Below are positions 1 through 64,000 of a DNA stretch of 64,000 nucleotides, piece by piece (positions within the stretch are counted from its first letter, which is position 1; each line of letters begins with the position of its first letter). The stretch lies in contig CAJSYJ010000001.1 of NCBI GenBank assembly GCA_910574205.1, positions 558,001 to 622,000 of the forward strand, in the 5' to 3' direction. The position numbers were made by a program, and so were the translations under genes. This DNA comes from Bacteroidales bacterium. Lineage in GTDB: Bacteria > Bacteroidota > Bacteroidia > Bacteroidales > Rikenellaceae. The notes below the pieces were generated by a model that saw nothing but the letters and a program-made list of their open reading frames with translations, did no database searches and had not been told where the DNA came from.

Positions 1-1
1 G

Positions 2-790
2 CTGCGCTGCTTCGAGAACGACAACATAACCCATGTCGACGGCACGGTCGACCCCGTGCGCGACAAGGGCATCATCGATACCGAGTTGCAGCTCAAAGAT
101 CTCGAAACGGTCGAGAGCCGCATCGGCAAGTGCCAGAAGCAGGCATCGGCCGGCGACAAGACGGCCAAGCGCCAGTACGATATTCTGGTGCGCTACCGCG
201 AGGCGTTGGAGCAGGGTCTCAGCGCACGCACGGTCGATCTGACGGCCGAGGAACGCAAGGCCGTAGCCGATCTCAATCTTCTGACCGACAAGCCGGTGCT
301 TTACGTCTGCAACGTCGACGAGAAGAGCGCCTCGACGGGCAACGCACACACCGAGGCCGTTCGCCGCGCAATCGAGGGCGAGAATGCCGAGATGCTGATC
401 GTGGCCGCCGCGACCGAGGCCGACATCGCCGAGTTGGAGAGCTACGACGAGCGGCAGATGTTCCTTGCGGACATGGGACTCGACGAGTCTGGCGTGAGCC
501 GCCTGATAAAGGCCGCCTACCGCCTGCTCGACTTGCAGACGTTCTTTACCACGGGTGCCGACGAGAGCCGCGCATGGACCTTCCGCCGCGGCATGAAGGC
601 TCCGCAGACGGCCGGCATCATCCACACCGACTTCGAGCGCGGCTTCATTCGTGCAGAGGTAATCAAGTACGACGACTACGTGTCTCTGGGCTCCGAGCGC
701 GCCTGCCGCGACGTGGGCAAGATCGGCATCGAGGGCAAGGAGTATACGGTCGAGGACGGCGACATCATGCACTTCCTGTTCAACGTATAA
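2..790 (+). CDS. ychF: Redox-regulated ATPase YchF (Obg-like GTPase family), 5' partial
   Basis: The reading frame is already open at base 2, so the N-terminal G domain with its Walker A motif lies outside the window. What remains is the end of the G domain (a DPVRDKG stretch and a VLYVCNVDE motif, the NKxD-like position), the helical coiled-coil insert (about residues 20-80 of this fragment) and the C-terminal TGS domain, which ends in GDIMHFLFNV, typical of YchF. YchF is a cytoplasmic ATPase that associates with ribosomes. The next gene follows 21 bases later on the same strand. Family assignment is secure; only about 262 residues are present. Confidence 0.93.
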   Translation: MRCFENDNITHVDGTVDPVRDKGIIDTELQLKDLETVESRIGKCQKQASAGDKTAKRQYDILVRYREALEQGLSARTVDLTAEERKAVADLNLLTDKPVLYVCNVDEKSASTGNAHTEAVRRAIEGENAEMLIVAAATEADIAELESYDERQMFLADMGLDESGVSRLIKAAYRLLDLQTFFTTGADESRAWTFRRGMKAPQTAGIIHTDFERGFIRAEVIKYDDYVSLGSERACRDVGKIGIEGKEYTVEDGDIMHFLFNV

Positions 791-811
791 CACATACAAA
801 CACATACAGCC

Positions 812-1543
812 ATGAAAACCTATTGGAAATATCTCTTCGCAGCCGCCGTGGTCATAGCCTCGGCAGCAATCCTCGCGCGCGCTTACACCTACCGCTACCG
901 CACCGCGGGAACGATCTCGGTCACGGGACTGGGCGAGACGGAGTTCGCCTCCGATCTGATCGTGCTGCGCGGCAGCATCGACGTGGAGAACTACGACGCC
1001 GCCGAGGCCTACCGCTCGATCGAGCGCGACAAGCGTCGTGTCGAGGAGTTTCTCACTTCGCGCGGCATAGCGGCCGAGTCGATCTCGTTCGCCATGCTCA
1101 GCATCGAGAAGAACTACCAGTCGATCTACAACGACAAGGGCAGCTATCAGGGACAGCGCTTTTCGGGATATGCCATACGCCAGCACTTTACCGTCGAGTC
1201 GGCCGACATCGATACGGTCGAGAAAGTTGCAATGGAGATATCGTCGCTCATAGCCGACGGCATATCGATCGACGTTTACGACCCGTCGTACTACTACACC
1301 AAACTGGACGATCTGAAACTCGACCTTATAGGCAAGGCCGCCGCCGATGCGCGCTCGCGCGCCGAGGAGCTGGCCGAGAATGCCGGCGCCAAGATAGGCG
1401 ATCTGGCGCTCTCGCGCACGGGCGTATTCCAGATCACGGGCGCCAACAGCGACGAGGAGTTCTCGGCAGGCGGATCGTTCAACGTATCGTCTCGCAACAA
1501 GAAGGCACGCATCACGGTGCGCGCAGAGTACAAAATAAAGTAA
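812..1543 (+). CDS. SIMPL domain (DUF541) protein, membrane-anchored or exported
   Basis: 243 aa. An N-terminal hydrophobic segment (about residues 7-24, [17 protein letters not shown]) has no clear cleavage site, so it is either a signal anchor or a signal peptide. It is followed by a SIMPL/DUF541 fold: [11 protein letters not shown] at the start, a central region with [14 protein letters not shown], and a C-terminal [13 protein letters not shown] strand. Proteins of this family are periplasmic or membrane-bound and their role is poorly defined. It lies between ychF and gltX, 10 bases before gltX, so it is probably co-transcribed with them. No catalytic residues can be named. Confidence 0.82.
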
Positions 1544-1553
1544 ATCGCACAAC

Positions 1554-3092
1554 ATGGACAACAGAGAAATCCGCGTTCGCTTCGCGCCGAGTCCCACCGG
1601 ACCTCTTCATATCGGCGGCGTGCGCACGGCACTATACAACTACCTCTTCGCACGCCGTCACGGCGGCAAGATGATCCTGCGCATCGAGGATACCGACTCG
1701 CAGCGGTTCGTGCCGGGAGCCGAGGAGTATATCATCGAATCGCTCAAATGGTGCGGCATCGAGATCGACGAGGGTGTCGGCGCGGGAGGTCCCCACGCCC
1801 CCTACCGCCAGAGCGAACGCCGCGACATATATCTGAAATACGCCCGCCGGCTGGTCGACGCCGGCTGGGCATACTACGCCTTCGACACGCCCGACGAGCT
1901 GGACGCACTGCGCCGCGAGGCCGAGCAGGCAGGCCGCACCTTCGCCTATAACTACGAGGTGCGCGAGAAGCTGCCCACGTCGCTGTCGCTGCCCGCCGAC
2001 GAGGTCGAGCGCCGCATCGCCGCCGGCGAGCAGTGGGTCGTGCGCTTCAAGATGCCTGTCGACGAGACGGTGGCCATGGACGACCTGATCCGCGGCCATG
2101 TCGAGGTCAACACATCGACGCTCGACGACAAGGTGCTCTACAAGTCGGTCGACGCGCTGCCGACATATCATCTGGCCAACATCGTCGACGATCATCTGAT
2201 GGAGATCACGCACGTCATCCGCGGCGAGGAGTGGCTGCCGTCGCTGCCGCTGCACTACCTGCTCTACCGCGCTTTCGGCTGGGAGCAGACGCAGCCCGCG
2301 TTCGCGCATCTGCCGCTGCTGCTCAAACCTACGGGCGGCGGCAAGCTCTCGAAGCGCGACGGCGATAAAATGGGATTCCCCGTATTCCCGCTCTTCTGGC
2401 AGTCGCCCTCCACGGGCGAGACGGCGCACGGCTACCGCGAGGACGGCTATCTGCCCGAAGCCTTCGTCAATATGCTGGCGCTGCTTGGCTGGAATCCCGG
2501 CACCGAGCAGGAGCTCTTCTCGATGCAGGAGCTGATCGACGCCTTCTCGCTCGACCGCGTATCGAAGTCGGGCGCACGTTTCCAGCCCGACAAGGCCAAG
2601 TGGTTCAACGCACAGTACATGCACCGCAAGAGCGACGCCGAGCTGGCCGCCATACTGCAACCGCAGTTGCGCGAGCACGGCATCGAGGTCGACGACCGAC
2701 GTGCCGGCGAGGCTGCCGGCATCATGAAGGAGCGCGCCACGCTCACGGGCGATCTGTGGGATCTGACATCGTTCTTCTTTACGGCGCCGACCGAGTACGA
2801 GCAGAAGCAGACTCGCAAGTACTGGAAGGGCGACAACCCCTCCATGCTGGCCGAGCTTCGCGAGGTGCTCGCCTCGATCGACGACTTCTCGAAAGACAAC
2901 ACCGAGCGCATAGTCCACGCATGGATCGAGAGCCGTTCGCTCTCCATGGGACAGGTCATGAACACGCTGCGTCTGGCACTGGTGGGTGCAGGCAAGGGCC
3001 CCGGCATGTACGACGTGACGGCATTCATCGGCCGCGAGGAGACGCTGCGCCGGATAGACCGCATATTGGCCGAGCTCAAACCCGTCGAGTAA
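1554..3092 (+). CDS. gltX: Glutamate--tRNA ligase
   Basis: 512 aa, the usual length for a bacterial class I glutamyl-tRNA synthetase. The N-terminus carries [18 protein letters not shown] with the HIGH-type motif; the KMSKS-type motif is [10 protein letters not shown] at about residue 264. The C-terminal anticodon-binding half contains the helical [15 protein letters not shown] region. It charges tRNA-Glu with glutamate in the cytoplasm. Its stop codon shares one base with the start of the galM-like gene (taATG at 3090-3094), which suggests translational coupling. In Bacteroidota this enzyme is normally a true GluRS; discrimination towards tRNA-Gln cannot be judged here. Confidence 0.97.
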
Positions 3093-4150
3093 TGGAGATC
3101 CTCCAACATATATGGGGCTCGACGCCCGAGGGCGAGGCGATCATCCTCTATACGATGCGCAACAGCCGCGGCTCGGAGGTCAGGCTGTGCAACATCGGGG
3201 CATCGGTGGTTGCGGTCAGCTTCGCCGACCGCGACGGCCGCATCGACGACGTGGCGCTGGGCTACCGCGACGCGGCGAGCTACATCGGCGACGGTGCCGC
3301 AAGCGGCAAGTCGGTGGGACGCGTAGCCGGACGCATAGCGCGCGGCCGCATGACCGTCGACGGCGAGGAGTACAGGCTCGAAACCAACAACGGACGCAAT
3401 CATCTGCACGGCGGCTCTAAGGGCTTCGCCAACCTGCCGTGGGAGAGCCGCGTCGAGGGCAACAGAGTGGTCTTTTCGCTGCTCTCGCCCGACGGCGACC
3501 AGGGATATCCGGGCGAGCTGGCCGTCGAGGCGGTATACGACTTCGACGACGAGGATTCGTTGGAGGTCACATACCTTGCACGCAGCAGCCGCACCACGGC
3601 CGTCAACCTTACCAACCACCTCTACTGGAACCTTGCAGGCGAGGGCAGCGGCCGGACGATCCTCGACCACGAGTTGCAGCTCAACTGCTCCAAGGCGTTG
3701 GAGATGGATGCCGAGCAGATACCTACCGGCCGCCTTATCGATGTGGCAGGCACACCGCTCGACTTTACCTCGTTCCGCCGCTTCGGCGACGATATAGAGT
3801 CGGAGTTCAACCATATACGCGATTTCCGCGGCTACGACCACTGCTTCGCCGTCGACGGCTGGCGCAAGAACATCCTCGGCGAGGTCGGGCAGCTGCGCTG
3901 CCCCGCCACGGGACGCCGCGTCGATATTCTCTCGTCGCAACCCGCTGCCGTGGTCTACACGGGCAACTGGCTCGCGGGCGGATGTCCCGTAACCAAGTCG
4001 GGCACGCGCTACGACGACTATGCCGGCGTGGCGATAGAGTGTCAGGGATTCTCGGACGCCGTCAACCACCCGGAGTTTCCCTCTATCATACTGCCCGCAG
4101 GCGAGCTATACTGTCAGAAGATAGTATTCCGGCTCGGCACATACCGCTGA
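3092..4150 (+). CDS. galM: Aldose 1-epimerase (galactose mutarotase)
   Basis: 352 aa. The start is the ATG that overlaps the gltX stop by one base; the frame is open further upstream, but that part is a shadow of gltX. Family signatures are GRVAGRIARGRM near residue 75, NGRNHLHGG (substrate-binding His), TNHLYWNLAG (second His pair) and the C-terminal VAIECQGFSDAVNHPEFPS with the catalytic Glu. It interconverts alpha and beta anomers of aldoses. There is no signal peptide, so it is cytoplasmic. A strong hairpin terminator follows at 4174-4203. Confidence 0.93.
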   Translation: MEILQHIWGSTPEGEAIILYTMRNSRGSEVRLCNIGASVVAVSFADRDGRIDDVALGYRDAASYIGDGAASGKSVGRVAGRIARGRMTVDGEEYRLETNNGRNHLHGGSKGFANLPWESRVEGNRVVFSLLSPDGDQGYPGELAVEAVYDFDDEDSLEVTYLARSSRTTAVNLTNHLYWNLAGEGSGRTILDHELQLNCSKALEMDAEQIPTGRLIDVAGTPLDFTSFRRFGDDIESEFNHIRDFRGYDHCFAVDGWRKNILGEVGQLRCPATGRRVDILSSQPAAVVYTGNWLAGGCPVTKSGTRYDDYAGVAIECQGFSDAVNHPEFPSIILPAGELYCQKIVFRLGTYR

Positions 4151-4173
4151 CGCATCCCCGCAGATACGTTACG

Positions 4174-4204
4174 AAAGGCAGCCTCATTAAACTGGCTGCC
4201 TTTT
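4174..4204 (+). terminator. Rho-independent terminator after galM
   Basis: A perfect 10-bp stem (AAAGGCAGCC and GGCTGCCTTT) encloses a 10-base loop and runs into TTTT. It lies 24 bases after the galM stop. Confidence 0.88.
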
Positions 4205-4293
4205 CGTATCTTTTTTCGACGGCAAACATGCGCAAAACGAAACGAATCGCACATATATCGTTCTGCATATTTCGCTGCGCACCGCTTTTTCGT

Positions 4294-4301
4294 TATCTTT
4301 G
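4294..4301 (+). promoter_or_regulatory. Bacteroidota -7 promoter box upstream of the GH3 gene
   Basis: TATCTTTG matches TAnnTTTG and lies 26 bases before the GH3 start codon. No good -33 TTTG is visible 19-21 bases upstream, so the assignment rests on the -7 box and its position after a terminator. Confidence 0.6.
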
Positions 4302-4327
4302 TTACCGAAACAATAACTATTTTAACG

Positions 4328-6676
4328 ATGAAACCTTACCACCTGCTGCCCCTGCTTGCCGGGCTGTGCCTTCATGCGGCGCATATCCATGCGCAGCCGC
4401 CCAAGCTGGCCGAAGACAACGTCGGCGCCATAGTCAGCGCAATGACACTCGAAGAGAAGGCCCACCTGTTAGTGGGCACCAATCTCAAAAGCGACGAAGA
4501 GCGCGCCGTCGTCGGCTACACCAAAGACATCGTCCCCGGAGCCGCCGGCACGACCTATCCCGTCGAGCGTCTGGGCATACCGCCTATCGTGCTGGCCGAC
4601 GGCCCTGCCGGGCTGAGGATATCGCCCCGCCGCGAGGGCGACGAGCGCACATTCTACTGCACGGGCTTCCCCATAGGCATGCTGCTCTCGTCGACATGGG
4701 ACGACGATGCCGTGCGCCGCGTGGGTGCGGCCATAGGCGACGAGGTGCGCGAGTACGGCGTCGACGTGCTTCTGGCGCCGGGCATCAATCTGCAACGCAA
4801 CCCGCTCTGCGGCCGCAACTTCGAGTACTACTCCGAGGACCCGCTGCTGTCGGGTCTGACGGCAGCCGCATATATCGACGGCGTGCAGAGCGCCGGCGTC
4901 GGTACATCGATCAAGCACTTCGCCGTCAACAATCAGGAGATCAACCGTCTGGCCAACGACGCACGAGTCTCGCAACGCGCCCTGCGCGAGTTGTATCTGC
5001 GCAACTTCGAATATGCCGTCCGCCGCTCGGCGCCGTGGACCGTAATGACATCTTACAACTACGTCAACGGACGTTACACCTCCGAGGACAAGGGGCTGCT
5101 GACGGATATCCTGCGCGACGAGTGGGGATACGACGGCGCCGTCATGACCGACTGGGGCGGAGGCCTCGACACCCCGGCGCAGATCGCCGCAGGCAACGAC
5201 ATGATCCAGCCGGGCAGCGACGAGCGTTACCGCGCCATAGTCGATGCCGTCCGCAGCGGACGACTCTCCATAGACGACGTAGACCGTTCGGTGGAGCGCA
5301 TCCTGCGCCTCATACTCCGCACGCCGCGATTCCGCGGCTGCGCATTCTCCGAAACACCCGACCTCGTGTCGCATGCCGCCCTCACGCGCGAAGTCGCGGC
5401 CGAGGGCATGGTGCTGCTCAAAAACGACGGCGACGCCCTGCCGCTCGACGGCAAGCGGTGCATAGCGCTGTTCGGCGCAACCTCCTATCGCTTCATCGCC
5501 GGCGGCACCGGCTCGGGCGACGTGAACAAGGCCTACGTCGTCGACCTGCGCGACGGCATGCTGGGCGCCGGTTTCGAGCTGCTGCCGTCGCTCGACGAGG
5601 CCTACCGCGACCACATGCGCCGTCAGAGGGTCATCGTCGACAGCATCAACTCCAAGCGCAAGTGGTACATACCCCACGCACGCGAAGCCGAGATCGCGGA
5701 CATAGGCGCTCTGGCCGATGCTGCCGCAGGCCAGGCCGACGCGGCGGTCATAACCATAGGGCGCAGCGCGGGCGAGGGCTTCGACCGCCATGTCGAGGAT
5801 GACTACATGCTCTCCGGCGACGAGTTGCAGCTTATCGAAGAGGTAAGCCGTGCCTTTCATGCCGCCGGCAAACGCGTCGTGGTCATACTCAACGTCTGCG
5901 GTCTGGTCGATGCGGCGCAGTGGCGCGACAAGGCCGATGCGATACTCATAGCGTGGCTGCCCGGACAGGAGGGCGGCAACGCCGTGGCCGACGTCATCGC
6001 TGGACGCGTATCTCCGGGCGGACACCTGCCCGTGAGCATGCCCATGAGCTACGACGACGTGCCGGCACAGAGATTCCCCAAGGATGTCTACGAGTGGAAT
6101 ATCAATGCGTCGTTCCTGCGGTTCAGTGCCACGGAGAAGTTCTACGACGTGCGCGACATCGACTATACGGACTACACCGAGGATATCTTCGTAGGCTACC
6201 GCCACTACGCCACCGCCGGCCTCCCCGTCGCCTACCCGTTCGGCTGGGGACTTACATACACCACCTTCGATATCAGGCCGCAGGGGTGGAGCATGCGGGA
6301 CGACGGCCGGATCGTCGCCCGATGCCGCGTGAAGAACACCGGCAGCCGCGCCGCACGTCAGGTCGTGCAGCTCTACTCGACCAAAACCGAGGGCGACGAG
6401 CCGCGTCCGGCGATCGAGCTGCGCGCATACGCCAAGACACCGCTGCTGCAACCCGGCAAGTCGTGCACCGTGACGCTCGCATTCGAACGCGACGACCTGG
6501 CATGGTTCGATGCCGACCGCAACGCATGGGTTACCGAAAAGGGGCGCTACACGCTCTCGATAGGCGACTCGTCGCAGCAGCTCCGGCCTATCGGCCGGCC
6601 GTTGAAGATCGCCGCTACGACCATACGCAAGGTATGCGAGGCGATGCTCCCCGAGGGCGGGCTCTTCATCGACTGA
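4328..6676 (+). CDS. Glycoside hydrolase family 3 protein (beta-glucosidase-like), exported
   Basis: 782 aa with an N-terminal signal peptide (about residues 1-22, ending AAHIHAQ). The GH3 N-terminal barrel runs to about residue 330: IKHFAVNNQE supplies the substrate-binding KHF motif, and VMTDWGGG carries the nucleophile Asp at about residue 275. The GH3 C-terminal alpha/beta domain follows (VVVILNVCG, IAWLPGQEGGNAVADVI), then a fibronectin type III-like domain from about residue 650 (CRVKNTGSRAARQVVQLY). The likely reaction is release of beta-linked glucose or xylose from oligosaccharide ends in the periplasm; the exact sugar cannot be read from sequence. The exported GH31 gene follows 29 bases later, so the two probably form a unit. 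Confidence 0.93.
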   Translation: MKPYHLLPLLAGLCLHAAHIHAQPPKLAEDNVGAIVSAMTLEEKAHLLVGTNLKSDEERAVVGYTKDIVPGAAGTTYPVERLGIPPIVLADGPAGLRISPRREGDERTFYCTGFPIGMLLSSTWDDDAVRRVGAAIGDEVREYGVDVLLAPGINLQRNPLCGRNFEYYSEDPLLSGLTAAAYIDGVQSAGVGTSIKHFAVNNQEINRLANDARVSQRALRELYLRNFEYAVRRSAPWTVMTSYNYVNGRYTSEDKGLLTDILRDEWGYDGAVMTDWGGGLDTPAQIAAGNDMIQPGSDERYRAIVDAVRSGRLSIDDVDRSVERILRLILRTPRFRGCAFSETPDLVSHAALTREVAAEGMVLLKNDGDALPLDGKRCIALFGATSYRFIAGGTGSGDVNKAYVVDLRDGMLGAGFELLPSLDEAYRDHMRRQRVIVDSINSKRKWYIPHAREAEIADIGALADAAAGQADAAVITIGRSAGEGFDRHVEDDYMLSGDELQLIEEVSRAFHAAGKRVVVILNVCGLVDAAQWRDKADAILIAWLPGQEGGNAVADVIAGRVSPGGHLPVSMPMSYDDVPAQRFPKDVYEWNINASFLRFSATEKFYDVRDIDYTDYTEDIFVGYRHYATAGLPVAYPFGWGLTYTTFDIRPQGWSMRDDGRIVARCRVKNTGSRAARQVVQLYSTKTEGDEPRPAIELRAYAKTPLLQPGKSCTVTLAFERDDLAWFDADRNAWVTEKGRYTLSIGDSSQQLRPIGRPLKIAATTIRKVCEAMLPEGGLFID

Positions 6677-6705
6677 TAATACTCTACCTATAACCTTTAC
6701 TATTT

Positions 6706-9327
6706 ATGAACGGACTGAAACTTATTATGGCACTGACGCTGGCGACGATGCTCGCGGCGTCAGCGTCAGCCGCCGAAGACTACCGCCCGCGCGCAAACGA
6801 CTCGCAGACGGTCGTAGCGGGCAACGCACGCTTCACTGTGCTCACGCCGCGCATGATACGCATGGAGTGGAGCGAAGACGGCCGCTTCGAGGACAATGCC
6901 ACCTTCGGCATCGTCAACCGCGCATTCGACGACGTATCGTTCCGCAGCTCGGTTACCTCGTCGAAGGTAACCATACGCACCGATGCGCTCACGCTGACAT
7001 GGCGTCGCGGCGGCCGCTTCTCGGCCGACAACCTATCGGTCGAGTTCGCGATGAACGGCCGCAAGGTAGTATGGCGCCCCGGCATGGAGGACAAGGGCAA
7101 CCTGCAAGGCACCATGCGCACGCTCGACCGCACCGACGGCTGGAACCTCCACGAGACGTTCGACCCCGGCGTCGTATCGCGCGACGGCTGGGTCATCCTC
7201 GACGAGAGCACCCGCCCGATCATCGCCGACGACGACACCCGCTGGGGCGGGTGGGTCGCCGAACGCGGCGAGGGCGACCGCATCGACTGGTATATCATGG
7301 CATACGGCCACGACTACACCGCCGCCGTGACCGACTACATGCGCGTCGGCGGACGTCAGCCCCTGCCGCCCAAGTATGCCTTCGGCTACTGGTGGAGCCG
7401 CTACTGGCAATACTCCGACGACGAGCTGGTGCGGCTGGTCGAGCAGATACAGAGCCTCTCCATACCGATCGACGTTCTGATAGTCGACATGGAGTGGCAC
7501 GACACGTGGGGTCTGTCGAGCATCGACACCAAGCGCGACGAGTACGGCCAGCGCATCGGCTGGACGGGCTACACGTGGAAACGCGAGCTGTTCCCCTCGC
7601 CCGAGAACTTCATCCGCTGGGCGCACGGGCGCAACCTGAAAGTATCGCTCAATCTCCACCCGGCATCGGGCATACAGCCCTACGAGGCTGCCTACGACGA
7701 CTTCGCCGAGGACTACGGCTGGCAGAAAGCGGGCGAGCCCATACCGTTCCGCATATGCCAGCAGCAGTGGGCCGACAGCTACTTCAAGACCGTCCTGCAC
7801 CCGTTGCAGAGGCAGGGCGTCGACTTCTGGTGGCTCGACTGGCAGCAGTGGAAGCAGAGCAAGTATATGCCGTCGGTAAGCAATACGTTCTGGCTCAACC
7901 ACACCTTTTTCCGCGACAGCGAGCTCTCGTCCGACGAACGGCCTATGATCTATCATCGCTGGGGCGGACTGGGCTCGCACCGATACCAGACGGCATTCTC
8001 TGGCGACGTCTTCGCCACATGGGAGAGTCTGTCGTTCCTGCCCTACTTCACCTCGACCGCCTCTAACGTATGCTACGGCTACTGGGGTCACGACATCGGC
8101 GGACACATGCTGCCCGCAGGCGTCGAGACCACCGACGAGGAGCTGTTCACGCGCTGGCTGCAATACTCGGTCTTCACGCCGATATTCAAGACCCACAGCA
8201 CCAAGGACCGCAACATCGAACGCCGGCTGTGGGCCTTCGGCGAAAACATGTTCACGCTTCGCGACGCCGTGCGTCTTCGCTACACGCTCTCGCCATATAT
8301 CTATACGGCCGCGCGCCAGGCCTACGACACGGGCATCTCCATGTGCCGCCCGATGTATTACGCCTGCCCCGAGGATGAACGCGCCTACTCATATAAGGAG
8401 CAGCACATGTTCGGCGACGATATGATCGTCGCAGCCGTAGCCCGGCCTGCCGACACGGTAACAGGTCTTGCCGAACGCACCATATGGCTGCCCGAGGGCG
8501 AGTGGTACGACATGGCCACAGGCACGATGTACGACGGCGGCGAATACTGCATGCAGTACACGGTCGACGAGATACCGATGTTCGTCCGTGCCGGTGCCGT
8601 GATACCCATGGCAGCAGACGACATCTCCGATCTGCAACATATCGACGACAGGCTCGTGCTGACGGTCATCCCCGGCGACGGGGAGTCGGTATGCACGCTC
8701 TACGAGGACGACGGCCGCTCGAAAGATTACGCCGAACGCTACGCCGTCACGACCCTCCGCAAGCACTCGACGCCCGAGAGGACGACACTCGTCGTCGAGC
8801 CTCGCCGCGGCGCTTACGACGGCATGCCCGCAACGCGGCGCTACGAGATACGTCTCTTAGGCGTGTGTCCGCCCAGCAGCGTCACGGTCGACGGCCGCGA
8901 ATACAGCTACGACCGCTTCGCCGAGACGGGCGGTTGGACATACGACGGGCGCGAGACAGCCGTCCGCATATTCGTCGACGCCGCGCCGTGCGACCGCGAG
9001 CTTCGCGTGGAGTGCTCTTTCGATACGGATCGCAACCGCCGCGAGCTTCTCGACGGCTGCCGCGGCATGATAAAGCGCTTCGCAAGGCTGACCGACGAGT
9101 TCAAGGTGGTATACAACCGCTACGACCGTCTTGCGATGCTGCCCGAGGCCTATCTGAAAGTGTCGCAGTTTGGGTCGTTCATAACGGAGAATCCCGCAGA
9201 AATAACCCGCCATATCGACCAGTGCCGCCAAGCCATGCCCGAGATGCTGCGCGAGATAGAATCGCTCGATCTCGACCCCGGCTTCAAGCGCCGGATCGAG
9301 GCGCAGACCCGCATGTTCGTCGAGTAG
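6706..9327 (+). CDS. Glycoside hydrolase family 31 protein (alpha-glucosidase/alpha-xylosidase type), exported
   Basis: 873 aa with a signal peptide (residues 1-22, ending ASASAAED). After a galactose-mutarotase-like N domain comes the GH31 barrel: FGYWWSRYWQYSDDEL, VLIVDMEWH, and the nucleophile Asp at about residue 378 in DFWWLDWQQW. SGDVFATWESL holds the probable acid/base Asp, and GYWGHDIGGHM is a family signature. A beta-sandwich region and a 100-residue helical tail follow. The predicted role is hydrolysis of alpha-linked glucose or xylose from oligosaccharides in the periplasm. Linkage preference is not predictable. It appears to form a transcription unit with the GH3 gene in front. 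Confidence 0.93.
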   Translation: MNGLKLIMALTLATMLAASASAAEDYRPRANDSQTVVAGNARFTVLTPRMIRMEWSEDGRFEDNATFGIVNRAFDDVSFRSSVTSSKVTIRTDALTLTWRRGGRFSADNLSVEFAMNGRKVVWRPGMEDKGNLQGTMRTLDRTDGWNLHETFDPGVVSRDGWVILDESTRPIIADDDTRWGGWVAERGEGDRIDWYIMAYGHDYTAAVTDYMRVGGRQPLPPKYAFGYWWSRYWQYSDDELVRLVEQIQSLSIPIDVLIVDMEWHDTWGLSSIDTKRDEYGQRIGWTGYTWKRELFPSPENFIRWAHGRNLKVSLNLHPASGIQPYEAAYDDFAEDYGWQKAGEPIPFRICQQQWADSYFKTVLHPLQRQGVDFWWLDWQQWKQSKYMPSVSNTFWLNHTFFRDSELSSDERPMIYHRWGGLGSHRYQTAFSGDVFATWESLSFLPYFTSTASNVCYGYWGHDIGGHMLPAGVETTDEELFTRWLQYSVFTPIFKTHSTKDRNIERRLWAFGENMFTLRDAVRLRYTLSPYIYTAARQAYDTGISMCRPMYYACPEDERAYSYKEQHMFGDDMIVAAVARPADTVTGLAERTIWLPEGEWYDMATGTMYDGGEYCMQYTVDEIPMFVRAGAVIPMAADDISDLQHIDDRLVLTVIPGDGESVCTLYEDDGRSKDYAERYAVTTLRKHSTPERTTLVVEPRRGAYDGMPATRRYEIRLLGVCPPSSVTVDGREYSYDRFAETGGWTYDGRETAVRIFVDAAPCDRELRVECSFDTDRNRRELLDGCRGMIKRFARLTDEFKVVYNRYDRLAMLPEAYLKVSQFGSFITENPAEITRHIDQCRQAMPEMLREIESLDLDPGFKRRIEAQTRMFVE

Positions 9328-9459
9328 TTACAGGCCGTTATATAGGCCGCACCGACGGTCGCACGGCCTAATACGGATCGCTTATACGGGCATGGCGCCG
9401 GCACCGCCGCCCCGTCCGGCTGCATCGGGCAGATTGCCCCGACATATTGAGCCAAACAG

Positions 9460-9493
9460 ATTATCCCTGCCCGACTATTCGGGCAGGGATAAT
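9460..9493 (+). terminator. Inverted repeat downstream of the GH31 gene
   Basis: A perfect 14-bp stem (ATTATCCCTGCCCG with its complement) surrounds a 6-base loop. It has no long T-run, so it is either a weak terminator or an mRNA 3'-end stabiliser. Confidence 0.6.
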
Positions 9494-9920
9494 AGTTATG
9501 GCCGCTGTGCCCGTAACCCGCTCTTGGCATATACGCCGTCCGCTGCACTCCTTTTGCGCTACGTCTCCGCTCTTCGTCTTCGGCCTGCACTCTCCTCGGC
9601 TCAGTAGCCGCATATCGCTCCGCCGCCGCAGTGTGCGACATGACCTCTCCGCTACCGCCCCCCGCCCCTGCATCCGCCGCCGCACATACAACGCCCGCAT
9701 ACCGAAATACTCCCTATGGCCAAACGCACTGCACCCATACTCTGCAAACCCCTCTCTACGGTCGCATACCCTCGACACGGCCGGCACACCGGAACCGCAT
9801 GCCTAACGACTCCGCCGCATGGTCGTCCCACACAGCCGCCGCCCGCAACGACATAACCACCGCTACGACCAACGGCCGCACCGTAAACCGCCCCCGCAAC
9901 CGCATCCTCTGCCTGCCCAT

Positions 9921-9963
9921 AAAAAACAATTCTTCCCCGCTGCATCGGGCAGCGGGGAAGAAT
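9921..9963 (-). terminator. Rho-independent terminator of the minus-strand lipoprotein unit
   Basis: Read on the minus strand, a perfect 15-bp stem (ATTCTTCCCCGCTGC with its complement, 5-base loop) is followed by TGTTTTTT. It lies about 55 bases beyond the stop codon of the gene at 10019-10660. Confidence 0.9.
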
Positions 9964-10018
9964 CCATTGTCGGAAGGCTGCCGGCCGCATGCGCGGCAAC
10001 AGCAGCCAGTCCCGGATC

Positions 10019-10660
10019 TTAGAACACGGTCACGGCACGTACCTTATGCTTCTTCTCCTTACCGGTTTCGTAGTAATCGGAATCGGCATTAGGCTTGGCC
10101 AGATTGATCGGATAGGCCTGACTGGCAGAGAACTCGCTCGACGACCAGTAGTTGGTCAGCGATATCGGGTCGCCGCCGGCATCAGTCAGCGTCTTGTTGA
10201 AGGCTTCGAGCTTGGCCTGATCGATCTCTCCATCGGTGCACAACGAGAGTCCGATCCACTGCAATTCAGCGCTCGACGGCAGAATCCATGTCGTAACCAG
10301 ACCCGAATTCAGCGTATTGCAGCGGCTGAATGCCGGAAAACGTAATTTCCAATTATCCAGGCGTTTGATAATATTGTTGTTTATCATGCCCTCTCCCAGG
10401 GAAAGACGCATCGCACCTGTTTCGATGTACTCCTCAGACCAAGCGGCCTCCCACTCTTTCAGCGAGACTACATAACCCGACGTTCCCTCCTCGTTGTTGA
10501 GGTAATACACGACACCGGTTATACCGTTGCGGTCATACAGATCGCCTACTTTATAGCTCGGCTTTTCGGGAGGTGTCGGTTTATCCTGCTCGTTATCCGA
10601 CGAACATGCTACGATCGATGCCGTCATGACAAGAGCCAGCAAATACTTTATATTTTTCAT
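10019..10660 (-). CDS. Lipoprotein with a DUF1566/FISUMP-like C-terminal domain
   Basis: 213 aa. A lipoprotein signal ends ASIVACSSD (Cys at residue 19) and a short Pro-rich linker follows. The rest resembles the DUF1566 (Lcl C-terminal)/FISUMP group: VGDLYDRNGITGVVYYL near the start, WILPSSAELQWI in the middle, then NYWSSSEFSA, and VRAVTVF at the end. These domains sit on surface proteins and their ligands are unknown. The gene begins 40 bases after the 636-aa repeat lipoprotein, probably in the same transcript, and ends at a strong terminator. Confidence 0.72.
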   Translation of the reverse strand: MKNIKYLLALVMTASIVACSSDNEQDKPTPPEKPSYKVGDLYDRNGITGVVYYLNNEEGTSGYVVSLKEWEAAWSEEYIETGAMRLSLGEGMINNNIIKRLDNWKLRFPAFSRCNTLNSGLVTTWILPSSAELQWIGLSLCTDGEIDQAKLEAFNKTLTDAGGDPISLTNYWSSSEFSASQAYPINLAKPNADSDYYETGKEKKHKVRAVTVF

Positions 10661-10700
10661 GATCTTGAATTTTAATATCTTATAGTCTCGCTTTTATCTG

Positions 10701-12611
10701 CTAATACTCGTTAATCACACCGTTCTCGCAGCGCAGGCGGTGTATCGGGCCTTGCACCTCGTCGCCGTTGTATACGACATAGTATATGTAGATCGTATTC
10801 TTCGCGGGATCGAACGTGCGCTCCGTACCGTCGAGATTTCTATACAGTCCCGGATAGTACATCGCCGCATTGCTGTTCTGCTTCCACTCCTTGACCAGCA
10901 CTTCGAGCAGCTGCGCATCGTTGTAAGACTCGTACTTGTCATCGTCGATAGTCACGAGCCAGTACCAATAGCTGTAATTGGCAGGAGCATATCCCCACAA
11001 CGAATAGGGGTAGGCCTTGTCGTACTCGTTATATGCGAGCACGATATTCATCGGGTCGTGGTCGCCTCTGGTACGAGCCTTTATCGAGTAGATAGGCGTG
11101 GTAAGCGTTCCGTCGGCATACATACCCACGACATAGAAGCGGTACTCGGTGTCTTTCTTCAATGCACCGTTCCTGTCGACCGAGATGCCGCCCATGCTGA
11201 TGTGATTGTAGATGAACTCGTGCTCGGTAATGTTCATGGCCTGCGAATAGTATTCGATACCGGCCTCTATATCGGCCTTGATTGCATCGTCGTTGCCACC
11301 CTTGGCCTGATAATCCTCTTCGGGCATGGCATCGTAGTAGTAGGTAACGGTCTCGTCGCTGGGCAATACCGACCACGTGATATCGTTCATGAGGATATTG
11401 CTCGTCCTGATCTCGAACATGACGTCATCATAGAACTCGGGAGCAGCCGTAGTGAACTGCTGCTTGGTAAGACCGGTAGTGGCGATACCGTTGCTGTAAC
11501 CCATGATATAGGTCGTGTAAGCGGTCTGGGGACGGAGTTTCTGCTCCTTGATCGAATACGAACCGTAAACCGACATGGTACGGTCGCTGTTGAGCATATA
11601 CTCGATGATCTGCTCGTCGGTCATGGGCTTGCCCTCCGCAACCGCATCCTCGTCGGCAATGGTCAGCCACGCCCACGTCTCGTAAGGCTTCGAAGGACCT
11701 ACATATACCGTAGCCTTATCGGGGGCGATGTCGCCCATCATCGTCTCGAACGTATTCTCCGACTCCGACAACGTCGTTATGGCGACGACCGTCGGCTCGG
11801 TCGTGAACGTGCCGTCGACACCCAAACCTATCGCGAAGGCATACCACGTCGAGTTGGGCGTAACACCCAGCGTCTCGCCGCACTCCTCCGAGGTAACCTC
11901 GCCTGCCGAAGTCATCCTCTGTACGGCCTCGTATACGGTATAGCCGTAATCCTCGATACCCCTATTCATGACTGACAGAACAACCGAACGGATACCGTCG
12001 GCCGACGAGCCGACCTCCTGATACGCACTCGACGACATCACGTCGTAATAGTACTCGGTATTGGGGTTCGAGGGCTTGACGTTGACCTTGAACGAAGTGG
12101 CGGTCATATCTACGCTCGTGATCTCGAAAGTGCAATCCTCCATACCTACGGCCGGAGTACGGAACTCGACCTTGTTCAGACCGGTAAGTACATTGCCCTG
12201 CTTGTCCAGACCGAACGCGTAAGCGATATACTCGGTATCGGGATATACGTTATCGTTGTACTCGAAGTTTTCGACACCGCCGACTTTGAGCTCCGACTCC
12301 AAAAGCTCTTGGAGCGTCATGCCGTAATTGTTGGCGATACGCTCGATATTCTCCATGATGCTTTGGATGAAATCGGCATCGTTGACGTAAGTCTCGAAAT
12401 CCTTCTTGCCGTAAATGCCGAAATAGAGCGGCATCTCGGGATTCTTGGCCTTGACGTCCAGCTTGCATTTAGTATGGAATATATCGTGAACCGTAATCTC
12501 GAAATCGTCATTGCCCGGCGTGGGCGGCGGTGTGGGATCGTCGTTGTTATTGCCACAAGCGGCCAGCGCTACAACCGCAAGCAAAGACATGAGTAAATGT
12601 TTGAATTTCAT
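10701..12611 (-). CDS. Surface lipoprotein with five repeated units of about 120 residues
   Basis: 636 aa. A lipoprotein signal ends VVALAACGN, followed by a PTPPPTPG linker. The mature part contains five related modules starting near residues 37, 160, 285, 405 and 530. Each begins with a strand of the type FEITxxDI and a KVNVKPSNP-like segment, has an aromatic step (YYYDVM, YFGIYG, TWAWLT, YYYDAM, YWYWLV), a helix with acidic residues, and ends with a TxYxxYVxGxxxDGxLTT segment. No catalytic motif is visible. The modules look like a binding or adhesin-type scaffold on the cell surface. I do not recognise a named family. It is followed by a second lipoprotein gene. Confidence 0.72.
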   Translation of the reverse strand: MKFKHLLMSLLAVVALAACGNNNDDPTPPPTPGNDDFEITVHDIFHTKCKLDVKAKNPEMPLYFGIYGKKDFETYVNDADFIQSIMENIERIANNYGMTLQELLESELKVGGVENFEYNDNVYPDTEYIAYAFGLDKQGNVLTGLNKVEFRTPAVGMEDCTFEITSVDMTATSFKVNVKPSNPNTEYYYDVMSSSAYQEVGSSADGIRSVVLSVMNRGIEDYGYTVYEAVQRMTSAGEVTSEECGETLGVTPNSTWYAFAIGLGVDGTFTTEPTVVAITTLSESENTFETMMGDIAPDKATVYVGPSKPYETWAWLTIADEDAVAEGKPMTDEQIIEYMLNSDRTMSVYGSYSIKEQKLRPQTAYTTYIMGYSNGIATTGLTKQQFTTAAPEFYDDVMFEIRTSNILMNDITWSVLPSDETVTYYYDAMPEEDYQAKGGNDDAIKADIEAGIEYYSQAMNITEHEFIYNHISMGGISVDRNGALKKDTEYRFYVVGMYADGTLTTPIYSIKARTRGDHDPMNIVLAYNEYDKAYPYSLWGYAPANYSYWYWLVTIDDDKYESYNDAQLLEVLVKEWKQNSNAAMYYPGLYRNLDGTERTFDPAKNTIYIYYVVYNGDEVQGPIHRLRCENGVINEY

Positions 12612-12983
12612 AAGTTTTGTTTGATTAAAATTGAATAAATAGTAATTGAATTGATTTATCGGGTAAAGTCTATAATCGGATCATATCCGCTAAGCGACGA
12701 ACGCGCGGTAGTATTCGAGCAACTGCCATATCTTGCGAAGCACCCTTTTATCGGCGGCGACATGCCGTCCTGTTCGATGCTGTTACAAATTTATAGAAAT
12801 TATTTTTATAATTTATACAATATCTTCATTTTTTTGCTCGGAATATTTACCAATCGATATCGATTCGCCGCCGCAGCTTCTCGCGCACGAGGCGGCAGAT
12901 ATACGCCGGCACGGCATTTGAGCCTCCCCAGATCGCACCACGCTCCGCCCCGATGCGGAGACCGGCACAAATCCGATCCCGAT
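12612..12983. other. Divergent intergenic region, AT-rich core
   Basis: It lies between the minus-strand repeat lipoprotein and gpmA. The centre (about 12780-12860) is AT-rich. On the minus strand TAAATTTG at 12786-12793 fits the TAnnTTTG -7 box for the lipoprotein gene, which would leave a leader of about 170 bases. The open frame that precedes gpmA in phase has no conserved features and is not taken as coding. Confidence 0.5.
12786..12793 (-). promoter_or_regulatory. Possible -7 promoter box for the repeat-lipoprotein unit
   Basis: TAAATTTG on the minus strand matches TAnnTTTG in the most AT-rich part of the intergenic region. The -33 element is poor and the leader would be long. Confidence 0.35.
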
Positions 12984-13745
12984 ATGAACACGAAAAAACG
13001 CATAGTACTGTTGCGCCACGGGCAAAGCCTGTGGAACCGCGAGAACCGTTTTACCGGCTGGACCGACGTCGACCTGTCTGACGACGGCGTCGCCGAGGCC
13101 GTCGCCGCAGGCAAGCTGCTGCGCGCGGAGGGCTTTACGTTCGATGCGGCCTACACCTCCTATCTCAAACGCGCCGTGCGCACGCTCGACATCGTCCTCT
13201 CGACGCTCGATCTGGACTGGATACCCGTCGAGAAGTCGTGGCGGCTCAACGAGAAGCACTACGGCGTATTGCAGGGTCTGGACAAGAGCCGCACGGCCGA
13301 GCTCTACGGCCAGGAGCAGGTGCATCTGTGGCGTCGGGACTACGATACGGCGCCCGACCCGCTCCCGGCCGACGACCGGCGCAACCCGCGCTTCGACAGC
13401 CGCTACGCCTCGGTGCCCGGGTCGCTGCTGCCTCTGACCGAATCGCTCCGGCAGACCGTAGCCCGCACGCTGCCCTACTGGCAGTGCGTCATCTACCCCG
13501 CACTCGCACGCTACGACTCGATACTGGTGGTGGCTCACGGCAACTCGCTGCGAGGCATCGTCAAGCATCTGAAAGGCATATCCGACAGCGCCATAGCCGA
13601 CCTCAACCTGCCCACGGCCGCACCCTACGTCTTCGAATTTAACGAGCGGCTCGACCTCGTCGGCGACTACTTTCCGGGCGATTCGGACGCTATCGCCGCC
13701 CGCATGGCCGAAGTTGCGGCCGAGGGCACTGCCGACGGCAGATAA
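12984..13745 (+). CDS. gpmA: 2,3-bisphosphoglycerate-dependent phosphoglycerate mutase
   Basis: 253 aa. The ATG at 12984 places the family start [18 protein letters not shown] right at the N-terminus; the catalytic His is residue 12. Further signatures are [40 protein letters not shown] and the second active-site His in [15 protein letters not shown]. It interconverts 3- and 2-phosphoglycerate in glycolysis and gluconeogenesis in the cytoplasm. The frame is open upstream but that part has no family similarity. It is convergent with the DUF4465-like gene; a shared hairpin lies at 13802-13823. Confidence 0.95.
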
Positions 13746-13801
13746 AGCCCGCACGGCAAATACCTCCGCACGGCATATATCCGCTACCCCGGAACAAACA
13801 A

Positions 13802-13823
13802 CGGGAGGCCTATCGGCCTCCCG
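13802..13823 (-). terminator. Terminator hairpin between convergent gpmA and the DUF4465-like gene
   Basis: A perfect 9-bp stem CGGGAGGCC/GGCCTCCCG encloses a 4-base loop. On the minus strand it is followed by TTGTTTGTT, so it serves the minus-strand unit best, but it may act in both directions. Confidence 0.75.
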
Positions 13824-13856
13824 CACTCACTTCAATTCAAATAAACTCACGAAACA

Positions 13857-15683
13857 TCACTCCGTCGTCATCCTATTTACCTCGATATTGTCTATGGCAC
13901 AGTATGTAGGCGTGTTGAGTCCGTAATCTCCCACGTCGCTGCCCTCGAAATCGATCATTACCTTGTGAACGCGTCCCAGCGTCGAGAGATCGACTTTGTT
14001 CCACCCCTCGACGGCACCGGCCGAGCCGGCCGTGCGGAAGTCGGCCAGATAGTGTTCTACCCGGCCCGTCTCGCTGCCCGAGGCGTCGATACCCGTGAAC
14101 GTCACGCGGAACCAGCCCTTGTTGTCGTATGTAAGCGGCTCGGAGAGGCTGCTGCCCTCGGTCACGGCTTTATATACATAGGTGGTGTTGCACACGTATA
14201 ACGACACGATCATATCCTCGCGCCCCTCGGCGGCGAATGCTATCGACGAACGCGTGTCGGTGCTGTACGGGCTGCCGTCGTCGTAGCCGTAGGCGATAGC
14301 GAATGTCGACGAGCCGCCGAAGCCGCCCTTGCCCGTATCCGCATCCTTGCAGTATACGCTGCACTGGTTGGTATAGTCGGCCGCAGCCATGTCGTTCCAC
14401 TGCGATATGGCCATGCCGCCGCCGTAAAAGCTCTTGTATGTGGTCTGCGTAACCCACTGGTCATAGTAGTCGTTGATGCCGAATACCAGATCGGTCGCCG
14501 CATCGTGGTAGGCGACGAACTGGTCGCCCTCGTATTTTACATTGTCCTTTTCGGCATTATAGAGGTTGGCGCCGTAAGATGTCTGGCCGGCCAGATACTT
14601 CGCCTCGACGCCCTCGAAGTCGAGCACGGCCGTCGTGTAGGGCTCGATCTCGCGCAGCTGCACAGTGCGCGTATATATGCTGCCGGCCTCGAAAGCCTTC
14701 GAAGCGCGGAATGCGAAGCGCTGCGAACCCTCGGTCGTGAATACCGTTATCGTGTTCGCGTCGGTCGCGGTAAGGTCTACCGGATTGACGAACAGATACA
14801 CCGTCGTCGAGCCGTAGCGCGCCGTCTCGACACCGGTCTGCGACTCGGCGCCGACCCTCGACGAGCTCTTGCCGTCGACCACGGCGCCCGAGGCGTCGAC
14901 GGTCTTGCCCGCCGTCAGCGTGCCCGAGGTCACGTCGAGCGTAAAGTCGCCCGCCAAAGGCTGTCCGTCGCCCGAGGCGAGGCTCACGCCCGTGATCGTC
15001 ACGGCATCGGCGGTATAGTTGTCGACCTTGATCTTCAACACGGCGAACGCATGGTCGAAGTCGAACATCAGCCTCTCCTCCACCACCGCCTTGTCGGCGG
15101 CATCGGCCGGCATCGCAATCCTCGCCGAGGCATACACCAGATCATACTCGCCGAAGTGCGACGTGTCGTCGCTGCCCGACATCTTCTGCGACGAAGGCAG
15201 CGTGAAGGGCACGGCCGTGGGTCTCGTCGCGGCCTTGGCAGCCTCGCGCCACGGGTAGTACATATGGAAAACGAGCTCGGGCGAAGCGGTGTTCCAGCCC
15301 CAGCGGCCGGTGTACTCGGGCGTGTCGCCGGCATAACGCGGCGATATGCCGAACACGGCCGCCGGCGTCCCGGCACCCGAAGCCACCGTCATGCAGACGT
15401 TGCTCACGCCTTTCGTGTAGAACATCTTATCGGGCAGCGCCGACATGGTCCACTCGTAGTAGGCCTCCGACGAGAATATACCCAGCTCGTCGCCCTCGCT
15501 CCACAGCACGTTGTTCTTCAAGAAGTCGGTGCGCGTAGCCGACTGCCCGCCCTCGAATGTGATGTTCAGCGGAACGACCCTTTCGTCGGCACGTCCCGCC
15601 TCGGGCAGGTAATCGTTATCCTTCGTACAGCCGCCGAGCAGCACCGCCGCCGACAGCATAGCCGATATTATATGCAGTTTCAT
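13857..15683 (-). CDS. Surface lipoprotein: fimbrillin-like N-terminal part plus DUF4465-like C-terminal domain
   Basis: 608 aa. A lipoprotein signal ends AAVLLGGCTKD. Residues about 35-345 resemble fimbrillin/Mfa-type proteins (ATRTDF, WSEGDELGIFS, DFDHAFAVLKIKV). Residues about 365-605 match the DUF4465 pattern: SFYGGGMAISQWND, CSVYCKDADTG, FGGSSTFAIAYGYDDG, VSLYVCNTTYVYKAV, VEHYLADFR and the end GLNTPTYCAIDNIEV. DUF4465 proteins occur in Bacteroidota surface loci, including, from memory, cobamide uptake loci. It starts 28 bases after the 771-aa lipoprotein gene, in the same cobalamin-riboswitch unit, so a cobamide-related surface binding role is inferred. No enzyme residues are seen. Confidence 0.78.
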   Translation of the reverse strand: MKLHIISAMLSAAVLLGGCTKDNDYLPEAGRADERVVPLNITFEGGQSATRTDFLKNNVLWSEGDELGIFSSEAYYEWTMSALPDKMFYTKGVSNVCMTVASGAGTPAAVFGISPRYAGDTPEYTGRWGWNTASPELVFHMYYPWREAAKAATRPTAVPFTLPSSQKMSGSDDTSHFGEYDLVYASARIAMPADAADKAVVEERLMFDFDHAFAVLKIKVDNYTADAVTITGVSLASGDGQPLAGDFTLDVTSGTLTAGKTVDASGAVVDGKSSSRVGAESQTGVETARYGSTTVYLFVNPVDLTATDANTITVFTTEGSQRFAFRASKAFEAGSIYTRTVQLREIEPYTTAVLDFEGVEAKYLAGQTSYGANLYNAEKDNVKYEGDQFVAYHDAATDLVFGINDYYDQWVTQTTYKSFYGGGMAISQWNDMAAADYTNQCSVYCKDADTGKGGFGGSSTFAIAYGYDDGSPYSTDTRSSIAFAAEGREDMIVSLYVCNTTYVYKAVTEGSSLSEPLTYDNKGWFRVTFTGIDASGSETGRVEHYLADFRTAGSAGAVEGWNKVDLSTLGRVHKVMIDFEGSDVGDYGLNTPTYCAIDNIEVNRMTTE

Positions 15684-15711
15684 ATTGCCGTATCAGTTTG
15701 TATGTTTGAAA

Positions 15712-18027
15712 TTAGAATGATGATCCGTTATCCCAGCCGCCTATGCCGCTCAATGCCGCAGGCATTACCACGGGCGTGAGCGACGATGCGCCCGTAATCT
15801 CGGTCGATATCTCGCCGAACATGGGCATCCTGCTGTCTATCGCGAAGACGGGATTGTATACCTTGATGAAGTCTACGGCCAGAAGCTGCACGGGGTTGCC
15901 CTCGCTGTCGACCGCCCACGATATGTCGAATTTGTTGGCGCTCCTGGTATCCTCGTCGCCCCATACCGTAGTGTTGTAGTCGGCCGTCAGCACGTCGACA
16001 TAGCCGTATTCGCAGCCTGGGTTAGGCTCGTACATCGTCTCCAACGGCAGCTTCGTACCGGTAACGGTCATCTCGGTCGCCTCGTTCTCGCGCGGCCACC
16101 ACGTAGCGGGCTTGTCGACGCCGTTGAAGCCCACGCGGCCGCTGCCGCCCTTGTTGTCCGTCCAGCCGATGCAGTTGTTGTCGGCATCCTTGGTATATGT
16201 CAGTGAGTAGCCGTGCACCGTGGCGGGATCGTCGTACAATCCGCCCTTCAACTCGTACCATTCGTCGTCGGCCAGGCCGTTGCCGTTGGCGTCGTATGAG
16301 ACCATGACCGCACCCGGTTCTACGGCCGTAGCTATCGGGTTGCCGCTGATGACGAAGTCGATGCCGGGCAGGTTGACCACCGTATGGTCGAATTTGAATA
16401 CGAGCGATCCGCCGAACATGCCCAGCGAGATCATGCCGCCGCGGCGCGAGCCCACCAAAGCCTCGGCCGACGATTGCAGATAGAAGTTCTGCACCGAACC
16501 GTACTGGCCGGGAGCGGGTCGAAATTCGATGATCCGAGAGATATATTTCGACGACGAGGCAGACAAGCCCCTTACGGGCAGCAGCGTCAGCTTGTCTCCG
16601 GCGTCGGTTATTGTCGCTATCTTGCCGTAGTCGAGCGCCTGAGCCTCGACACCGACTTTAAGCTGGTCGATCGTACCGCAGTTGATGAGCTTCACCGAAT
16701 CGTATTGCAGCTCGAAGAGCGATACATGCGACTCCTTGCCGATGAAGCAGTAACCGCACTTGGGACGCAGCGAGGCGGCATAATCGCCACCCAGAACCAG
16801 CGTCGCATCGCGCAGATCGATATTGCCGCCCGACGTGAATGAAAAGCCGCTGCCGATGTTCAGATTGACCGTACCAGAATACGTCGTCTTAGAGGAGCCT
16901 ATGTTGACCTGACCCGAACCGCCCTGCATGAAGTTGAGCGTTATGCTCGGCACGGCCGCAGCGTCGAGCTCCGCCAGCGATATGCTGCAATACGAGTTCT
17001 GCGGCTCGGCCACATCGAATACCGCCTCGAACGGCTCGGCCGCCGACGTGTACCTGGGCAGGACGTTGCGGCACAGATCGTCGATCTTCTTGCCGTCCGC
17101 CGCCGCATAGCTTGCCCTTACACGCTTCGATATCGTGACCGGGATATTGCCCTCGGTCACGGCTATGACCGATACGCTGCCTTCGTATTCGACATCGAGG
17201 CCTACCCACGGTGCGGTCAGGTAGACCTTGCCCGCCGAGAGATTTATCTCGGCCGTCCAGCCGTAGGGAGCCGCCACGACAGCCGAGAGGATATTCTCGG
17301 CCGTGATACCCAGCTGCCGGCTGTCGCCGTAGTACGATTCGCAGTCGCCCTGGTCGACCCACGCTATCGCGGCGTCGGTAAGTTTGGGCAGCGCGAGCAC
17401 CGTACCGTTTTGCAGCGTCACGACGACCCGATCGTCCTTGTCCACGACCGAGCTTATGGCACCTTCGTCCGACGTCTGGCCCGACGCCTCGATCCTGTTG
17501 CCGTCGGCATCCGTCAGCCACTGCCCGTCGACGGTCCAGTAATACTTGCCGTCGTCGTCCTTCGCGGCACCAATCACGGGCGTGTGTCCCGCAGCGCCTT
17601 TGTCGCCCTGAGCCGCCACCTTTTCGCCGTCGGCACCGGTCAGCCACTCGCCGTCGACAGTCCAGTAATAGACCCCGTCGGCATCCTGCCTTACGCCGAC
17701 AACGGGCGTGCGGCCGGCCTCTCCCGGCTCGCCCTTGTCGCCGTCGCGGCCGTTGGTCAGCGTTATTACGGAGCCGTCGCTCATGGTCAGCTCGTAGCCC
17801 TCGGCCGTCTGCTCGACGCTCATAACCACCTTGCCCTGGCAGAGTGCGTCGACGCACTGGCCTATCGACTCTATCTGAGAGTTGACAGTCTTTACCGAAG
17901 CCTCGATCTTGGCGACGCGCTCGGCCAGGTCCTCGACCCTCTGCCGCAAATCGCTGTCGTCGTACTCGCACGCCGCAACTGCGGCGGCACAAGCGAGCAT
18001 AGTCAAAAGTTTTCTCATCATGTACAT
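15712..18027 (-). CDS. Large surface lipoprotein with coiled coil, collagen-like segment and paired YYWTVDG repeats, under cobalamin riboswitch
   Basis: 771 aa. A lipoprotein signal ends AAAVAACEYDD. A short coiled coil follows (DLRQRVEDLAERVAKIEASV, residues 26-45; DUF4988-like), then a GxxGxxG collagen-like stretch (GRDGDKGEPGEAG). Next are two copies of a motif of the form TPVxGxxxDxDGxYYWTVDGxWLTxADG (near residues 108 and 150). The long remainder is beta-rich and ends in a domain with MVSYDANGNGLADDEWYEL. The start could be any of the Met codons at 18027, 18021 or 18018. It is the first gene behind the cobalamin riboswitch, so it is probably made when cobamides are scarce. Function unknown; cobamide capture is an inference from regulation. 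Confidence 0.75.
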   Translation of the reverse strand: MYMMRKLLTMLACAAAVAACEYDDSDLRQRVEDLAERVAKIEASVKTVNSQIESIGQCVDALCQGKVVMSVEQTAEGYELTMSDGSVITLTNGRDGDKGEPGEAGRTPVVGVRQDADGVYYWTVDGEWLTGADGEKVAAQGDKGAAGHTPVIGAAKDDDGKYYWTVDGQWLTDADGNRIEASGQTSDEGAISSVVDKDDRVVVTLQNGTVLALPKLTDAAIAWVDQGDCESYYGDSRQLGITAENILSAVVAAPYGWTAEINLSAGKVYLTAPWVGLDVEYEGSVSVIAVTEGNIPVTISKRVRASYAAADGKKIDDLCRNVLPRYTSAAEPFEAVFDVAEPQNSYCSISLAELDAAAVPSITLNFMQGGSGQVNIGSSKTTYSGTVNLNIGSGFSFTSGGNIDLRDATLVLGGDYAASLRPKCGYCFIGKESHVSLFELQYDSVKLINCGTIDQLKVGVEAQALDYGKIATITDAGDKLTLLPVRGLSASSSKYISRIIEFRPAPGQYGSVQNFYLQSSAEALVGSRRGGMISLGMFGGSLVFKFDHTVVNLPGIDFVISGNPIATAVEPGAVMVSYDANGNGLADDEWYELKGGLYDDPATVHGYSLTYTKDADNNCIGWTDNKGGSGRVGFNGVDKPATWWPRENEATEMTVTGTKLPLETMYEPNPGCEYGYVDVLTADYNTTVWGDEDTRSANKFDISWAVDSEGNPVQLLAVDFIKVYNPVFAIDSRMPMFGEISTEITGASSLTPVVMPAALSGIGGWDNGSSF

Positions 18028-18159
18028 TTAAGTTAATAAAAATAAATAGCATATACACAACGAGATCGCACCGCTCCGACGGCCGACGCAGGCATGACGG
18101 CCGCAGGCCGGCTCCGCGCACATATCCGATATGACGACTAAGATACACTCCAAGTCTCA

Positions 18160-18376
18160 GACCTCCCGTTCTCCGCAGGCGGATCTCGTTACAAAACGCT
18201 TCGGCAGGTCTTCTGACTCGTTCCGTTTACGACGCCTTCCCAACCCTAAACGTGTCAGTGGCAAAAGAGTGTCGTAACATTCCTCGAAGTGGAACTTACA
18301 GCAGCGGGAACTGTTCGGGATTCTCACCCGATTCCCATTTAATCTCATGCAGGCTGTCGCCTGCGAGAACCTTAGC
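18160..18376 (-). ncRNA. Cobalamin (adenosylcobalamin) riboswitch
   Basis: Read on the minus strand the element contains the main conserved parts of the class in order: a GGGAATCGGGTGAGAATCCC segment, the ACAGTTCCCGCTGCTGTAAG core, the B12-box GCCACTG (18256-18262), a GGGAAGGC segment, and the 3' block GTCAGAAGACCTGCC ending at 18203. Downstream, AGGTCT (18159-18164) can pair with AGACCT of that 3' block (18206-18211), a possible expression platform. A -7 promoter box lies directly upstream. It governs the two lipoprotein genes at 15712-18027 and 13857-15683. Confidence 0.95.
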
Positions 18377-18381
18377 GGAGA

Positions 18382-18389
18382 CAAAGGTA
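18382..18389 (-). promoter_or_regulatory. -7 promoter box for the cobalamin-riboswitch transcript
   Basis: TACCTTTG on the minus strand matches TAnnTTTG and lies just before the riboswitch 5' stem, so transcription would start at the aptamer edge. Confidence 0.75.
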
Positions 18390-18480
18390 GCAATTATTCG
18401 CAATCGCACATCCTGCCGGCATGACTTTTTTTGCCTCGCACCCGAAAAAAAGTCCCGCCGGCAAAACCCTGAAAACGGCA

Positions 18481-18507
18481 ACCCCTGCCGAAAATTCCGG
18501 CAGGGGT
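18481..18507 (-). terminator. Terminator after the Oar-like receptor gene
   Basis: A perfect 10-bp stem ACCCCTGCCG/CGGCAGGGGT encloses a 7-base loop, followed on the minus strand by TGCCGTTTTC. It separates the receptor gene from the riboswitch unit, which therefore has its own promoter. Confidence 0.75.
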
Positions 18508-18557
18508 CGATCCGACATCGCTGCGAGGAGCCGCAGCGAGAGATATATCCTCAACGC

Positions 18558-21500
18558 TTAGAACACCACTCTTACGCCTAACTGCATGTGCCAGCGCGAA
18601 AGGATATCGTCGCGCGTGGCCGAAGCGCCCGTGAATTTGTACACCGGACGGAAACCGCCCTCGACCGCTTCGAGCCCGGTCACGGTTACCGGCGACAGAG
18701 TCCAGTTGCTCGTGCGCCATGTCGTGCCCCAGCTGCGGCAGAGCAGATTGCCCACGTTGAGTATGTCGAGGCTCAACTGCACGCGGCGCGAGGTGTTGCG
18801 GCCGAAGTAGAAGTCCTGAGCCAGATGAATGTCGACACGATGCTCGAAGGGCAGCGAGTGCGAGTTGCGCTCGGCGAACGAGCCGCGGTGCGAGCGCAGA
18901 TAGGGATCCGACTCTATGTAGTCGTCGAAGGCCTGCTTCGAGCTGTCGTCGGCCCACAGCGTGCGGTCCATCTCGTCGCGCGCGGGAATATACATAAGTG
19001 TATTTCCGCGGTAGGTATCGCCGTTCTCGTCGACGCGGCCGCGGGCATAGGTAAGCGAGTAGCGCTCGCCCGAGTGTCCGTCGTAGACGAGCGTCACGGT
19101 CGTGCCCATAAGACCGTAGCGGCGCGTGTAGGAGATCATCGCAACGGCCTTGTGAGGGAAGTCGTATACCGAGTACGACAGCTCGGGCGAGTTGGAGTCG
19201 ACGGCGTAGGTGCGTCCCCAGTTGCTCGACGACTGCGCCGATATGCCGTCGTTGACGCTCTTCGACTGCGAGTAGGTATATGCGGCCATAAATCCCAGAC
19301 CGAACGGGAAGTTGCGCTCGATGCGTCCCGTGACCGACCACGAATGTCCCTTGCCCGTGTTCGAGAGACGGTATACGGCCGAGTAGTCCGACGTATCGGA
19401 TGTATAGTAGGTCGCCGACGGCGAGGCGGCATCGGCCATGTAGAGACGCCGGCCGCTGTCCTCGGCCGACAGATTGCGGAATACGACGTTGTTTATGCCC
19501 TTGCTGTAAAGCCCCTCCACGAGCAGCTTCCAGCCTCTTAGGTCGTACTCGGCGGCGAGGTTGGCGCGCAGCACCTGCGGGAAGCGGAAAGCGTCGTCCA
19601 CGACATCTATCGACGGGTTGCCCTTGACGCCCACGGCCGAGGGCGTAGTGCTGAATGCGGGCGTCGAGACGCGGTCGTTGACCGTCACGCCCACCTTCGT
19701 CATACCGGTATTCTGATAGCAGTTGTTGATCCATACGAACGGGACGCGTCCCGTGAATACGCCCGCTCCGCCGCGCAGCGTGAGCCCCTCATGACGCCAT
19801 GTAGCGCCCACGCGCGGAGAGAATAACAGCTGCGTGCGCGGCACATCGCCCACTCTCACGCCGTACTTCTGCGCGAAGCGCCCCGTGTTGAACGCCTCGT
19901 TGCGGTGCGGCGAGTCGAAGAATACGGGCATATCGAGACGCAGGCCGTATGTCAGCGTCAGCCCTCCGCGGCGCCACTCGTCCTGCGCATAGAGGCTGAA
20001 CTGCGCGCTGTTGAGCCGTGCCGAAGCACCGCTGCGGTCGGTAAAGTACTCGTATACATACTGCGAGGCGTGTCCGCCCGTCGTGCCGTCGTCGGCGAGA
20101 AAATCGTCGATCGACGCATATGTATAGGTGCCCATGGCATTGCTCAGGTAGAGGTTGTCGGCGCTGTAAAACTCATTGTGCGTGCCGACGGTTATCGTGT
20201 GGTCGCCGCGATGCAGCGATGCGTTGTCGGTCAGGATCAATATATGCTGCGTGAGCATGTTGCGGCCGGCATACTGGTTGGTGCCGATGACCGTCGTGCC
20301 GTTGCCCGCCGCTCCGGTGCCGTTGATGATTACCGCCGGCAGCTGCCGGTCGGTCTCGCGGCCGTCGCGAAGATAGGTGTAGCCTGCGCGCAGCGAGTTG
20401 CTCCAAGCCGAGAATGTCGAGTTGAGCTCAGCCACGATAGAATGGGTGCGGTTGATGTTGGTGTACTCCGAGCCCGTGAAGTAGAAGTATTGCGACGAGT
20501 TGGAGCTGTCGTTCTTGTCGGCATGCAGCATGTTGTATCTGAGCGACATGCGGTGCGTCGAATCGATATTCCAATCCAGACGGGCTATCAGTGCGCCCGA
20601 GAGCGCCGGCACGTCGTGAGCGGCATAACCGCCGCCGTCCCAGCCCGTGAGCGACGAGTAGTGCGCGCCTATGGCCGCGGCCTGCTCTGCCGTGACGGCG
20701 CTGCCCGAGGTCGAAGGGTGGTATGTCGACGGTACGACGTTGCGGTTGTATTCGCCGTTAACGAAGAAGAAGAGTTTGTCGCGCACGATCGGTCCCGAGA
20801 GCGACAGTCCGTATATCTGCGTGGTCTGCTCCGAGAGCTTCGTGCGCTCGGCGACGCCCGATCCGGCCGTCGTACCGTAGAAATTCTCGTCGTTATAGTA
20901 GAAGTATGCCGAGCCGCGCAGGCTGTTGTCGCCCGCCTTCGTGACGGCATTGATGCCGCCGCCCGTGAAGCCGCTCTCGCGCACGTCGAACGGCGCCACG
21001 GCTACCCTCAATTGCTCTATGGCATCGAGCGGTATGGGGTTGGCCTGCGTAAGCGAGCCGGTCATGCCCGTGGTGCCCAAACCGTATACGTCGTCGCTGG
21101 CCATGCCGTCGATGCGGAACGAGTTGTATCGCGTGCTGGCACCTGCGACACTCACGCCGCCCGCCTTGGGCGATACCATTTGAGGCGAGAGCCGCGTGAT
21201 GTCGTATATCGAACGTGTTATGGTCGGCATCGAGGCTATGCGCTCCGAGCGGAACCGCTCGCCCGTGCCGTGACCGCGGATCGACGTATCGTCGGCCACG
21301 ACCACAACGCGGTCGATGTCGAGCGCCTGCGCTCTGAGCTCGACATCGACGCGCTCCGTATCGCCCAGCAGCAACTCGATATTCTCGACACGTGCCTGGT
21401 GGTAACCCAGATAGCTCACCGTAAGCGTATAGGGACCACCCACGCGCATACCCGTAATATTGTACTGTCCGTTGGAATCGGTCGCAACTCCGTATTGCGT

Positions 21501-21653
21501 ACCCGAAGGAGTATGAACGGCTACTACCGCCGCTCCGATCATAGGATTGGACTCCGCGTCCTCGACACGACCCGTCATCGACGATGTCGTGACCTGTGCA
21601 TACGCCCCGCAGAAAGAGATCAGCAGGAGCGTATGAAGAATCAAATGCTTCAT
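18558..21653 (-). CDS. Oar-like TonB-dependent receptor with carboxypeptidase-regulatory-like N domain
   Basis: 1031 aa from the Met codon at 21653, chosen because it begins a proper signal peptide (MKHLILHTLLLISFCGAYAQ); the frame is open further upstream. Residues about 25-110 form a carboxypeptidase-regulatory-like domain (MTGRVEDAESNPMIGAAVVA). Then comes a plug region (TRSIYDITRLSPQMVSPKAGG, FDVRESGFTGGGINAVTKAG) and a large outer-membrane beta-barrel ending in WHMQLGVRVVF with terminal Phe. The layout fits Oar-type receptors, with no SusD partner nearby. Substrate is unknown. A promoter lies at 21726-21757 and a terminator at 18481-18507, so it is probably monocistronic and not under the riboswitch. 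Confidence 0.88.
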   Translation of the reverse strand: MKHLILHTLLLISFCGAYAQVTTSSMTGRVEDAESNPMIGAAVVAVHTPSGTQYGVATDSNGQYNITGMRVGGPYTLTVSYLGYHQARVENIELLLGDTERVDVELRAQALDIDRVVVVADDTSIRGHGTGERFRSERIASMPTITRSIYDITRLSPQMVSPKAGGVSVAGASTRYNSFRIDGMASDDVYGLGTTGMTGSLTQANPIPLDAIEQLRVAVAPFDVRESGFTGGGINAVTKAGDNSLRGSAYFYYNDENFYGTTAGSGVAERTKLSEQTTQIYGLSLSGPIVRDKLFFFVNGEYNRNVVPSTYHPSTSGSAVTAEQAAAIGAHYSSLTGWDGGGYAAHDVPALSGALIARLDWNIDSTHRMSLRYNMLHADKNDSSNSSQYFYFTGSEYTNINRTHSIVAELNSTFSAWSNSLRAGYTYLRDGRETDRQLPAVIINGTGAAGNGTTVIGTNQYAGRNMLTQHILILTDNASLHRGDHTITVGTHNEFYSADNLYLSNAMGTYTYASIDDFLADDGTTGGHASQYVYEYFTDRSGASARLNSAQFSLYAQDEWRRGGLTLTYGLRLDMPVFFDSPHRNEAFNTGRFAQKYGVRVGDVPRTQLLFSPRVGATWRHEGLTLRGGAGVFTGRVPFVWINNCYQNTGMTKVGVTVNDRVSTPAFSTTPSAVGVKGNPSIDVVDDAFRFPQVLRANLAAEYDLRGWKLLVEGLYSKGINNVVFRNLSAEDSGRRLYMADAASPSATYYTSDTSDYSAVYRLSNTGKGHSWSVTGRIERNFPFGLGFMAAYTYSQSKSVNDGISAQSSSNWGRTYAVDSNSPELSYSVYDFPHKAVAMISYTRRYGLMGTTVTLVYDGHSGERYSLTYARGRVDENGDTYRGNTLMYIPARDEMDRTLWADDSSKQAFDDYIESDPYLRSHRGSFAERNSHSLPFEHRVDIHLAQDFYFGRNTSRRVQLSLDILNVGNLLCRSWGTTWRTSNWTLSPVTVTGLEAVEGGFRPVYKFTGASATRDDILSRWHMQLGVRVVF

Positions 21654-21725
21654 AAACCAATATTTAAGAGCGCTATTTATGCGCCATACAACAATAAACG
21701 CCGCTGCCCGTGAGCTTCGGCGTGG

Positions 21726-21757
21726 CAAATATATTTCAAAGTTTCCGAAAATCCAAC
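21726..21757 (-). promoter_or_regulatory. Promoter of the Oar-like receptor gene
   Basis: On the minus strand a TTG element (complement of CAA at 21754-21756) is followed, after 20 bases, by TATATTTG (21726-21733), the TAnnTTTG -7 box. The start codon is 73 bases downstream. Confidence 0.6.
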
Positions 21758-22260
21758 ACCTCGCGCCGAAAAAATCACGTCGGCCAAGACCCACGGGATC
21801 ATCCCGTTGGCCTGCGGCGCCCCTCCTCCGACCGGCTGGACACGCCCCGCTTACGGCATGGCGGCGAAATAAAAAAAGTGTCTCCGCGAATATAAAGAAC
21901 GAATTTGATAATATGAATGATCCGACATATAAAGAACACTTTCTCACATGCGGAGACACCGTGGCGGCTGCGGGCGAGACGAATATGACGGTCGAATTTG
22001 TCGGCAGTTTCCGAATCGGTTGACGAATATCTTCGGCATATCAAAGATAACGAAAATTCATCCAAAATCAACCCTCACTGCGCTAAATCGAAGATACCCG
22101 ATTTGCCCTGCACGACACTCCGGCCGCGGGACGAAAGCGATGTCCGCATTCTCCTGCAAAGTGTCGCGGCATGGAACTGCGGCCGGGAGGGCGGCAAGAC
22201 GCAGAACAAAGCCGAGCGCATGAAAAGGGCTCGCGCGAAGCGGCCGGGACATAAAACGAA
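21734..22260. other. Intergenic region with a spaced inverted repeat and an 11-base direct repeat
   Basis: GTGTCTCCGC at 21878-21887 and its exact complement GCGGAGACAC at 21950-21959 flank a 62-base segment. ATATAAAGAAC occurs at 21890-21900 and again at 21927-21937, that is at a 37-base period. A short open frame starts at 21913 on the plus strand but has no recognisable character. Otherwise nothing is seen up to the terminator at 22261. Confidence 0.5.
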
Positions 22261-22296
22261 TCCGCCCCGACCGCAATGCTGTGCGGCAGGGGCGGA
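22261..22296 (-). terminator. Terminator after the PTS IIC-like gene
   Basis: An 8-bp outer stem TCCGCCCC/GGGGCGGA and a 5-bp inner stem CCGCA/TGCGG are followed on the minus strand by TTCGTTTTA. It lies 44 bases beyond the stop codon. Confidence 0.78.
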
Positions 22297-22339
22297 TACA
22301 TTAACCGGAAAGCGCGCGGCATGCGGCCGAATAACGGGC

Positions 22340-23335
22340 TTACTCGATCTTCATGTCGCCGGGCCTGATCCAGCCGGCACGCCTCATGCCCGTGTCGATA
22401 GCAAGGGCTATTGCGGCCGGCGCTATGAAGTACAGTCCGATGATCTCGGCCATGAGAACGGCACTGTCCGTCGTACCGCCCATAGTGGCGTATGCCGCTA
22501 TCGGCCCCACCAGTCCAGATGTTCCCATACCGGCGCCGATAGCGTTGTTGGTCATGCCCAGCAGCATGGTCGAGACCGGGCCCAGCACGGCCGAGGCGAT
22601 AGTCGGAGCGATCCATATAAGCGGTTTCTTGACTATATTGCCTATCTGCAACATCGACGTTCCGACGCCCTGCGAGATAAGGCCGCTTATGCCGTTGTCC
22701 CTGAAACTGATTACGGCGAAGCCGATCATCTGTGCGCAGCAGCCAGCCGTCGCGGCACCGGCCGCCAGCCCGTCAAGGTTGAGCATGACGCATATCGCGA
22801 CCGAGCTTATGGGCAGCGTGAGGGCGCAGCCGACCAGCACGGCCACCGCAACACCCATGAAGAAGGGGTTGAGCGTGGTAGCGTGGTTGATGAGCATTCC
22901 CAGCTGCAACATCATGTCGTTGATCGGCGAGCAGCACCACTTGGCGAACATACCGCCGGCGACGATCGTGACCAGCGGCGTGACGATTATATCGACCGGA
23001 GTGCGCTTCGATACGAGCGAGCCCAGCTCGACACCCACCATGACCGCCAGATAGGCACCTACCGGACCGCCGAAGCGATAACCCAGCGCACCGACTATGG
23101 CCGACGAAATGTTGACCAGCAGCGGGCACTTCATGCCGTAGGCAATGGCCATACCGATGCAGGCACCCACAAGCGGCGAGGAGGCCGAGAGCGTTTCGGC
23201 AATGAAGCCGAGAAACGACAGAGCCTCGATCTTGGCCAGCTGGCCCAGGATCACGCCCAGAATCAGCGAACAGAAGAGACCCAGAGCCATATGGCTCAGG
23301 GCATCTATCACATACTTTTTGAACAGTTTCTTCAT
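22340..23335 (-). CDS. PTS sugar transporter subunit IIC-like membrane protein (PTS_EIIC_2 type)
   Basis: 331 aa from the Met at 23335 (MKKLFKKYVIDALSHMALGL); the open frame extends upstream but without family character. The protein is almost entirely hydrophobic, with about 8-10 membrane segments. It has the Gly/Pro-rich segments of the PF13303-type IIC proteins: HMALGLFCSLILG near the start, SKRTPVDIIVTP, and LISQGVGTSMLQIGNI. No IIA, IIB, HPr or enzyme I gene is nearby, so phosphotransfer-driven uptake is doubtful and it may act alone or as a sensor. Substrate unknown. Confidence 0.82.
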   Translation of the reverse strand: MKKLFKKYVIDALSHMALGLFCSLILGVILGQLAKIEALSFLGFIAETLSASSPLVGACIGMAIAYGMKCPLLVNISSAIVGALGYRFGGPVGAYLAVMVGVELGSLVSKRTPVDIIVTPLVTIVAGGMFAKWCCSPINDMMLQLGMLINHATTLNPFFMGVAVAVLVGCALTLPISSVAICVMLNLDGLAAGAATAGCCAQMIGFAVISFRDNGISGLISQGVGTSMLQIGNIVKKPLIWIAPTIASAVLGPVSTMLLGMTNNAIGAGMGTSGLVGPIAAYATMGGTTDSAVLMAEIIGLYFIAPAAIALAIDTGMRRAGWIRPGDMKIE

Positions 23336-23507
23336 AATCAGTTTTTCGTATTCCGCGGCGAATATACTAAAAAAGCGAAAGCGGCCGCCAGAATCATCGG
23401 CTTTTTTCATGCCAGCGATCCGAAACGAATCCCGATACGGCCGACAAACGAAATACGCACCGGCTCTCTCGCCGCACTCCAACACGCGCGATGCTCCGGG
23501 GCGATAA

Positions 23508-23539
23508 TTTGTAATGTTGCCTAATTTTTCGTATTTTTG
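23508..23539 (+). promoter_or_regulatory. Promoter of ftsY
   Basis: TTTG (23508-23511), a 20-base spacer, then TATTTTTG (23532-23539): a full match to the Bacteroidota -33/-7 consensus, 26 bases before the ftsY start. Confidence 0.85.
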
Positions 23540-23565
23540 CCAAAATAAACATCGATACACTGAGT

Positions 23566-24570
23566 ATGGGATTTTTCGATCTGTTCAAGAAAAAACAGGA
23601 TAAGGCGGCAGCCGCTCCCCAAGAGGATGTGCAGCAGGCCGAGCAGCGCGAGCTGGAAGCCGGTCTGGAAAAGACCAAGAGCGGCTTCTTCTCGAAACTT
23701 ACCCGCGCCATTGCGGGACGGTCGACCGTCGATGCCGACGTGCTCGACCAGCTCGAAGAGGTGCTCATAACCTCCGACGTAGGTGTCGAGACGACGGTCA
23801 AGATCATAGAGCGCATCGAGGCGCGCATCGCACGCGACAAATACATGAACACGTCGGAGCTGCACTCGATCCTGCGCGACGAGATAGCATCGCTTATGGA
23901 GGAGTCGCACTCCTCGCAGCAGAACTTCGGCATCGAGGTCAAGCCGGGCGTGCCCTACGTGATGATGGTCGTCGGCGTCAACGGCGCTGGCAAGACCACC
24001 ACCATAGGCAAGCTGGCCGCACAGCTCGTGCGCGCAGGCAACAAGGTGGTCATAGGCGCGGCCGACACGTTCCGCGCCGCAGCCATAGACCAGCTGGCCG
24101 TCTGGGCCGAGCGTGCAGGCGCGACCATGGTGCGTCAGCAAATGGGCTCCGACCCCGCCTCTGTGGCATACGACACCTTGCGCTCGGCCGTAGCCACGGG
24201 CGCCGACGTAGTCCTGATCGACACGGCAGGCCGGCTCCACAACAAGATAGGTCTGATGAACGAGCTTACCAAGATCCGCAACGTCATGGCCAAGGTCATC
24301 CCCGACGCGCCGCACGAAGTGATGCTCGTGCTCGACGGCTCGACCGGACAGAACGCCTTCGAGCAGGCCAAGCAGTTCACGCAGGCTACGAGCGTTACGT
24401 CGCTTACCATAACCAAGCTCGACGGCACGGCCAAGGGAGGCGTGGTCATCGGCATCAGCGACCGCTTCCGCATCCCCGTGAGGTATATCGGCATCGGCGA
24501 GGGTATCGACCAGTTGAAGATGTTCGACCGCCGCGAGTTCGTTCGCGCGATGTTCGGCGACGAAAAGTAA
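23566..24570 (+). CDS. ftsY: Signal recognition particle receptor FtsY
   Basis: 334 aa. A short charged N-terminal part (A domain reduced to about 30 residues) leads into the N domain helices and the G domain: VGVNGAGKTTTIGKLAAQL (P-loop), GAADTFRAAAIDQL, VLIDTAGRLHNK and TKLDGTAKGG. It is a membrane-associated GTPase that receives SRP-ribosome complexes for co-translational insertion. The next gene begins 7 bases after its stop, with a GTG codon. Confidence 0.96.
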   Translation: MGFFDLFKKKQDKAAAAPQEDVQQAEQRELEAGLEKTKSGFFSKLTRAIAGRSTVDADVLDQLEEVLITSDVGVETTVKIIERIEARIARDKYMNTSELHSILRDEIASLMEESHSSQQNFGIEVKPGVPYVMMVVGVNGAGKTTTIGKLAAQLVRAGNKVVIGAADTFRAAAIDQLAVWAERAGATMVRQQMGSDPASVAYDTLRSAVATGADVVLIDTAGRLHNKIGLMNELTKIRNVMAKVIPDAPHEVMLVLDGSTGQNAFEQAKQFTQATSVTSLTITKLDGTAKGGVVIGISDRFRIPVRYIGIGEGIDQLKMFDRREFVRAMFGDEK

Positions 24571-24577
24571 TGCAGCC

Positions 24578-25348
24578 GTGAAGACCTTGTTACCGATACT
24601 CGCCGTCGCCGCATTTTGGTGCGCCGATGTGGCGGCGCAGCAGCAGGCCGGGGCGGGCGCTGCCACCCGGGAGAGAGCCGCGGACAAGGCGGTGGACGGA
24701 TACAGATTCGTAAAACTCCGCAGCAGCGGCGAATACTACATAGACTACGATGCAATGGGCGCCGAGGCGCGCGACGACGAGCGTTTCGCCGCTCTGGCCG
24801 AGCGCTTCATCGCCGTCGATCCGGCTCTCGTCGTCGAGGACTTGCAGGTGCTCTACTACGGCCGCGCATATCGCGACGACTATACGGGCGACCGCCGCAC
24901 TTTCACGCTTGTCGAAGAGGCGATGCAAGCCGGACAATACGACAGGGCATATCAGCTGTGCCTCGACCTGCAACGTCGTATCCCGGCTTCGCCGCGCCTG
25001 TTGAATCTTTTATATATATCGGCTTCGAAAAAGAGCATTCCGGCAGCGGAGCCGGAGCTGACTGCATTGGCGGATCGTTACCGGTTCGTTCTTGACGTCA
25101 TAAGTTTTTCCGGAAACGGCACGATGCTCTCCCCCTATGTCGTGACATCGGTGGCCGACGAATACGAACTGCTGTTCAACAAGCTCGGCATAACGGCAGT
25201 GGTCATGCAACAGCTTACAAGACTCGAAGACGGCACCATGTGCGACATAATGACCGTATCCGAGGGCGAAGGCTCCGATTCGGAGAACGACGAGGTGTGG
25301 TTCGACATAGACATGCCGTTCGGAGCATCGGCCGAATTATTTGAATAA
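24578..25348 (+). CDS. DUF4919-like exported protein
   Basis: 256 aa, starting with GTG at 24578, 7 bases after ftsY. The N-terminus is a signal peptide (LLPILAVAAFWCADVAAQQ). The mature part shows VDGYRFVKLRSSGEYYIDYDAM, DLQVLYYGRAYRDDYTG, a helical repeat-like middle and VWFDIDMPFG near the end, a pattern I associate with DUF4919 proteins of Bacteroidota. Function is unknown. It stops just before rimO, which starts one base later, suggesting coupled translation. Confidence 0.75.
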   Translation: MKTLLPILAVAAFWCADVAAQQQAGAGAATRERAADKAVDGYRFVKLRSSGEYYIDYDAMGAEARDDERFAALAERFIAVDPALVVEDLQVLYYGRAYRDDYTGDRRTFTLVEEAMQAGQYDRAYQLCLDLQRRIPASPRLLNLLYISASKKSIPAAEPELTALADRYRFVLDVISFSGNGTMLSPYVVTSVADEYELLFNKLGITAVVMQQLTRLEDGTMCDIMTVSEGEGSDSENDEVWFDIDMPFGASAELFE

Positions 25349-25349
25349 C

Positions 25350-26645
25350 ATGAAGAAATTAAACGTCATAACGCTCGGCTGCTCGAAAAATACGGTCGAC
25401 TCGGAGCATCTGGCCGCACAGCTGGCCGATGCCGGATACGAAATAGTTTTCGACAGCGACCGCACGCGCTCGGATGTCGTCGTGATAAACACGTGCGGAT
25501 TCATAGGCGATGCCAAGAAAGAGAGCATCGACACGATTCTGGCCGCAGCGGCGGCCAAGCAGCAGGGGCTTGTCGGCGAGCTGTTCGTCATAGGCTGCCT
25601 CTCGGAGCGCTATGCCGACGAGCTGCGCGCCGAGCTGCCCGAGGTCGACGACTTCTTCGGCGTGAAGAGCTGGGAGCAGATCGTCGAGCGTCTGGGCGCC
25701 CGCCACCGCCGCGAATTGGAGACCCGTCGCATGCTCTCCACCCCGTCGCACTACGCCTATCTGAAAATAGCCGAGGGCTGCGACCGCATGTGCGGATACT
25801 GCGCCATACCGCTCATCCGCGGCCGTTACGTCTCGCGCCCCATAGAGGAGCTCGTCGAGGAGGCGACGGCACTGGCCGAGAGCGGCGTGAGGGAGCTGAT
25901 CGTCATAGCGCAGGACACGACATGCTACGGCATCGACCTCTACGGCCGCCGTGCGTTGGCCGAGCTGCTCGAACGCCTATGCCGCATCGACAAGATCAGG
26001 CGCATACGCCTGCACTACGCCTACCCCACCGACTTTACCGACGAGCTGATCGACACTATGGCACGCGAGAAGAAGATATGCCGCTATATCGACCTGCCGT
26101 TCCAGCACATATCCGATTCGCAGCTCGCGGCCATGAAGCGCAACCACACCTCGGCCGAGGCCTACGCGCTGGTCGACCGCCTCAGGGAGCGCATCCCCGG
26201 CATCGCGCTGCGCACCACGCTCATGGTCGGGTACCCTGGCGAGAGCGAGGCCGACTTCGAGGAGCTGATGGAGTTCGTCAGCCGCGTGCGCTTCGAGCGT
26301 CTGGGCGTCTTCGCCTACTGCGAGGAGGAGGGTACCTACTCGGCCCGTCGCCTGAAAGACGACGTGCCCGAAGATGTCAAGCAGGAGCGCCTCGACCGCA
26401 TCATGCGTTTGCAGGAGCGCATATCGCTCGAAAGCAACGCCGCCCGCATAGGAGCTACGATGCCCGTGATGATCGATTCGCACGAGGGCGACTACTACAT
26501 AGGACGCACCGAGTTCGACTCGCCCGAGGTCGACGGCGAAGTGCTCGTCCAGGCCGGCGGCCGTCGCCTGCGCCGCGGCTGCATATACGACGTGCGCATA
26601 ACCGACGCCGAGGATTACGATCTGTACGGAAGCGTAATCGAATAA
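25350..26645 (+). CDS. rimO: Ribosomal protein S12 methylthiotransferase RimO
   Basis: 431 aa. The ATG at 25350 is preferred over an in-phase TTG nine bases upstream. The UPF0004 domain carries three cluster-binding Cys in GCSKNTVDSE, NTCGFI and GCLSERY. The radical SAM domain has the CxxxCxxC motif in EGCDRMCGYCAIP (about residue 145). A C-terminal TRAM domain follows. The enzyme adds a methylthio group to the conserved Asp of ribosomal protein S12, using two iron-sulfur clusters. It probably ends the ftsY unit, since a new promoter follows at 26682. Confidence 0.95.
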   Translation: MKKLNVITLGCSKNTVDSEHLAAQLADAGYEIVFDSDRTRSDVVVINTCGFIGDAKKESIDTILAAAAAKQQGLVGELFVIGCLSERYADELRAELPEVDDFFGVKSWEQIVERLGARHRRELETRRMLSTPSHYAYLKIAEGCDRMCGYCAIPLIRGRYVSRPIEELVEEATALAESGVRELIVIAQDTTCYGIDLYGRRALAELLERLCRIDKIRRIRLHYAYPTDFTDELIDTMAREKKICRYIDLPFQHISDSQLAAMKRNHTSAEAYALVDRLRERIPGIALRTTLMVGYPGESEADFEELMEFVSRVRFERLGVFAYCEEEGTYSARRLKDDVPEDVKQERLDRIMRLQERISLESNAARIGATMPVMIDSHEGDYYIGRTEFDSPEVDGEVLVQAGGRRLRRGCIYDVRITDAEDYDLYGSVIE

Positions 26646-26681
26646 GGAGTATCGATTATTCGATCTTAACGGACGAATTAT

Positions 26682-26712
26682 TTTGCCGTTTGGCGGAAAA
26701 TTATTACCTTTG
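26682..26712 (+). promoter_or_regulatory. Promoter of the coiled-coil gene/zapA unit
   Basis: TTTG (26682-26685), a 19-base spacer and TACCTTTG (26705-26712). It rules out any start codon upstream of about 26716 for the following gene. Confidence 0.8.
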
Positions 26713-26739
26713 GGCAGAATGATTCACCGTGACCGATTT

Positions 26740-27039
26740 ATGGCGGACAAACAGATCGTAAAGCGTTTGGTCGAACAGGTCGAAAGACTCCTCGACGAAC
26801 ATCGCCGCATCAGCGGCGACTGTCGTGCGCTGGTGGCCGAACGCGATGCGCTGGCGGCACGCAACAGAGCGTTGCAGGAGCAGAACCGACAGCTCGAATC
26901 GAAGATCAAGTGCTTCGAGCTGGGACGCGGCATGGGCGGTGAAAAGGGCGACAGGGAGCGCGCCAGAGCGCGTGTCAACAATTTATTGCGGGAAGTTGAC
27001 AAGTGCATCGCGATGCTCGACCGTCCCGACGGCGTTTGA
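26740..27039 (+). CDS. Small coiled-coil protein (ZapB-like architecture) upstream of zapA
   Basis: 99 aa from the ATG at 26740 (MADKQIVKRLVEQVERLL). An in-phase ATG at 26719 is also possible, but with the promoter at 26682-26712 it would leave almost no leader. The product is highly charged and almost wholly predicted helix, with heptad-like spacing across residues 5-60 (VERLLDEHRRISGDCRALVAE). This size and position before zapA is common in Bacteroidota, and a division-site role like ZapB is inferred from context only. Confidence 0.68.
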   Translation: MADKQIVKRLVEQVERLLDEHRRISGDCRALVAERDALAARNRALQEQNRQLESKIKCFELGRGMGGEKGDRERARARVNNLLREVDKCIAMLDRPDGV

Positions 27040-27060
27040 TTTCGGAGCAAGACTTAGGCT

Positions 27061-27342
27061 ATGGCAAAAATCAATATAAACCTTTCGATTGCGGGCAAGT
27101 CCTATCCGATGTCTATCGAGCAGGAGAAGGAGGAGCTTTATCGCGAGGCGGCACGACGTCTCAACGAAAAGGTAAGAGAGTTCACGCGAGTTCCGTCGCT
27201 CGACCAGACCGACCGACTGGCCATGGCGGCACTGCGTTTTTCGATAGTTGCACTGAGCAGCGAGCGCTCGGGTAGGCTCGGCAGCGCCGAAACGGAGGCG
27301 CTCGAAGCTCTCTCGCAGCGACTGGACTCATATTTGGGCTGA
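27061..27342 (+). CDS. zapA: Cell division protein ZapA
   Basis: 93 aa, the usual short ZapA length. It starts MAKININLSIAGKSYPMSI, followed by an N-terminal strand-helix region (EELYREAARRLNEKVREF), the DRLAMAALRFSIVAL helix and a C-terminal coiled coil. ZapA promotes bundling of FtsZ filaments at the division site. The gene lies 21 bases after the coiled-coil gene and in front of the structured RNA and rny. Confidence 0.85.
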   Translation: MAKININLSIAGKSYPMSIEQEKEELYREAARRLNEKVREFTRVPSLDQTDRLAMAALRFSIVALSSERSGRLGSAETEALEALSQRLDSYLG

Positions 27343-27499
27343 TGCCCGACGACGACAAACCGTCTCACGCAAGAGGTTCCGGCGATGCTCCGGACGGGGA
27401 TTCGCCCGGCGGATGCGGCAGACGAAGCAGGTCGTAAGCCTGCGACCGTTACCGGCCTCTGCGCAGCGGACAAGTTCTTTAACATAGGATGCAACGGAT

Positions 27500-27712
27500 C
27501 TATCCCGCATGGATTCCTTATAGCTTTGCGAACTGTACAATTAAACTACATTGGGACAACTCTCGTATAGAGACAAAATCAGGCCTTGACCGATCCCGGC
27601 GATCGGTGTATCCGAGCGATACCATTGGAAGATTGCGTACTTCGGAGCCCCACTTATGACAGATCTGCGGATTCGTCAAACAAGAAAAGGAAGTCGTGCG
27701 GGATTTTTATTT
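27500..27712 (+). ncRNA. ssrS: Rod-like structured RNA between zapA and rny, probable 6S RNA
   Basis: ATCCCGCA (27502-27509) pairs with TGCGGGAT (27697-27704), just before TTTTATTT. The next segments also pair across the element: TTCCTT with AAGGAA, TTTGCGAA with TTCGTCAAA (one bulge), and CTGT with ACAG. The apical part holds a GACCGATC/GATCGGT hairpin. The result is a long interrupted rod of about 210 nt, the shape of 6S RNA, which binds the RNA polymerase housekeeping holoenzyme. From memory, 6S lies beside zapA in several bacteria. The assignment rests on shape and position; exact ends are uncertain. Confidence 0.62.
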
Positions 27713-27761
27713 GCATCCGGATATATGATACTTTTAATTAATAAATAAATATTTTAACGAT

Positions 27762-29291
27762 ATGGATACCGTAATAGTGATTGTTGCTGCCGTTGCAGGC
27801 GCCTTCGCGGGTGGTCTGGCGGCCTTTTACGGCGTGAGGGCCCGTTCGAGGTCTATCGTCGAGAAGGCTGCGGCGGACGGCGAAATGATAAAGAAGGAGA
27901 AGATACTCCAAGCCAAGGAGAAGTTCATCCAGCTCAAAAGCGAGCACGAGCGTCAGGTCAACGAGCGCAACCAGAAACTCGCACAGAGCGAGCAGCGCGC
28001 CAAGCAGATCGAAGCCAACCTCCAACACAAGGAGCGCGACCTGGATAAGAAATGCGCCGAGAACGACCGCATGCGCGAGCAGATGGACGCACAGATCAAC
28101 ACCTTGCAGAGCCGCAAGGAGGAGCTTGCCGGCATCATCAAGGAGCAGAATACTCGTCTGGAACAGATCTCTGGCATGAGCTCGGAGGAGGCCAAGAACA
28201 TCCTCATCGAGAACATGAAGAGCGAGGCCAAGGCCGACGCCGTGGCCTATATCAACGAGACGATCGAGGAGGCCAAGCTCACAGCCACGAAGGAGGCCAA
28301 GCGCATCGTCGTGGCATCGATTCAGCGCGTAGCCACCGAGACGGCCATAGAGAATGCCGTTACGGTATTCAACATCGATTCTGACGAGGTCAAAGGACGC
28401 ATCATCGGCCGCGAGGGACGCAACATCCGCGCTCTGGAAGCAGCTACGGGCATCGAGATCATCGTCGACGACACGCCCGAGGCGATCATCCTCAGCGGCT
28501 TCGACCCCGTGCGCAGAGAGATAGCACGTCTGGCGCTTCACCAGCTCGTGACCGACGGCCGAATCCACCCCGCACGCATCGAGGAGGTCGTGGCCAAGGT
28601 CAAGAAGCAGATCGAGGAGGAGATCGTCGAGGTCGGCAAGCGCACTACGATCGATCTGGGCATCCACGGCCTGCACCCCGAGCTGATCCGTCTTATCGGT
28701 AAGATGAAGTACCGCTCGTCATACGGCCAGAACCTGTTGCAGCACGCACGCGAGACGGCCAATCTGGCAGGCGTCATGGCTTCGGAGCTGGGTCTCAACC
28801 CCAAGGCCGCACGTCGCGCCGGACTGTTGCACGATATAGGCAAGGTGCCCGACGACGAGCCCGAACTGCCGCACGCAATCATCGGTATGAAGCTGGCCGA
28901 GAAGTACAAGGAAAAGCCCGACGTATGCAATGCGATAGGCGCTCACCACGACGAGGTGGAGATGACCTCGCTCATAGCGCCGATCATCCAGGTCTGCGAC
29001 GCGATCTCGGGCGCACGCCCCGGCGCGCGCCGCGAAGTGGTCGAGTCGTACATCAAGCGCTTGAAGGAGATGGAGGACATAGCCCTCTCTTATCCCGGCG
29101 TAGTCAAGACATACGCCATTCAGGCAGGCCGCGAGCTGCGCGTCATCGTCGGTGCCGACAAACTCAACGATCAGGAGTCTGAGTCGCTGTCGCACGACAT
29201 AGCCAAGAAGATACAGGACGAGATGACCTACCCCGGACAGGTCAAGATAACCGTCATTCGCGAGACCCGTTCGGTATCATACGCTAAGTAG
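27762..29291 (+). CDS. rny: Ribonuclease Y
   Basis: 509 aa. An N-terminal membrane anchor ([20 protein letters not shown]) is followed by a long coiled coil to about residue 190. Then comes a KH domain ([17 protein letters not shown]), and an HD domain with the metal-binding His-Asp pair in [14 protein letters not shown]. It is an endoribonuclease that starts mRNA decay at the membrane. A terminator with six T follows at 29343-29373. Confidence 0.96.
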
Positions 29292-29342
29292 CGGTGACGA
29301 CCTATCCTGCCTGCCGTCCGAAACGGCAGCCATATTCCCTGC

Positions 29343-29373
29343 ATCGGCGACTACGGTCGCCGATCGCTTTTTT
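29343..29373 (+). terminator. Rho-independent terminator after rny
   Basis: A perfect 9-bp stem ATCGGCGAC/GTCGCCGAT encloses a 4-base loop, followed by CGC and TTTTTT. Confidence 0.88.
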
Positions 29374-30159
29374 ACGTAACGGCCGCCTGCCCTCGCGCCC
29401 GTGCAATCGTCTTCGAGTCGAATCATTCCGCCTGCTAAAACGTCCCGATCGAATACATACACCGCAACGAATCCGATACTCCGATAACGGATCCGGCAGC
29501 TTCCAAGCTCGATCGAATCCCGATTGCAAAAGCGAACAGCCGTGCAGCGACATAAAACGATCCACGCCCGATCCAACGGACGATGGATAGATGCGACAAT
29601 ATATTTTAGATTATTATCGGCTCGACTTAATAGATTGAAAAATAAACTTTTAGCGAATTATTTGAGAAATAGAGGTAACGATTTAGCAACCGTGCAAATT
29701 TCAGCGTTTTGAGTTACTATGCTGTCGAATAATTCTTTCTCAGATACATCATTTTAATAATCCACAAAGCAAAGGACTATTTTATTTAGCACCATGTCTT
29801 GTGGATTTTCCAACTCCAATAAAGTCAAAATAAGTATAGACTAAAACAACTACATATCAACAAGTTAATTGATTTTTCGGGTAACGAATTACCTCCGTTT
29901 CCACCCGAATACGGTGGATAGTTCTATTCTTATGTGGCTCCCATGTAGGGAACCGGCAGGAATACATAAGCCACTAAATTATAGAAAAACAGCCACAGAC
30001 AACCTTTACGGATCAGATAGAGTTTTTCTGCAACTTTTCCTTCCTCTAAAAGAATTGCTTTGGTAGGAACGGACAATATTCATATTTTATTTGCGATTCA
30101 ATATGGTTTAAGTAACTATTTTCTGTCATATAGTCAATGTAGAGGTATTCATAAATTTA
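29374..30159. other. Intergenic stretch with a sharp change to AT-rich DNA
   Basis: From about 29586 the base composition drops abruptly from the GC-rich style of the flanks to AT-rich, and stays so to about 30780. No conserved coding frame, tRNA or insertion sequence is seen. It marks the left part of a foreign-looking island. Confidence 0.55.
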
Positions 30160-30678
30160 TCATTTTTTTACACAATATACCAAATGGGGCATATCAACTT
30201 CACGATAGTGTTTAACAATATAATCAATTGGATTCATACCATTGCGAAGTGCTACTTTTTGTGATGCAACGTTTGTATCTCTAATAATTGAATATAATTC
30301 ATCAAATTTCAGTGTATTAAACCCATACTCCCGACAAGCCATTGCGGCTTCAACAGCATAACCTTTATGCCAATATTTATGAGCCAGCAAGTAACCGATT
30401 TCGGGAACTTGCGCCGTCTTGTATTCCTGCATAGTAAGACCGCATTGTCCTATCATTTCGTTGGTATCTTTAAGAATTACGCCCCACAATCCGAATCCAT
30501 AATCTTTATATCGTTGAAGTTGCTTTTGCATCCAAGCAAAAGTTTCTTTATCACTGAAAGCTCCATTATAAGCATACATTACTTTTTCATCTTGTAATAT
30601 TAAGGATAGTGAGCCCATATCAGAAAGTGTCATTTCCCGCAATAGCAATCTGTTAGTTTCTAAAATTATACGATTCAT
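30160..30678 (-). CDS. GNAT family N-acetyltransferase (RimJ/RimL-like), AT-rich
   Basis: 172 aa. It begins MNRIILETNRLLLREMTLSD, the typical opening of RimJ/RimL-like GNAT proteins. The acetyl-CoA-binding motif region is IGYLLAHKYWHKGYAVEAA (Q/RxxGxG/A region replaced by HKGYAVEA), and the C-terminal part has NVASQKVALRNGM. It transfers an acetyl group from acetyl-CoA to an unknown amine. Codon use is far more AT-rich than in all neighbours, which points to recent acquisition. A -7 box (TAATTTTG at 30703-30710, minus strand) lies 25 bases upstream. Confidence 0.88.
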   Translation of the reverse strand: MNRIILETNRLLLREMTLSDMGSLSLILQDEKVMYAYNGAFSDKETFAWMQKQLQRYKDYGFGLWGVILKDTNEMIGQCGLTMQEYKTAQVPEIGYLLAHKYWHKGYAVEAAMACREYGFNTLKFDELYSIIRDTNVASQKVALRNGMNPIDYIVKHYREVDMPHLVYCVKK

Positions 30679-30702
30679 AAACTTGTTCTATCATTTTCTT
30701 TG

Positions 30703-30710
30703 CAAAATTA
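30703..30710 (-). promoter_or_regulatory. -7 promoter box of the GNAT gene
   Basis: TAATTTTG on the minus strand matches TAnnTTTG, 25 bases before the start codon. No well-placed -33 element is seen. Confidence 0.5.
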
Positions 30711-30849
30711 CAAAAAGTACCGTTCCTTAGTCATTTACAAACGTTACTATTTGTTTTTCATAACAATAAACCCATTACAGGTTCATTCCTCTACCCTTTC
30801 TTTGTGGCTGTATGGGCCGGCGTATGTTCTGCCTTAACTTCTCGAATTG

Positions 30850-31340
30850 TTATTTGAACCACTCGGCAATGGGCTTTCGGTCAATGGCAAGAACCAGTCT
30901 CGTCCCGTCCGTAGTGTCTTTCAGCACTTGAAACCCTGCCTTTTCGGTCGTGAATTTCCGTCCGTGTTTCTCTGAATAAAGTTCCCCTGCATACTCCAAC
31001 AGCTTGCCGCTTACGGCGGTGTTATCCCTTTCCAGCGTCTTGACCTTGTTGCTGCCGAAAAGAGAACCGACACTCTCGGCGATGTTGGCAGCTGCGGTGG
31101 TTGCCGCCCATTTCAGCTTCTAGGTCTGTATCTCTTTTTTCGCCCGTCTTAGTTCCTCCCGTGCCGATTCTTTTTGCTGTTGCAAATCCACAACTTCCGC
31201 TTTGAGATCGTCGGCGAGTTTCTGTATATCCCGATAATATTACTGCGTGGACTTGTAGCGAGCCTTCGAGCCGTCTATGCCTCTTTGCAGCCCGTATTTC
31301 GCCATCGCTTCGGCATAGCCCGAATAAATACGGCTCTGCC
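30850..31340 (-). pseudogene. Remnant of a mobilisation relaxase (MobV/Pre-type) C-terminal region
   Basis: Read in one frame on the minus strand, about 160 codons translate with the character of the C-terminal coiled-coil part of Bacteroidota MobV/Pre relaxases: YAEAMAKYGLQRGIDGSKAR, a stop, YYRDIQKLADDLKAEVVDLQ, another stop, then KLKWAATTAAANIAESVGSL and FGSNKVKTLERDN, ending AIDRKPIAEWFK before a TAA at 30850-30852. The two in-frame stops (TAA near 31243, TAG near 31123) and the absent catalytic N-terminal domain show it is dead. It marks the trace of a mobilisable element. Assignment is by remembered motif similarity. Confidence 0.65.
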
Positions 31341-31456
31341 CTCTGATTAAAGAAAACGTTACAAGCCGCACGCGAAAAACCCGCCAATGAGTAGTACTGA
31401 TGTACGTCCCGTTCGGGAGATTGAGTGCGCGGCAGTAGAATGAGATTTTTTACGAA
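31340..31456. repeat. Long imperfect palindrome, copy 1 (most diverged)
   Basis: It is centred near 31399 on GTAC-TGAT-GTACGTCCCG, with weaker outer arms (GCCGC with GCGGC) and a right edge of TTTTTTACGAAA. It shares the core and right-arm wording (GTACGTCCCG, then GATTGAG) with copy 3. Confidence 0.6.
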
Positions 31457-31481
31457 AGCCCAGCCAAGAACCGATACCGAA

Positions 31482-31602
31482 TTTTTCGTCAAAAGGCATT
31501 AGTTGCAACGCAACGACCGAGTGAGGCGATGGGCTGTACTTGGCGTACTGCCCATTGCCGAACGACGAGGCGCGGACGCAAATGATGACTTTTCTCGGAA
31601 AA
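31482..31602. repeat. Long imperfect palindrome, copy 2
   Basis: The centre is GTAC-TTGGC-GTAC (31536-31548), with GATGGG/CCCATT inner arms. The left edge is TTTTTCGTCAAAAGGC, the right edge CTTTTCTCGGAAAA. It abuts copy 3 directly. Confidence 0.75.
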
Positions 31603-31727
31603 TTTTTCGTCAAAAGGCGTGAGTAGCGGTGCCGACATGAAATCGGGGCAGACGGGTAGTACTCGATGTACGTCCCGTTTGCCCCGATGATTGAGGTGAC
31701 GCTAATGGCGCCTTTTCACGAAAAAAA
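31603..31727. repeat. Long imperfect palindrome, copy 3 (best preserved)
   Basis: The centre is GTAC-TCGAT-GTAC (31659-31671). Inner arms are ATCGGGGCA/TGCCCCGAT. Outer arms are CGTCAAAAGGCG and CGCCTTTTCACG with one mismatch, flanked by TTTTT and AAAAA. It ends at the stop of the susA-like gene. Confidence 0.8.
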
Positions 31728-31728
31728 A

Positions 31729-33597
31729 TCAGCGTGTAAATTCTACAACCGATACATCCCCCGCCGCAACCTGCAATGACGCCGGGTCGACGCTGCGGCC
31801 TGTAATGACATCGCGGCCGTCGCGGAGTGTCGAGGATATCTCGGAATAACGCGACCACGGAACGGTAACGGGACGGTCGGTGTTGTTGACGAAGACGAAT
31901 ACGGCTTCGGTGTCGTTATAGCGGAAATAGGCGTAGGTGTTGTTGCGGTCGACGAAGTGGAGGGTGCGGCCGTTGTGGATCACATCCTTGGTCTTGCGCC
32001 AGTTGAACAGGCGGCGGGTATAGTCGAAAATCTCCTTTGCCGCGCCGGTGCGCTGAGCGGGGTCGAACAGATCCGTAGCGTCGCCCTGCCAGCCGCCGGG
32101 GAAATCGACGCGCAGCGCGATATGTCCCTTCGACATGTCGTGCGAGCGGAACATCATCTCGTCGCCCGAGAATATCTGCGGCATGCCGCGCAGCGTAGCC
32201 AGAAGCGCCATAGATATCTTCATGCGGCCGACATCGCCGCGCACGACATCGGCGATGCGGTCGGTATCGTGGTTGGCGGCCATAATCATCATGCGGCTCA
32301 GATCGTGGTATACGAAGTCGTGCGAGAGGATGTCGTACACGCGCGTCATGCCCTTGCCCCACTCGGGGTTGTCGCCGCCCTCCTGCAATGCGGCGCATAT
32401 CGCGTCGCGCAGCGGAAAGTCCATGATCGAGGGCAGGTGCGAGTCGAAGCCGTCCTTGTTGGCGTTACCGCCCTGCCAGTAGGCCAGCTGCGGTATCGAC
32501 GCAGTCCACACCTCGCCGACGATGTTCATGTCGGGATACTCGTCGAGAATGGCGCGGCACCAGCGGCTCATAGGCTCCTTCTCGTTATAGGGGTACGTGT
32601 CGACGCGCAGGCCGTCGAGCCCCATAGCCTCGATCCACCATACGCCCCACTGCGTGAAGTAGTTGAGCATGTAGGGATTGTCGAGGTTCATATCGGCCAT
32701 AGAGCGGTCGAACCACCCGCTCTCCATTTGATAAAGATCGGCGCGCGAGGCGTTGGGGTCCATGTTCGTCGAGAAGGTAAAGTTGGACTGCGTATACTCG
32801 TCGAAACGGTGTATCCAGTCCTCGAACGGCTCGTTGCCGTACCACCAGTGCGACGTGGCGCTGTGGTTGGGCACTACGTCCATGATGACTTTCAGATCGC
32901 GCTTGTGGCACTCGTCGACATAGCGGCGGAACAGCTCGTTGCTGCCGAAGCGCGGGTCGATGCGGTAGTAGTCGCTGCAAGCATAGCCGTGATAGGAGCT
33001 CTGCGCCTCGTCGTCGAGCAGCAGCGGCGTGCACCACACGGCCGTGGCGCCCAGATCGGCGATATAGTCGAGCCGGTCGATGATGCCTTGCAGGTCGCCG
33101 CCGTGGCGGCCACCCATGTCGCTGCGGTCGGCCTTCTCGGCCGTGTCGGCCGTCGAGTCGTTCGACGCATCGCCGTTGGCGAAGCGGTCGGGCATGATAA
33201 GGTATACCATGTCGGCCGTCGAGAAGCTCTTGCGCGCGGCAGAGCCCTCGCGACGCTCGGCGATAGTATAGGGTATGTCGAAGCGGCGCTTGCCCGAGCT
33301 AAGACGCAGCGTATATTCGCCAGCCGAAGCATCGTCGGCTATCGCCACGTCGACGAAAAGATAGTCCGGGTTGTCGGCCTTGTGCACGGCCGTTACACCG
33401 ACGCCGCTGCCCGCGGGCAGGATCTCGACATCGTATGACGACAGATCGTCGCCGTAGATCATCAGCTGCAAGGGTGTGTTCATGCCGACCCACCACGACA
33501 GCGGCTCGACGCGCTGCACGGGCGACGGCGCCTTGCGCGCGGACAGCAGGCCGGGCATCATCGCGACGGCCAGCAGGATAAGGAGTATTCGTCTCAT
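31729..33597 (-). CDS. susA: SusA-like neopullulanase/cyclomaltodextrinase (GH13), periplasmic
   Basis: 622 aa, close to the known SusA length. A signal peptide (ILLILLAVAMMPGLLSA) is followed by an N-terminal beta domain typical of neopullulanases (to about residue 120). The GH13 barrel has VIMDVVPNHS, GLDGLRVDTYPY (nucleophile Asp), MNIVGEVWTAS (acid/base Glu) and MAANHDTDR (third acid), then a C-terminal beta domain. It should cleave starch oligosaccharides in the periplasm after import by SusC. It is the last gene of the locus; its stop touches the palindromic repeat region. Confidence 0.9.
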   Translation of the reverse strand: MRRILLILLAVAMMPGLLSARKAPSPVQRVEPLSWWVGMNTPLQLMIYGDDLSSYDVEILPAGSGVGVTAVHKADNPDYLFVDVAIADDASAGEYTLRLSSGKRRFDIPYTIAERREGSAARKSFSTADMVYLIMPDRFANGDASNDSTADTAEKADRSDMGGRHGGDLQGIIDRLDYIADLGATAVWCTPLLLDDEAQSSYHGYACSDYYRIDPRFGSNELFRRYVDECHKRDLKVIMDVVPNHSATSHWWYGNEPFEDWIHRFDEYTQSNFTFSTNMDPNASRADLYQMESGWFDRSMADMNLDNPYMLNYFTQWGVWWIEAMGLDGLRVDTYPYNEKEPMSRWCRAILDEYPDMNIVGEVWTASIPQLAYWQGGNANKDGFDSHLPSIMDFPLRDAICAALQEGGDNPEWGKGMTRVYDILSHDFVYHDLSRMMIMAANHDTDRIADVVRGDVGRMKISMALLATLRGMPQIFSGDEMMFRSHDMSKGHIALRVDFPGGWQGDATDLFDPAQRTGAAKEIFDYTRRLFNWRKTKDVIHNGRTLHFVDRNNTYAYFRYNDTEAVFVFVNNTDRPVTVPWSRYSEISSTLRDGRDVITGRSVDPASLQVAAGDVSVVEFTR

Positions 33598-33610
33598 AGA
33601 TATTTGTAGT

Positions 33611-34891
33611 TTAAGGTTTTACAAGTATACGATAGTGCCACGGCAGTATGTCGCACTCGAAGTGTTCGGGCAGCACGATACGCTCGCAGGTCATGGCATC
33701 GAGGTACTCGCCGGCATAGCCTCCCGTCCGGAAGTCGGCGTGGATAGTCCACGGCGACAGGTTGAGTACGGCCACCACGCGGCTGCGCCCCCTCTCGCGC
33801 ACGAAGGTCATCATGCAGTCCTTGGCGTTGTTGTCGATCTCCACCATGTCGCCCCCGCGCTCGCCTGCGGCCAGCGCCGGCTGCGTATGTTTGAGCCGTG
33901 CAAGGCGCCGGTACACCTCGCTCTGACGCGTAGGCTTATAGTGGGGCAGCGGGTCGCGCTCGAAGAATGCGAACGAGTGGTCGTAACCGACCTCCTGACC
34001 GGTATATATGAGCGGTATGGTGCGGGGCATGAGGAACGTCAGTGCCGTCATGACCTCCAATGCGTCGCCGAAGCGCTCGAACTCGGAACCCGACCACGAG
34101 TTTTCGTCGTGGTTGGAGGTAAAGCTCATGCGCATGGCCTCGGCCGGATACCGCGCCATATCGGCATATATCGCATCGCGCAGGTCCCACACGCGGCGCG
34201 TGCCCTTCGCAACGTCGCACATAAGATGATGTATGCCCCACTGGTAGCTCGCATCGAACGCACCGCCCTCGAAGAGGTTGTCCTCCTCGGCCTCGGCCAG
34301 CATGAACAGATCCGATCTGAGGGCTCGCAGCTCGGCCGAGGCCTGCTGCCAGAACTCGATAGGCACGAGCATGGCCATGTCGCAGCGGAAACCGTCGACA
34401 CAGTGATGCTCGACCCAGAAACGCATGGCGTCGATCTGGCCGCGCCACACGTCGCGGTTGGAGTAGTCGAGCTTGGCCGTATCGGTCCAGTCCCACGGCA
34501 CGCGCGGCGAACCGTTCTCGTCGCGCTCGTACCAGTCGGCAGGCTTCTGCTCGATCCACCGCGCATCGCGTGCGGTGTGGTTGGCGACCCAGTCCAGAAT
34601 CACCTTCATGCCCAACGCATGCGCCCGAGCGACGAACGCGTCGAAATCGGCCATGTCGCCCATTTCGGGGTTGACTGCCGTATAGTCCGATATCGAATAG
34701 TAAGAGCCGAGGGTGCCTTTGCGCCCCTCGACGCCGATCGGATATATCGGCATCAGCCATATGATGTCGACCCCCAGATCATGCAGGAACTCCAACCTGC
34801 GGGCAGCTGCGGCGAGCGTACCCTCGGCCGTAAGCTGACGCACGTTCATCTCGTAAAGCACGGCCGAATAACTCCACTCAGAGTGTATCAT
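33611..34891 (-). CDS. Alpha-amylase family (GH13) protein without signal peptide
   Basis: 426 aa. It starts MIHSEWSYSAVLYEMNVRQL with no signal sequence, so it is expected to be cytoplasmic. GH13 signatures are GMKVILDWVANHT, VDGFRCDMAMLVP (nucleophile Asp), FMLAEAEEDNL (acid/base Glu) and MSFTSNHDENSW (third acid). A short C-terminal beta domain ends in ILPWHYRILVKP. It is a close paralogue of the next gene upstream, sharing long runs such as GSYYSISDY. It likely breaks down imported malto-oligosaccharides. The gene lies 13 bases before susA. Confidence 0.9.
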   Translation of the reverse strand: MIHSEWSYSAVLYEMNVRQLTAEGTLAAAARRLEFLHDLGVDIIWLMPIYPIGVEGRKGTLGSYYSISDYTAVNPEMGDMADFDAFVARAHALGMKVILDWVANHTARDARWIEQKPADWYERDENGSPRVPWDWTDTAKLDYSNRDVWRGQIDAMRFWVEHHCVDGFRCDMAMLVPIEFWQQASAELRALRSDLFMLAEAEEDNLFEGGAFDASYQWGIHHLMCDVAKGTRRVWDLRDAIYADMARYPAEAMRMSFTSNHDENSWSGSEFERFGDALEVMTALTFLMPRTIPLIYTGQEVGYDHSFAFFERDPLPHYKPTRQSEVYRRLARLKHTQPALAAGERGGDMVEIDNNAKDCMMTFVRERGRSRVVAVLNLSPWTIHADFRTGGYAGEYLDAMTCERIVLPEHFECDILPWHYRILVKP

Positions 34892-34964
34892 AATATAACT
34901 TTTTATGCAAAGATACGCTTTTTATCGACACCGGACAAGCGTCCGGTGCCGACTCGGGGGCGTC

Positions 34965-36317
34965 TCAGCGCGTAAGGATCATCCACTGCCACGGGGCGAG
35001 GAGGATGCTGCTGTCAGCGGTCAGGGCGTACTCGCCGCCGGTAAGGGTCTTATAACCGCCTGCAACGGAATCGGTAACGACGACCGTCTGCGGCTCGGCC
35101 GACAGGTTGAACAGGCAGAACACCGCCCGGCCGTCCTTTTCGCGCGTAAAGGCCATGACATCCTCGGGCGCACCCTCCATGTAGACCATGGGGGCTATGT
35201 CCTCGCCGGCGGACAGTGCCGCATTGGTATGGCGCAGGCGGCAGAGATCGGTGTAGAGCTCGCGCCAGCCGGCACCGCACTGCGGGTCGGTCAGCCCGTC
35301 GACCGTATCCTTCTCGAAGAACTCCAAACGGCGGTCGAGGCCTATCTCCTGACCGGTATAGATCAGCGGCTGTCCCTGCGGCAGCACGAACGTGAGCGCT
35401 GCGAAAGTCGCGGCGGCATCGCCCATGCGCTCGAACTCCGAACCCGACCACGAGTTTTCGTCGTGGTTGGACGTGAACATAAGGCGCATGGCAGGTGCGG
35501 GATAGGCTGCGGCATCGGATTCGACATATGCACGCAGGTCGGCCGCGCTCTTCTCGCCCCGGGCGATAGCGTTCATCAGGTGGTGCAGGTCCCAGCCGTA
35601 GGTCGTATCGAAGGCGCTGTCGTGCAGGAACGTCTTTTCGCCCTCGGCCAGAAGATATACATCGGGGGCTGCCTCCCGGATCCGTGCGAATGCCTGCTGC
35701 CAGAAGTCGATCGGCACTTCGTAGGCCACGTCGCAGCGGAATCCGTCCACGCCGCGCCCGATCCAGAACAGCATGGCCGAGGTCATGGCCTCGCGCATGT
35801 CGGCATTGGCGTAATCGAGCTTGGCTATGTCCGTCCAGTCGTACTGCACGATAGGCAGTCCCGACTCCTCGTCGAGCACGTACCAGTCCTCGTGTCCCTC
35901 TTTCCACCACTTCGCATCGCGCGAGGTGTGGTTGGCGACCCAGTCGATAATGACTTTCAGCCCCAGATCATGGGCTGCGGCGACGAACCGGTCGAACGAT
36001 TCGATATCGCCGAACTCGGGGTTGACCGCCTCGTAGTCCGATATCGAGTAGTAGGAGCCGAGCGAACCCTTGCGTCCGTCGACGCCGATCGGGTGTATAG
36101 GCATCAGCCACACTATGTCGACACCCATCTTCTTCAATTCGGGCAGATAACGCTCGGCCGCGGCGAACGTGCCTTCCGGCGTCGCCTGCCGTATGTTGAG
36201 CTCGTAAACCACCGAGTTGTACTTGTCCTGCGACACTTCGGCCGCATCGTTCCGCCTGGCCTGGCCGCAGCCGGCAAGCAGTGCGGCGAACATGGCAATC
36301 AAAGTTATTTTCTTCAT
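34965..36317 (-). CDS. Alpha-amylase family (GH13) lipoprotein
   Basis: 450 aa. A lipoprotein signal ends MFAALLAGCGQA (Cys 17). The catalytic region has GLKVIIDWVANHTS, VDGFRCDVAYEVP (nucleophile Asp), VYLLAEGEKTFL (acid/base Glu) and LMFTSNHDENSW. It is the membrane-anchored paralogue of the signal-less enzyme encoded next to it, evidently by tandem duplication. It presumably acts on starch oligosaccharides in the periplasm or at the surface. Confidence 0.9.
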   Translation of the reverse strand: MKKITLIAMFAALLAGCGQARRNDAAEVSQDKYNSVVYELNIRQATPEGTFAAAERYLPELKKMGVDIVWLMPIHPIGVDGRKGSLGSYYSISDYEAVNPEFGDIESFDRFVAAAHDLGLKVIIDWVANHTSRDAKWWKEGHEDWYVLDEESGLPIVQYDWTDIAKLDYANADMREAMTSAMLFWIGRGVDGFRCDVAYEVPIDFWQQAFARIREAAPDVYLLAEGEKTFLHDSAFDTTYGWDLHHLMNAIARGEKSAADLRAYVESDAAAYPAPAMRLMFTSNHDENSWSGSEFERMGDAAATFAALTFVLPQGQPLIYTGQEIGLDRRLEFFEKDTVDGLTDPQCGAGWRELYTDLCRLRHTNAALSAGEDIAPMVYMEGAPEDVMAFTREKDGRAVFCLFNLSAEPQTVVVTDSVAGGYKTLTGGEYALTADSSILLAPWQWMILTR

Positions 36318-36327
36318 GGGAGCAATT

Positions 36328-38448
36328 TTATTTTGTATTTGTAATTATGTCGAATCCGTATGGCGGCAGCGAGATACGCATGCTGCGGCCTGCGACCTGG
36401 GCGCATGCCCCGTCGCTGCCCGTCTGCGCCGCTTCGGCGGCCGCAGCCGCAAGCGCCGGCAGCGTCACGTCGACCCGGGCAGGCCGAGACGAGACGTTGA
36501 GCGCCACGACGGCCCACTGACCCATGTAGTGGCGCATGAACACCCACACGTCGCTGTCGACATGCAGCGTCATCATATCGCCGTACATCAAGGGCATCTG
36601 CGAGCGGCGCAGCCGCACCAGACGTCGCGTCATATCGATCTGCCGCTGCTCGCCGCTATCGTAGCCGTCGAAGCGCATCATGCGCCTGTTGTCGGGGTCG
36701 TTGCCGCCCGGCACGCCGTATTCGTCGCCCTGATAGATGCACGGCACACCCGGCACGATCATAATCAAGGCTTTGAGCAGCATGAGACGTGCATGTCCGA
36801 GTGCCTCGTCACCGATGACCACATCGCGCTTCCACCCCGCGGCCTTCGAGTCCTCATCGAACGACAAGCCGCCGCCAGCAAGCGATATGAAGCGCGGCTT
36901 GTCGTGATTGCCCGTGATGTTGCCCATAGTGTGGTGCGAACCGTAGGCGGCCTCGGACTCCTCGACGGTGCGGGCGATGCGCTCGGCCGACAGCTCCCTG
37001 CCTATGACGTCGATAGCCGTATGGTAGAGATTGAAGTCGAACTGCGCGTCGATCATGCCGCTCTTGACGTATGATCCTATCAGCTCGACCGAGCCGTAGG
37101 TCTCGCCTATCTGCCACAGCCTGCGGTCGGGATAGCGCGTCTTCATCTTGCGCGTCAGCATGCGCCAGTAGTCGAGCGGGATATGTTTGCAGGCGTCGTG
37201 GCGGAAGCCGTCGAAGTCGTAATTCTCGATCCAGTAGAGCGCCGAGTCGGTCATCGGCCGGCATATCTCATCGCGTTCGAGATCGAGCGTCGGTATATGC
37301 TTGTCGAACCACGTGGTCAGGCGCTGCTCGTCGTAGAGGCCTATGTTCTCGCGGCCGTCGGGCAGTATCAGCTCGGTCGTCCAGTCGGGGTGCTCGCGCA
37401 GTACGGGAGAGTCGATGTGCATATGGTTGGCCACGTAGTCCAGTATGACATTCATGCCGTGGGCGTGCGCCGCATCGAGCATCGCGCGCAGCTCGGCGTC
37501 GGTGCCGAAACGCTTGTCGATAGCCGTGTTATATATAGGCCAGTAGCCGTGATAGCCCGAGAACTTGGTCGGCGGGTCCTCGTTGAGTCCCCACGCATCG
37601 TAGGGGTTCTGCGTAATGGGCGATATCCATATAGTCGTTATGCCCAGATCGTCGAAGAATCCCTCGTCGATCTTTTGCCTTATGCCCTCCATATCGCCGC
37701 CGTAGTAGTCCACCTTGTCGAGCACCTCCGGCAGGTCGAGCCTGCGGTCGTTGGCGGGGTTGCCGTTCGAGAAGCGGTCGATCATCAGCGAGTAGAGCAC
37801 CTGCGAGGGGAAGTCGCGGCGGTCGAGCAACGCGCTGCTCACGACCGCCTCGCCGTACTCCAACGGGATGAGTATATCGTTGAAACGTCCGTCGTCGGAG
37901 GCGGCATATACCCTTATCGACGAACGCTCGATCTCGCCCGCCGACTGCGGCAGAGCAATACGCAGCGAGCCGTCGGCCGAGGTGGTTATCTGCCCGTCGG
38001 CAAGGCGTATATTGCGCCAGAATGCCGCGACATCGGTCGCAGGCTGCGTCATCGCAACGACGATGCAGCCGTCATCGACACCCGACGAAGTCATGTAGGC
38101 ATCGGCCGCGCGAGAGCCCGCGAGCACGGCTATCGACCGCGCCTGGCCGCCATACCATACCTCGATCGACGAGGCGAGGGCATCCGCCTCGCAGCCCACA
38201 TCGAAGCGGGTCCAACCCTCGTCGCCGGCTGTCAGGTGCAGTCGCGGGTCGGTCGTGGTAAGCGAATCGGCGCTCTCCAACTGCGGATAGTAGTCCGTAA
38301 GAGCGTGCGACGTGACACCGCGTACGACGGTCATGGGAAAGACCTCGGCCGCCTCGCGGAAATTATGCGCCGCAGGATCGGCCTCGCCGCCGGCGCATGC
38401 GGCGGCAAATAGTGCCGGAGCGAGCAGAATACGAGAAATTTTCATCAT
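36328..38448 (-). CDS. Alpha-amylase family (GH13) lipoprotein with N-terminal beta domains
   Basis: 706 aa. A lipoprotein signal ends ALFAAACAGGE (Cys 18). About 200 residues of beta-sandwich type come first. The barrel starts near residue 215 (QVLYSLMIDRFSNGNPANDR), with GMNVILDYVANHMH, YDFDGFRHDACKHI (nucleophile Asp), WQIGETYGSVEL (acid/base Glu) and NITGNHDKPRF (third acid). It lies 10 bases before the GH13 lipoprotein downstream. Exact specificity within GH13 is not predictable. Confidence 0.9.
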   Translation of the reverse strand: MMKISRILLAPALFAAACAGGEADPAAHNFREAAEVFPMTVVRGVTSHALTDYYPQLESADSLTTTDPRLHLTAGDEGWTRFDVGCEADALASSIEVWYGGQARSIAVLAGSRAADAYMTSSGVDDGCIVVAMTQPATDVAAFWRNIRLADGQITTSADGSLRIALPQSAGEIERSSIRVYAASDDGRFNDILIPLEYGEAVVSSALLDRRDFPSQVLYSLMIDRFSNGNPANDRRLDLPEVLDKVDYYGGDMEGIRQKIDEGFFDDLGITTIWISPITQNPYDAWGLNEDPPTKFSGYHGYWPIYNTAIDKRFGTDAELRAMLDAAHAHGMNVILDYVANHMHIDSPVLREHPDWTTELILPDGRENIGLYDEQRLTTWFDKHIPTLDLERDEICRPMTDSALYWIENYDFDGFRHDACKHIPLDYWRMLTRKMKTRYPDRRLWQIGETYGSVELIGSYVKSGMIDAQFDFNLYHTAIDVIGRELSAERIARTVEESEAAYGSHHTMGNITGNHDKPRFISLAGGGLSFDEDSKAAGWKRDVVIGDEALGHARLMLLKALIMIVPGVPCIYQGDEYGVPGGNDPDNRRMMRFDGYDSGEQRQIDMTRRLVRLRRSQMPLMYGDMMTLHVDSDVWVFMRHYMGQWAVVALNVSSRPARVDVTLPALAAAAAEAAQTGSDGACAQVAGRSMRISLPPYGFDIITNTK

Positions 38449-38483
38449 GTCGTTCGGTTAATGTACAGGTAGTTAACAGGTCG

Positions 38484-39740
38484 TCACTCCACGTCGAGCA
38501 TCCAGTCGATGCCCTCGTGCAGGTTGTTGTCGTCGGTAAAGTCCCAGTAGGAGTTGTTCTCCCATGTCGAGCCGTAGCCCCATGCGGCCGGGTATGTATA
38601 CAGCCCCGTGCCGTGTCCCTCGGCCAGGCCCGTCATCCGGTCGGGCAGCGACTCGGTGCCCCATGTGACCAGCCCCACGCCGCCGGCAGCCTTGATCTGC
38701 GAGGCCAGCGCCCCGAGCCACTCGCGCTGGCGGCGTGGGGTGTAGTTGGCGTCGTTGGCTGTATCGTTCCAGTCGGGATAGTTGTAGGCGTTGTCGCACC
38801 AGTCGCCCATGTATCGTCCCTCTTTCAAGCCGTCGGTAAACGAATAGGACGTTTCGAGAATCATCATGCGCTTGCCGTAACGCTTCACGATATCCGCCGC
38901 CATGGCGGCCATACTGCCGTAAGAGCCCATGGTATGGCCGATATCCTTGCCGGGATAATACGACACGGCGACTATATCGTAGTCGGTCGTGCCGGCAGCG
39001 GCGAGCGAGGCGAGAAACGATTCGCTCTTCGACGGATCGGCCGTATGCACGGCCACCAGTACATCCTCGTTGTAGCGTGCGCCGTAGTCGCGCACGGCAC
39101 GGTGGCCGCAAGCCAGCAGCGCCGCCGTCCGCGCAGCGTCGTAACGTCCGTCCGGCGAGAGGAACCCGAGGTTGACCTCGTTGCCGACGGCCACCACGGC
39201 CGGCAGGATGTTCTCGCCGGCAAGGCGCTCCAAAACATCGTATACCCACCGGTATAGCGCATCGCCCACCTGCCGATCGCTCATGCCGCTCCACTGCTCG
39301 GGCAGCATGTTGTGGCGTGCCGAGACGTCCGAGAAGATGTCGCGGTCGGGTTTGAGCGTAAGTATTATATCCAGCCCTGCGTCGCGCGCACATGCGGCGT
39401 CGGCCGCGACACGCTCGTAACGCTGCCAGTCGATGCGGCATCCGTCGTAGTCGTCGAAAGGAACCATATCGAGTTGCAGCCGCACGACGTTGGCGCCGTG
39501 GCGCCTGACCGATTCGTAGGGATCGGTCTCGACACCCGCTTCGCGATAGACCAGCCCCAGATCGCGCATATAGTTGGCGAACGACATGGTCGTACCCTTC
39601 ATGAAGGGTATATCTACGGGCGCAGGCGGGGGCGTCGGCGGTGTCGGCGGCGCGGGCTTCCGGTCATCCTGCGACGAGCATGCCGCCGCAAGCAGCATGC
39701 CCGCAATAATTATCGCATGGCTCGGTCTCATCCTCGGCAA
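38484..39740 (-). CDS. GH53 arabinogalactan endo-beta-1,4-galactanase, lipoprotein
   Basis: 418 aa. A lipoprotein signal ends AGMLLAAACSSQ (Cys 21), followed by a Pro-rich linker (PTPPTPPPAP). The GH53 barrel has GANVVRLQLD, LDIILTLKPDRDI, the acid/base Glu in VVAVGNEVNLGFL and the nucleophile Glu in MMILETSYSFT, and ends with EGIDWMLDVE. The family cuts beta-1,4-galactan side chains of pectin, which is unexpected inside a starch locus. Its start lies 2 bases after the susG stop, so it is clearly part of the operon. Confidence 0.92.
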   Translation of the reverse strand: MPRMRPSHAIIIAGMLLAAACSSQDDRKPAPPTPPTPPPAPVDIPFMKGTTMSFANYMRDLGLVYREAGVETDPYESVRRHGANVVRLQLDMVPFDDYDGCRIDWQRYERVAADAACARDAGLDIILTLKPDRDIFSDVSARHNMLPEQWSGMSDRQVGDALYRWVYDVLERLAGENILPAVVAVGNEVNLGFLSPDGRYDAARTAALLACGHRAVRDYGARYNEDVLVAVHTADPSKSESFLASLAAAGTTDYDIVAVSYYPGKDIGHTMGSYGSMAAMAADIVKRYGKRMMILETSYSFTDGLKEGRYMGDWCDNAYNYPDWNDTANDANYTPRRQREWLGALASQIKAAGGVGLVTWGTESLPDRMTGLAEGHGTGLYTYPAAWGYGSTWENNSYWDFTDDNNLHEGIDWMLDVE

Positions 39741-39742
39741 GA

Positions 39743-42040
39743 TTACTTCAACATGAATACCGCCGACGAGTAACCGCCCAGCCGCAGCGTAGTGGTCGAG
39801 TCCGAGAGCTTCGACGAGACGCTGCCCAGCACGGCGACCGCCTTCTCGATATCATCGTCGAGAGTCAGCGTCGTCGGGGCATTGGAGAAGTTGTGCAACA
39901 CGAGCATGCGCTGCGCGCCTTCGGTGCGGTACCATGCCGCTATCTGCTTGTAACGCGTATTGTCGGAGTTGTATGTCGGGTGGAGAGTCATCTCGCCCGT
40001 AGCGAGCGCCGGATAGGTGTTGCGCAGCTGCGAGAAGGTGCGGTAGACATTCAGTATCGACTCCTCGTCGGCCGACTGAGCCGCGACATCCCCGATCTGG
40101 TCCATGCCGGCGTATATCTTATCGATGAACGTGGTGGTCGAGGCGTCGCCCCACTTCATCGGCGGGCGGACATACTCGTCGCCGTTATCCTTGCGGCCTA
40201 CGTAGCCCAACTCCTCGCCGTAATATACATACGGCGAACCGCACGAGGTAAGCAGGACGGCACCTGCCGTCTTGGCGCGCTCGATAGAGCCGCCCAACAG
40301 CGAGCGGGCGCGGCTCTCGTCGTGGTTCGTCAGCTTGGTGGCCTCGATATAGTCCGCTCGCACGGTCGCATAGAGCTCGCGATACGACAATATGTCCTTG
40401 GCGAAGTGGCAGCCCGTAGCGTTGTTCAACGCCCATTCGAGCCGGTACCAGTACGAGAACTCGAACAGTGACGGCAGGCCGAAGTAGTACGGTGCCACCT
40501 CGTTATAGTCGGAGTATACCTCTCCGACCATATATATGTCGTCGGAGTGCGTCCGGCGGAAATATTCGTTTACGTCGTTGTAGAACTTGTTCCAGAACAG
40601 CGGATTCTCGTTCGACGCAGCGTTGTGGTAGACATGCTTCGCACCGTCCAGACGCAGGCCGTCGATGCCCATGTCGATCCACTTGTGCGTCGAGGCGCTT
40701 ACGGCCTTGAACGCATCGGACTGCTCGCACTCCTCGGCCGAACCGTAGTCGAGATCCGCGAACCAGTCTGTCCAGAAGTGCGAATGGTACATCACGGACT
40801 CCATGCCCGGCAGCAGGATGTCTTTGGGCTCGGTGCTGCTGTTCGACATGAGCGTCAGCGGCTCGCCCCATGCCAGCTTGTCGGCGCCGCTCTTGGCGCC
40901 GTACTTGGTGCCGGCAGCCCACGACGTAGACGAGGTGCGCACCAGACAGCCCCAAGGCGATGAAAATTCGAGCGACAGAGCCAGCGTACCGTCCTCCTGC
41001 TCGAAGAACTCGGCACACTTGCCGGGGTTGCCGTAATAGAGATACTTGCCCGCAGGCGTGCCGCTGTTCTCGATATCGTCGACCTTGTCGACCGTAAGGG
41101 TCGGCGCAGCCGACCAGCGCAGCGTGAAACGCAGCTTCTGAGGCTCGGCAGAGGCCGACGTAACGGCCGCGAACCACTGTCCGGCATCGTAGCCCGACGC
41201 GCCCTCGGTGGCGATCATCGGGATACGCCCGGCGGCGATATCGGCCGCAGGGTCGTTAGAGAGTACGTAGTAGCCGCGATAGGGATTATCCTCGCCCGAA
41301 AGCGCCTCGACGAACCACGGATGCTCCTTGCTCGTATGGTTGATGACATAGTCCATGTAGACCTTGATGTCGTGCTCGTGCGCGGCGTCGATCAACGCCT
41401 TGAAGTCCTCCTCGGTACCGTATGCGGGGTTCAGCGCCTCGTAGTCCTTGACGTCGTAGCCGTGGTACGAAGCGGCGGGGTGCGCAGGCGAGAGCCATAT
41501 GGCCGACACGCCCAGACGGTCGAGATAGTCGAGTTTGGAGATGATGCCGCGGAAGTCGCCCATGCCGTCGCCGTCGGAGTCGGCGAACGAATATATCAAC
41601 AGCTGGTAAGTGATGTCGGCACGCTTCACGCCGTCCCACGGGTCGGGCTCGACGACGATGCCCTCCTCGCCCGGCGCACTCTGGCGCACCGTGACCACTA
41701 CATCGTCGGCGCCCGTCATGCGCAGTGTCAGCCGCGTCGAGCGTTCGCTCTGTTCGGGGTTGGCCGAGACCGAAACATTTACCGTACCGTTGCCGCTGCC
41801 CGACGTTACGTCGGTCTGGCACCAGCCGTCGGCCGACGAAACGAGCCAGCGCCCGCCCGACGACTCGACCGATATGGTCTGCGAATAGCTGTCGGCCGTA
41901 AAGTCGAGAGACTGCGGCGTCGCTCTCAGCGCAGCCGTCTGCGGCGTAGAGGGCGTATCGTCGCCGCCGCAACCCGTCGCTACGACTGCGGCACAGGCCG
42001 CAAGCAATATTGTCACGGCATGCAGAATAGATCGTTTCAT
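39743..42040 (-). CDS. susG: SusG-like surface alpha-amylase (GH13) with N-terminal BACON domain and inserted CBM58-like region
   Basis: 765 aa. A lipoprotein signal ends AAVVATGCGGDD (Cys 24). Residues about 36-125 form a BACON-type domain (LRATPQSLDFTADSYSQTIS, then WLVSSADGWCQTD), which I do not recall in B. thetaiotaomicron SusG. The barrel begins ADITYQLLIYSFADSDGDG; after IKVMDYVINHTS-type sequence, about 140 residues (250-390) interrupt the B domain, at the site of CBM58 in SusG. Catalytic residues are in GIDGLRLDGAKH, IYMVGEVYSDYNE and ATKLTNHDES. It should cleave starch at the cell surface. An intergenic double hairpin precedes it. Confidence 0.93.
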   Translation of the reverse strand: MKRSILHAVTILLAACAAVVATGCGGDDTPSTPQTAALRATPQSLDFTADSYSQTISVESSGGRWLVSSADGWCQTDVTSGSGNGTVNVSVSANPEQSERSTRLTLRMTGADDVVVTVRQSAPGEEGIVVEPDPWDGVKRADITYQLLIYSFADSDGDGMGDFRGIISKLDYLDRLGVSAIWLSPAHPAASYHGYDVKDYEALNPAYGTEEDFKALIDAAHEHDIKVYMDYVINHTSKEHPWFVEALSGEDNPYRGYYVLSNDPAADIAAGRIPMIATEGASGYDAGQWFAAVTSASAEPQKLRFTLRWSAAPTLTVDKVDDIENSGTPAGKYLYYGNPGKCAEFFEQEDGTLALSLEFSSPWGCLVRTSSTSWAAGTKYGAKSGADKLAWGEPLTLMSNSSTEPKDILLPGMESVMYHSHFWTDWFADLDYGSAEECEQSDAFKAVSASTHKWIDMGIDGLRLDGAKHVYHNAASNENPLFWNKFYNDVNEYFRRTHSDDIYMVGEVYSDYNEVAPYYFGLPSLFEFSYWYRLEWALNNATGCHFAKDILSYRELYATVRADYIEATKLTNHDESRARSLLGGSIERAKTAGAVLLTSCGSPYVYYGEELGYVGRKDNGDEYVRPPMKWGDASTTTFIDKIYAGMDQIGDVAAQSADEESILNVYRTFSQLRNTYPALATGEMTLHPTYNSDNTRYKQIAAWYRTEGAQRMLVLHNFSNAPTTLTLDDDIEKAVAVLGSVSSKLSDSTTTLRLGGYSSAVFMLK

Positions 42041-42130
42041 GATATGTTGCGTTTTAATCGTTTATACCTTTATTCGTCCGAAAACCGCCGCAAAGGGCAT
42101 CAATGCGCCCGGCGTCGGTTTTCGCTTAGG

Positions 42131-42188
42131 AGTCGGAGGGTCGGTCAAAACCCTCCGACTTTGAGCTCCCTGCCCCGAGGGGCGGAGC
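42131..42188 (-). promoter_or_regulatory. Two consecutive hairpins in the susE/F-susG gap
   Basis: A perfect 11-bp stem AGTCGGAGGGT/ACCCTCCGACT (42131-42160) is preceded, in minus-strand order, by a GCTCC..GCCCC/GGGGC..GGAGC hairpin (about 42167-42186). Neither has a proper T-run. They sit in the only long gap (150 bases) inside the operon and could cause partial termination or protect the upstream mRNA end. Confidence 0.65.
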
Positions 42189-42190
42189 GG

Positions 42191-44236
42191 TTATTTATAT
42201 TCGCTGACGGTAATAGTCTCGGCCGCAGGATCGTAGACAAGAGTAAAGAACTTGCCAGCAGCATCCTCGCCCAGCGAGATGTTCTTGCCGCCCTGAGCTG
42301 CGGCGAAAGCGGTGTCGAAAGCGGCGAACTCGCCTCCGCGATCTACATCCCAAGCACCGTCCTTACGGATCTTGAACTCGCCGTCGGCACGGAACGGGGC
42401 GCTCTTCCACACCTCGCCCGACTGCCACATCAGCACGTCGCCGTTCCACGTCATGCCGTTCACGGCACCGACCACACCCCAGCGGCCGTCGAACAGACGG
42501 TCGATCGTGACAGTGCCGGCATTGGTATCGAGAGTGACGATGACCTGCACGCCGACATTCTCCTCGCCCAGAGTGATGTTGTCGGCACCGGCGCCTGCGG
42601 CGAACGGCGTACCGAACTCGACGAACGTACCGGTGTACTCCTCGCCCCACGTGTTGTTCTTGCGCAGCTTGAAGTTGCCGGCGCCGACGGTCACGGGCGA
42701 CGAGACGAATACGCCCGCCTCGGCCTCGGTCAGCTTATAGGTATCGTTGTCCCAGGCGTTGGTCAGCGCGTCGCCGATAAGACCCCAGCCCGGTGCGGCG
42801 TCGGTTATGGCAAGCGTCTCGTTGACCGAATCGTAGGTAATGACATAGAGACCCTCCTCGACGGCGATATTGCCGCCGCCCTGAGCCACGGCGAAGGGCT
42901 CGCCGACGACAGCAGTTGCTGCCGCACCGCGGTCGATCTTGCTATCCCACGAAGCGTTGTAACGCAGTTTGAACTCGCTCGTGACGGCCACCACGTCGCT
43001 TATCCACAGGCCGTTGTCGGCCGCGGTCATATATATGTCGGTGTTCCAGTCGCCGTCGTTGCCGATGATCGACCACAGACCGGCCTTTACCTCCGGTTCC
43101 GGATCGGGATCGGGGTCGGGCTCGGTGCTGCCGCCGACGGGTTCATCCTTGCCGTACATGCTCGACGAGAACTCGATCGTGCCCTGTCCCGGGTCGAAGT
43201 ATACGCGCCACTGTCCGGCCTCGACGGGGATGTTGTCGCCGCCCTTGACCGCGCCTGCGCCCCAGTTGAGATCCCAGCCCGCATCGGCGCGCAGCTTCAT
43301 TTCGGTAGCCGCCGGTGCGTCGATATCGGCATAGAAACGTGTCCAATATGCGTTGTACTCCATAACGATGTCGTTGTCCCAGTCGCCGTTGAGACCGATG
43401 ATACCGATCTGGTCGGCGCTCCAATCCTTGGCGAGTTTGAGAGTCGAGCTGTCGAACGAGAAGAAATAGAAACGCTTCGCGTAGCACTTGAGATCCTTGC
43501 TGCCGCCCGAAGTGATGAGCGTGAGCTCGGCCGCCTCGGCCTCGACCTCGCTGCCGTCGTCGGGCAGACCCCAGTTGCACGAATCGTCCCAGCCGGCGAT
43601 ACCGGTCAGCTTGAAGCCGTTGGCCGCCTTCTCGCCGAAGTCGACGAGGCCGGTGTACTTCGAGCCCGAAGCCGCATAGTCGTAGAGATACTGCGACGCC
43701 GCATGGTCCCAGCCGCAATAGTCGCCGATGACCCATACGTGGGCGAACTTGTCGAAGGGACGTATCTCGGCGTTGTAGGTACGGAAGGTCGCCTCGACGA
43801 GATTCGACACGGCTGCCGTAGCCTCGTTGGCCGCACCCTTGTTGTTGAGCATGTTGGCAACGAGCTGGAACTCGGCCGCTGCCTCGGCCTCCTTGTCGGC
43901 GCCTGCGTTGAGCAGTGCGACATTGAGATTCTTGGCCGACACGACGATCTTGCCGCCGCCGATGTTGGCCGTGACTTTCTGCTTAGAGGCCATGTCGTTG
44001 CCCGCCATATCGACATAGAGCGTGTAGCCCACGGCCGCCTTGATGCCGTAATCGGCTGCGACGTACTCGAATGTCAGATCGGCACCGTCGGCCGCCAGAG
44101 CGCAGCCCTCGATATCGTTCAGCACGGGAGCCGTGACGTTCCCGGGGATGTACTGAGCGTCGATGTGCTCCTGCTCGCACGAAGCGAACATCGCGCCTGC
44201 AAGAGCCAGAACCGCTATATTGAATATTTTTTTCAT
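42191..44236 (-). CDS. SusE/SusF-like starch-binding lipoprotein with five binding modules
   Basis: 681 aa. A lipoprotein signal ends AGAMFASCEQE (Cys 20). A SusE-type N-terminal domain (residues about 30-155, TAPVLNDIEGCALAADGADL) is followed by five modules of 90-110 residues: HVWVIGDYCGWDH, IGIIGLNGDWDNDI, LWSIIGNDGDWNTDI, WGLIGDALTNAWDND and WGVVGAVNGMTWNGD. Each has the W and G/D pattern of SusE/SusF starch-binding domains. An acidic Pro linker (EPDPDPDPEPEV) separates modules two and three. B. thetaiotaomicron spreads two and three such modules over separate SusE and SusF proteins; here one protein seems to combine both. It lies 33 bases after susD. Confidence 0.88.
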   Translation of the reverse strand: MKKIFNIAVLALAGAMFASCEQEHIDAQYIPGNVTAPVLNDIEGCALAADGADLTFEYVAADYGIKAAVGYTLYVDMAGNDMASKQKVTANIGGGKIVVSAKNLNVALLNAGADKEAEAAAEFQLVANMLNNKGAANEATAAVSNLVEATFRTYNAEIRPFDKFAHVWVIGDYCGWDHAASQYLYDYAASGSKYTGLVDFGEKAANGFKLTGIAGWDDSCNWGLPDDGSEVEAEAAELTLITSGGSKDLKCYAKRFYFFSFDSSTLKLAKDWSADQIGIIGLNGDWDNDIVMEYNAYWTRFYADIDAPAATEMKLRADAGWDLNWGAGAVKGGDNIPVEAGQWRVYFDPGQGTIEFSSSMYGKDEPVGGSTEPDPDPDPEPEVKAGLWSIIGNDGDWNTDIYMTAADNGLWISDVVAVTSEFKLRYNASWDSKIDRGAAATAVVGEPFAVAQGGGNIAVEEGLYVITYDSVNETLAITDAAPGWGLIGDALTNAWDNDTYKLTEAEAGVFVSSPVTVGAGNFKLRKNNTWGEEYTGTFVEFGTPFAAGAGADNITLGEENVGVQVIVTLDTNAGTVTIDRLFDGRWGVVGAVNGMTWNGDVLMWQSGEVWKSAPFRADGEFKIRKDGAWDVDRGGEFAAFDTAFAAAQGGKNISLGEDAAGKFFTLVYDPAAETITVSEYK

Positions 44237-44269
44237 TTTACAGTTTTATTAGTCGTTATACGGATAACA

Positions 44270-45871
44270 TTAATAGCCCTCGTTCTGCGTCAGGTTGCCG
44301 TTGGCGTTGATATCTGCCGGCGGGATAGGCATCATGTCGAAATGCGAGTCGACCGCAACACCATCCTTGACGCCGCCCTTCCACTGCCAGAGGTATGCCT
44401 CCGAGGTAAACTTGCCGAAGCGAACAAGATCCTGACGACGCGTGAACTCCCAGTAGAGCTCGCGGGCGCGCTCGTCGAGAACGGCATCGAGCGTATAGTC
44501 GCCTGCCGACAGGCCGGCCAGACCCGAACGCTGACGCACGTCGTTGATAGCATTCAAGCCGTCCGCCTCGGCGGCACCGCCTCTCTTGGCGCACTCGGCC
44601 AGCATGAGGTAGGCATCGGCCGAACGGAACACCGGAACGTCGGTATCGACGAAGGCGACTGCGCTGGCGGCCGAACCGTCGTGGTTGACGTTGGTGTATT
44701 TGAGCGACTTGTAACCGCCCTCGCCCTCAGAGGGGTCGAAGACCGAGTAGTTGTCGACGCTCTTGCCGTAAGCCGTATAGAAGAGTGCGCGCGCATCCTT
44801 CGTCTCGTCGAACTTGTCGACGAAGGTCTTGGTCAGCGATATGCCGCCCCAGCCCGACGATATGCCCAGCGATGCGGCATCCATGCTTCCGCCCACGGCC
44901 GCGAAGACGAGGAACGTCGTGGCACCGTAAGACTGCGTGTTCTCGCCGTCCTGAGGTACGGTAAAGATGATCTCGTCGCCGTTGTAGGTCTGGTTCTTGG
45001 TCCAGAGATGGTTGTCGGCCATGAACAGCTCGGCGTACTTGTCGTGCAGCGGGTAGTCGCGCATGATCTCACGGCACAAGTCGGCGCACTCGGTGTACAT
45101 CTGCTTGCCTGCCCATACCTCGGCATTGAGGTAGAGCTTGGCCAGAATCATCTTCACGAAGCCCTTGTCGCAGCGGCCGTAGATGTTCTTGCCCGGATCG
45201 GCCAGAGCTGAGTCGGCCGCCAGCAGAGCCGTGCACTCGCCCGCCAGCCACTCGAAGAGCGCCTCGCGCGAGATGCGGTCGGGACCGGTCGAGCCTACCG
45301 AACCGGCCTCGGTCTGAAACGGCACGTTGCCGAACAGGTCGATAGCGTGGTAGTAGCTCAAAGCACGCAGCGCACGCGCCTCGGCGATGAACTCGGCCTT
45401 CTTTGGGAACTCCTCGTCGCTAAGACCCGAGACGTTGGCATTGGCCTGACGGATGAACTCGTTGCACAGACCGATCTGGTAGAATATACGGTAGTACATG
45501 GCGACGATGAACTGGTTGGACGTGGTCCAGCACATGTTGTGGATATCGGGCAGACCCGTATCGTTCCAGCAGCATGTGGCCTCGTCGGTGGTAAGGCACT
45601 GCATGTTCCACAATGCACGCATGTACTGGCCGAAACCGCCGTCGACGCCCGAGATGTCGGGATCGCCGTTGGGGCCGTAAGACGACGAACATGCCAGACC
45701 CTGATAGCACTTGGCAAGCAGCTGCTGATAGGCGTCCTGCGAGCCGAGCACCTCTGCGGGGAGCTGGATGTTGGGATCGATCGGCGTGACGTCCAGATCG
45801 TTCACGCACGAGCTTGCGCCGAGCGTGAGGGCCGCAGCGAAAGTCATCAACAAAACTTTATATCTTTTCAT
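44270..45871 (-). CDS. susD: SusD-like starch-binding outer-membrane lipoprotein
   Basis: 533 aa. A lipoprotein signal ends LTLGASSCVND (Cys 22). The TPR-rich SusD fold shows at AYQQLLAKCYQGLA, FIAEARALRALSYYHAIDLFGNVP (family hallmark) and the C-terminal RRQDLVRFGKF and MMPIPPADINANGNLTQNEGY. It caps the SusC channel and binds starch oligosaccharides at the surface. It starts 21 bases after susC. Confidence 0.95.
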   Translation of the reverse strand: MKRYKVLLMTFAAALTLGASSCVNDLDVTPIDPNIQLPAEVLGSQDAYQQLLAKCYQGLACSSSYGPNGDPDISGVDGGFGQYMRALWNMQCLTTDEATCCWNDTGLPDIHNMCWTTSNQFIVAMYYRIFYQIGLCNEFIRQANANVSGLSDEEFPKKAEFIAEARALRALSYYHAIDLFGNVPFQTEAGSVGSTGPDRISREALFEWLAGECTALLAADSALADPGKNIYGRCDKGFVKMILAKLYLNAEVWAGKQMYTECADLCREIMRDYPLHDKYAELFMADNHLWTKNQTYNGDEIIFTVPQDGENTQSYGATTFLVFAAVGGSMDAASLGISSGWGGISLTKTFVDKFDETKDARALFYTAYGKSVDNYSVFDPSEGEGGYKSLKYTNVNHDGSAASAVAFVDTDVPVFRSADAYLMLAECAKRGGAAEADGLNAINDVRQRSGLAGLSAGDYTLDAVLDERARELYWEFTRRQDLVRFGKFTSEAYLWQWKGGVKDGVAVDSHFDMMPIPPADINANGNLTQNEGY

Positions 45872-45892
45872 AATTTCAATGCGGTTTAACTG

Positions 45893-48800
45893 TTAGAAAT
45901 TGAACTTCACACCGAGAATGTAGGTACGCGGACGCGGGTAGAGGTTGTTGTCGATACCCGAGAATATTTCGGGGTCGATGCCCTTGTAACCGGTAATCGT
46001 ACATACGTTCTGAACCGTACCGAACAGGCTGAGGCTCATCTGACGACCGGCCGGCTTGCCCAGATCGAAGCGGTAGCTGAGGGTGATGTTGTCTAATTTG
46101 AGGAACGACGCGTTGCGCACGTAGTAGTCCGAGAGATACTGTGCGTCGGTGCGGAAGTTGGTATCGACGGCCGACACCACGCGGTTGTTCACGAAGTTGT
46201 TGGTCCAAAGGTCGGTCAGCAGCTCTCCGTTAGACGAGATGTTGTCGTAGACGTAGTTGCCGAAATTGGCGTGTGCCGATACGGCCAGCGTCAGAGCCTT
46301 CCACGAGAGCTGGGTATTGAAGCCGAGCGTCACGTCGGGAGCGGCCTTCTTGTAGCAGTACTTGTCCTTGGCATCGACAACGCCGTCGCCGTTGCGGTCG
46401 ACGTACATGCCCTCCATAGGACGGCCGTTCTCGTCGTAGATCTGCTGGTATACGTAGAACGAGTTGGTCGGCTGGCCGGTCTGGTGCACCTGAACGGTCG
46501 TGCCGACGGCACCCGATATTCCGCCCGTGTCGACGCCGTAGTAGTCCTCGCGCTCGTCATCGGTGGTAAGACGCGTGATCTCGTTGCGGTTCCATGCGGC
46601 GTTGAGGCCGATGTTCCAGTACCAGTCGCGGTTCTGTATAGCCACGGCGTTGATCTCGAACTCGACACCGACATTCTTCAAGTCGCCGATGTTGGCGTTG
46701 AGGTAGTTCGTAAAGTTGGCGCCTGCGGCCACGGGGGTCCAGTTGAGCAGGTCCTCCGTCTTACGGTAGTAGAAGTCGGCGCTACCGTAGATGCGGCCGT
46801 CGAGGAAGCCGTAGTCGACACCCACGTTATAGGTGGTCGTGGTCTCCCATTTCAGATCGGCGTTGTAGCCTGAGGGCGTGATCGGCGCGATCCAGTTGGT
46901 GCCGAAGGGATAGTAGCTGCCCACCGTGTTGAAGATGTAGGTAGCCAGCGTAGGATAGTTACCGGCGTTGAGGTCCTGCTGGCCCGTCTGGCCCCAGCTC
47001 AGGCGCAGCTTCAGAGCCGACAGCACGTCGCTGTCGCGCAGGAACGCCTCGTTGCGGATGTTCCAGCCAAGTGCGACCGACGGGAACAGGCCCCACTTGT
47101 TGTTCGAGAAGCGCGAGGTACCGTCGTTACGCAGGGTGGCGGTAATCATGTAGCGGTTGTCGAACGAGTAATTGAGACGGCCGAAGAACGACACGAGGAA
47201 GTACTCCGACTTTGAGGTCTTGGGCTCGTTCAGATAGCTCTCGCCGGGCTGGAACGTATTGCCGGTCATGATGTCGAGCAGACGATACTGCTCGTTGAAC
47301 GACGACACGTAGAAGTGCTGCCAAGAGTAACCTGCCATGACGCTGAACGAGTGCTTGCCGAGGGTCTTGTTGTAGTCGGCGTAGAACTCCAACGTCTGGT
47401 CGCGTTTGAGCTGCGAGTAGTTGGTGTGGTATCCCGAGCCCGACTGCAACTTGTCGTGCAGGGTCTGCTCGGTACCGGCGGCCACGTCGACCGTACCGTC
47501 CGACTTCGAAACGTCGACACCGAGGTTGAGGTTGAGACGCAGATCCTCCAAGCCGTGGATCTTGTAGTCGATCTGTGCGTTACCGATGAAGCGCTTGGCG
47601 TTGGACTCGTCGCGCTTGTCGTTGAGCAGAGCCACCGGATTCTGGTTGGCCATGGTGTTGTAGTTGTCGATCGTGTAGATAGGCTTGCCGTCAGCATCGG
47701 TCTTGCCGTAGTTCCACCACGAATAGCCGTTCAGTCCCTCGGGATCGTAAACGGGCTTGGTCGGGTCGTACTGTATGGCCTGACCTACGGCCTCGGTGTT
47801 GGCGAAGCGGTTGTCCATATTCATGCCCTTGGCATTGAGGCTGATCGTCAGGTGGTTGTCCAGCAGCGAGGGGCTGAGGTTGACCGAGAGCGTCTCGCGG
47901 GTCATGTTACCAGTTTTCAGCGTACCGTCCTGATTCAGATAACCGAACGAAATGCGATAAGGCAGGTTGTTCTTCTGCCCCATCTTGATGTTGCCCGTCA
48001 GACCGATGTTACCCTCGTAAGACTGTGCCAGCTGGTAGATCTCCTTCTGCCAGTTGGTGTTGGCCTGACCCAGAGCGCGGTAGGCATCGTTGTCGGTGCC
48101 GCCCATGTACCACGCCATGGCCTCGCGCATCTGGTCGCCGGTCATCACGTCGACATACTTCGAGTTGTCGCTCAGTGATGCGGTAAAGTCGAGCGAGACG
48201 TGAGGAATGGCCGAGTCGTAGCGCGAACCCTTCTTGGTAGTGATGATGATGACGCCGTTCGAAGCGCGCGAACCGTAGATCGCGGTAGCCGAAGCATCCT
48301 TCAACACCGTGAACGACTCGATATCGCTCGGGTTGACCGACGAGAGCGCATTGGCCACGCCCGAGATGGCGTCGTTAGAGACGGGCAGACCGTCGATGAC
48401 GATCAGCGGGTCGTTGGTTGCTTTGAGCGACGAACCGCCGCGGATACGTATGGTCGAGGCCGAACCCGGGGCACCGTCGCCCGAGGTAATTACCACACCG
48501 GCGCTCTTGCCGCGCAGCAGGTCGGTCGGCGAGGTCGACAGACCCTTGTTGGTCTGGTCGGCCTTTACCGTCGAGATCGAACCGGTAAGGTCGTTCTTCT
48601 TGACGACGCCGTAACCGATCACGACAACGTCGTCGAGCATCGTATTGTCCTCTTCGAGAACGACACGCTGCAATGCCGTCGACGAGGCCAGCAGCTCCTG
48701 CGGCTTATAGCCGATGAAGCTCACTACAACCACCGATTCGGCACTCTTAACGTTCAGACGGTATTGGCCGTTGATGTCGGTCGTCACGCCGTTGGTCGTG

Positions 48801-48958
48801 CCCTGCTCAAATACAGAGGCTCCGATAACCGGCGTTCCGGTAGCATCAACTACCACACCTTGAACCGCGTATCCGGCCTGCTGGCCGAACACCCGTTGGG
48901 GGGGGGTAGCGACAGCAAGCAGCGCGAGCCCCAAACACATAGTCAAGAATTTTCTCAT
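45893..48958 (-). CDS. susC: SusC-like TonB-dependent transporter
   Basis: 1021 aa. The N-terminus (MRKFLTMCLGLALLAVATPP) is a signal peptide. A carboxypeptidase-regulatory-like domain follows (VQGVVVDATGTPVIGASVFE), then a plug with the SusC hallmark VVVIGYGVVKKNDLTGSI, a TonB plug segment (SASTIRIRGGSSL) and a barrel ending YILGVKFNF. It imports starch oligosaccharides across the outer membrane with SusD. A run of nine C on the coding strand (48898-48906) lies in codons 18-21 inside the signal peptide region, an unusual slippage-prone tract. Confidence 0.95.
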   Translation of the reverse strand: MRKFLTMCLGLALLAVATPPQRVFGQQAGYAVQGVVVDATGTPVIGASVFEQGTTNGVTTDINGQYRLNVKSAESVVVVSFIGYKPQELLASSTALQRVVLEEDNTMLDDVVVIGYGVVKKNDLTGSISTVKADQTNKGLSTSPTDLLRGKSAGVVITSGDGAPGSASTIRIRGGSSLKATNDPLIVIDGLPVSNDAISGVANALSSVNPSDIESFTVLKDASATAIYGSRASNGVIIITTKKGSRYDSAIPHVSLDFTASLSDNSKYVDVMTGDQMREAMAWYMGGTDNDAYRALGQANTNWQKEIYQLAQSYEGNIGLTGNIKMGQKNNLPYRISFGYLNQDGTLKTGNMTRETLSVNLSPSLLDNHLTISLNAKGMNMDNRFANTEAVGQAIQYDPTKPVYDPEGLNGYSWWNYGKTDADGKPIYTIDNYNTMANQNPVALLNDKRDESNAKRFIGNAQIDYKIHGLEDLRLNLNLGVDVSKSDGTVDVAAGTEQTLHDKLQSGSGYHTNYSQLKRDQTLEFYADYNKTLGKHSFSVMAGYSWQHFYVSSFNEQYRLLDIMTGNTFQPGESYLNEPKTSKSEYFLVSFFGRLNYSFDNRYMITATLRNDGTSRFSNNKWGLFPSVALGWNIRNEAFLRDSDVLSALKLRLSWGQTGQQDLNAGNYPTLATYIFNTVGSYYPFGTNWIAPITPSGYNADLKWETTTTYNVGVDYGFLDGRIYGSADFYYRKTEDLLNWTPVAAGANFTNYLNANIGDLKNVGVEFEINAVAIQNRDWYWNIGLNAAWNRNEITRLTTDDEREDYYGVDTGGISGAVGTTVQVHQTGQPTNSFYVYQQIYDENGRPMEGMYVDRNGDGVVDAKDKYCYKKAAPDVTLGFNTQLSWKALTLAVSAHANFGNYVYDNISSNGELLTDLWTNNFVNNRVVSAVDTNFRTDAQYLSDYYVRNASFLKLDNITLSYRFDLGKPAGRQMSLSLFGTVQNVCTITGYKGIDPEIFSGIDNNLYPRPRTYILGVKFNF

Positions 48959-49115
48959 AGTGTTTTTTTTAGTGTTAGTTAGTTAGATAGTTAAAAATAA
49001 TAGTTGTCATTATTCCGGCATTCTCCCCGCCTCGGCATATCCCTTACATGTTCGGCTCTGCGCCCGGCTCGACTCGATAGCAGGTCGATGCCGTCTTTGG
49101 CGGCGGGTCGGATAT

Positions 49116-50426
49116 CTATTCGTCCGCAGGTCTCTTCTCGTCGATAAGGCGCACCGCCGCGGCCGCGCACACAAGCGACAGACCGGCGATGCCGAGCATC
49201 ATTATCTGCTCGCCGCCCACGGCTCTGAGAAGGAAGCCGCCCACCAGCGCCGCCACGATCTGCGGCAGGCATATCGTGCAGTTGAACAGACCGAGATAGG
49301 TGCCCATCGACCCGCCCGAGAGCGAGTTGGTCAGCAGGGCGAAGGGCATCGACAGCATAGCCGCCCAGCCGCAGCCGATCAGCGCGAACGAGACGAACAG
49401 CAGATACGGCGTATGTACGAACAGCGTCGAGACGAATCCCGCACCGCCTAACAGCAGGCTCACGGCGTATGCCGCCTTGGGTCTGCGGAACGACGGCAGC
49501 AGCATGGCCCAGAGTATCGAGCCGACGGCCTGCACGGCGAACAGCACGCCGACCCAGTTGCCGGCAGCCTGATAGGCGTCGGACTTCACGTCGGTCGTAC
49601 CCCACACGTTCTCGGCGATGCCTCCCGTCGTGTAATTCCACATATACAGGAATGCGAACCACGAGAAGAACTGCACCAGACCGATCTGCCAGAATATCTT
49701 GGGTGCATGCACTATAAGATGCGCCAAGCTCTTGCGCTCGCGCTTCTGCTGCGTGTCGATATTGTGGAACTTGGCGAACTCCTCGGGCGGCATCTCCCTC
49801 ACGGTCATGCCCGTATAGAGCACGCAGAGGATCAGAATGGCCGCACCTATATAAAATGAATATATTACCGAGTCGGGGATCATGCCCTCGGGAGCGACGT
49901 TGCTGATGCCGATCCATGTAAAAATATATGGGAACAGATAGCCCACCAGCGAGCCGGCGTTGCACAAAAGGCTCTGTATGGCATATGCCGTCGACTTCTG
50001 ACGCTCGTTTACCATGTCGCCCACCATCATCTTGAAGGGCTGCATGGCCATGTTGATCGATGTATCGAGCAGCATGAGCATCACAAGACCGAATGCCATG
50101 GCGGCCTTGATCGTCAAACCGAGGCTGCCCGAGTTGGGCAGAAAGGCCATGACGGCGACGGCAACCAGCGCTCCCAGATAGAGATAGGGCTTGCGGCGTC
50201 CCAGACGGCACCACGTCTTATCGCTCATTACCCCGACCACGGGCTGCACGAGCATGCCCATCAGCGGCGGCAATATCCAGAAATAACTGAGCGTATGCGG
50301 ATCGGCGCCGAGCGTTGCGAAGATGCGGCTGATGTTGGCACTCTGCAACGCGTATGCGATCTGTACTCCGAAAAAACCGAAGCTCAGATTCCACATCTGC
50401 ATAAACGACAAATCAGGTTTTTTCAT
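49116..50426 (-). CDS. MFS transporter (GPH/SLC45-like sugar importer)
   Basis: 436 aa with about 12 membrane segments. Signatures are MWNLSFGFFGVQIAYALQSANISRIF near the N-terminus, the MFS loop GVMSDKTWCRLGRRKPYL and the second half starting IFWQIGLVQFFSWFAFLYMW. This pattern fits the Bacteroidota sugar MFS proteins found beside starch and maltose genes. It is probably the inner-membrane importer of maltose or short malto-oligosaccharides for the sus locus. It is the first gene of the minus-strand array, 157 bases before susC. Confidence 0.88.
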   Translation of the reverse strand: MKKPDLSFMQMWNLSFGFFGVQIAYALQSANISRIFATLGADPHTLSYFWILPPLMGMLVQPVVGVMSDKTWCRLGRRKPYLYLGALVAVAVMAFLPNSGSLGLTIKAAMAFGLVMLMLLDTSINMAMQPFKMMVGDMVNERQKSTAYAIQSLLCNAGSLVGYLFPYIFTWIGISNVAPEGMIPDSVIYSFYIGAAILILCVLYTGMTVREMPPEEFAKFHNIDTQQKRERKSLAHLIVHAPKIFWQIGLVQFFSWFAFLYMWNYTTGGIAENVWGTTDVKSDAYQAAGNWVGVLFAVQAVGSILWAMLLPSFRRPKAAYAVSLLLGGAGFVSTLFVHTPYLLFVSFALIGCGWAAMLSMPFALLTNSLSGGSMGTYLGLFNCTICLPQIVAALVGGFLLRAVGGEQIMMLGIAGLSLVCAAAAVRLIDEKRPADE

Positions 50427-50595
50427 TTAGGTTTATTAAATTTTTTAGTAATGCGACAAAATGTCAACACAAATTTTAATATAATCCGCCTAATAAACAA
50501 ATCAAATATTACCAGCTGCCGTATAATCTGGACGAACCGGCAGAAACTAACGCCGAACGGTCGGGCGTTCCGCACATCGCAACAAGGCGGGCGCA

Positions 50596-50627
50596 TTTGC
50601 AATTCAGAGGAATTGTGTATATATTTG
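50596..50627 (+). promoter_or_regulatory. Promoter of the LytS/LytTR two-component genes
   Basis: TTTG (50596-50599), a 20-base spacer and TATATTTG (50620-50627), a full consensus match. The G of the -7 box is only three bases before the ATG at 50631. Confidence 0.8.
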
Positions 50628-50630
50628 TGT

Positions 50631-52046
50631 ATGATTAAGTCGTTGCATAGCGAAGGCCGTGGCATAGCGGCCGGATCGTGGGCGATAATTTTCGTCTTCG
50701 CACTGCTGCATGCCGCCGTCGCGCTGGTAAGCCGCATGATCGATTATTACGACGACGTGCCGCTCACGGTGCTGACCATAACAATGGTCATCGTCGTGGC
50801 CATGCGCCAAAACGTCCGCATAGAGATCATAGCCGTGATGACGCTGGTGGCCACGCTGCTGGGCTTCATCGTGGGAGAGCTGTTGTGGCAGCCGGTAGCC
50901 TCGCTGGTAGGCAGCGCTTTCGTCGCACCGGCCATAACGACATTCCTCATAACGACGATGCTGGGCTGGTGCACCCTCGCCGTATCGCGCAACGGCCACC
51001 GCTTCAAGAGCTACCGCTCGACGTGGCGGCTGTCGGTGGTCAACATCCTCGCGACGGCCATGTCGATACTGCTGCTCAGAGTGGCCTACGTCGTGATGTT
51101 CCGCACGCAGTTCTTTACCGACAGCACTATGGCCGACGCCATAAGACTCACATTCGGCAACGTGCTGGCACTGGCCGTGCTGCTCTGCGGCAATACGCTG
51201 CTGGCCATAAAGAGCTATGCGCATTACAACGCCAAGCCGCGCGAGGAGCGCAGCCGCCTATACGGCGTGACGTTCGCCGCCGCGGCGCTGGGCATACCTC
51301 TGCTCACGACGGCCGTCGTATATTACGACATACCGATGATGCGCCACAGCCAGACCGACCCGATGCAGTTCGCGCGTCTGTTCGCCGTGGTATTTCTCAT
51401 CAACATAATAATATACACGCTCTCCTATCTGTTGCAGCACACGATAGCCTCGAAACGGGAGCTGCGCTCGGAGCGCGAACGCAGACACAAGGCGCAATAC
51501 CAGTATCAGAGGCTCAAACAGCAGATCAACCCCCACTTCCTGTTCAACTCGCTCAACATACTCGACTATCTGGTGCAGGAGCGGCACACCGAGCGTGCGA
51601 GCAGCTTCATACGCAAGCTGGCCGAGATATACCGCTACATGCTGCGCACCGAGCAGCAGCCGCTGGTAAGGCTCGAAGAGGAGCTCGACTTCGCCGGGAT
51701 GTATATCGACCTGCTGAAAGAGCGCTTCGTCGACGGGCTGGCGGTAGACAACCGCATCGACCCCTCGCTGCTAAGCGCATACATCGTCCCCTGCTCGCTG
51801 CAACTGCTCATCGAGAATGCGACCAAGCACAATATCGTCAGCGCCGAAGAGCCGCTGCGCATAGAGCTCTCGACAACCGGCCGCACGCTCAGCGTGGTCA
51901 ACAACCTGCAACCGCGCACCAGCATACACCCCTCGACGGGGCTGGGGCTGGCCAACATCCGCCAGCAGTACGCCGACATTACATCGCGCGAGATCGAGAT
52001 AACCAAAACCGACTCGCAATTCATCGTAAAACTACCGCTCGTATGA
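50631..52046 (+). CDS. LytS-like sensor histidine kinase (His_kinase type)
   Basis: 471 aa from the ATG at 50631. About six membrane segments fill residues 14-265. A coiled region (ELRSERERRHKAQYQYQRL) leads into the LytS/YehU-type kinase domain: QINPHFLFNSLNILDYL with the phospho-acceptor His at about residue 302, and an ATP-binding domain with LLIENATKHN and GLGLANIRQQ. It would sense a membrane or envelope signal and phosphorylate the LytTR regulator, whose start codon overlaps its stop (ATGA). The open frame upstream includes the promoter and is not counted. The gene is divergent from the sus locus and a plausible controller of it. Confidence 0.9.
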   Translation: MIKSLHSEGRGIAAGSWAIIFVFALLHAAVALVSRMIDYYDDVPLTVLTITMVIVVAMRQNVRIEIIAVMTLVATLLGFIVGELLWQPVASLVGSAFVAPAITTFLITTMLGWCTLAVSRNGHRFKSYRSTWRLSVVNILATAMSILLLRVAYVVMFRTQFFTDSTMADAIRLTFGNVLALAVLLCGNTLLAIKSYAHYNAKPREERSRLYGVTFAAAALGIPLLTTAVVYYDIPMMRHSQTDPMQFARLFAVVFLINIIIYTLSYLLQHTIASKRELRSERERRHKAQYQYQRLKQQINPHFLFNSLNILDYLVQERHTERASSFIRKLAEIYRYMLRTEQQPLVRLEEELDFAGMYIDLLKERFVDGLAVDNRIDPSLLSAYIVPCSLQLLIENATKHNIVSAEEPLRIELSTTGRTLSVVNNLQPRTSIHPSTGLGLANIRQQYADITSREIEITKTDSQFIVKLPLV

Positions 52047-52813
52047 CGCTCAGAACAATTATCGTCGAGGACGAGATCCCGGCGCAGATCACACTCAAAA
52101 AGATGCTCGACAGATGCTGCGACGACTGCCAGATCGTAGCCACGTTCACGTCGGTCAGAGCCACGGTCAAATGGCTCGAAGAGAACCCGTCGGGCGTCGA
52201 CGTCATATTCATGGATGTCGAGCTGTCGGACGGCGTATGCTTCGACATATTCAAGCAGACGGCGATCGAGGCCAACGTCATCATAACCACCGCATACGAG
52301 AGCTATGCCGTCAACGCATTCAAGATCAACAGCGTCGACTACCTGTTGAAGCCTATCGCCGAGCAGGACCTCAAACGCGCATGGGAGCGCTGCCGAAAGT
52401 CGGCCGAGGCGCGCAACCCGGCCAGCCTCGAAGCGCTGCTCGACTACTTCACGCAGGCGGCACGCAAGGGGTTCAAGAAACGGTTCATCGTGAAGGTGGG
52501 AGAAAAGATCGTCATCATACCCGTCGACCAGATCGCATACTGCTACTCGGAGGACAAGAACACCTATGCCGTGACGCGCAACGCGACGCGACGTCTGCTC
52601 GACTACTCGCTCGACACGGTGCAGGAGATGCTCGACCCGTCGCTCTTTTTCCGCATATCGCGCAGCTACATAGTCTCGATCGATGCCATAGACAACATAT
52701 CGCGCCACATGGGCACGCGCCTCAAACTGCAACTCACCCCCCGCACCGACGACGAAGTGGTCGTCAGCCGCAGCCGGACCTCCGACTTCTTGGAGTGGCT
52801 CGACAACAACTGA
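52043..52813 (+). CDS. LytTR-family response regulator
   Basis: 256 aa; the ATG overlaps the kinase stop by four bases. The receiver domain has acidic VEDEIP, the phospho-acceptor Asp at about residue 58 (VIFMDVELSD) and the conserved Lys in YLLKPIAEQD. A linker leads to the LytTR DNA-binding domain (KKRFIVKVGEKIVIIPVDQI, LFFRISRSYIVSIDAI). It should activate transcription at a nearby target, most likely the divergent MFS-sus array; the binding site is not recognisable by eye. Confidence 0.92.
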   Translation: MTLRTIIVEDEIPAQITLKKMLDRCCDDCQIVATFTSVRATVKWLEENPSGVDVIFMDVELSDGVCFDIFKQTAIEANVIITTAYESYAVNAFKINSVDYLLKPIAEQDLKRAWERCRKSAEARNPASLEALLDYFTQAARKGFKKRFIVKVGEKIVIIPVDQIAYCYSEDKNTYAVTRNATRRLLDYSLDTVQEMLDPSLFFRISRSYIVSIDAIDNISRHMGTRLKLQLTPRTDDEVVVSRSRTSDFLEWLDNN

Positions 52814-53109
52814 GTCGCCGCCCGGGCAGCGTAGCCGGGAGGCTCGGTCGGGGCGGAGTCGGAGAGTGCGGAACCGTGAATCGGGTTGCGGAGCGGATCG
52901 GCGGAACCTGAGTGCGGAACCGGGAACCGTGAATCGGGTTGCGGAGCGGATAGCCGGAGCCGGAGTGGACGGGCGCCCAGGCGTCCGCAGCAGGCAGACA
53001 CGGCCATGCGCGCCGGCTCGCCTGCCGGGTGTGCGCCTGTGCATAAACGCGTAAGCATCATGAATTATTCCTAAAAATAGTGTCGCGGGCAGGTTTCTTT
53101 TGGACGATT
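52814..53109. repeat. Intergenic region with a 29-base direct repeat
   Basis: The 29 bases beginning GGAACCGTGAATCGGGTTGC occur at 52870-52898 and identically at 52923-52951 (period 53). Between them a related GGAACC-containing phrase recurs. The remainder, to the promoter at 53110, shows no gene. Confidence 0.7.
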
Positions 53110-53141
53110 TTTGTATTTTTCTCAAAATACGACTATCTTTG
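53110..53141 (+). promoter_or_regulatory. Promoter of the polysaccharide export unit
   Basis: TTTG (53110-53113), a 20-base spacer and TATCTTTG (53134-53141), a full consensus match. The start codon at 53197 leaves a leader of about 50 bases. Confidence 0.85.
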
Positions 53142-53196
53142 CCCGCACTATGTCGGCATGTAAACGGATATAAACCATAAATTTCAGATACCGCAA

Positions 53197-53988
53197 ATGA
53201 AAAATTTCAGATTCCTCATCCTCGGCATCGCCGCTCTGTTATGCTCGTGCAACGCACAGCGACGCGTCTTGTATCTGCAAGACGTGAAGGACGGAGCCGT
53301 CGTAGAAGTGCCTGATAACTATCAGATCCGTATCAAACCCCTCGACCAGCTCACGGTAGTGGTCAACAGCAAGAACCCCGAGCTGGCCGTTCCGTTCAAC
53401 TCGTCGTCGAGTTACAGCGCGCTGTCGGGCATACCGAGCAGCAGCAGCCTTACCAACAACTCGTTGCAGGTTCTGACAGTCAACGAAGAGGGCATGCTGA
53501 ACCTGCCGATCATCGGCGCAATAAAGTGCGACGGAATGACTCGCGCCGAGCTTTCGAGAGCCATAGAGCGCAAGATCATCGAAGGGGGATATATCGCAGA
53601 CCCCAATGTCAACGTGCGCTTCGCCAACCTCACGGTATCGGTTCTGGGCGAAGTGAACCGCCCGGGACGCTACGAGCTCACGCGCGACAAGCTGACGCTG
53701 CTCGACGCGCTGGCCTTGGCGGGCGACATGACCATATACGGTAACCGCGAAAACGTGGCCGTGATACGCGAGTGCGACGGCAAGAACATCGTAACGCTGC
53801 TCGACATGCGCTCGAAAGATATCTTCGAGTCGCCATGCTTCTACCTGCAACAGAACGACATAGTAATGATAAGCCCCAACCGCTACAAGGCCGCCACGGC
53901 AGAGATCAACCAGAACCGCACATTCTGGCTCTCGATAACCAGCACGGTCATCTCGCTGGCAACGCTCATCGTCACCATAACAAGATAA
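53197..53988 (+). CDS. Wza-like polysaccharide export lipoprotein
   Basis: 263 aa. A lipoprotein signal ends IAALLCSCNAQ. The Poly_export domain has YLQDVKDGAVVEVPDNYQIR, PLDQLTVVV and MLNLPIIGAIKCDGMTRAEL; a SLBB-type segment follows (VSVLGEVNRPGRYEL, LLDALALAGDMTIYGNRENV). A C-terminal hydrophobic helix (FWLSITSTVISLATLIV) resembles the membrane-spanning helix of Wza. It forms the outer-membrane exit pore for a surface polysaccharide, working with the Wzc-like kinase that starts 16 bases downstream. Confidence 0.92.
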   Translation: MKNFRFLILGIAALLCSCNAQRRVLYLQDVKDGAVVEVPDNYQIRIKPLDQLTVVVNSKNPELAVPFNSSSSYSALSGIPSSSSLTNNSLQVLTVNEEGMLNLPIIGAIKCDGMTRAELSRAIERKIIEGGYIADPNVNVRFANLTVSVLGEVNRPGRYELTRDKLTLLDALALAGDMTIYGNRENVAVIRECDGKNIVTLLDMRSKDIFESPCFYLQQNDIVMISPNRYKAATAEINQNRTFWLSITSTVISLATLIVTITR

Positions 53989-54004
53989 CAGCACAACCGA
54001 AACA

Positions 54005-56431
54005 ATGAAAGAGAATAACGTACATAACGAGGAGGAGACGCTGAAAATACGTAAATTCACCTTCCAGGATTTCGTTCAGCTCGTACTTTCGAACTGGTAC
54101 TGGTTCGCACTGTCGATATTGATATGCTGGCTCTGCGCCGCATTCTACATCCGCCGCACCTCGCCCGTATACCAGCGGTCGGCATCGGTTCTCGTGAAGG
54201 ACTCGCGCAAGGGTTCGAGCAGCGAAATGACGGCGTTCAGCGATCTTGTGGGCGGCGGCATGCTGCGCCACAGCGTCGACAACGAGCTCTACATATTCAA
54301 GTCGCGCCGCCTTATGGAGGAGGTCATCGGCAAGCTCGACCTGACGACGGTATACCAGCAGAAGGGACGCATACAGACAGCCGATCTCTACGGACGCTCG
54401 CCGATTCTGGTCAAGTTCATCGATACGGCAAACGACGATCCCATTCGCTTCAAGATCGACATCGTAGACGAGAACCGCGTCGAGCTGTCGGACTTTACCG
54501 ATAACGAGGACTTCCGCATGACGGCCGCGCCGGGCGATACGGTAGCCACGCCGCTGGGCTCGATCGTCCTGCGCCAGACGCCATACATCTCCAAATTCGT
54601 CGGCAAGGATATCTACGTATCTAAGCTGCCGCTCAACGAGACTATCGAAGCGTATCGCAGCAAGCTCAGATGCGAAATCGCCGACAAGCAGGCTTCTGTC
54701 ATCAACATCTCGATGACCGACGTGGTGCCCAAGCGTGCCGAGGATGTCATCAACGGCATCATCGAGGCCTACAACGTCGATGCGATCAACGACAAGCGCG
54801 CCATATCGGACATTACCGAGAAGTTCATCGACGACCGTCTCACGATTCTCGGCCGTGAGCTGAACGAGGCCGACGACAATGTGGCGTCGTTCAAGCAGCA
54901 CAACAAGATTTACAGCCCCGAGGACGAGGCTTCGATGAGCGCCAACGAGCTGAGCAAGTTCAAGGAGGAGTCGCTCTCGCTCGAAGGCAGCCTCGAAATA
55001 GCCAGATACATCCGCGACTTCATCCTCGGCGACTCGTCGCAGCACAGCCTGATCCCGGCCGCAACGGTAGCGTTCAGCGGTGCGACGACCACGCTCGCAA
55101 CACAGATCGAGGCATACAACGAGCGCGTGCTGACGCGTCAGCGCCTGCTGGCCAACGCCTCGCCCAACAGCCCCGTAATACTCGAACTCGACCATGAGAT
55201 CGCCGCCATGCGCAGCGCCGTCATGCAGTCGCTCGACCAGCATATAAAGAGCCTGACGCTCAAACTCGACAACATACGCCGCGAGCAGAACATAGCCGAC
55301 AGGCGCATATCGAACTCTCCGGTCAAGGAGAAGGAACTGCTGTCGATGACGCGCCAGCAGAAGGTCAAGGAGGAGCTCTATATCTACCTTCTGACCAAGC
55401 GCGAGGAGAACTCGCTGACGGGTGCCACGGCCGAGAGCAACGCCCGCATCATAGACGTCGCCTACGGCAGCGACCTGCCTATCAGCCCCAATAAGTCGCT
55501 GATATATATGATGGCTCTGGTGCTGGGTGTGGCCATTCCGTTCATCGTGCTCTACCTCATGGAGCTGCTCAATACGACGGTGCGCGGCCGCAAGGAGCTG
55601 GAAGATACGCTCAGCATACCCTTCCTGGGCGATATCCCGACCTACCACGGCAAGTCGGAGCACGGCATCGCCGTGCGCGCCACGGGTCGCGACGTGCTGT
55701 CGGAGTCGTTCCGCATACTGCGCACGAACATGAGCTTCATGAGCATCGACAACGAGCTTAAAGTCATACTCGTGACGTCGTCTACGCCCCACAGCGGCAA
55801 GACCTTCGTCTCGACCAACCTCGCCATGACGCTCGCGCATACGGGCAAGAAGGTGCTGCTTATGGACTTCGACCTCAGACGCCGTACCCTCTCCAAGCAG
55901 ATGGGACACCGCCACGACAAGCGCGGCATAACCGGCTATCTGTCGGGCGCGATCGCCAACCTCGACGATGCGATCTCTAAGACGTCGGTAGACGAGAATT
56001 TCGACATGATGTACGCCGGCATCCAGCCGCCCAACCCTGCCGAGATGCTTATGTCGCACCGCGTCGACGCGATGATGAACGAGCTGCGCGCCAAGTACGA
56101 CTATATCATCCTCGACTCGGTGCCGGCAATGGCTATCGCCGATGCGATGATAATCGACCGTCTGGCCGACCTTACGATATATGTCGTGCGTCAGGGATAT
56201 CTCGACCGCCGTCAGCTGCCCGACATCGAAGACCTCTACCGTCATAAGAAGTTCCACAATATGTGCATCGTGCTCAACGGCGTAGTACAGGGCAAGCGTA
56301 CATACGGTTACGGCTACGGATATGGCTATGGATACGGTTACGGCTACGGATATTACTGCGACGACGACTCGCAGCCCAAGTGGAAGAAGCGCTGGAAGAA
56401 GTTCAAGCGTCTTTTCAAGAATCGTAAATAA
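54005..56431 (+). CDS. Wzc-like polysaccharide co-polymerase with C-terminal tyrosine autokinase
   Basis: 808 aa. A membrane segment at residues 27-47 (LSNWYWFALSILICWLCAAF) opens the Wzz domain, followed by a long coiled-coil periplasmic region and a second membrane segment near residue 505. The BY-kinase domain starts near residue 575: Walker A STPHSGKTFVSTNLA, Walker A' VLLMDFDLRRRTL, and Walker B YIILDSVPA. The tail contains eight consecutive Tyr-Gly pairs then YYC, a Tyr cluster for autophosphorylation, followed by a very basic end. It controls chain length and export of the polysaccharide. The tail DNA (56303-56353) carries a duplicated 21-base block. Confidence 0.94.
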   Translation: MKENNVHNEEETLKIRKFTFQDFVQLVLSNWYWFALSILICWLCAAFYIRRTSPVYQRSASVLVKDSRKGSSSEMTAFSDLVGGGMLRHSVDNELYIFKSRRLMEEVIGKLDLTTVYQQKGRIQTADLYGRSPILVKFIDTANDDPIRFKIDIVDENRVELSDFTDNEDFRMTAAPGDTVATPLGSIVLRQTPYISKFVGKDIYVSKLPLNETIEAYRSKLRCEIADKQASVINISMTDVVPKRAEDVINGIIEAYNVDAINDKRAISDITEKFIDDRLTILGRELNEADDNVASFKQHNKIYSPEDEASMSANELSKFKEESLSLEGSLEIARYIRDFILGDSSQHSLIPAATVAFSGATTTLATQIEAYNERVLTRQRLLANASPNSPVILELDHEIAAMRSAVMQSLDQHIKSLTLKLDNIRREQNIADRRISNSPVKEKELLSMTRQQKVKEELYIYLLTKREENSLTGATAESNARIIDVAYGSDLPISPNKSLIYMMALVLGVAIPFIVLYLMELLNTTVRGRKELEDTLSIPFLGDIPTYHGKSEHGIAVRATGRDVLSESFRILRTNMSFMSIDNELKVILVTSSTPHSGKTFVSTNLAMTLAHTGKKVLLMDFDLRRRTLSKQMGHRHDKRGITGYLSGAIANLDDAISKTSVDENFDMMYAGIQPPNPAEMLMSHRVDAMMNELRAKYDYIILDSVPAMAIADAMIIDRLADLTIYVVRQGYLDRRQLPDIEDLYRHKKFHNMCIVLNGVVQGKRTYGYGYGYGYGYGYGYGYYCDDDSQPKWKKRWKKFKRLFKNRK

Positions 56432-56440
56432 CGCAGAGTC

Positions 56441-56833
56441 ATGGCAAGCAAAGGATTGACCATAGCCGTCGACTTCGACGGCACGTGCGTCGAGCACGAG
56501 TATCCCCACACGGGTAACGACGCCGAGGGTGCGGTCGAGGTGTTGCGCGAGCTGGTCGGCAACGACTGCCGCCTGATCCTCTATACGATGCGCTCGGGAG
56601 CACTGCTGGCCAAGGCCGAACAGTGGTTCAAGGATCGCAAGATACCGCTCTTCGCCGTCAACGCCAACCCCGAGCAGCGCTCGTGGACCGAATCGCCGAA
56701 GGTCAACGCCGACCTCTATATCGACGACTCGGCTTTGGGATGCCCCCTGCGCTTCGTCGACGGCGTGAGACGTCCCGTGGTCGACTGGGCGCGCGTCCGA
56801 CGTCAGCTCGTTCTCGACGGCATACTCGACTGA
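56441..56833 (+). CDS. Small HAD-like hydrolase
   Basis: 130 aa. The N-terminal DxD motif is TIAVDFDGTCVEHEYP, then comes a helix (AVEVLRELVGNDCRLILYTMRSG, motif II Thr/Ser region) and YIDDSALGCPLRF with the acidic motif IV. There is no cap domain. It sits 9 bases after the Wzc-like gene, so it is likely co-transcribed. The substrate is unknown. Confidence 0.83.
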   Translation: MASKGLTIAVDFDGTCVEHEYPHTGNDAEGAVEVLRELVGNDCRLILYTMRSGALLAKAEQWFKDRKIPLFAVNANPEQRSWTESPKVNADLYIDDSALGCPLRFVDGVRRPVVDWARVRRQLVLDGILD

Positions 56834-56925
56834 TGCGGCGGCAGCGCGGCGGCGTCTGCCCGGCAATCCCGGCCGACGACAGCGCCACGACCCGCATCTA
56901 CGACAGACAAGACCGATCTACCCCA

Positions 56926-56958
56926 CTCCGCTCCGGCACCGCGCCGAAGCGGAGTTTT
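56926..56958 (+). terminator. Rho-independent terminator after the HAD-like gene
   Basis: Outer stem CTCCGCT/AGCGGAG (7 bp), inner stem CGGC/GCCG, then TTTTCGTTT. It ends the polysaccharide export unit. Confidence 0.83.
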
Positions 56959-57111
56959 CGTTTCGGAGCAGACGGCAGCTCCCCTCTTTCCTGCGGCAAT
57001 ACGACCGCACCCGTCAGCCACAACGCGCCTGCAAACGATCGATGTCCCGAAACGACTCAGCAGAAGAAAACGCCTCCCGCTATATGAACCGTCCGCGCCC
57101 TGCCCGAATAG

Positions 57112-57226
57112 GCCGCCGCGCGTTGAAAGAACCGGTATCCATACTCCGGCAACCGACCCGCCGACAATCCGATAACGAGCTGCACCCCGATACGCGAACA
57201 AGCCGCCGCGCGTTGAAACAACCGGT
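57112..57226. repeat. Intergenic region with a 25-base near-identical direct repeat
   Basis: A 25-base phrase beginning GCCGCCGCGCGTTGAAA occurs at 57112-57136 and 57202-57226, with one mismatch and a 90-base period. The whole interval 56960-57440 shows no credible gene. Confidence 0.65.
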
Positions 57227-57458
57227 CTCTCCGACTGCGGAGATAATATCCTCCCGATGCGGGAAAGGCCGCAAGCCGCTCCGAATACGAACCACTATCC
57301 TAAATCGAGCCGCTCCCCGCTCCGAAAACACCCCGTCCCACGCACTGCGACAGTCTATCCACACCCGCGAACACTAACTCTGACATTCAGCATACAATCC
57401 GCACACGCACGCAGCACGCAATTTTACGGCTGAATTATGATTATTGGAGTAAAAAAGC

Positions 57459-57466
57459 TACCTTTG
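57459..57466 (+). promoter_or_regulatory. -7 promoter box of the flippase-holB-folK unit
   Basis: TACCTTTG matches TAnnTTTG, 41 bases before the flippase start. A well-spaced -33 element is not clear. Confidence 0.65.
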
Positions 57467-57506
57467 CAAGGTATATGCCCGCAAGTTTCTGGGCGTATGA
57501 TTTACG

Positions 57507-58988
57507 ATGCTTGAAAAGTTAGCAAAACAGACTGCAATATACGGCATAAGCACGATCGTGGTCAGGTTTCTGAACTACCTGCTTACGCCATACTACACGC
57601 GCATATTCGACGAGGGTACATACGGTATCGTCACGGATGTCTATGCGTTGATACCCTTCGCCCTCGTGTTGTTGTCGATGGGCATGGAGTCGAGCTATTT
57701 CCGCTTCACGACGCGTGCCGAGGAGGCCGGCGGCGATGTCGCACGCAACAAGCGCAAGGTATTCGCCACTACGTGGGGCGTAACGTCGCTCGCGGCCGTC
57801 GTATTCTGCATGGGCGTAGTCGCTTTCCGCGTGCCTCTGTCGGCAGCCATGGGTGCGGCATACGAGGCACACACCGAGTACATATCTCTGGTTGCCTTGA
57901 TCGTGCTCTTGGACGTATGGTCGATAATACCGTTCTCGCGCCTCAGGGAGCAGGGTCGCGCCATGACCTTCGTCGCGTTCAAGGCGGTCAACGTCTTTCT
58001 GAACGTCGCGCTGGCCATAGCCTTCGGTCTGGCAGGGCTCTACTCGACCGACTTCGGCGTAGGCTGGGTCTTCGTGGCCAACCTCGCGGCGAGCGCCGCC
58101 ACGCTGCTGCTGGTGCTGACGACCACCGACCGCACGCTGCCGATAATCGACCGACGGCTGCTGGCCAAGATCCTCGTATACTCGCTGCCGCTACTAATAA
58201 GCGGTCTGGCCGGTACGGCCAACGAGTTCATCGACCGGCAGATGATAAAATATCTCGCCCCGGGCGGCGAGGCTGCCGCCATGGCCGAGTTAGGCGTCTA
58301 CGGTGCTATCGTAAAGATAGCCGTCGTGATGACCCTCTTCACGCAGATGTACCGTCTGGCGGCCGAACCATTCTTTCTGTCGAGCTTCAAGAAGAGCGAC
58401 TTCGTCGAGGCCAATGCCGCGGCAATGAAATACTTCGTCATGGCCTCGGCCGTTATATTCACGGGCATAGTGCTGTTCAAGGATATGTTCGCGCTGATCG
58501 TGGGCGAGCGGTTCCGTCAGGGCATCGGCATACTTCCGTTGGTGCTGGCGGCCAACGTGCTGAGCGGAATATGGCTCAACCTGTCGTTCTGGTACAAGCG
58601 CGAGGAGAAGACGCGCTACGCCGCCTACATAACCTTTCTTGGGCTGGGCATAACGCTGGCGCTCAGCTTTCTGCTGGTACCGCGCTGGGGTTATCGCGGT
58701 GCAGCGTGGGTACGCCTCGCGGCCGAGGCGGCTATGGTCGTTTGGAGCTACATCCTCTGCCGCCGCCACTACCCCATACCGTACGATCTCGGACGCATGG
58801 GCGAGTATGCGCTCATCACGGCGGCGATCTACGGCATCGGCCACGCGGCCGGCATGCGGCTCGTACCGGCTGCGGCGATCGGGGTCAACTGTCTGTTGTT
58901 CGCAGCGATGCTGGCTTATATGGTGCGTCGCGAAAAGATAGATGTCAAAGGGCTTTTGAGAGCCGTAATACACAGAGGCAGAGTATGA
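57507..58988 (+). CDS. Oligosaccharide flippase family protein (Wzx/MATE-like)
   Basis: 493 aa with about 14 membrane segments. It opens MLEKLAKQTAIYGISTIVVRFLNYLL, typical of polysaccharide flippases, with TPYYTRIFDEGTYGIVTDVY just after. It flips lipid-linked oligosaccharides across the inner membrane. Which polymer it serves is unknown; it is separated from the Wza/Wzc genes by a terminator and a repeat region. Its stop overlaps the holB start (ATGA). Confidence 0.88.
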   Translation: MLEKLAKQTAIYGISTIVVRFLNYLLTPYYTRIFDEGTYGIVTDVYALIPFALVLLSMGMESSYFRFTTRAEEAGGDVARNKRKVFATTWGVTSLAAVVFCMGVVAFRVPLSAAMGAAYEAHTEYISLVALIVLLDVWSIIPFSRLREQGRAMTFVAFKAVNVFLNVALAIAFGLAGLYSTDFGVGWVFVANLAASAATLLLVLTTTDRTLPIIDRRLLAKILVYSLPLLISGLAGTANEFIDRQMIKYLAPGGEAAAMAELGVYGAIVKIAVVMTLFTQMYRLAAEPFFLSSFKKSDFVEANAAAMKYFVMASAVIFTGIVLFKDMFALIVGERFRQGIGILPLVLAANVLSGIWLNLSFWYKREEKTRYAAYITFLGLGITLALSFLLVPRWGYRGAAWVRLAAEAAMVVWSYILCRRHYPIPYDLGRMGEYALITAAIYGIGHAAGMRLVPAAAIGVNCLLFAAMLAYMVRREKIDVKGLLRAVIHRGRV

Positions 58989-60130
58989 GATTCGCCGACA
59001 TAGCTGGACAGGAGGAGTTGAAGCGGCATCTTACGGGCAGCGTCGACCGCGGCCGCATAAGCCATGCGCAGCTCTTTTCGGGCGAGGCGGGCTACGGCAC
59101 ACTGCCGCTGGCGGTGGCCTACGCACAGTATGTCTGCTGCCCCAATCGTGCGGGCGGCGATTCGTGCGGCGTATGTCCGTCGTGCCGTCAGATAGAGGAT
59201 ATGGCGCACCCCGACGTGCACATGGTATTTCCCGTCAACAAGCGCGACAAGAAGGCGGGCGAGGCTGTGCTGAGCGACTCGTGTCTGGGCAAGTGGCGCG
59301 AGCTGTGGCACGAGAGCGGCGGTTACTTCTCGCCGCAGCAGTGGTTCGACAGGCTCGATCTGGGCAAGACGATGAAGGGTCTGATAACGGCCAAGGAGTC
59401 GGACGAGATCATCCGCAAGCTGTCGTTCAAGAGCTTTTCGTCGGAGTACAAGATCATGATAATATGGCTGCCTGAGCTGATGAACGGCGACGCGGCCAAC
59501 AAGATATTGAAGATATTGGAGGAGCCGTGGGACAAGACGCTCTTCCTGCTGGTTGCCGAGCGGGCAGACCTGCTTCTGCCGACGATCATATCGCGCACGC
59601 AGCAGGTCACGGTAGGCCGCATCGCCACCGAAAGGCTCGAACGCGCCGCCGTCGAGGGCGGCATCGCGGATGTCGCGGCCGCGCACAACATGGCGCGTCT
59701 TGCGGGCGGCGATCTGTTGGAGCTGCGAAATCTCATGCGCGGCGAGACGGATGCGCTGCGCCGGGAGTGCTTCGAGCTCTTCTGCCGGCTGATGCGCCTG
59801 AGCTACAACGACAAGCATCTCGATCTGATGTCGTGGGCCGACGACGTGTCGGAGCTTACGCGCGAGGGGCAGCGGGCATTCCTGAACAATGCCGCACGGC
59901 TTTTGAGAGAGAGTTACATGATCCACGCCGGTGCCGCGAGCATCAGCTATCTGTGGGGCGAGGAGGCCGAGTTCTGCCGGAAATTCGCACCCTACATAGG
60001 CAATTCCAACATAGAGTTCCTCGTTGGCGAGATAGAACGTGCTCTGGCACAGATCACGCAGAACGGATCGCCGCGCATCGTGTTCACGCACTTCGCGCTG
60101 GCGGTCAGCAAGACGATAAACAGATTGTAG
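58985..60130 (+). CDS. holB: DNA polymerase III subunit delta'
   Basis: 381 aa from the ATG overlapping the flippase stop. The AAA+ fold starts MRFADIAGQEELKRHLTGSV. The P-loop is degenerate (SGEAGYGTLPLA, no Lys), as is usual for non-hydrolysing delta'. A zinc-binding cluster is present (CCPNRAGGDSCGVCPSC). The sensor region has ANKILKILEEPWDKTLFLLV and SRTQQV. It is part of the clamp loader. folK starts directly at its end. Confidence 0.92.
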   Translation: MRFADIAGQEELKRHLTGSVDRGRISHAQLFSGEAGYGTLPLAVAYAQYVCCPNRAGGDSCGVCPSCRQIEDMAHPDVHMVFPVNKRDKKAGEAVLSDSCLGKWRELWHESGGYFSPQQWFDRLDLGKTMKGLITAKESDEIIRKLSFKSFSSEYKIMIIWLPELMNGDAANKILKILEEPWDKTLFLLVAERADLLLPTIISRTQQVTVGRIATERLERAAVEGGIADVAAAHNMARLAGGDLLELRNLMRGETDALRRECFELFCRLMRLSYNDKHLDLMSWADDVSELTREGQRAFLNNAARLLRESYMIHAGAASISYLWGEEAEFCRKFAPYIGNSNIEFLVGEIERALAQITQNGSPRIVFTHFALAVSKTINRL

Positions 60131-60655
60131 ATGACCCGAAGCGAAGGACATACCGTTGCCGTGCTGATGTTCGGCTCCGATGCTCCCGAGGCCGAGAGCC
60201 TCGTGGACCGCGCCGTTGCTGCCGTGGGATTGTTCGTCGGCTCCGTCGAGCGCATATCGGCGGCCTACCGCAGCGCCGCCTACGGTTTCAGCTCGGAGCG
60301 CGAGTTCGTCAACCGCACGGCCGTGATACAGACGAGGCTTGCGGCCGAAACGCTCCTGCGCCGCATCAACCTCATAGAGGAGCTCATGGGGCGCGACAGG
60401 GATGTCGAGCGGCGGCAGCAGCTCGCCACGGGCGAGAGATACGCCTCGCGGCCTATCGACATAGACATAATATTCTTTGGCGACGAGACGATCTCGACCG
60501 AACGTCTTACCGTGCCGTATCACTATCTCGACCGGCGCGAGTATGCCCTGCGCCCTCTGGCCGAGGTCGCCGGCGACTACCGCCACCCCGCGCTGGGGCT
60601 TACCCCGAGGGAAATGCTCGCCGCACTGACTGGCGAAGAAAAGGTGTATGAATAG
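60131..60655 (+). CDS. folK: 2-amino-4-hydroxy-6-hydroxymethyldihydropteridine diphosphokinase
   Basis: 174 aa. It begins MTRSEGHTVAVLMFGSDAPE and carries the HPPK signature RPIDIDIIFFGDETI near residue 115, with the YHYLDRREYALRPLAEVA segment after it. It transfers pyrophosphate to the pterin in folate synthesis. The gene starts immediately after holB and overlaps the start of the next lipoprotein gene by eight bases. Confidence 0.93.
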   Translation: MTRSEGHTVAVLMFGSDAPEAESLVDRAVAAVGLFVGSVERISAAYRSAAYGFSSEREFVNRTAVIQTRLAAETLLRRINLIEELMGRDRDVERRQQLATGERYASRPIDIDIIFFGDETISTERLTVPYHYLDRREYALRPLAEVAGDYRHPALGLTPREMLAALTGEEKVYE

Positions 60656-61307
60656 ACTGAAAATGAACGCATACAGATACATATCGTGCATGACGGCCGC
60701 AGCGGCGGCCATAGCGCTGCTCTCGACCTCGTGTTTCAAGAAGGAGTCGTACGACACCCTCTTCCGCATCGCCGTATATAACCAGAACGTATCGGGCGAG
60801 CCGCTTACGCGAGCCACCGACTTGGAGTCGTATGCCTTCTACGTCGACACCAACTTGTGGCGCATCGCCTCGTGGGAGGATGCGCTGGCGCATGTCATAA
60901 CCGACAAGCGCAACCCCTCGGTCAGGCTGTCGGTGCCCGATGTCGTCGGGGTGTTCGACGCCGAAGCGGACTTTCAGGTCGCACTGCCGCTCACGGCGCC
61001 CTTGTCGATGCTGGTAGTGGTCGACAAGGCCAATTCGATGTATGCCTACCGCAAGTACGAGTCGCCGATCAATCTGCCCGAGATATTCGCGCAGCTGCAC
61101 ATGTACGCATGGCGCAAGACATATAACGCAAACGGCTGGCGCATAGTCAACCCGCTGCCCGACGTCGAGCGTCCGCCGCTGGCGCCCGCAGAGCCCGACC
61201 AGCCGGAAACGCCCGAGGAGCCTGGCGACCCCGAAACGCCCGAGACACCCGACAAGCCGGAAACGCCCGAGATACCGGACGAACCTGAAACGCCCGCGGG
61301 CATTTAA
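60648..61307 (+). CDS. Lipoprotein with C-terminal Pro-Glu-Thr repeat tail
   Basis: 219 aa from the ATG at 60648; the ATG at 60663 is an alternative. A lipoprotein signal ends IALLSTSCFKK. The middle has LFRIAVYNQNVSGEPLTRATDLESYAFY. The last 45 residues are a repeated PETPxxPxxP tail (61197-61297), low-complexity and acidic. Function unknown. Confidence 0.75.
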   Translation: MNRLKMNAYRYISCMTAAAAAIALLSTSCFKKESYDTLFRIAVYNQNVSGEPLTRATDLESYAFYVDTNLWRIASWEDALAHVITDKRNPSVRLSVPDVVGVFDAEADFQVALPLTAPLSMLVVVDKANSMYAYRKYESPINLPEIFAQLHMYAWRKTYNANGWRIVNPLPDVERPPLAPAEPDQPETPEEPGDPETPETPDKPETPEIPDEPETPAGI

Positions 61308-61319
61308 TCCGAAAGAGCA

Positions 61320-63398
61320 ATGAAACGAAGCATAGCAGATCATATAACCGCATCGCTCACGGCACTCCTCGTGCTGCTGTTCGCGGGGAGCCTGTTTACC
61401 AAGTGCGCCTCGACGATGACGCCCACAGGCGGCCCTAAGGATACGCTGCCGCCCGTGATCGTGGCCATGGAGCCCGACAACTTTTCCACGGGGTTCCGCA
61501 CGCTGAATCCGCCGAAAATCTATATCGAGTTCGACGAATACGTCCAGATCAAGGACCAGCAGAAGGAGTTCTACACCTCGCCGGCGATGAAGAAGAAGCC
61601 CACGCTGACGCGTCGCGGCCGCGGCATCGTCGTCACGATCAAGGACACGCTGCTCGAAAACACGACCTACGCCCTCAACTTCGGCTCGGCCATACAGGAC
61701 AACAACGAGTCCAACCCGCTGCACTCGATGCGCTATGTCTTCTCGACGGGCGATGAGATCGACTCGATGTACATGTCGGGCTATACGGCCGACTCGTACA
61801 AGGCCGACTCGGTGGGCAAGACCTTCATCTGGTTCTTCCCGGCCGACTCGGTGCCCCGTCCCGTCGAATACGACTCGACCATGTTCAATCACAAGCCGGC
61901 CGTCATAGCCCGAGCCGAGAACAACGGCATATTCATCGCCCAGAACCTCAAACCGATACCTTATCGCGTCTACGCATTCGAGGATACCAACAACAACATG
62001 GAGTACGAGCCCTCGGTCGACCGCATAGGCTTCATCGACAGCGTGTACAACCCTGCCCACATGCCCGAGTTCTCGATATGGTTCGACTCGCTGAGGCAAT
62101 ACCCCTCGGCCGACCCGCAGCTCTATTTCCGCATGTTTACCGACCGTCGGTTCACGCGGCAGACGCTGTCGCAGTCCGAGCGCCCGAAGCAGCATATGGC
62201 CATGCTCTACTTCGGCTCGCCCGACCCCGAGATCGTATCGATCGACTTCGACTCGATACCCTCCGAGCGCGTCATCGTAGAGCCGCAGACACGCGGCCGC
62301 GATACGCTGGCGCTGTGGTTCGACATGCCTGCCGACCAGCTGCCCGACACGATCAAGGGTTCGATCACATATTTCAAGCACGACTCGATCAACAATCTGG
62401 TCGAGACGAAGGATCCGTTGAAGCTGTTCTGGAAGAAGATCGAGACCAAAGAGGAGGAGAAGGAGCGCGAACGCCTCGAAAAGGAGCGCGAGAAGGCTTT
62501 GAAGAACGGCGAGGAGTGGGTCGAGCCCGAGAAGCCCAACCCCTTCGCCCACAAGCTCGCGGCCAAGGCCGAGATCAACCCCGAACGGCATCTCGACATG
62601 ACGCTCGACTATCCGCTGGTCGCATTCGACACGCTGTCGGTGGAGCTGACATCGAAAAGCGCGAACGCACCCCAGCCCCGCACGCGCCGCGTGGGCTTCG
62701 TGCGCGACACGCTCGACAGCAGGCGGTGGAGCATCCGCTCCGACTGGACGCTGGGCGACGAGTATACGCTGACGATCCCCGCCGGAGCCATGCGCAACGT
62801 GGCCGGCGAGAGCAACGACACCATAGTCGGTCATTACACGGTGGCCGATCCCGACAAGTTCGCCACGATCAAACTGCACGTGCGCGCCTCTAATCCCGAC
62901 ATGCGCTACATAATCCAGCTGACCAACTCGGCGGGCAAGGTGCAGCAGGAGCTGCGCGACGTGGTCACGGGCGAGTATCTGTTCCGCTTCGTCGAGGTGG
63001 GCGATGTCATGGTGCGCATCGTCGAGGATGCCAACGGCAACGGAGAGTGGGATACGGGCGACATGGTGGCCATGCGTCAGCCCGAGCGCACCGAGATATA
63101 CAAGAACGGCAACGGCGAGGAGCTCTTCACGACCAAGGCCAACTGGGAGTTCGAGCTGGATATAGACATGGACGAGGTGTTCCGCCCCGTGACCATGCAG
63201 TCTATAATGCAAATGCTCGAAGACCGCGAGACGGCGCGGCTGAAAAAACTCGCCGAGGAGCAGGCCAAGAAGCGCAAGGAGCAGGAGCAGTCGGGCAATC
63301 ACGGAGACGACAGCCAGCAGTCGACCGGCCTGGGCTTCGGAGGCATGGGAGGCCTCGGCGGCAACGTGCGCACCGGCATTCAGAATATGGGACGATAA
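61320..63398 (+). CDS. Ig-like (Big_5-type) surface lipoprotein
   Basis: 692 aa. A lipoprotein signal ends LFAGSLFTKCASTM (Cys 29), followed directly by TPTGGPKDTLPPVIVAMEPDN. The N-terminal 110 residues form a Big_5-type Ig-like domain (NPPKIYIEFDEYVQIKDQQKEF). The central part is beta-rich, with a charged helical insert (KEEEKERERLEKEREKALK, about residues 379-400). The C-terminus is Gly/Gln-rich. Its function is unknown; such proteins are widespread in Bacteroidota. The next gene starts 8 bases later. Confidence 0.85.
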   Translation: MKRSIADHITASLTALLVLLFAGSLFTKCASTMTPTGGPKDTLPPVIVAMEPDNFSTGFRTLNPPKIYIEFDEYVQIKDQQKEFYTSPAMKKKPTLTRRGRGIVVTIKDTLLENTTYALNFGSAIQDNNESNPLHSMRYVFSTGDEIDSMYMSGYTADSYKADSVGKTFIWFFPADSVPRPVEYDSTMFNHKPAVIARAENNGIFIAQNLKPIPYRVYAFEDTNNNMEYEPSVDRIGFIDSVYNPAHMPEFSIWFDSLRQYPSADPQLYFRMFTDRRFTRQTLSQSERPKQHMAMLYFGSPDPEIVSIDFDSIPSERVIVEPQTRGRDTLALWFDMPADQLPDTIKGSITYFKHDSINNLVETKDPLKLFWKKIETKEEEKERERLEKEREKALKNGEEWVEPEKPNPFAHKLAAKAEINPERHLDMTLDYPLVAFDTLSVELTSKSANAPQPRTRRVGFVRDTLDSRRWSIRSDWTLGDEYTLTIPAGAMRNVAGESNDTIVGHYTVADPDKFATIKLHVRASNPDMRYIIQLTNSAGKVQQELRDVVTGEYLFRFVEVGDVMVRIVEDANGNGEWDTGDMVAMRQPERTEIYKNGNGEELFTTKANWEFELDIDMDEVFRPVTMQSIMQMLEDRETARLKKLAEEQAKKRKEQEQSGNHGDDSQQSTGLGFGGMGGLGGNVRTGIQNMGR

Positions 63399-63406
63399 AC
63401 AGAGCG

Positions 63407-64000
63407 ATGATGAGACTCAGAAACATATTGATCTGCCTGACCGCGGCACTCGGCTCAGGGCTCTTCGACGCCGGAGCGCAGCACACGCTGACGGCGGTGG
63501 CCGGCACGGGCATATCGACGGCGCGCTTCTACCCCGACGAGGAGACACGCACGCTGTGGGGCGCGCACGACATAGGCGTATCGTGGCGCTATTACAGCCC
63601 CACGCCGCGCTTCGTAGGCGCTATGGGCGCCGATCTGGAATACATACGCCGCGGGTTCTCGCTGGGCTATACCTACACCACCGAGATCGTCGACGACAAG
63701 GAGATCCGCAACTACGAATACTATACGCGCCGCATCAATACGCTCATGCTGCCCCTTGTCTGGCAGCCGCACTTCTACATGGCGCGCAACCACCTGCGCT
63801 TCTATATCGAAGCCGCCGTATTCTTCTCCTACAACATGTCGTCGACATACGTCTACGACGACAACCCCTCGAAGGGCGGCGGCGACTACCCCTACAAGAG
63901 CGTGCGCGACAACCGCCTGGGCTACGGTCTGGCGGGCGGCGCAGGCTTCTCGCTGCTGTTCGGGCAGGTGGAGTTCGGCCTGAGGGCGCGTTACTGGTTC
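63407..64000 (+). CDS. Outer-membrane beta-barrel protein, 3' partial
   Basis: 198 codons are present before the window end and no stop is reached. A signal peptide (about residues 1-24, ending FDAGAQ) is followed by alternating strands: VAGTGISTARFY, GVSWRYYS, MGADLEYIRRGFSLGYTY, HLRFYIEAAVFFSYN and FGLRARYW. This is the pattern of porin-like beta-barrel (OMP_b-brl) proteins. It may be a partner of the Ig-like lipoprotein in front. Confidence 0.75.
   Translation, partial: MMRLRNILICLTAALGSGLFDAGAQHTLTAVAGTGISTARFYPDEETRTLWGAHDIGVSWRYYSPTPRFVGAMGADLEYIRRGFSLGYTYTTEIVDDKEIRNYEYYTRRINTLMLPLVWQPHFYMARNHLRFYIEAAVFFSYNMSSTYVYDDNPSKGGGDYPYKSVRDNRLGYGLAGGAGFSLLFGQVEFGLRARYWF

Follow-up and report, generated by a model that had tools for sequence, protein, structure and literature searches.

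A cobalamin riboswitch-led pair of BtuH and BtuJ-type lipoproteins as a predicted cobamide trap in a unit without btuB

What might a cobalamin riboswitch control when the genes behind it encode no cobalamin transporter? This question is raised by a locus within 64,000 nucleotides of Rikenellaceae DNA (hereafter the window), where a riboswitch precedes two genes for predicted lipoproteins. Neither btuB nor btuG was found in this two-gene unit when the open reading frames were listed and searched for domains. We consider it probable that the pair, which combines a BtuH domain with a DUF4465 (BtuJ-type) domain, is a stand-alone cobamide trap that serves predicted BtuB/BtuG importers encoded elsewhere in the genome. 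The features of the locus are as follows.

18479..18509, minus strand: possible terminator, a 14-bp hairpin in the interval between the Oar-like gene and the riboswitch (MFE -30.4 kcal/mol, z -2.91)
18382..18389, minus strand: Bacteroidetes-type -7 promoter element TACCTTTG, assigned by sequence, at the 5' edge of the riboswitch
18186..18389, minus strand: cobalamin riboswitch aptamer (RF00174, 95.4 bits, E 1.8e-22)
15712..18027, minus strand: ORF1, predicted lipoprotein of 771 aa with DUF4988 stalk, Ig-like domain, beta-helix and BtuH domain
17386..17949, minus strand: DUF4988 part of ORF1, residues 27-214 (predicted helix at 25-63 followed by beta modules)
15772..16572, minus strand: C-terminal BtuH domain of ORF1, residues 486-752, assigned by sequence and fold
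13857..15683, minus strand: ORF2, predicted lipoprotein of 608 aa with fimbrillin module and DUF4465
14640..15575, minus strand: fimbrillin-like module of ORF2 (Mfa_like_1), residues 37-348
13872..14639, minus strand: DUF4465 domain of ORF2, residues 349-604, with contacts Y437, Y502, N590, T591 and Y594
13801..13824, minus strand: terminator-like hairpin after ORF2, a 10-bp stem followed by TGTTTGTT (MFE -27.3, z -4.1)

The cobalamin riboswitch proposed by a first-pass annotation, which was made from the sequence alone, was recovered by covariance search as a match to the full RF00174 model (positions 1-189) that far exceeds the gathering score of 31.5 bits. No other Rfam match in the 64-kb window reaches the gathering threshold, and our own model R1, which includes this aptamer, scores it at 181.1 bits. 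The riboswitch also appears to have its own promoter, as had been claimed: the element at 18389-18382 fits TAnnTTTG, which we take to be the Bacteroidetes -7 consensus, and TTTG occupies the same position in 12 of 14 aligned riboswitches. The scan for promoters and terminators is uninformative by itself, because it returned 7 promoters where 3.8 were expected and 6 terminators where 7.0 were expected, the latter no excess over shuffled sequences. A leader of about 160 nt (18185-18028) separates the aptamer from the start codon. In the predicted fold of 18375-18010 (z -2.5), the 3' strand of the aptamer, including AGACCTGCCG, pairs with downstream CGGGAGGTCT, and a partly similar pairing between aptamer and downstream sequence is recognizable by eye in G165, another genome of the genus. 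This modeled pairing is possibly a switching helix. In the presence of B12, Bacteroides cobalamin riboswitches are reported to repress the genes for its uptake (PMC8941943, PMC12751083), and by analogy we infer that the unit is expressed when cobamide is scarce and shut off when it is plentiful.

ORF1 (18027-15712) and ORF2 (15683-13857) lie downstream of the riboswitch on its strand and are separated by 28 bp, in keeping with the two-gene unit originally described. The start of ORF1 is probably at 18018 (768 aa), since homologues align from its fourth residue. Both proteins begin with a lipoprotein-type signal that, by eye, ends in Cys and is followed by acidic residues (lipobox stretches AAVAAC-EYDDSD and LLGGC-TKDND), and the same position is also Cys, again by eye, in relatives whose N-terminus is present. 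The unit is flanked by the hairpins at 18509-18479 and 13824-13801, both of which fold well below shuffled sequences. Upstream of the riboswitch is an Oar-like TonB-dependent receptor gene (18558 to about 21653), which the first-pass annotation had given its own terminator. The gene does appear to be separate and a strong hairpin is present, but this hairpin (18509-18479) has a broken T run and is missing from the output of the terminator scan, so we treat its role as a terminator as inferred. A GC-rich hairpin is seen by eye at the corresponding place in G165.

ORF1 had been described as coiled-coil and collagen-like. The first part is consistent with a predicted helix at residues 25-63 and with a match to Pfam PF16378 (DUF4988) at 119 bits against a cut-off of 30, whereas no Pfam collagen match was obtained for ORF1 itself, only for its homologues P0002 and P0003. 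The C-terminal domain was identified as BtuH by both sequence and fold. We compared it with BtuH2 at eight reported contact residues (Q333, N399, F401, H476, Y510, W511, W577, and L578; PMC8941943) and found two of eight identical in a multiple alignment or three of eight in a pairwise alignment, whereas the minimum among 87 other BtuH domains in the multiple alignment is three. The two that are kept, Q333 and N399, are the sole contacts invariant in all 87. Elsewhere in the pocket F401, H476, W577, and L578 are replaced, and the loop carrying 510/511 is short, such that Y510 corresponds to Y666 in the pairwise alignment and falls in a gap in the multiple alignment. ORF1 thus retains the BtuH fold with its phosphate- and ribose-side contacts, but it may either prefer another cobamide or bind weakly.

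The fimbrillin-DUF4465 assignment of ORF2 holds, as both domains score above their Pfam cut-offs (PF13149, Mfa_like_1; PF14717, DUF4465) and show the fimbrillin and jellyroll folds, respectively. The contacts reported for BtuJ2, Tyr134, Tyr199, Asn291, Thr292, and Tyr295 (PMC12751083), correspond to Y437, Y502, N590, T591, and Y594 of ORF2, and all five are identical. Thus the three BtuJ contact sites, namely the AB-loop Tyr, the DE-helix Tyr, and the NT..Y of the HI loop, are all kept. Four of the five contacts are invariant among 14 aligned sequences, and the Y437 position is Tyr in 11 of 14. Because all five contacts are identical, ORF2 is, on sequence grounds, a strong candidate cobamide binder.

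We rejected a new B12-binding fold, because each C-terminal domain corresponds to a B12 binder of solved structure. The suggestion of a new kind of cobamide-capture lipoprotein is not supported, as both domains belong to known families; the novelty lies in how the domains are combined and in the lack of BtuB from the unit. Cobalamin binding by BtuH and DUF4465/BtuJ domains has been shown experimentally in other proteins (PMC8941943, PMC12751083, PMC13398666), including eight divergent DUF4465 proteins (PMC13398666). For BtuH2, the reported KD for B12 ranges from picomolar (PMC8941943) to about 20 nM (PMC12751083).

Candidates for a distant transporter, the other option that had been raised, are found in the genome that carries the window (G000; 2.33 Mb, 8 contigs, 99.96% complete). 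This genome has four cobalamin riboswitches, which precede the window unit, locus A, locus B, and an NrdD gene. Loci A and B encode BtuB and BtuG behind their own riboswitches, and both lie on a contig other than that of the window. Locus A (L008) is arranged as DUF4465, DUF5074 propeller (BtuG), PKD-BtuH, Recep_L protein, BtuB, and BtuF, with a FecCD permease next, and locus B (L009) as PKD-BtuH, BtuG, and BtuB. The two BtuB proteins match TIGR01779 below its cut-off, so their naming rests also on the neighboring genes. When the whole genome was queried with BtuB, the matches were loci A and B plus a weak one on contig C4 (30% over a partial length, E 1.5e-7), none of them near the window. 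The genome carries two genes for methylmalonyl-CoA mutase, and the methionine synthase B12 domain (PF02965) was not found in G000 (7 of 14 control genomes were positive), so cobamide demand may come from other enzymes. The genome thus likely has both a cobamide-using enzyme and an importer, the latter outside the window unit.

Several further observations were made in this genome. The fourth riboswitch (L010:14748-14940) precedes the gene for the anaerobic ribonucleotide reductase (NrdD), which was named by eye. In locus A, a Recep_L-domain lipoprotein (L008:6405-8795) is encoded between BtuH and BtuB; apart from it, the operon looks like a btu operon of B. thetaiotaomicron. A third DUF4465 gene (L011 about 9229-9732; G000:C2:357228-357731) sits between genes that resemble gyrA and ftsK by eye, and no riboswitch was found within its 18-kb stretch. 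DUF4988 has one match in the genome.

A gene-neighborhood survey had been named at the outset as a way to refute the link to cobamides, and it did not do so. GTDB contigs were scanned for BtuH and the best 80 of 372 confirmed loci were kept. Among these best 80, a cobalamin riboswitch was found in 66 (in 65 of them upstream and in the same orientation), BtuB in 53, BtuG in 56, and DUF4465 in 30, and only 8 had neither riboswitch nor BtuB. The 1.42 Mb of BtuH loci contain 76 riboswitches, compared with about 2.4 expected at the density of G000. No BtuB was found in 27 of the best 80 of 372, and 19 of these 27 have a riboswitch. Riboswitch-BtuH-DUF4465 units in which BtuB was not found occur amid other genes in Rikenellaceae (L043), Prevotellaceae (L094), and a Tannerella sp. 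(L105); L061 and L101 resemble them but lie at contig ends. Within the genus itself, a riboswitch was found in 14 of 25 short BtuH stretches, one as a weak, cut match, and the other 11 have none within about 1.5 kb. In control loci with DUF4988 alone (L033, L040, and L041) no riboswitch was found, nor was one in the wider stretches L123 and L124 that contain L033 and L041.

The domains are combined in various ways in these loci. BtuH and DUF4465 are fused in one protein within a cobalamin-riboswitch unit in two loci (L056:1547-3448 and L065:9926-11665; Prevotellaceae, Prevotella sp.), which suggests that the two binders act together. Behind a riboswitch, DUF4988 precedes DUF4465 in L049, and DUF4988 and PKD precede BtuH in L050. 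A match to residues 4-752 made L049 a candidate for a full DUF4988-BtuH fusion, which we rejected because two proteins are present with a riboswitch between them and the one with DUF4988 carries DUF4465. A protein of about 2,065 residues takes the place of the DUF4465 partner in L066 and L093. Proteins of this size (L066:3767-9964, L093:3755-9964, and L047:2-6196) have DUF4465 near residue 1,850-2,020, and the riboswitch is just upstream of the gene in L066 and L093 and just after it in L047. The gene after riboswitch-BtuH in L105 encodes a protein in which DUF4465 is joined to a type IX secretion tail (L105:4411-5466, PF18962), which may be a cobamide binder secreted by another route.

The window pair itself is rare. 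The matches listed include few full-length relatives of ORF1 (P0001-P0008, with P0006 only partial), and those of ORF2 are P0121-P0133 with 91-100% coverage, where P0121 is the cluster of the window's own protein; P0006 and P0124 are from Alistipes sp., which hints at the genus of G000. Both genes are full-length in the same 2 of 180 genomes of the genus (G000 and G165). Full-length ORF1 was found in 2 of 268 genomes of the family, so linkage statistics for its exact architecture are thin.

Could the Oar-like receptor be the partner channel, and form with the pair a dedicated BtuB-less cobamide importer? G165 keeps the order Oar (76% identity), riboswitch, ORF1 (60%), and ORF2 (66%) although the tested flanking genes differ, as none of eight other window proteins matched in the 19.9-kb G165 stretch. 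However, of 180 genomes in the genus, 101 have Oar relatives (E <= 1e-150) and 2 have the pair, and a riboswitch lies near Oar in only 2 of 12 loci tested, both of them the ones with the pair. The receptor also has a PF25183 barrel and no match to the TonB-B12 model TIGR01779, in agreement with the original remark that it does not look like BtuB, and the strong hairpin stands between it and the riboswitch. We therefore rejected a receptor within the unit as the leading explanation, and consider its role as partner channel very unlikely, although the linkage holds in both genomes that have the pair. As a separate observation, the closest Oar relative without the pair (L144, G127:C11:33000-52000) is about 5.5 kb from an opposite-strand gene that is BtuB-like by eye.

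The lipoproteins might instead be B12-regulated adhesins or binders of other ligands, in which the BtuH fold is kept with a drifted pocket and the function resides in the fimbrillin and beta-helix parts. The diverged BtuH pocket and the adhesin-type N-terminal modules fit this reading, and in comparisons of ORF1 with P0002-P0006 the Ig-like (65-69% identity) and DUF4988 (61-68%) parts are about as conserved as the BtuH domain (64-67%). Yet the BtuH domain is more conserved than the beta-helix (51-55%), all five DUF4465 contacts are retained, as are the two BtuH contacts invariant in the 87 other domains, and we judge this reading unlikely. Another possibility is that the pair mainly hoards cobamide or denies it to competitors, on the surface or on vesicles, rather than feeding the cell. 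Vesicle enrichment of BtuJ proteins in B. thetaiotaomicron (PMC12751083), the recurrence of units in which no importer gene was found, and the secretion tail in L105 could be read in this manner. Nevertheless, vesicle-bound cobalamin is reported to be delivered to and used by B. thetaiotaomicron cells (PMC12751083), and BtuH2 is reported to promote B12 uptake by its own cell (PMC8941943), and we judge hoarding to be highly improbable.

A trap that serves importers in trans could operate as follows. When cobamide is low in the cell, the riboswitch would leave the unit on, and both lipoproteins would reach the cell surface by export and perhaps, like BtuJ in B. thetaiotaomicron, vesicles as well. 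The stalk modules (DUF4988 and beta-helix in ORF1, fimbrillin in ORF2) would keep the B12 domains away from the membrane. Since btuB is missing from the unit, BtuB could be fed only in trans, and bound cobamide would have to be handed to the BtuG/BtuB of loci A and B or to another channel. When cobamide is plentiful, the riboswitch would turn the unit off. A broader proposal, which we regard as doubtful, is that Bacteroidales carry free-standing cobamide-capture units, in which riboswitch-run BtuH and BtuJ-type traps on borrowed adhesin stalks supply importers elsewhere by cross-locus (or vesicle) relay, and that the BtuH pocket here is tuned to non-cobalamin cobamides.

Two binders without their own BtuB provide a natural test of cross-locus service, and whether extra B12-binding lipoproteins serve the transporter of another locus was left open by Abellon-Ruiz et al. 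2023 (PMC10404256). The architectures show that stalks of adhesin type (DUF4988, fimbrillin) have acquired B12-binding domains by swapping, and a testable cobamide role would be assigned to two genes otherwise annotated in domain libraries only by DUF or fimbrillin domains.

Parts of this picture have been published. More than 80%, and not all, of btuH homologues are reported to be in an operon with btuB (Putnam 2022, PMC8941943), so btuH outside such operons is already known in bulk, and btuH genes are described with various N-terminal domains (PMC8941943). Both binder families and their pairing are on record, as BT_1956 (BtuH2) and BT_1957 (BtuJ2) are neighbors. In the open-licence literature searched, we found no report of the window unit or of DUF4465 with fimbrillin, DUF4988 was met only in an iron-regulation table, and titles and abstract openings on Alistipes, cobalamin riboswitches, BtuB, and lipoproteins held nothing on the window unit. 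As far as these searches show, the DUF4988/beta-helix and fimbrillin stalks on BtuH/BtuJ-type binders, the BtuH-DUF4465 fusions, and the recurring BtuB-less paired units are new.

Among known systems, ORF1 resembles BtuH2 (BT_1956) and the BtuH domain of BtuG1 (BT_1490) of Bacteroides thetaiotaomicron in its C-terminal domain of the B12-binding type (7biz, 8blw), its predicted lipoprotein nature, and its predicted control by a cobalamin riboswitch, and like the BtuH2 gene it adjoins a BtuJ-type gene. However, where ORF1 has a DUF4988, Ig-like, and beta-helix stalk, PKD/Ig stalks are found in BtuH2 and a propeller in BtuG1, most BtuH2 contacts are changed in ORF1, and both B. thetaiotaomicron loci include btuB. 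ORF2 shares the DUF4465 jellyroll, the NTPxY loop, the helix Tyr, and the riboswitch with BtuJ1/BtuJ2 (BT_1491/BT_1957), and a neighboring BtuH gene with BtuJ2, whereas its DUF4465 domain is fused behind a fimbrillin module in a unit without btuB. Locus A of the same genome matches the window unit in riboswitch class and in both binder domains, but it includes importer genes, a plain DUF4465, and a PKD-type BtuH. The units in L043, L094, and L105 likewise combine a riboswitch with BtuH and DUF4465 genes among genes that seem unrelated by eye, with no BtuB found. Unlike the window unit, they lack DUF4988 and fimbrillin stalks, L043 has the reverse gene order, and L105 carries the type IX secretion tail on its DUF4465 protein.
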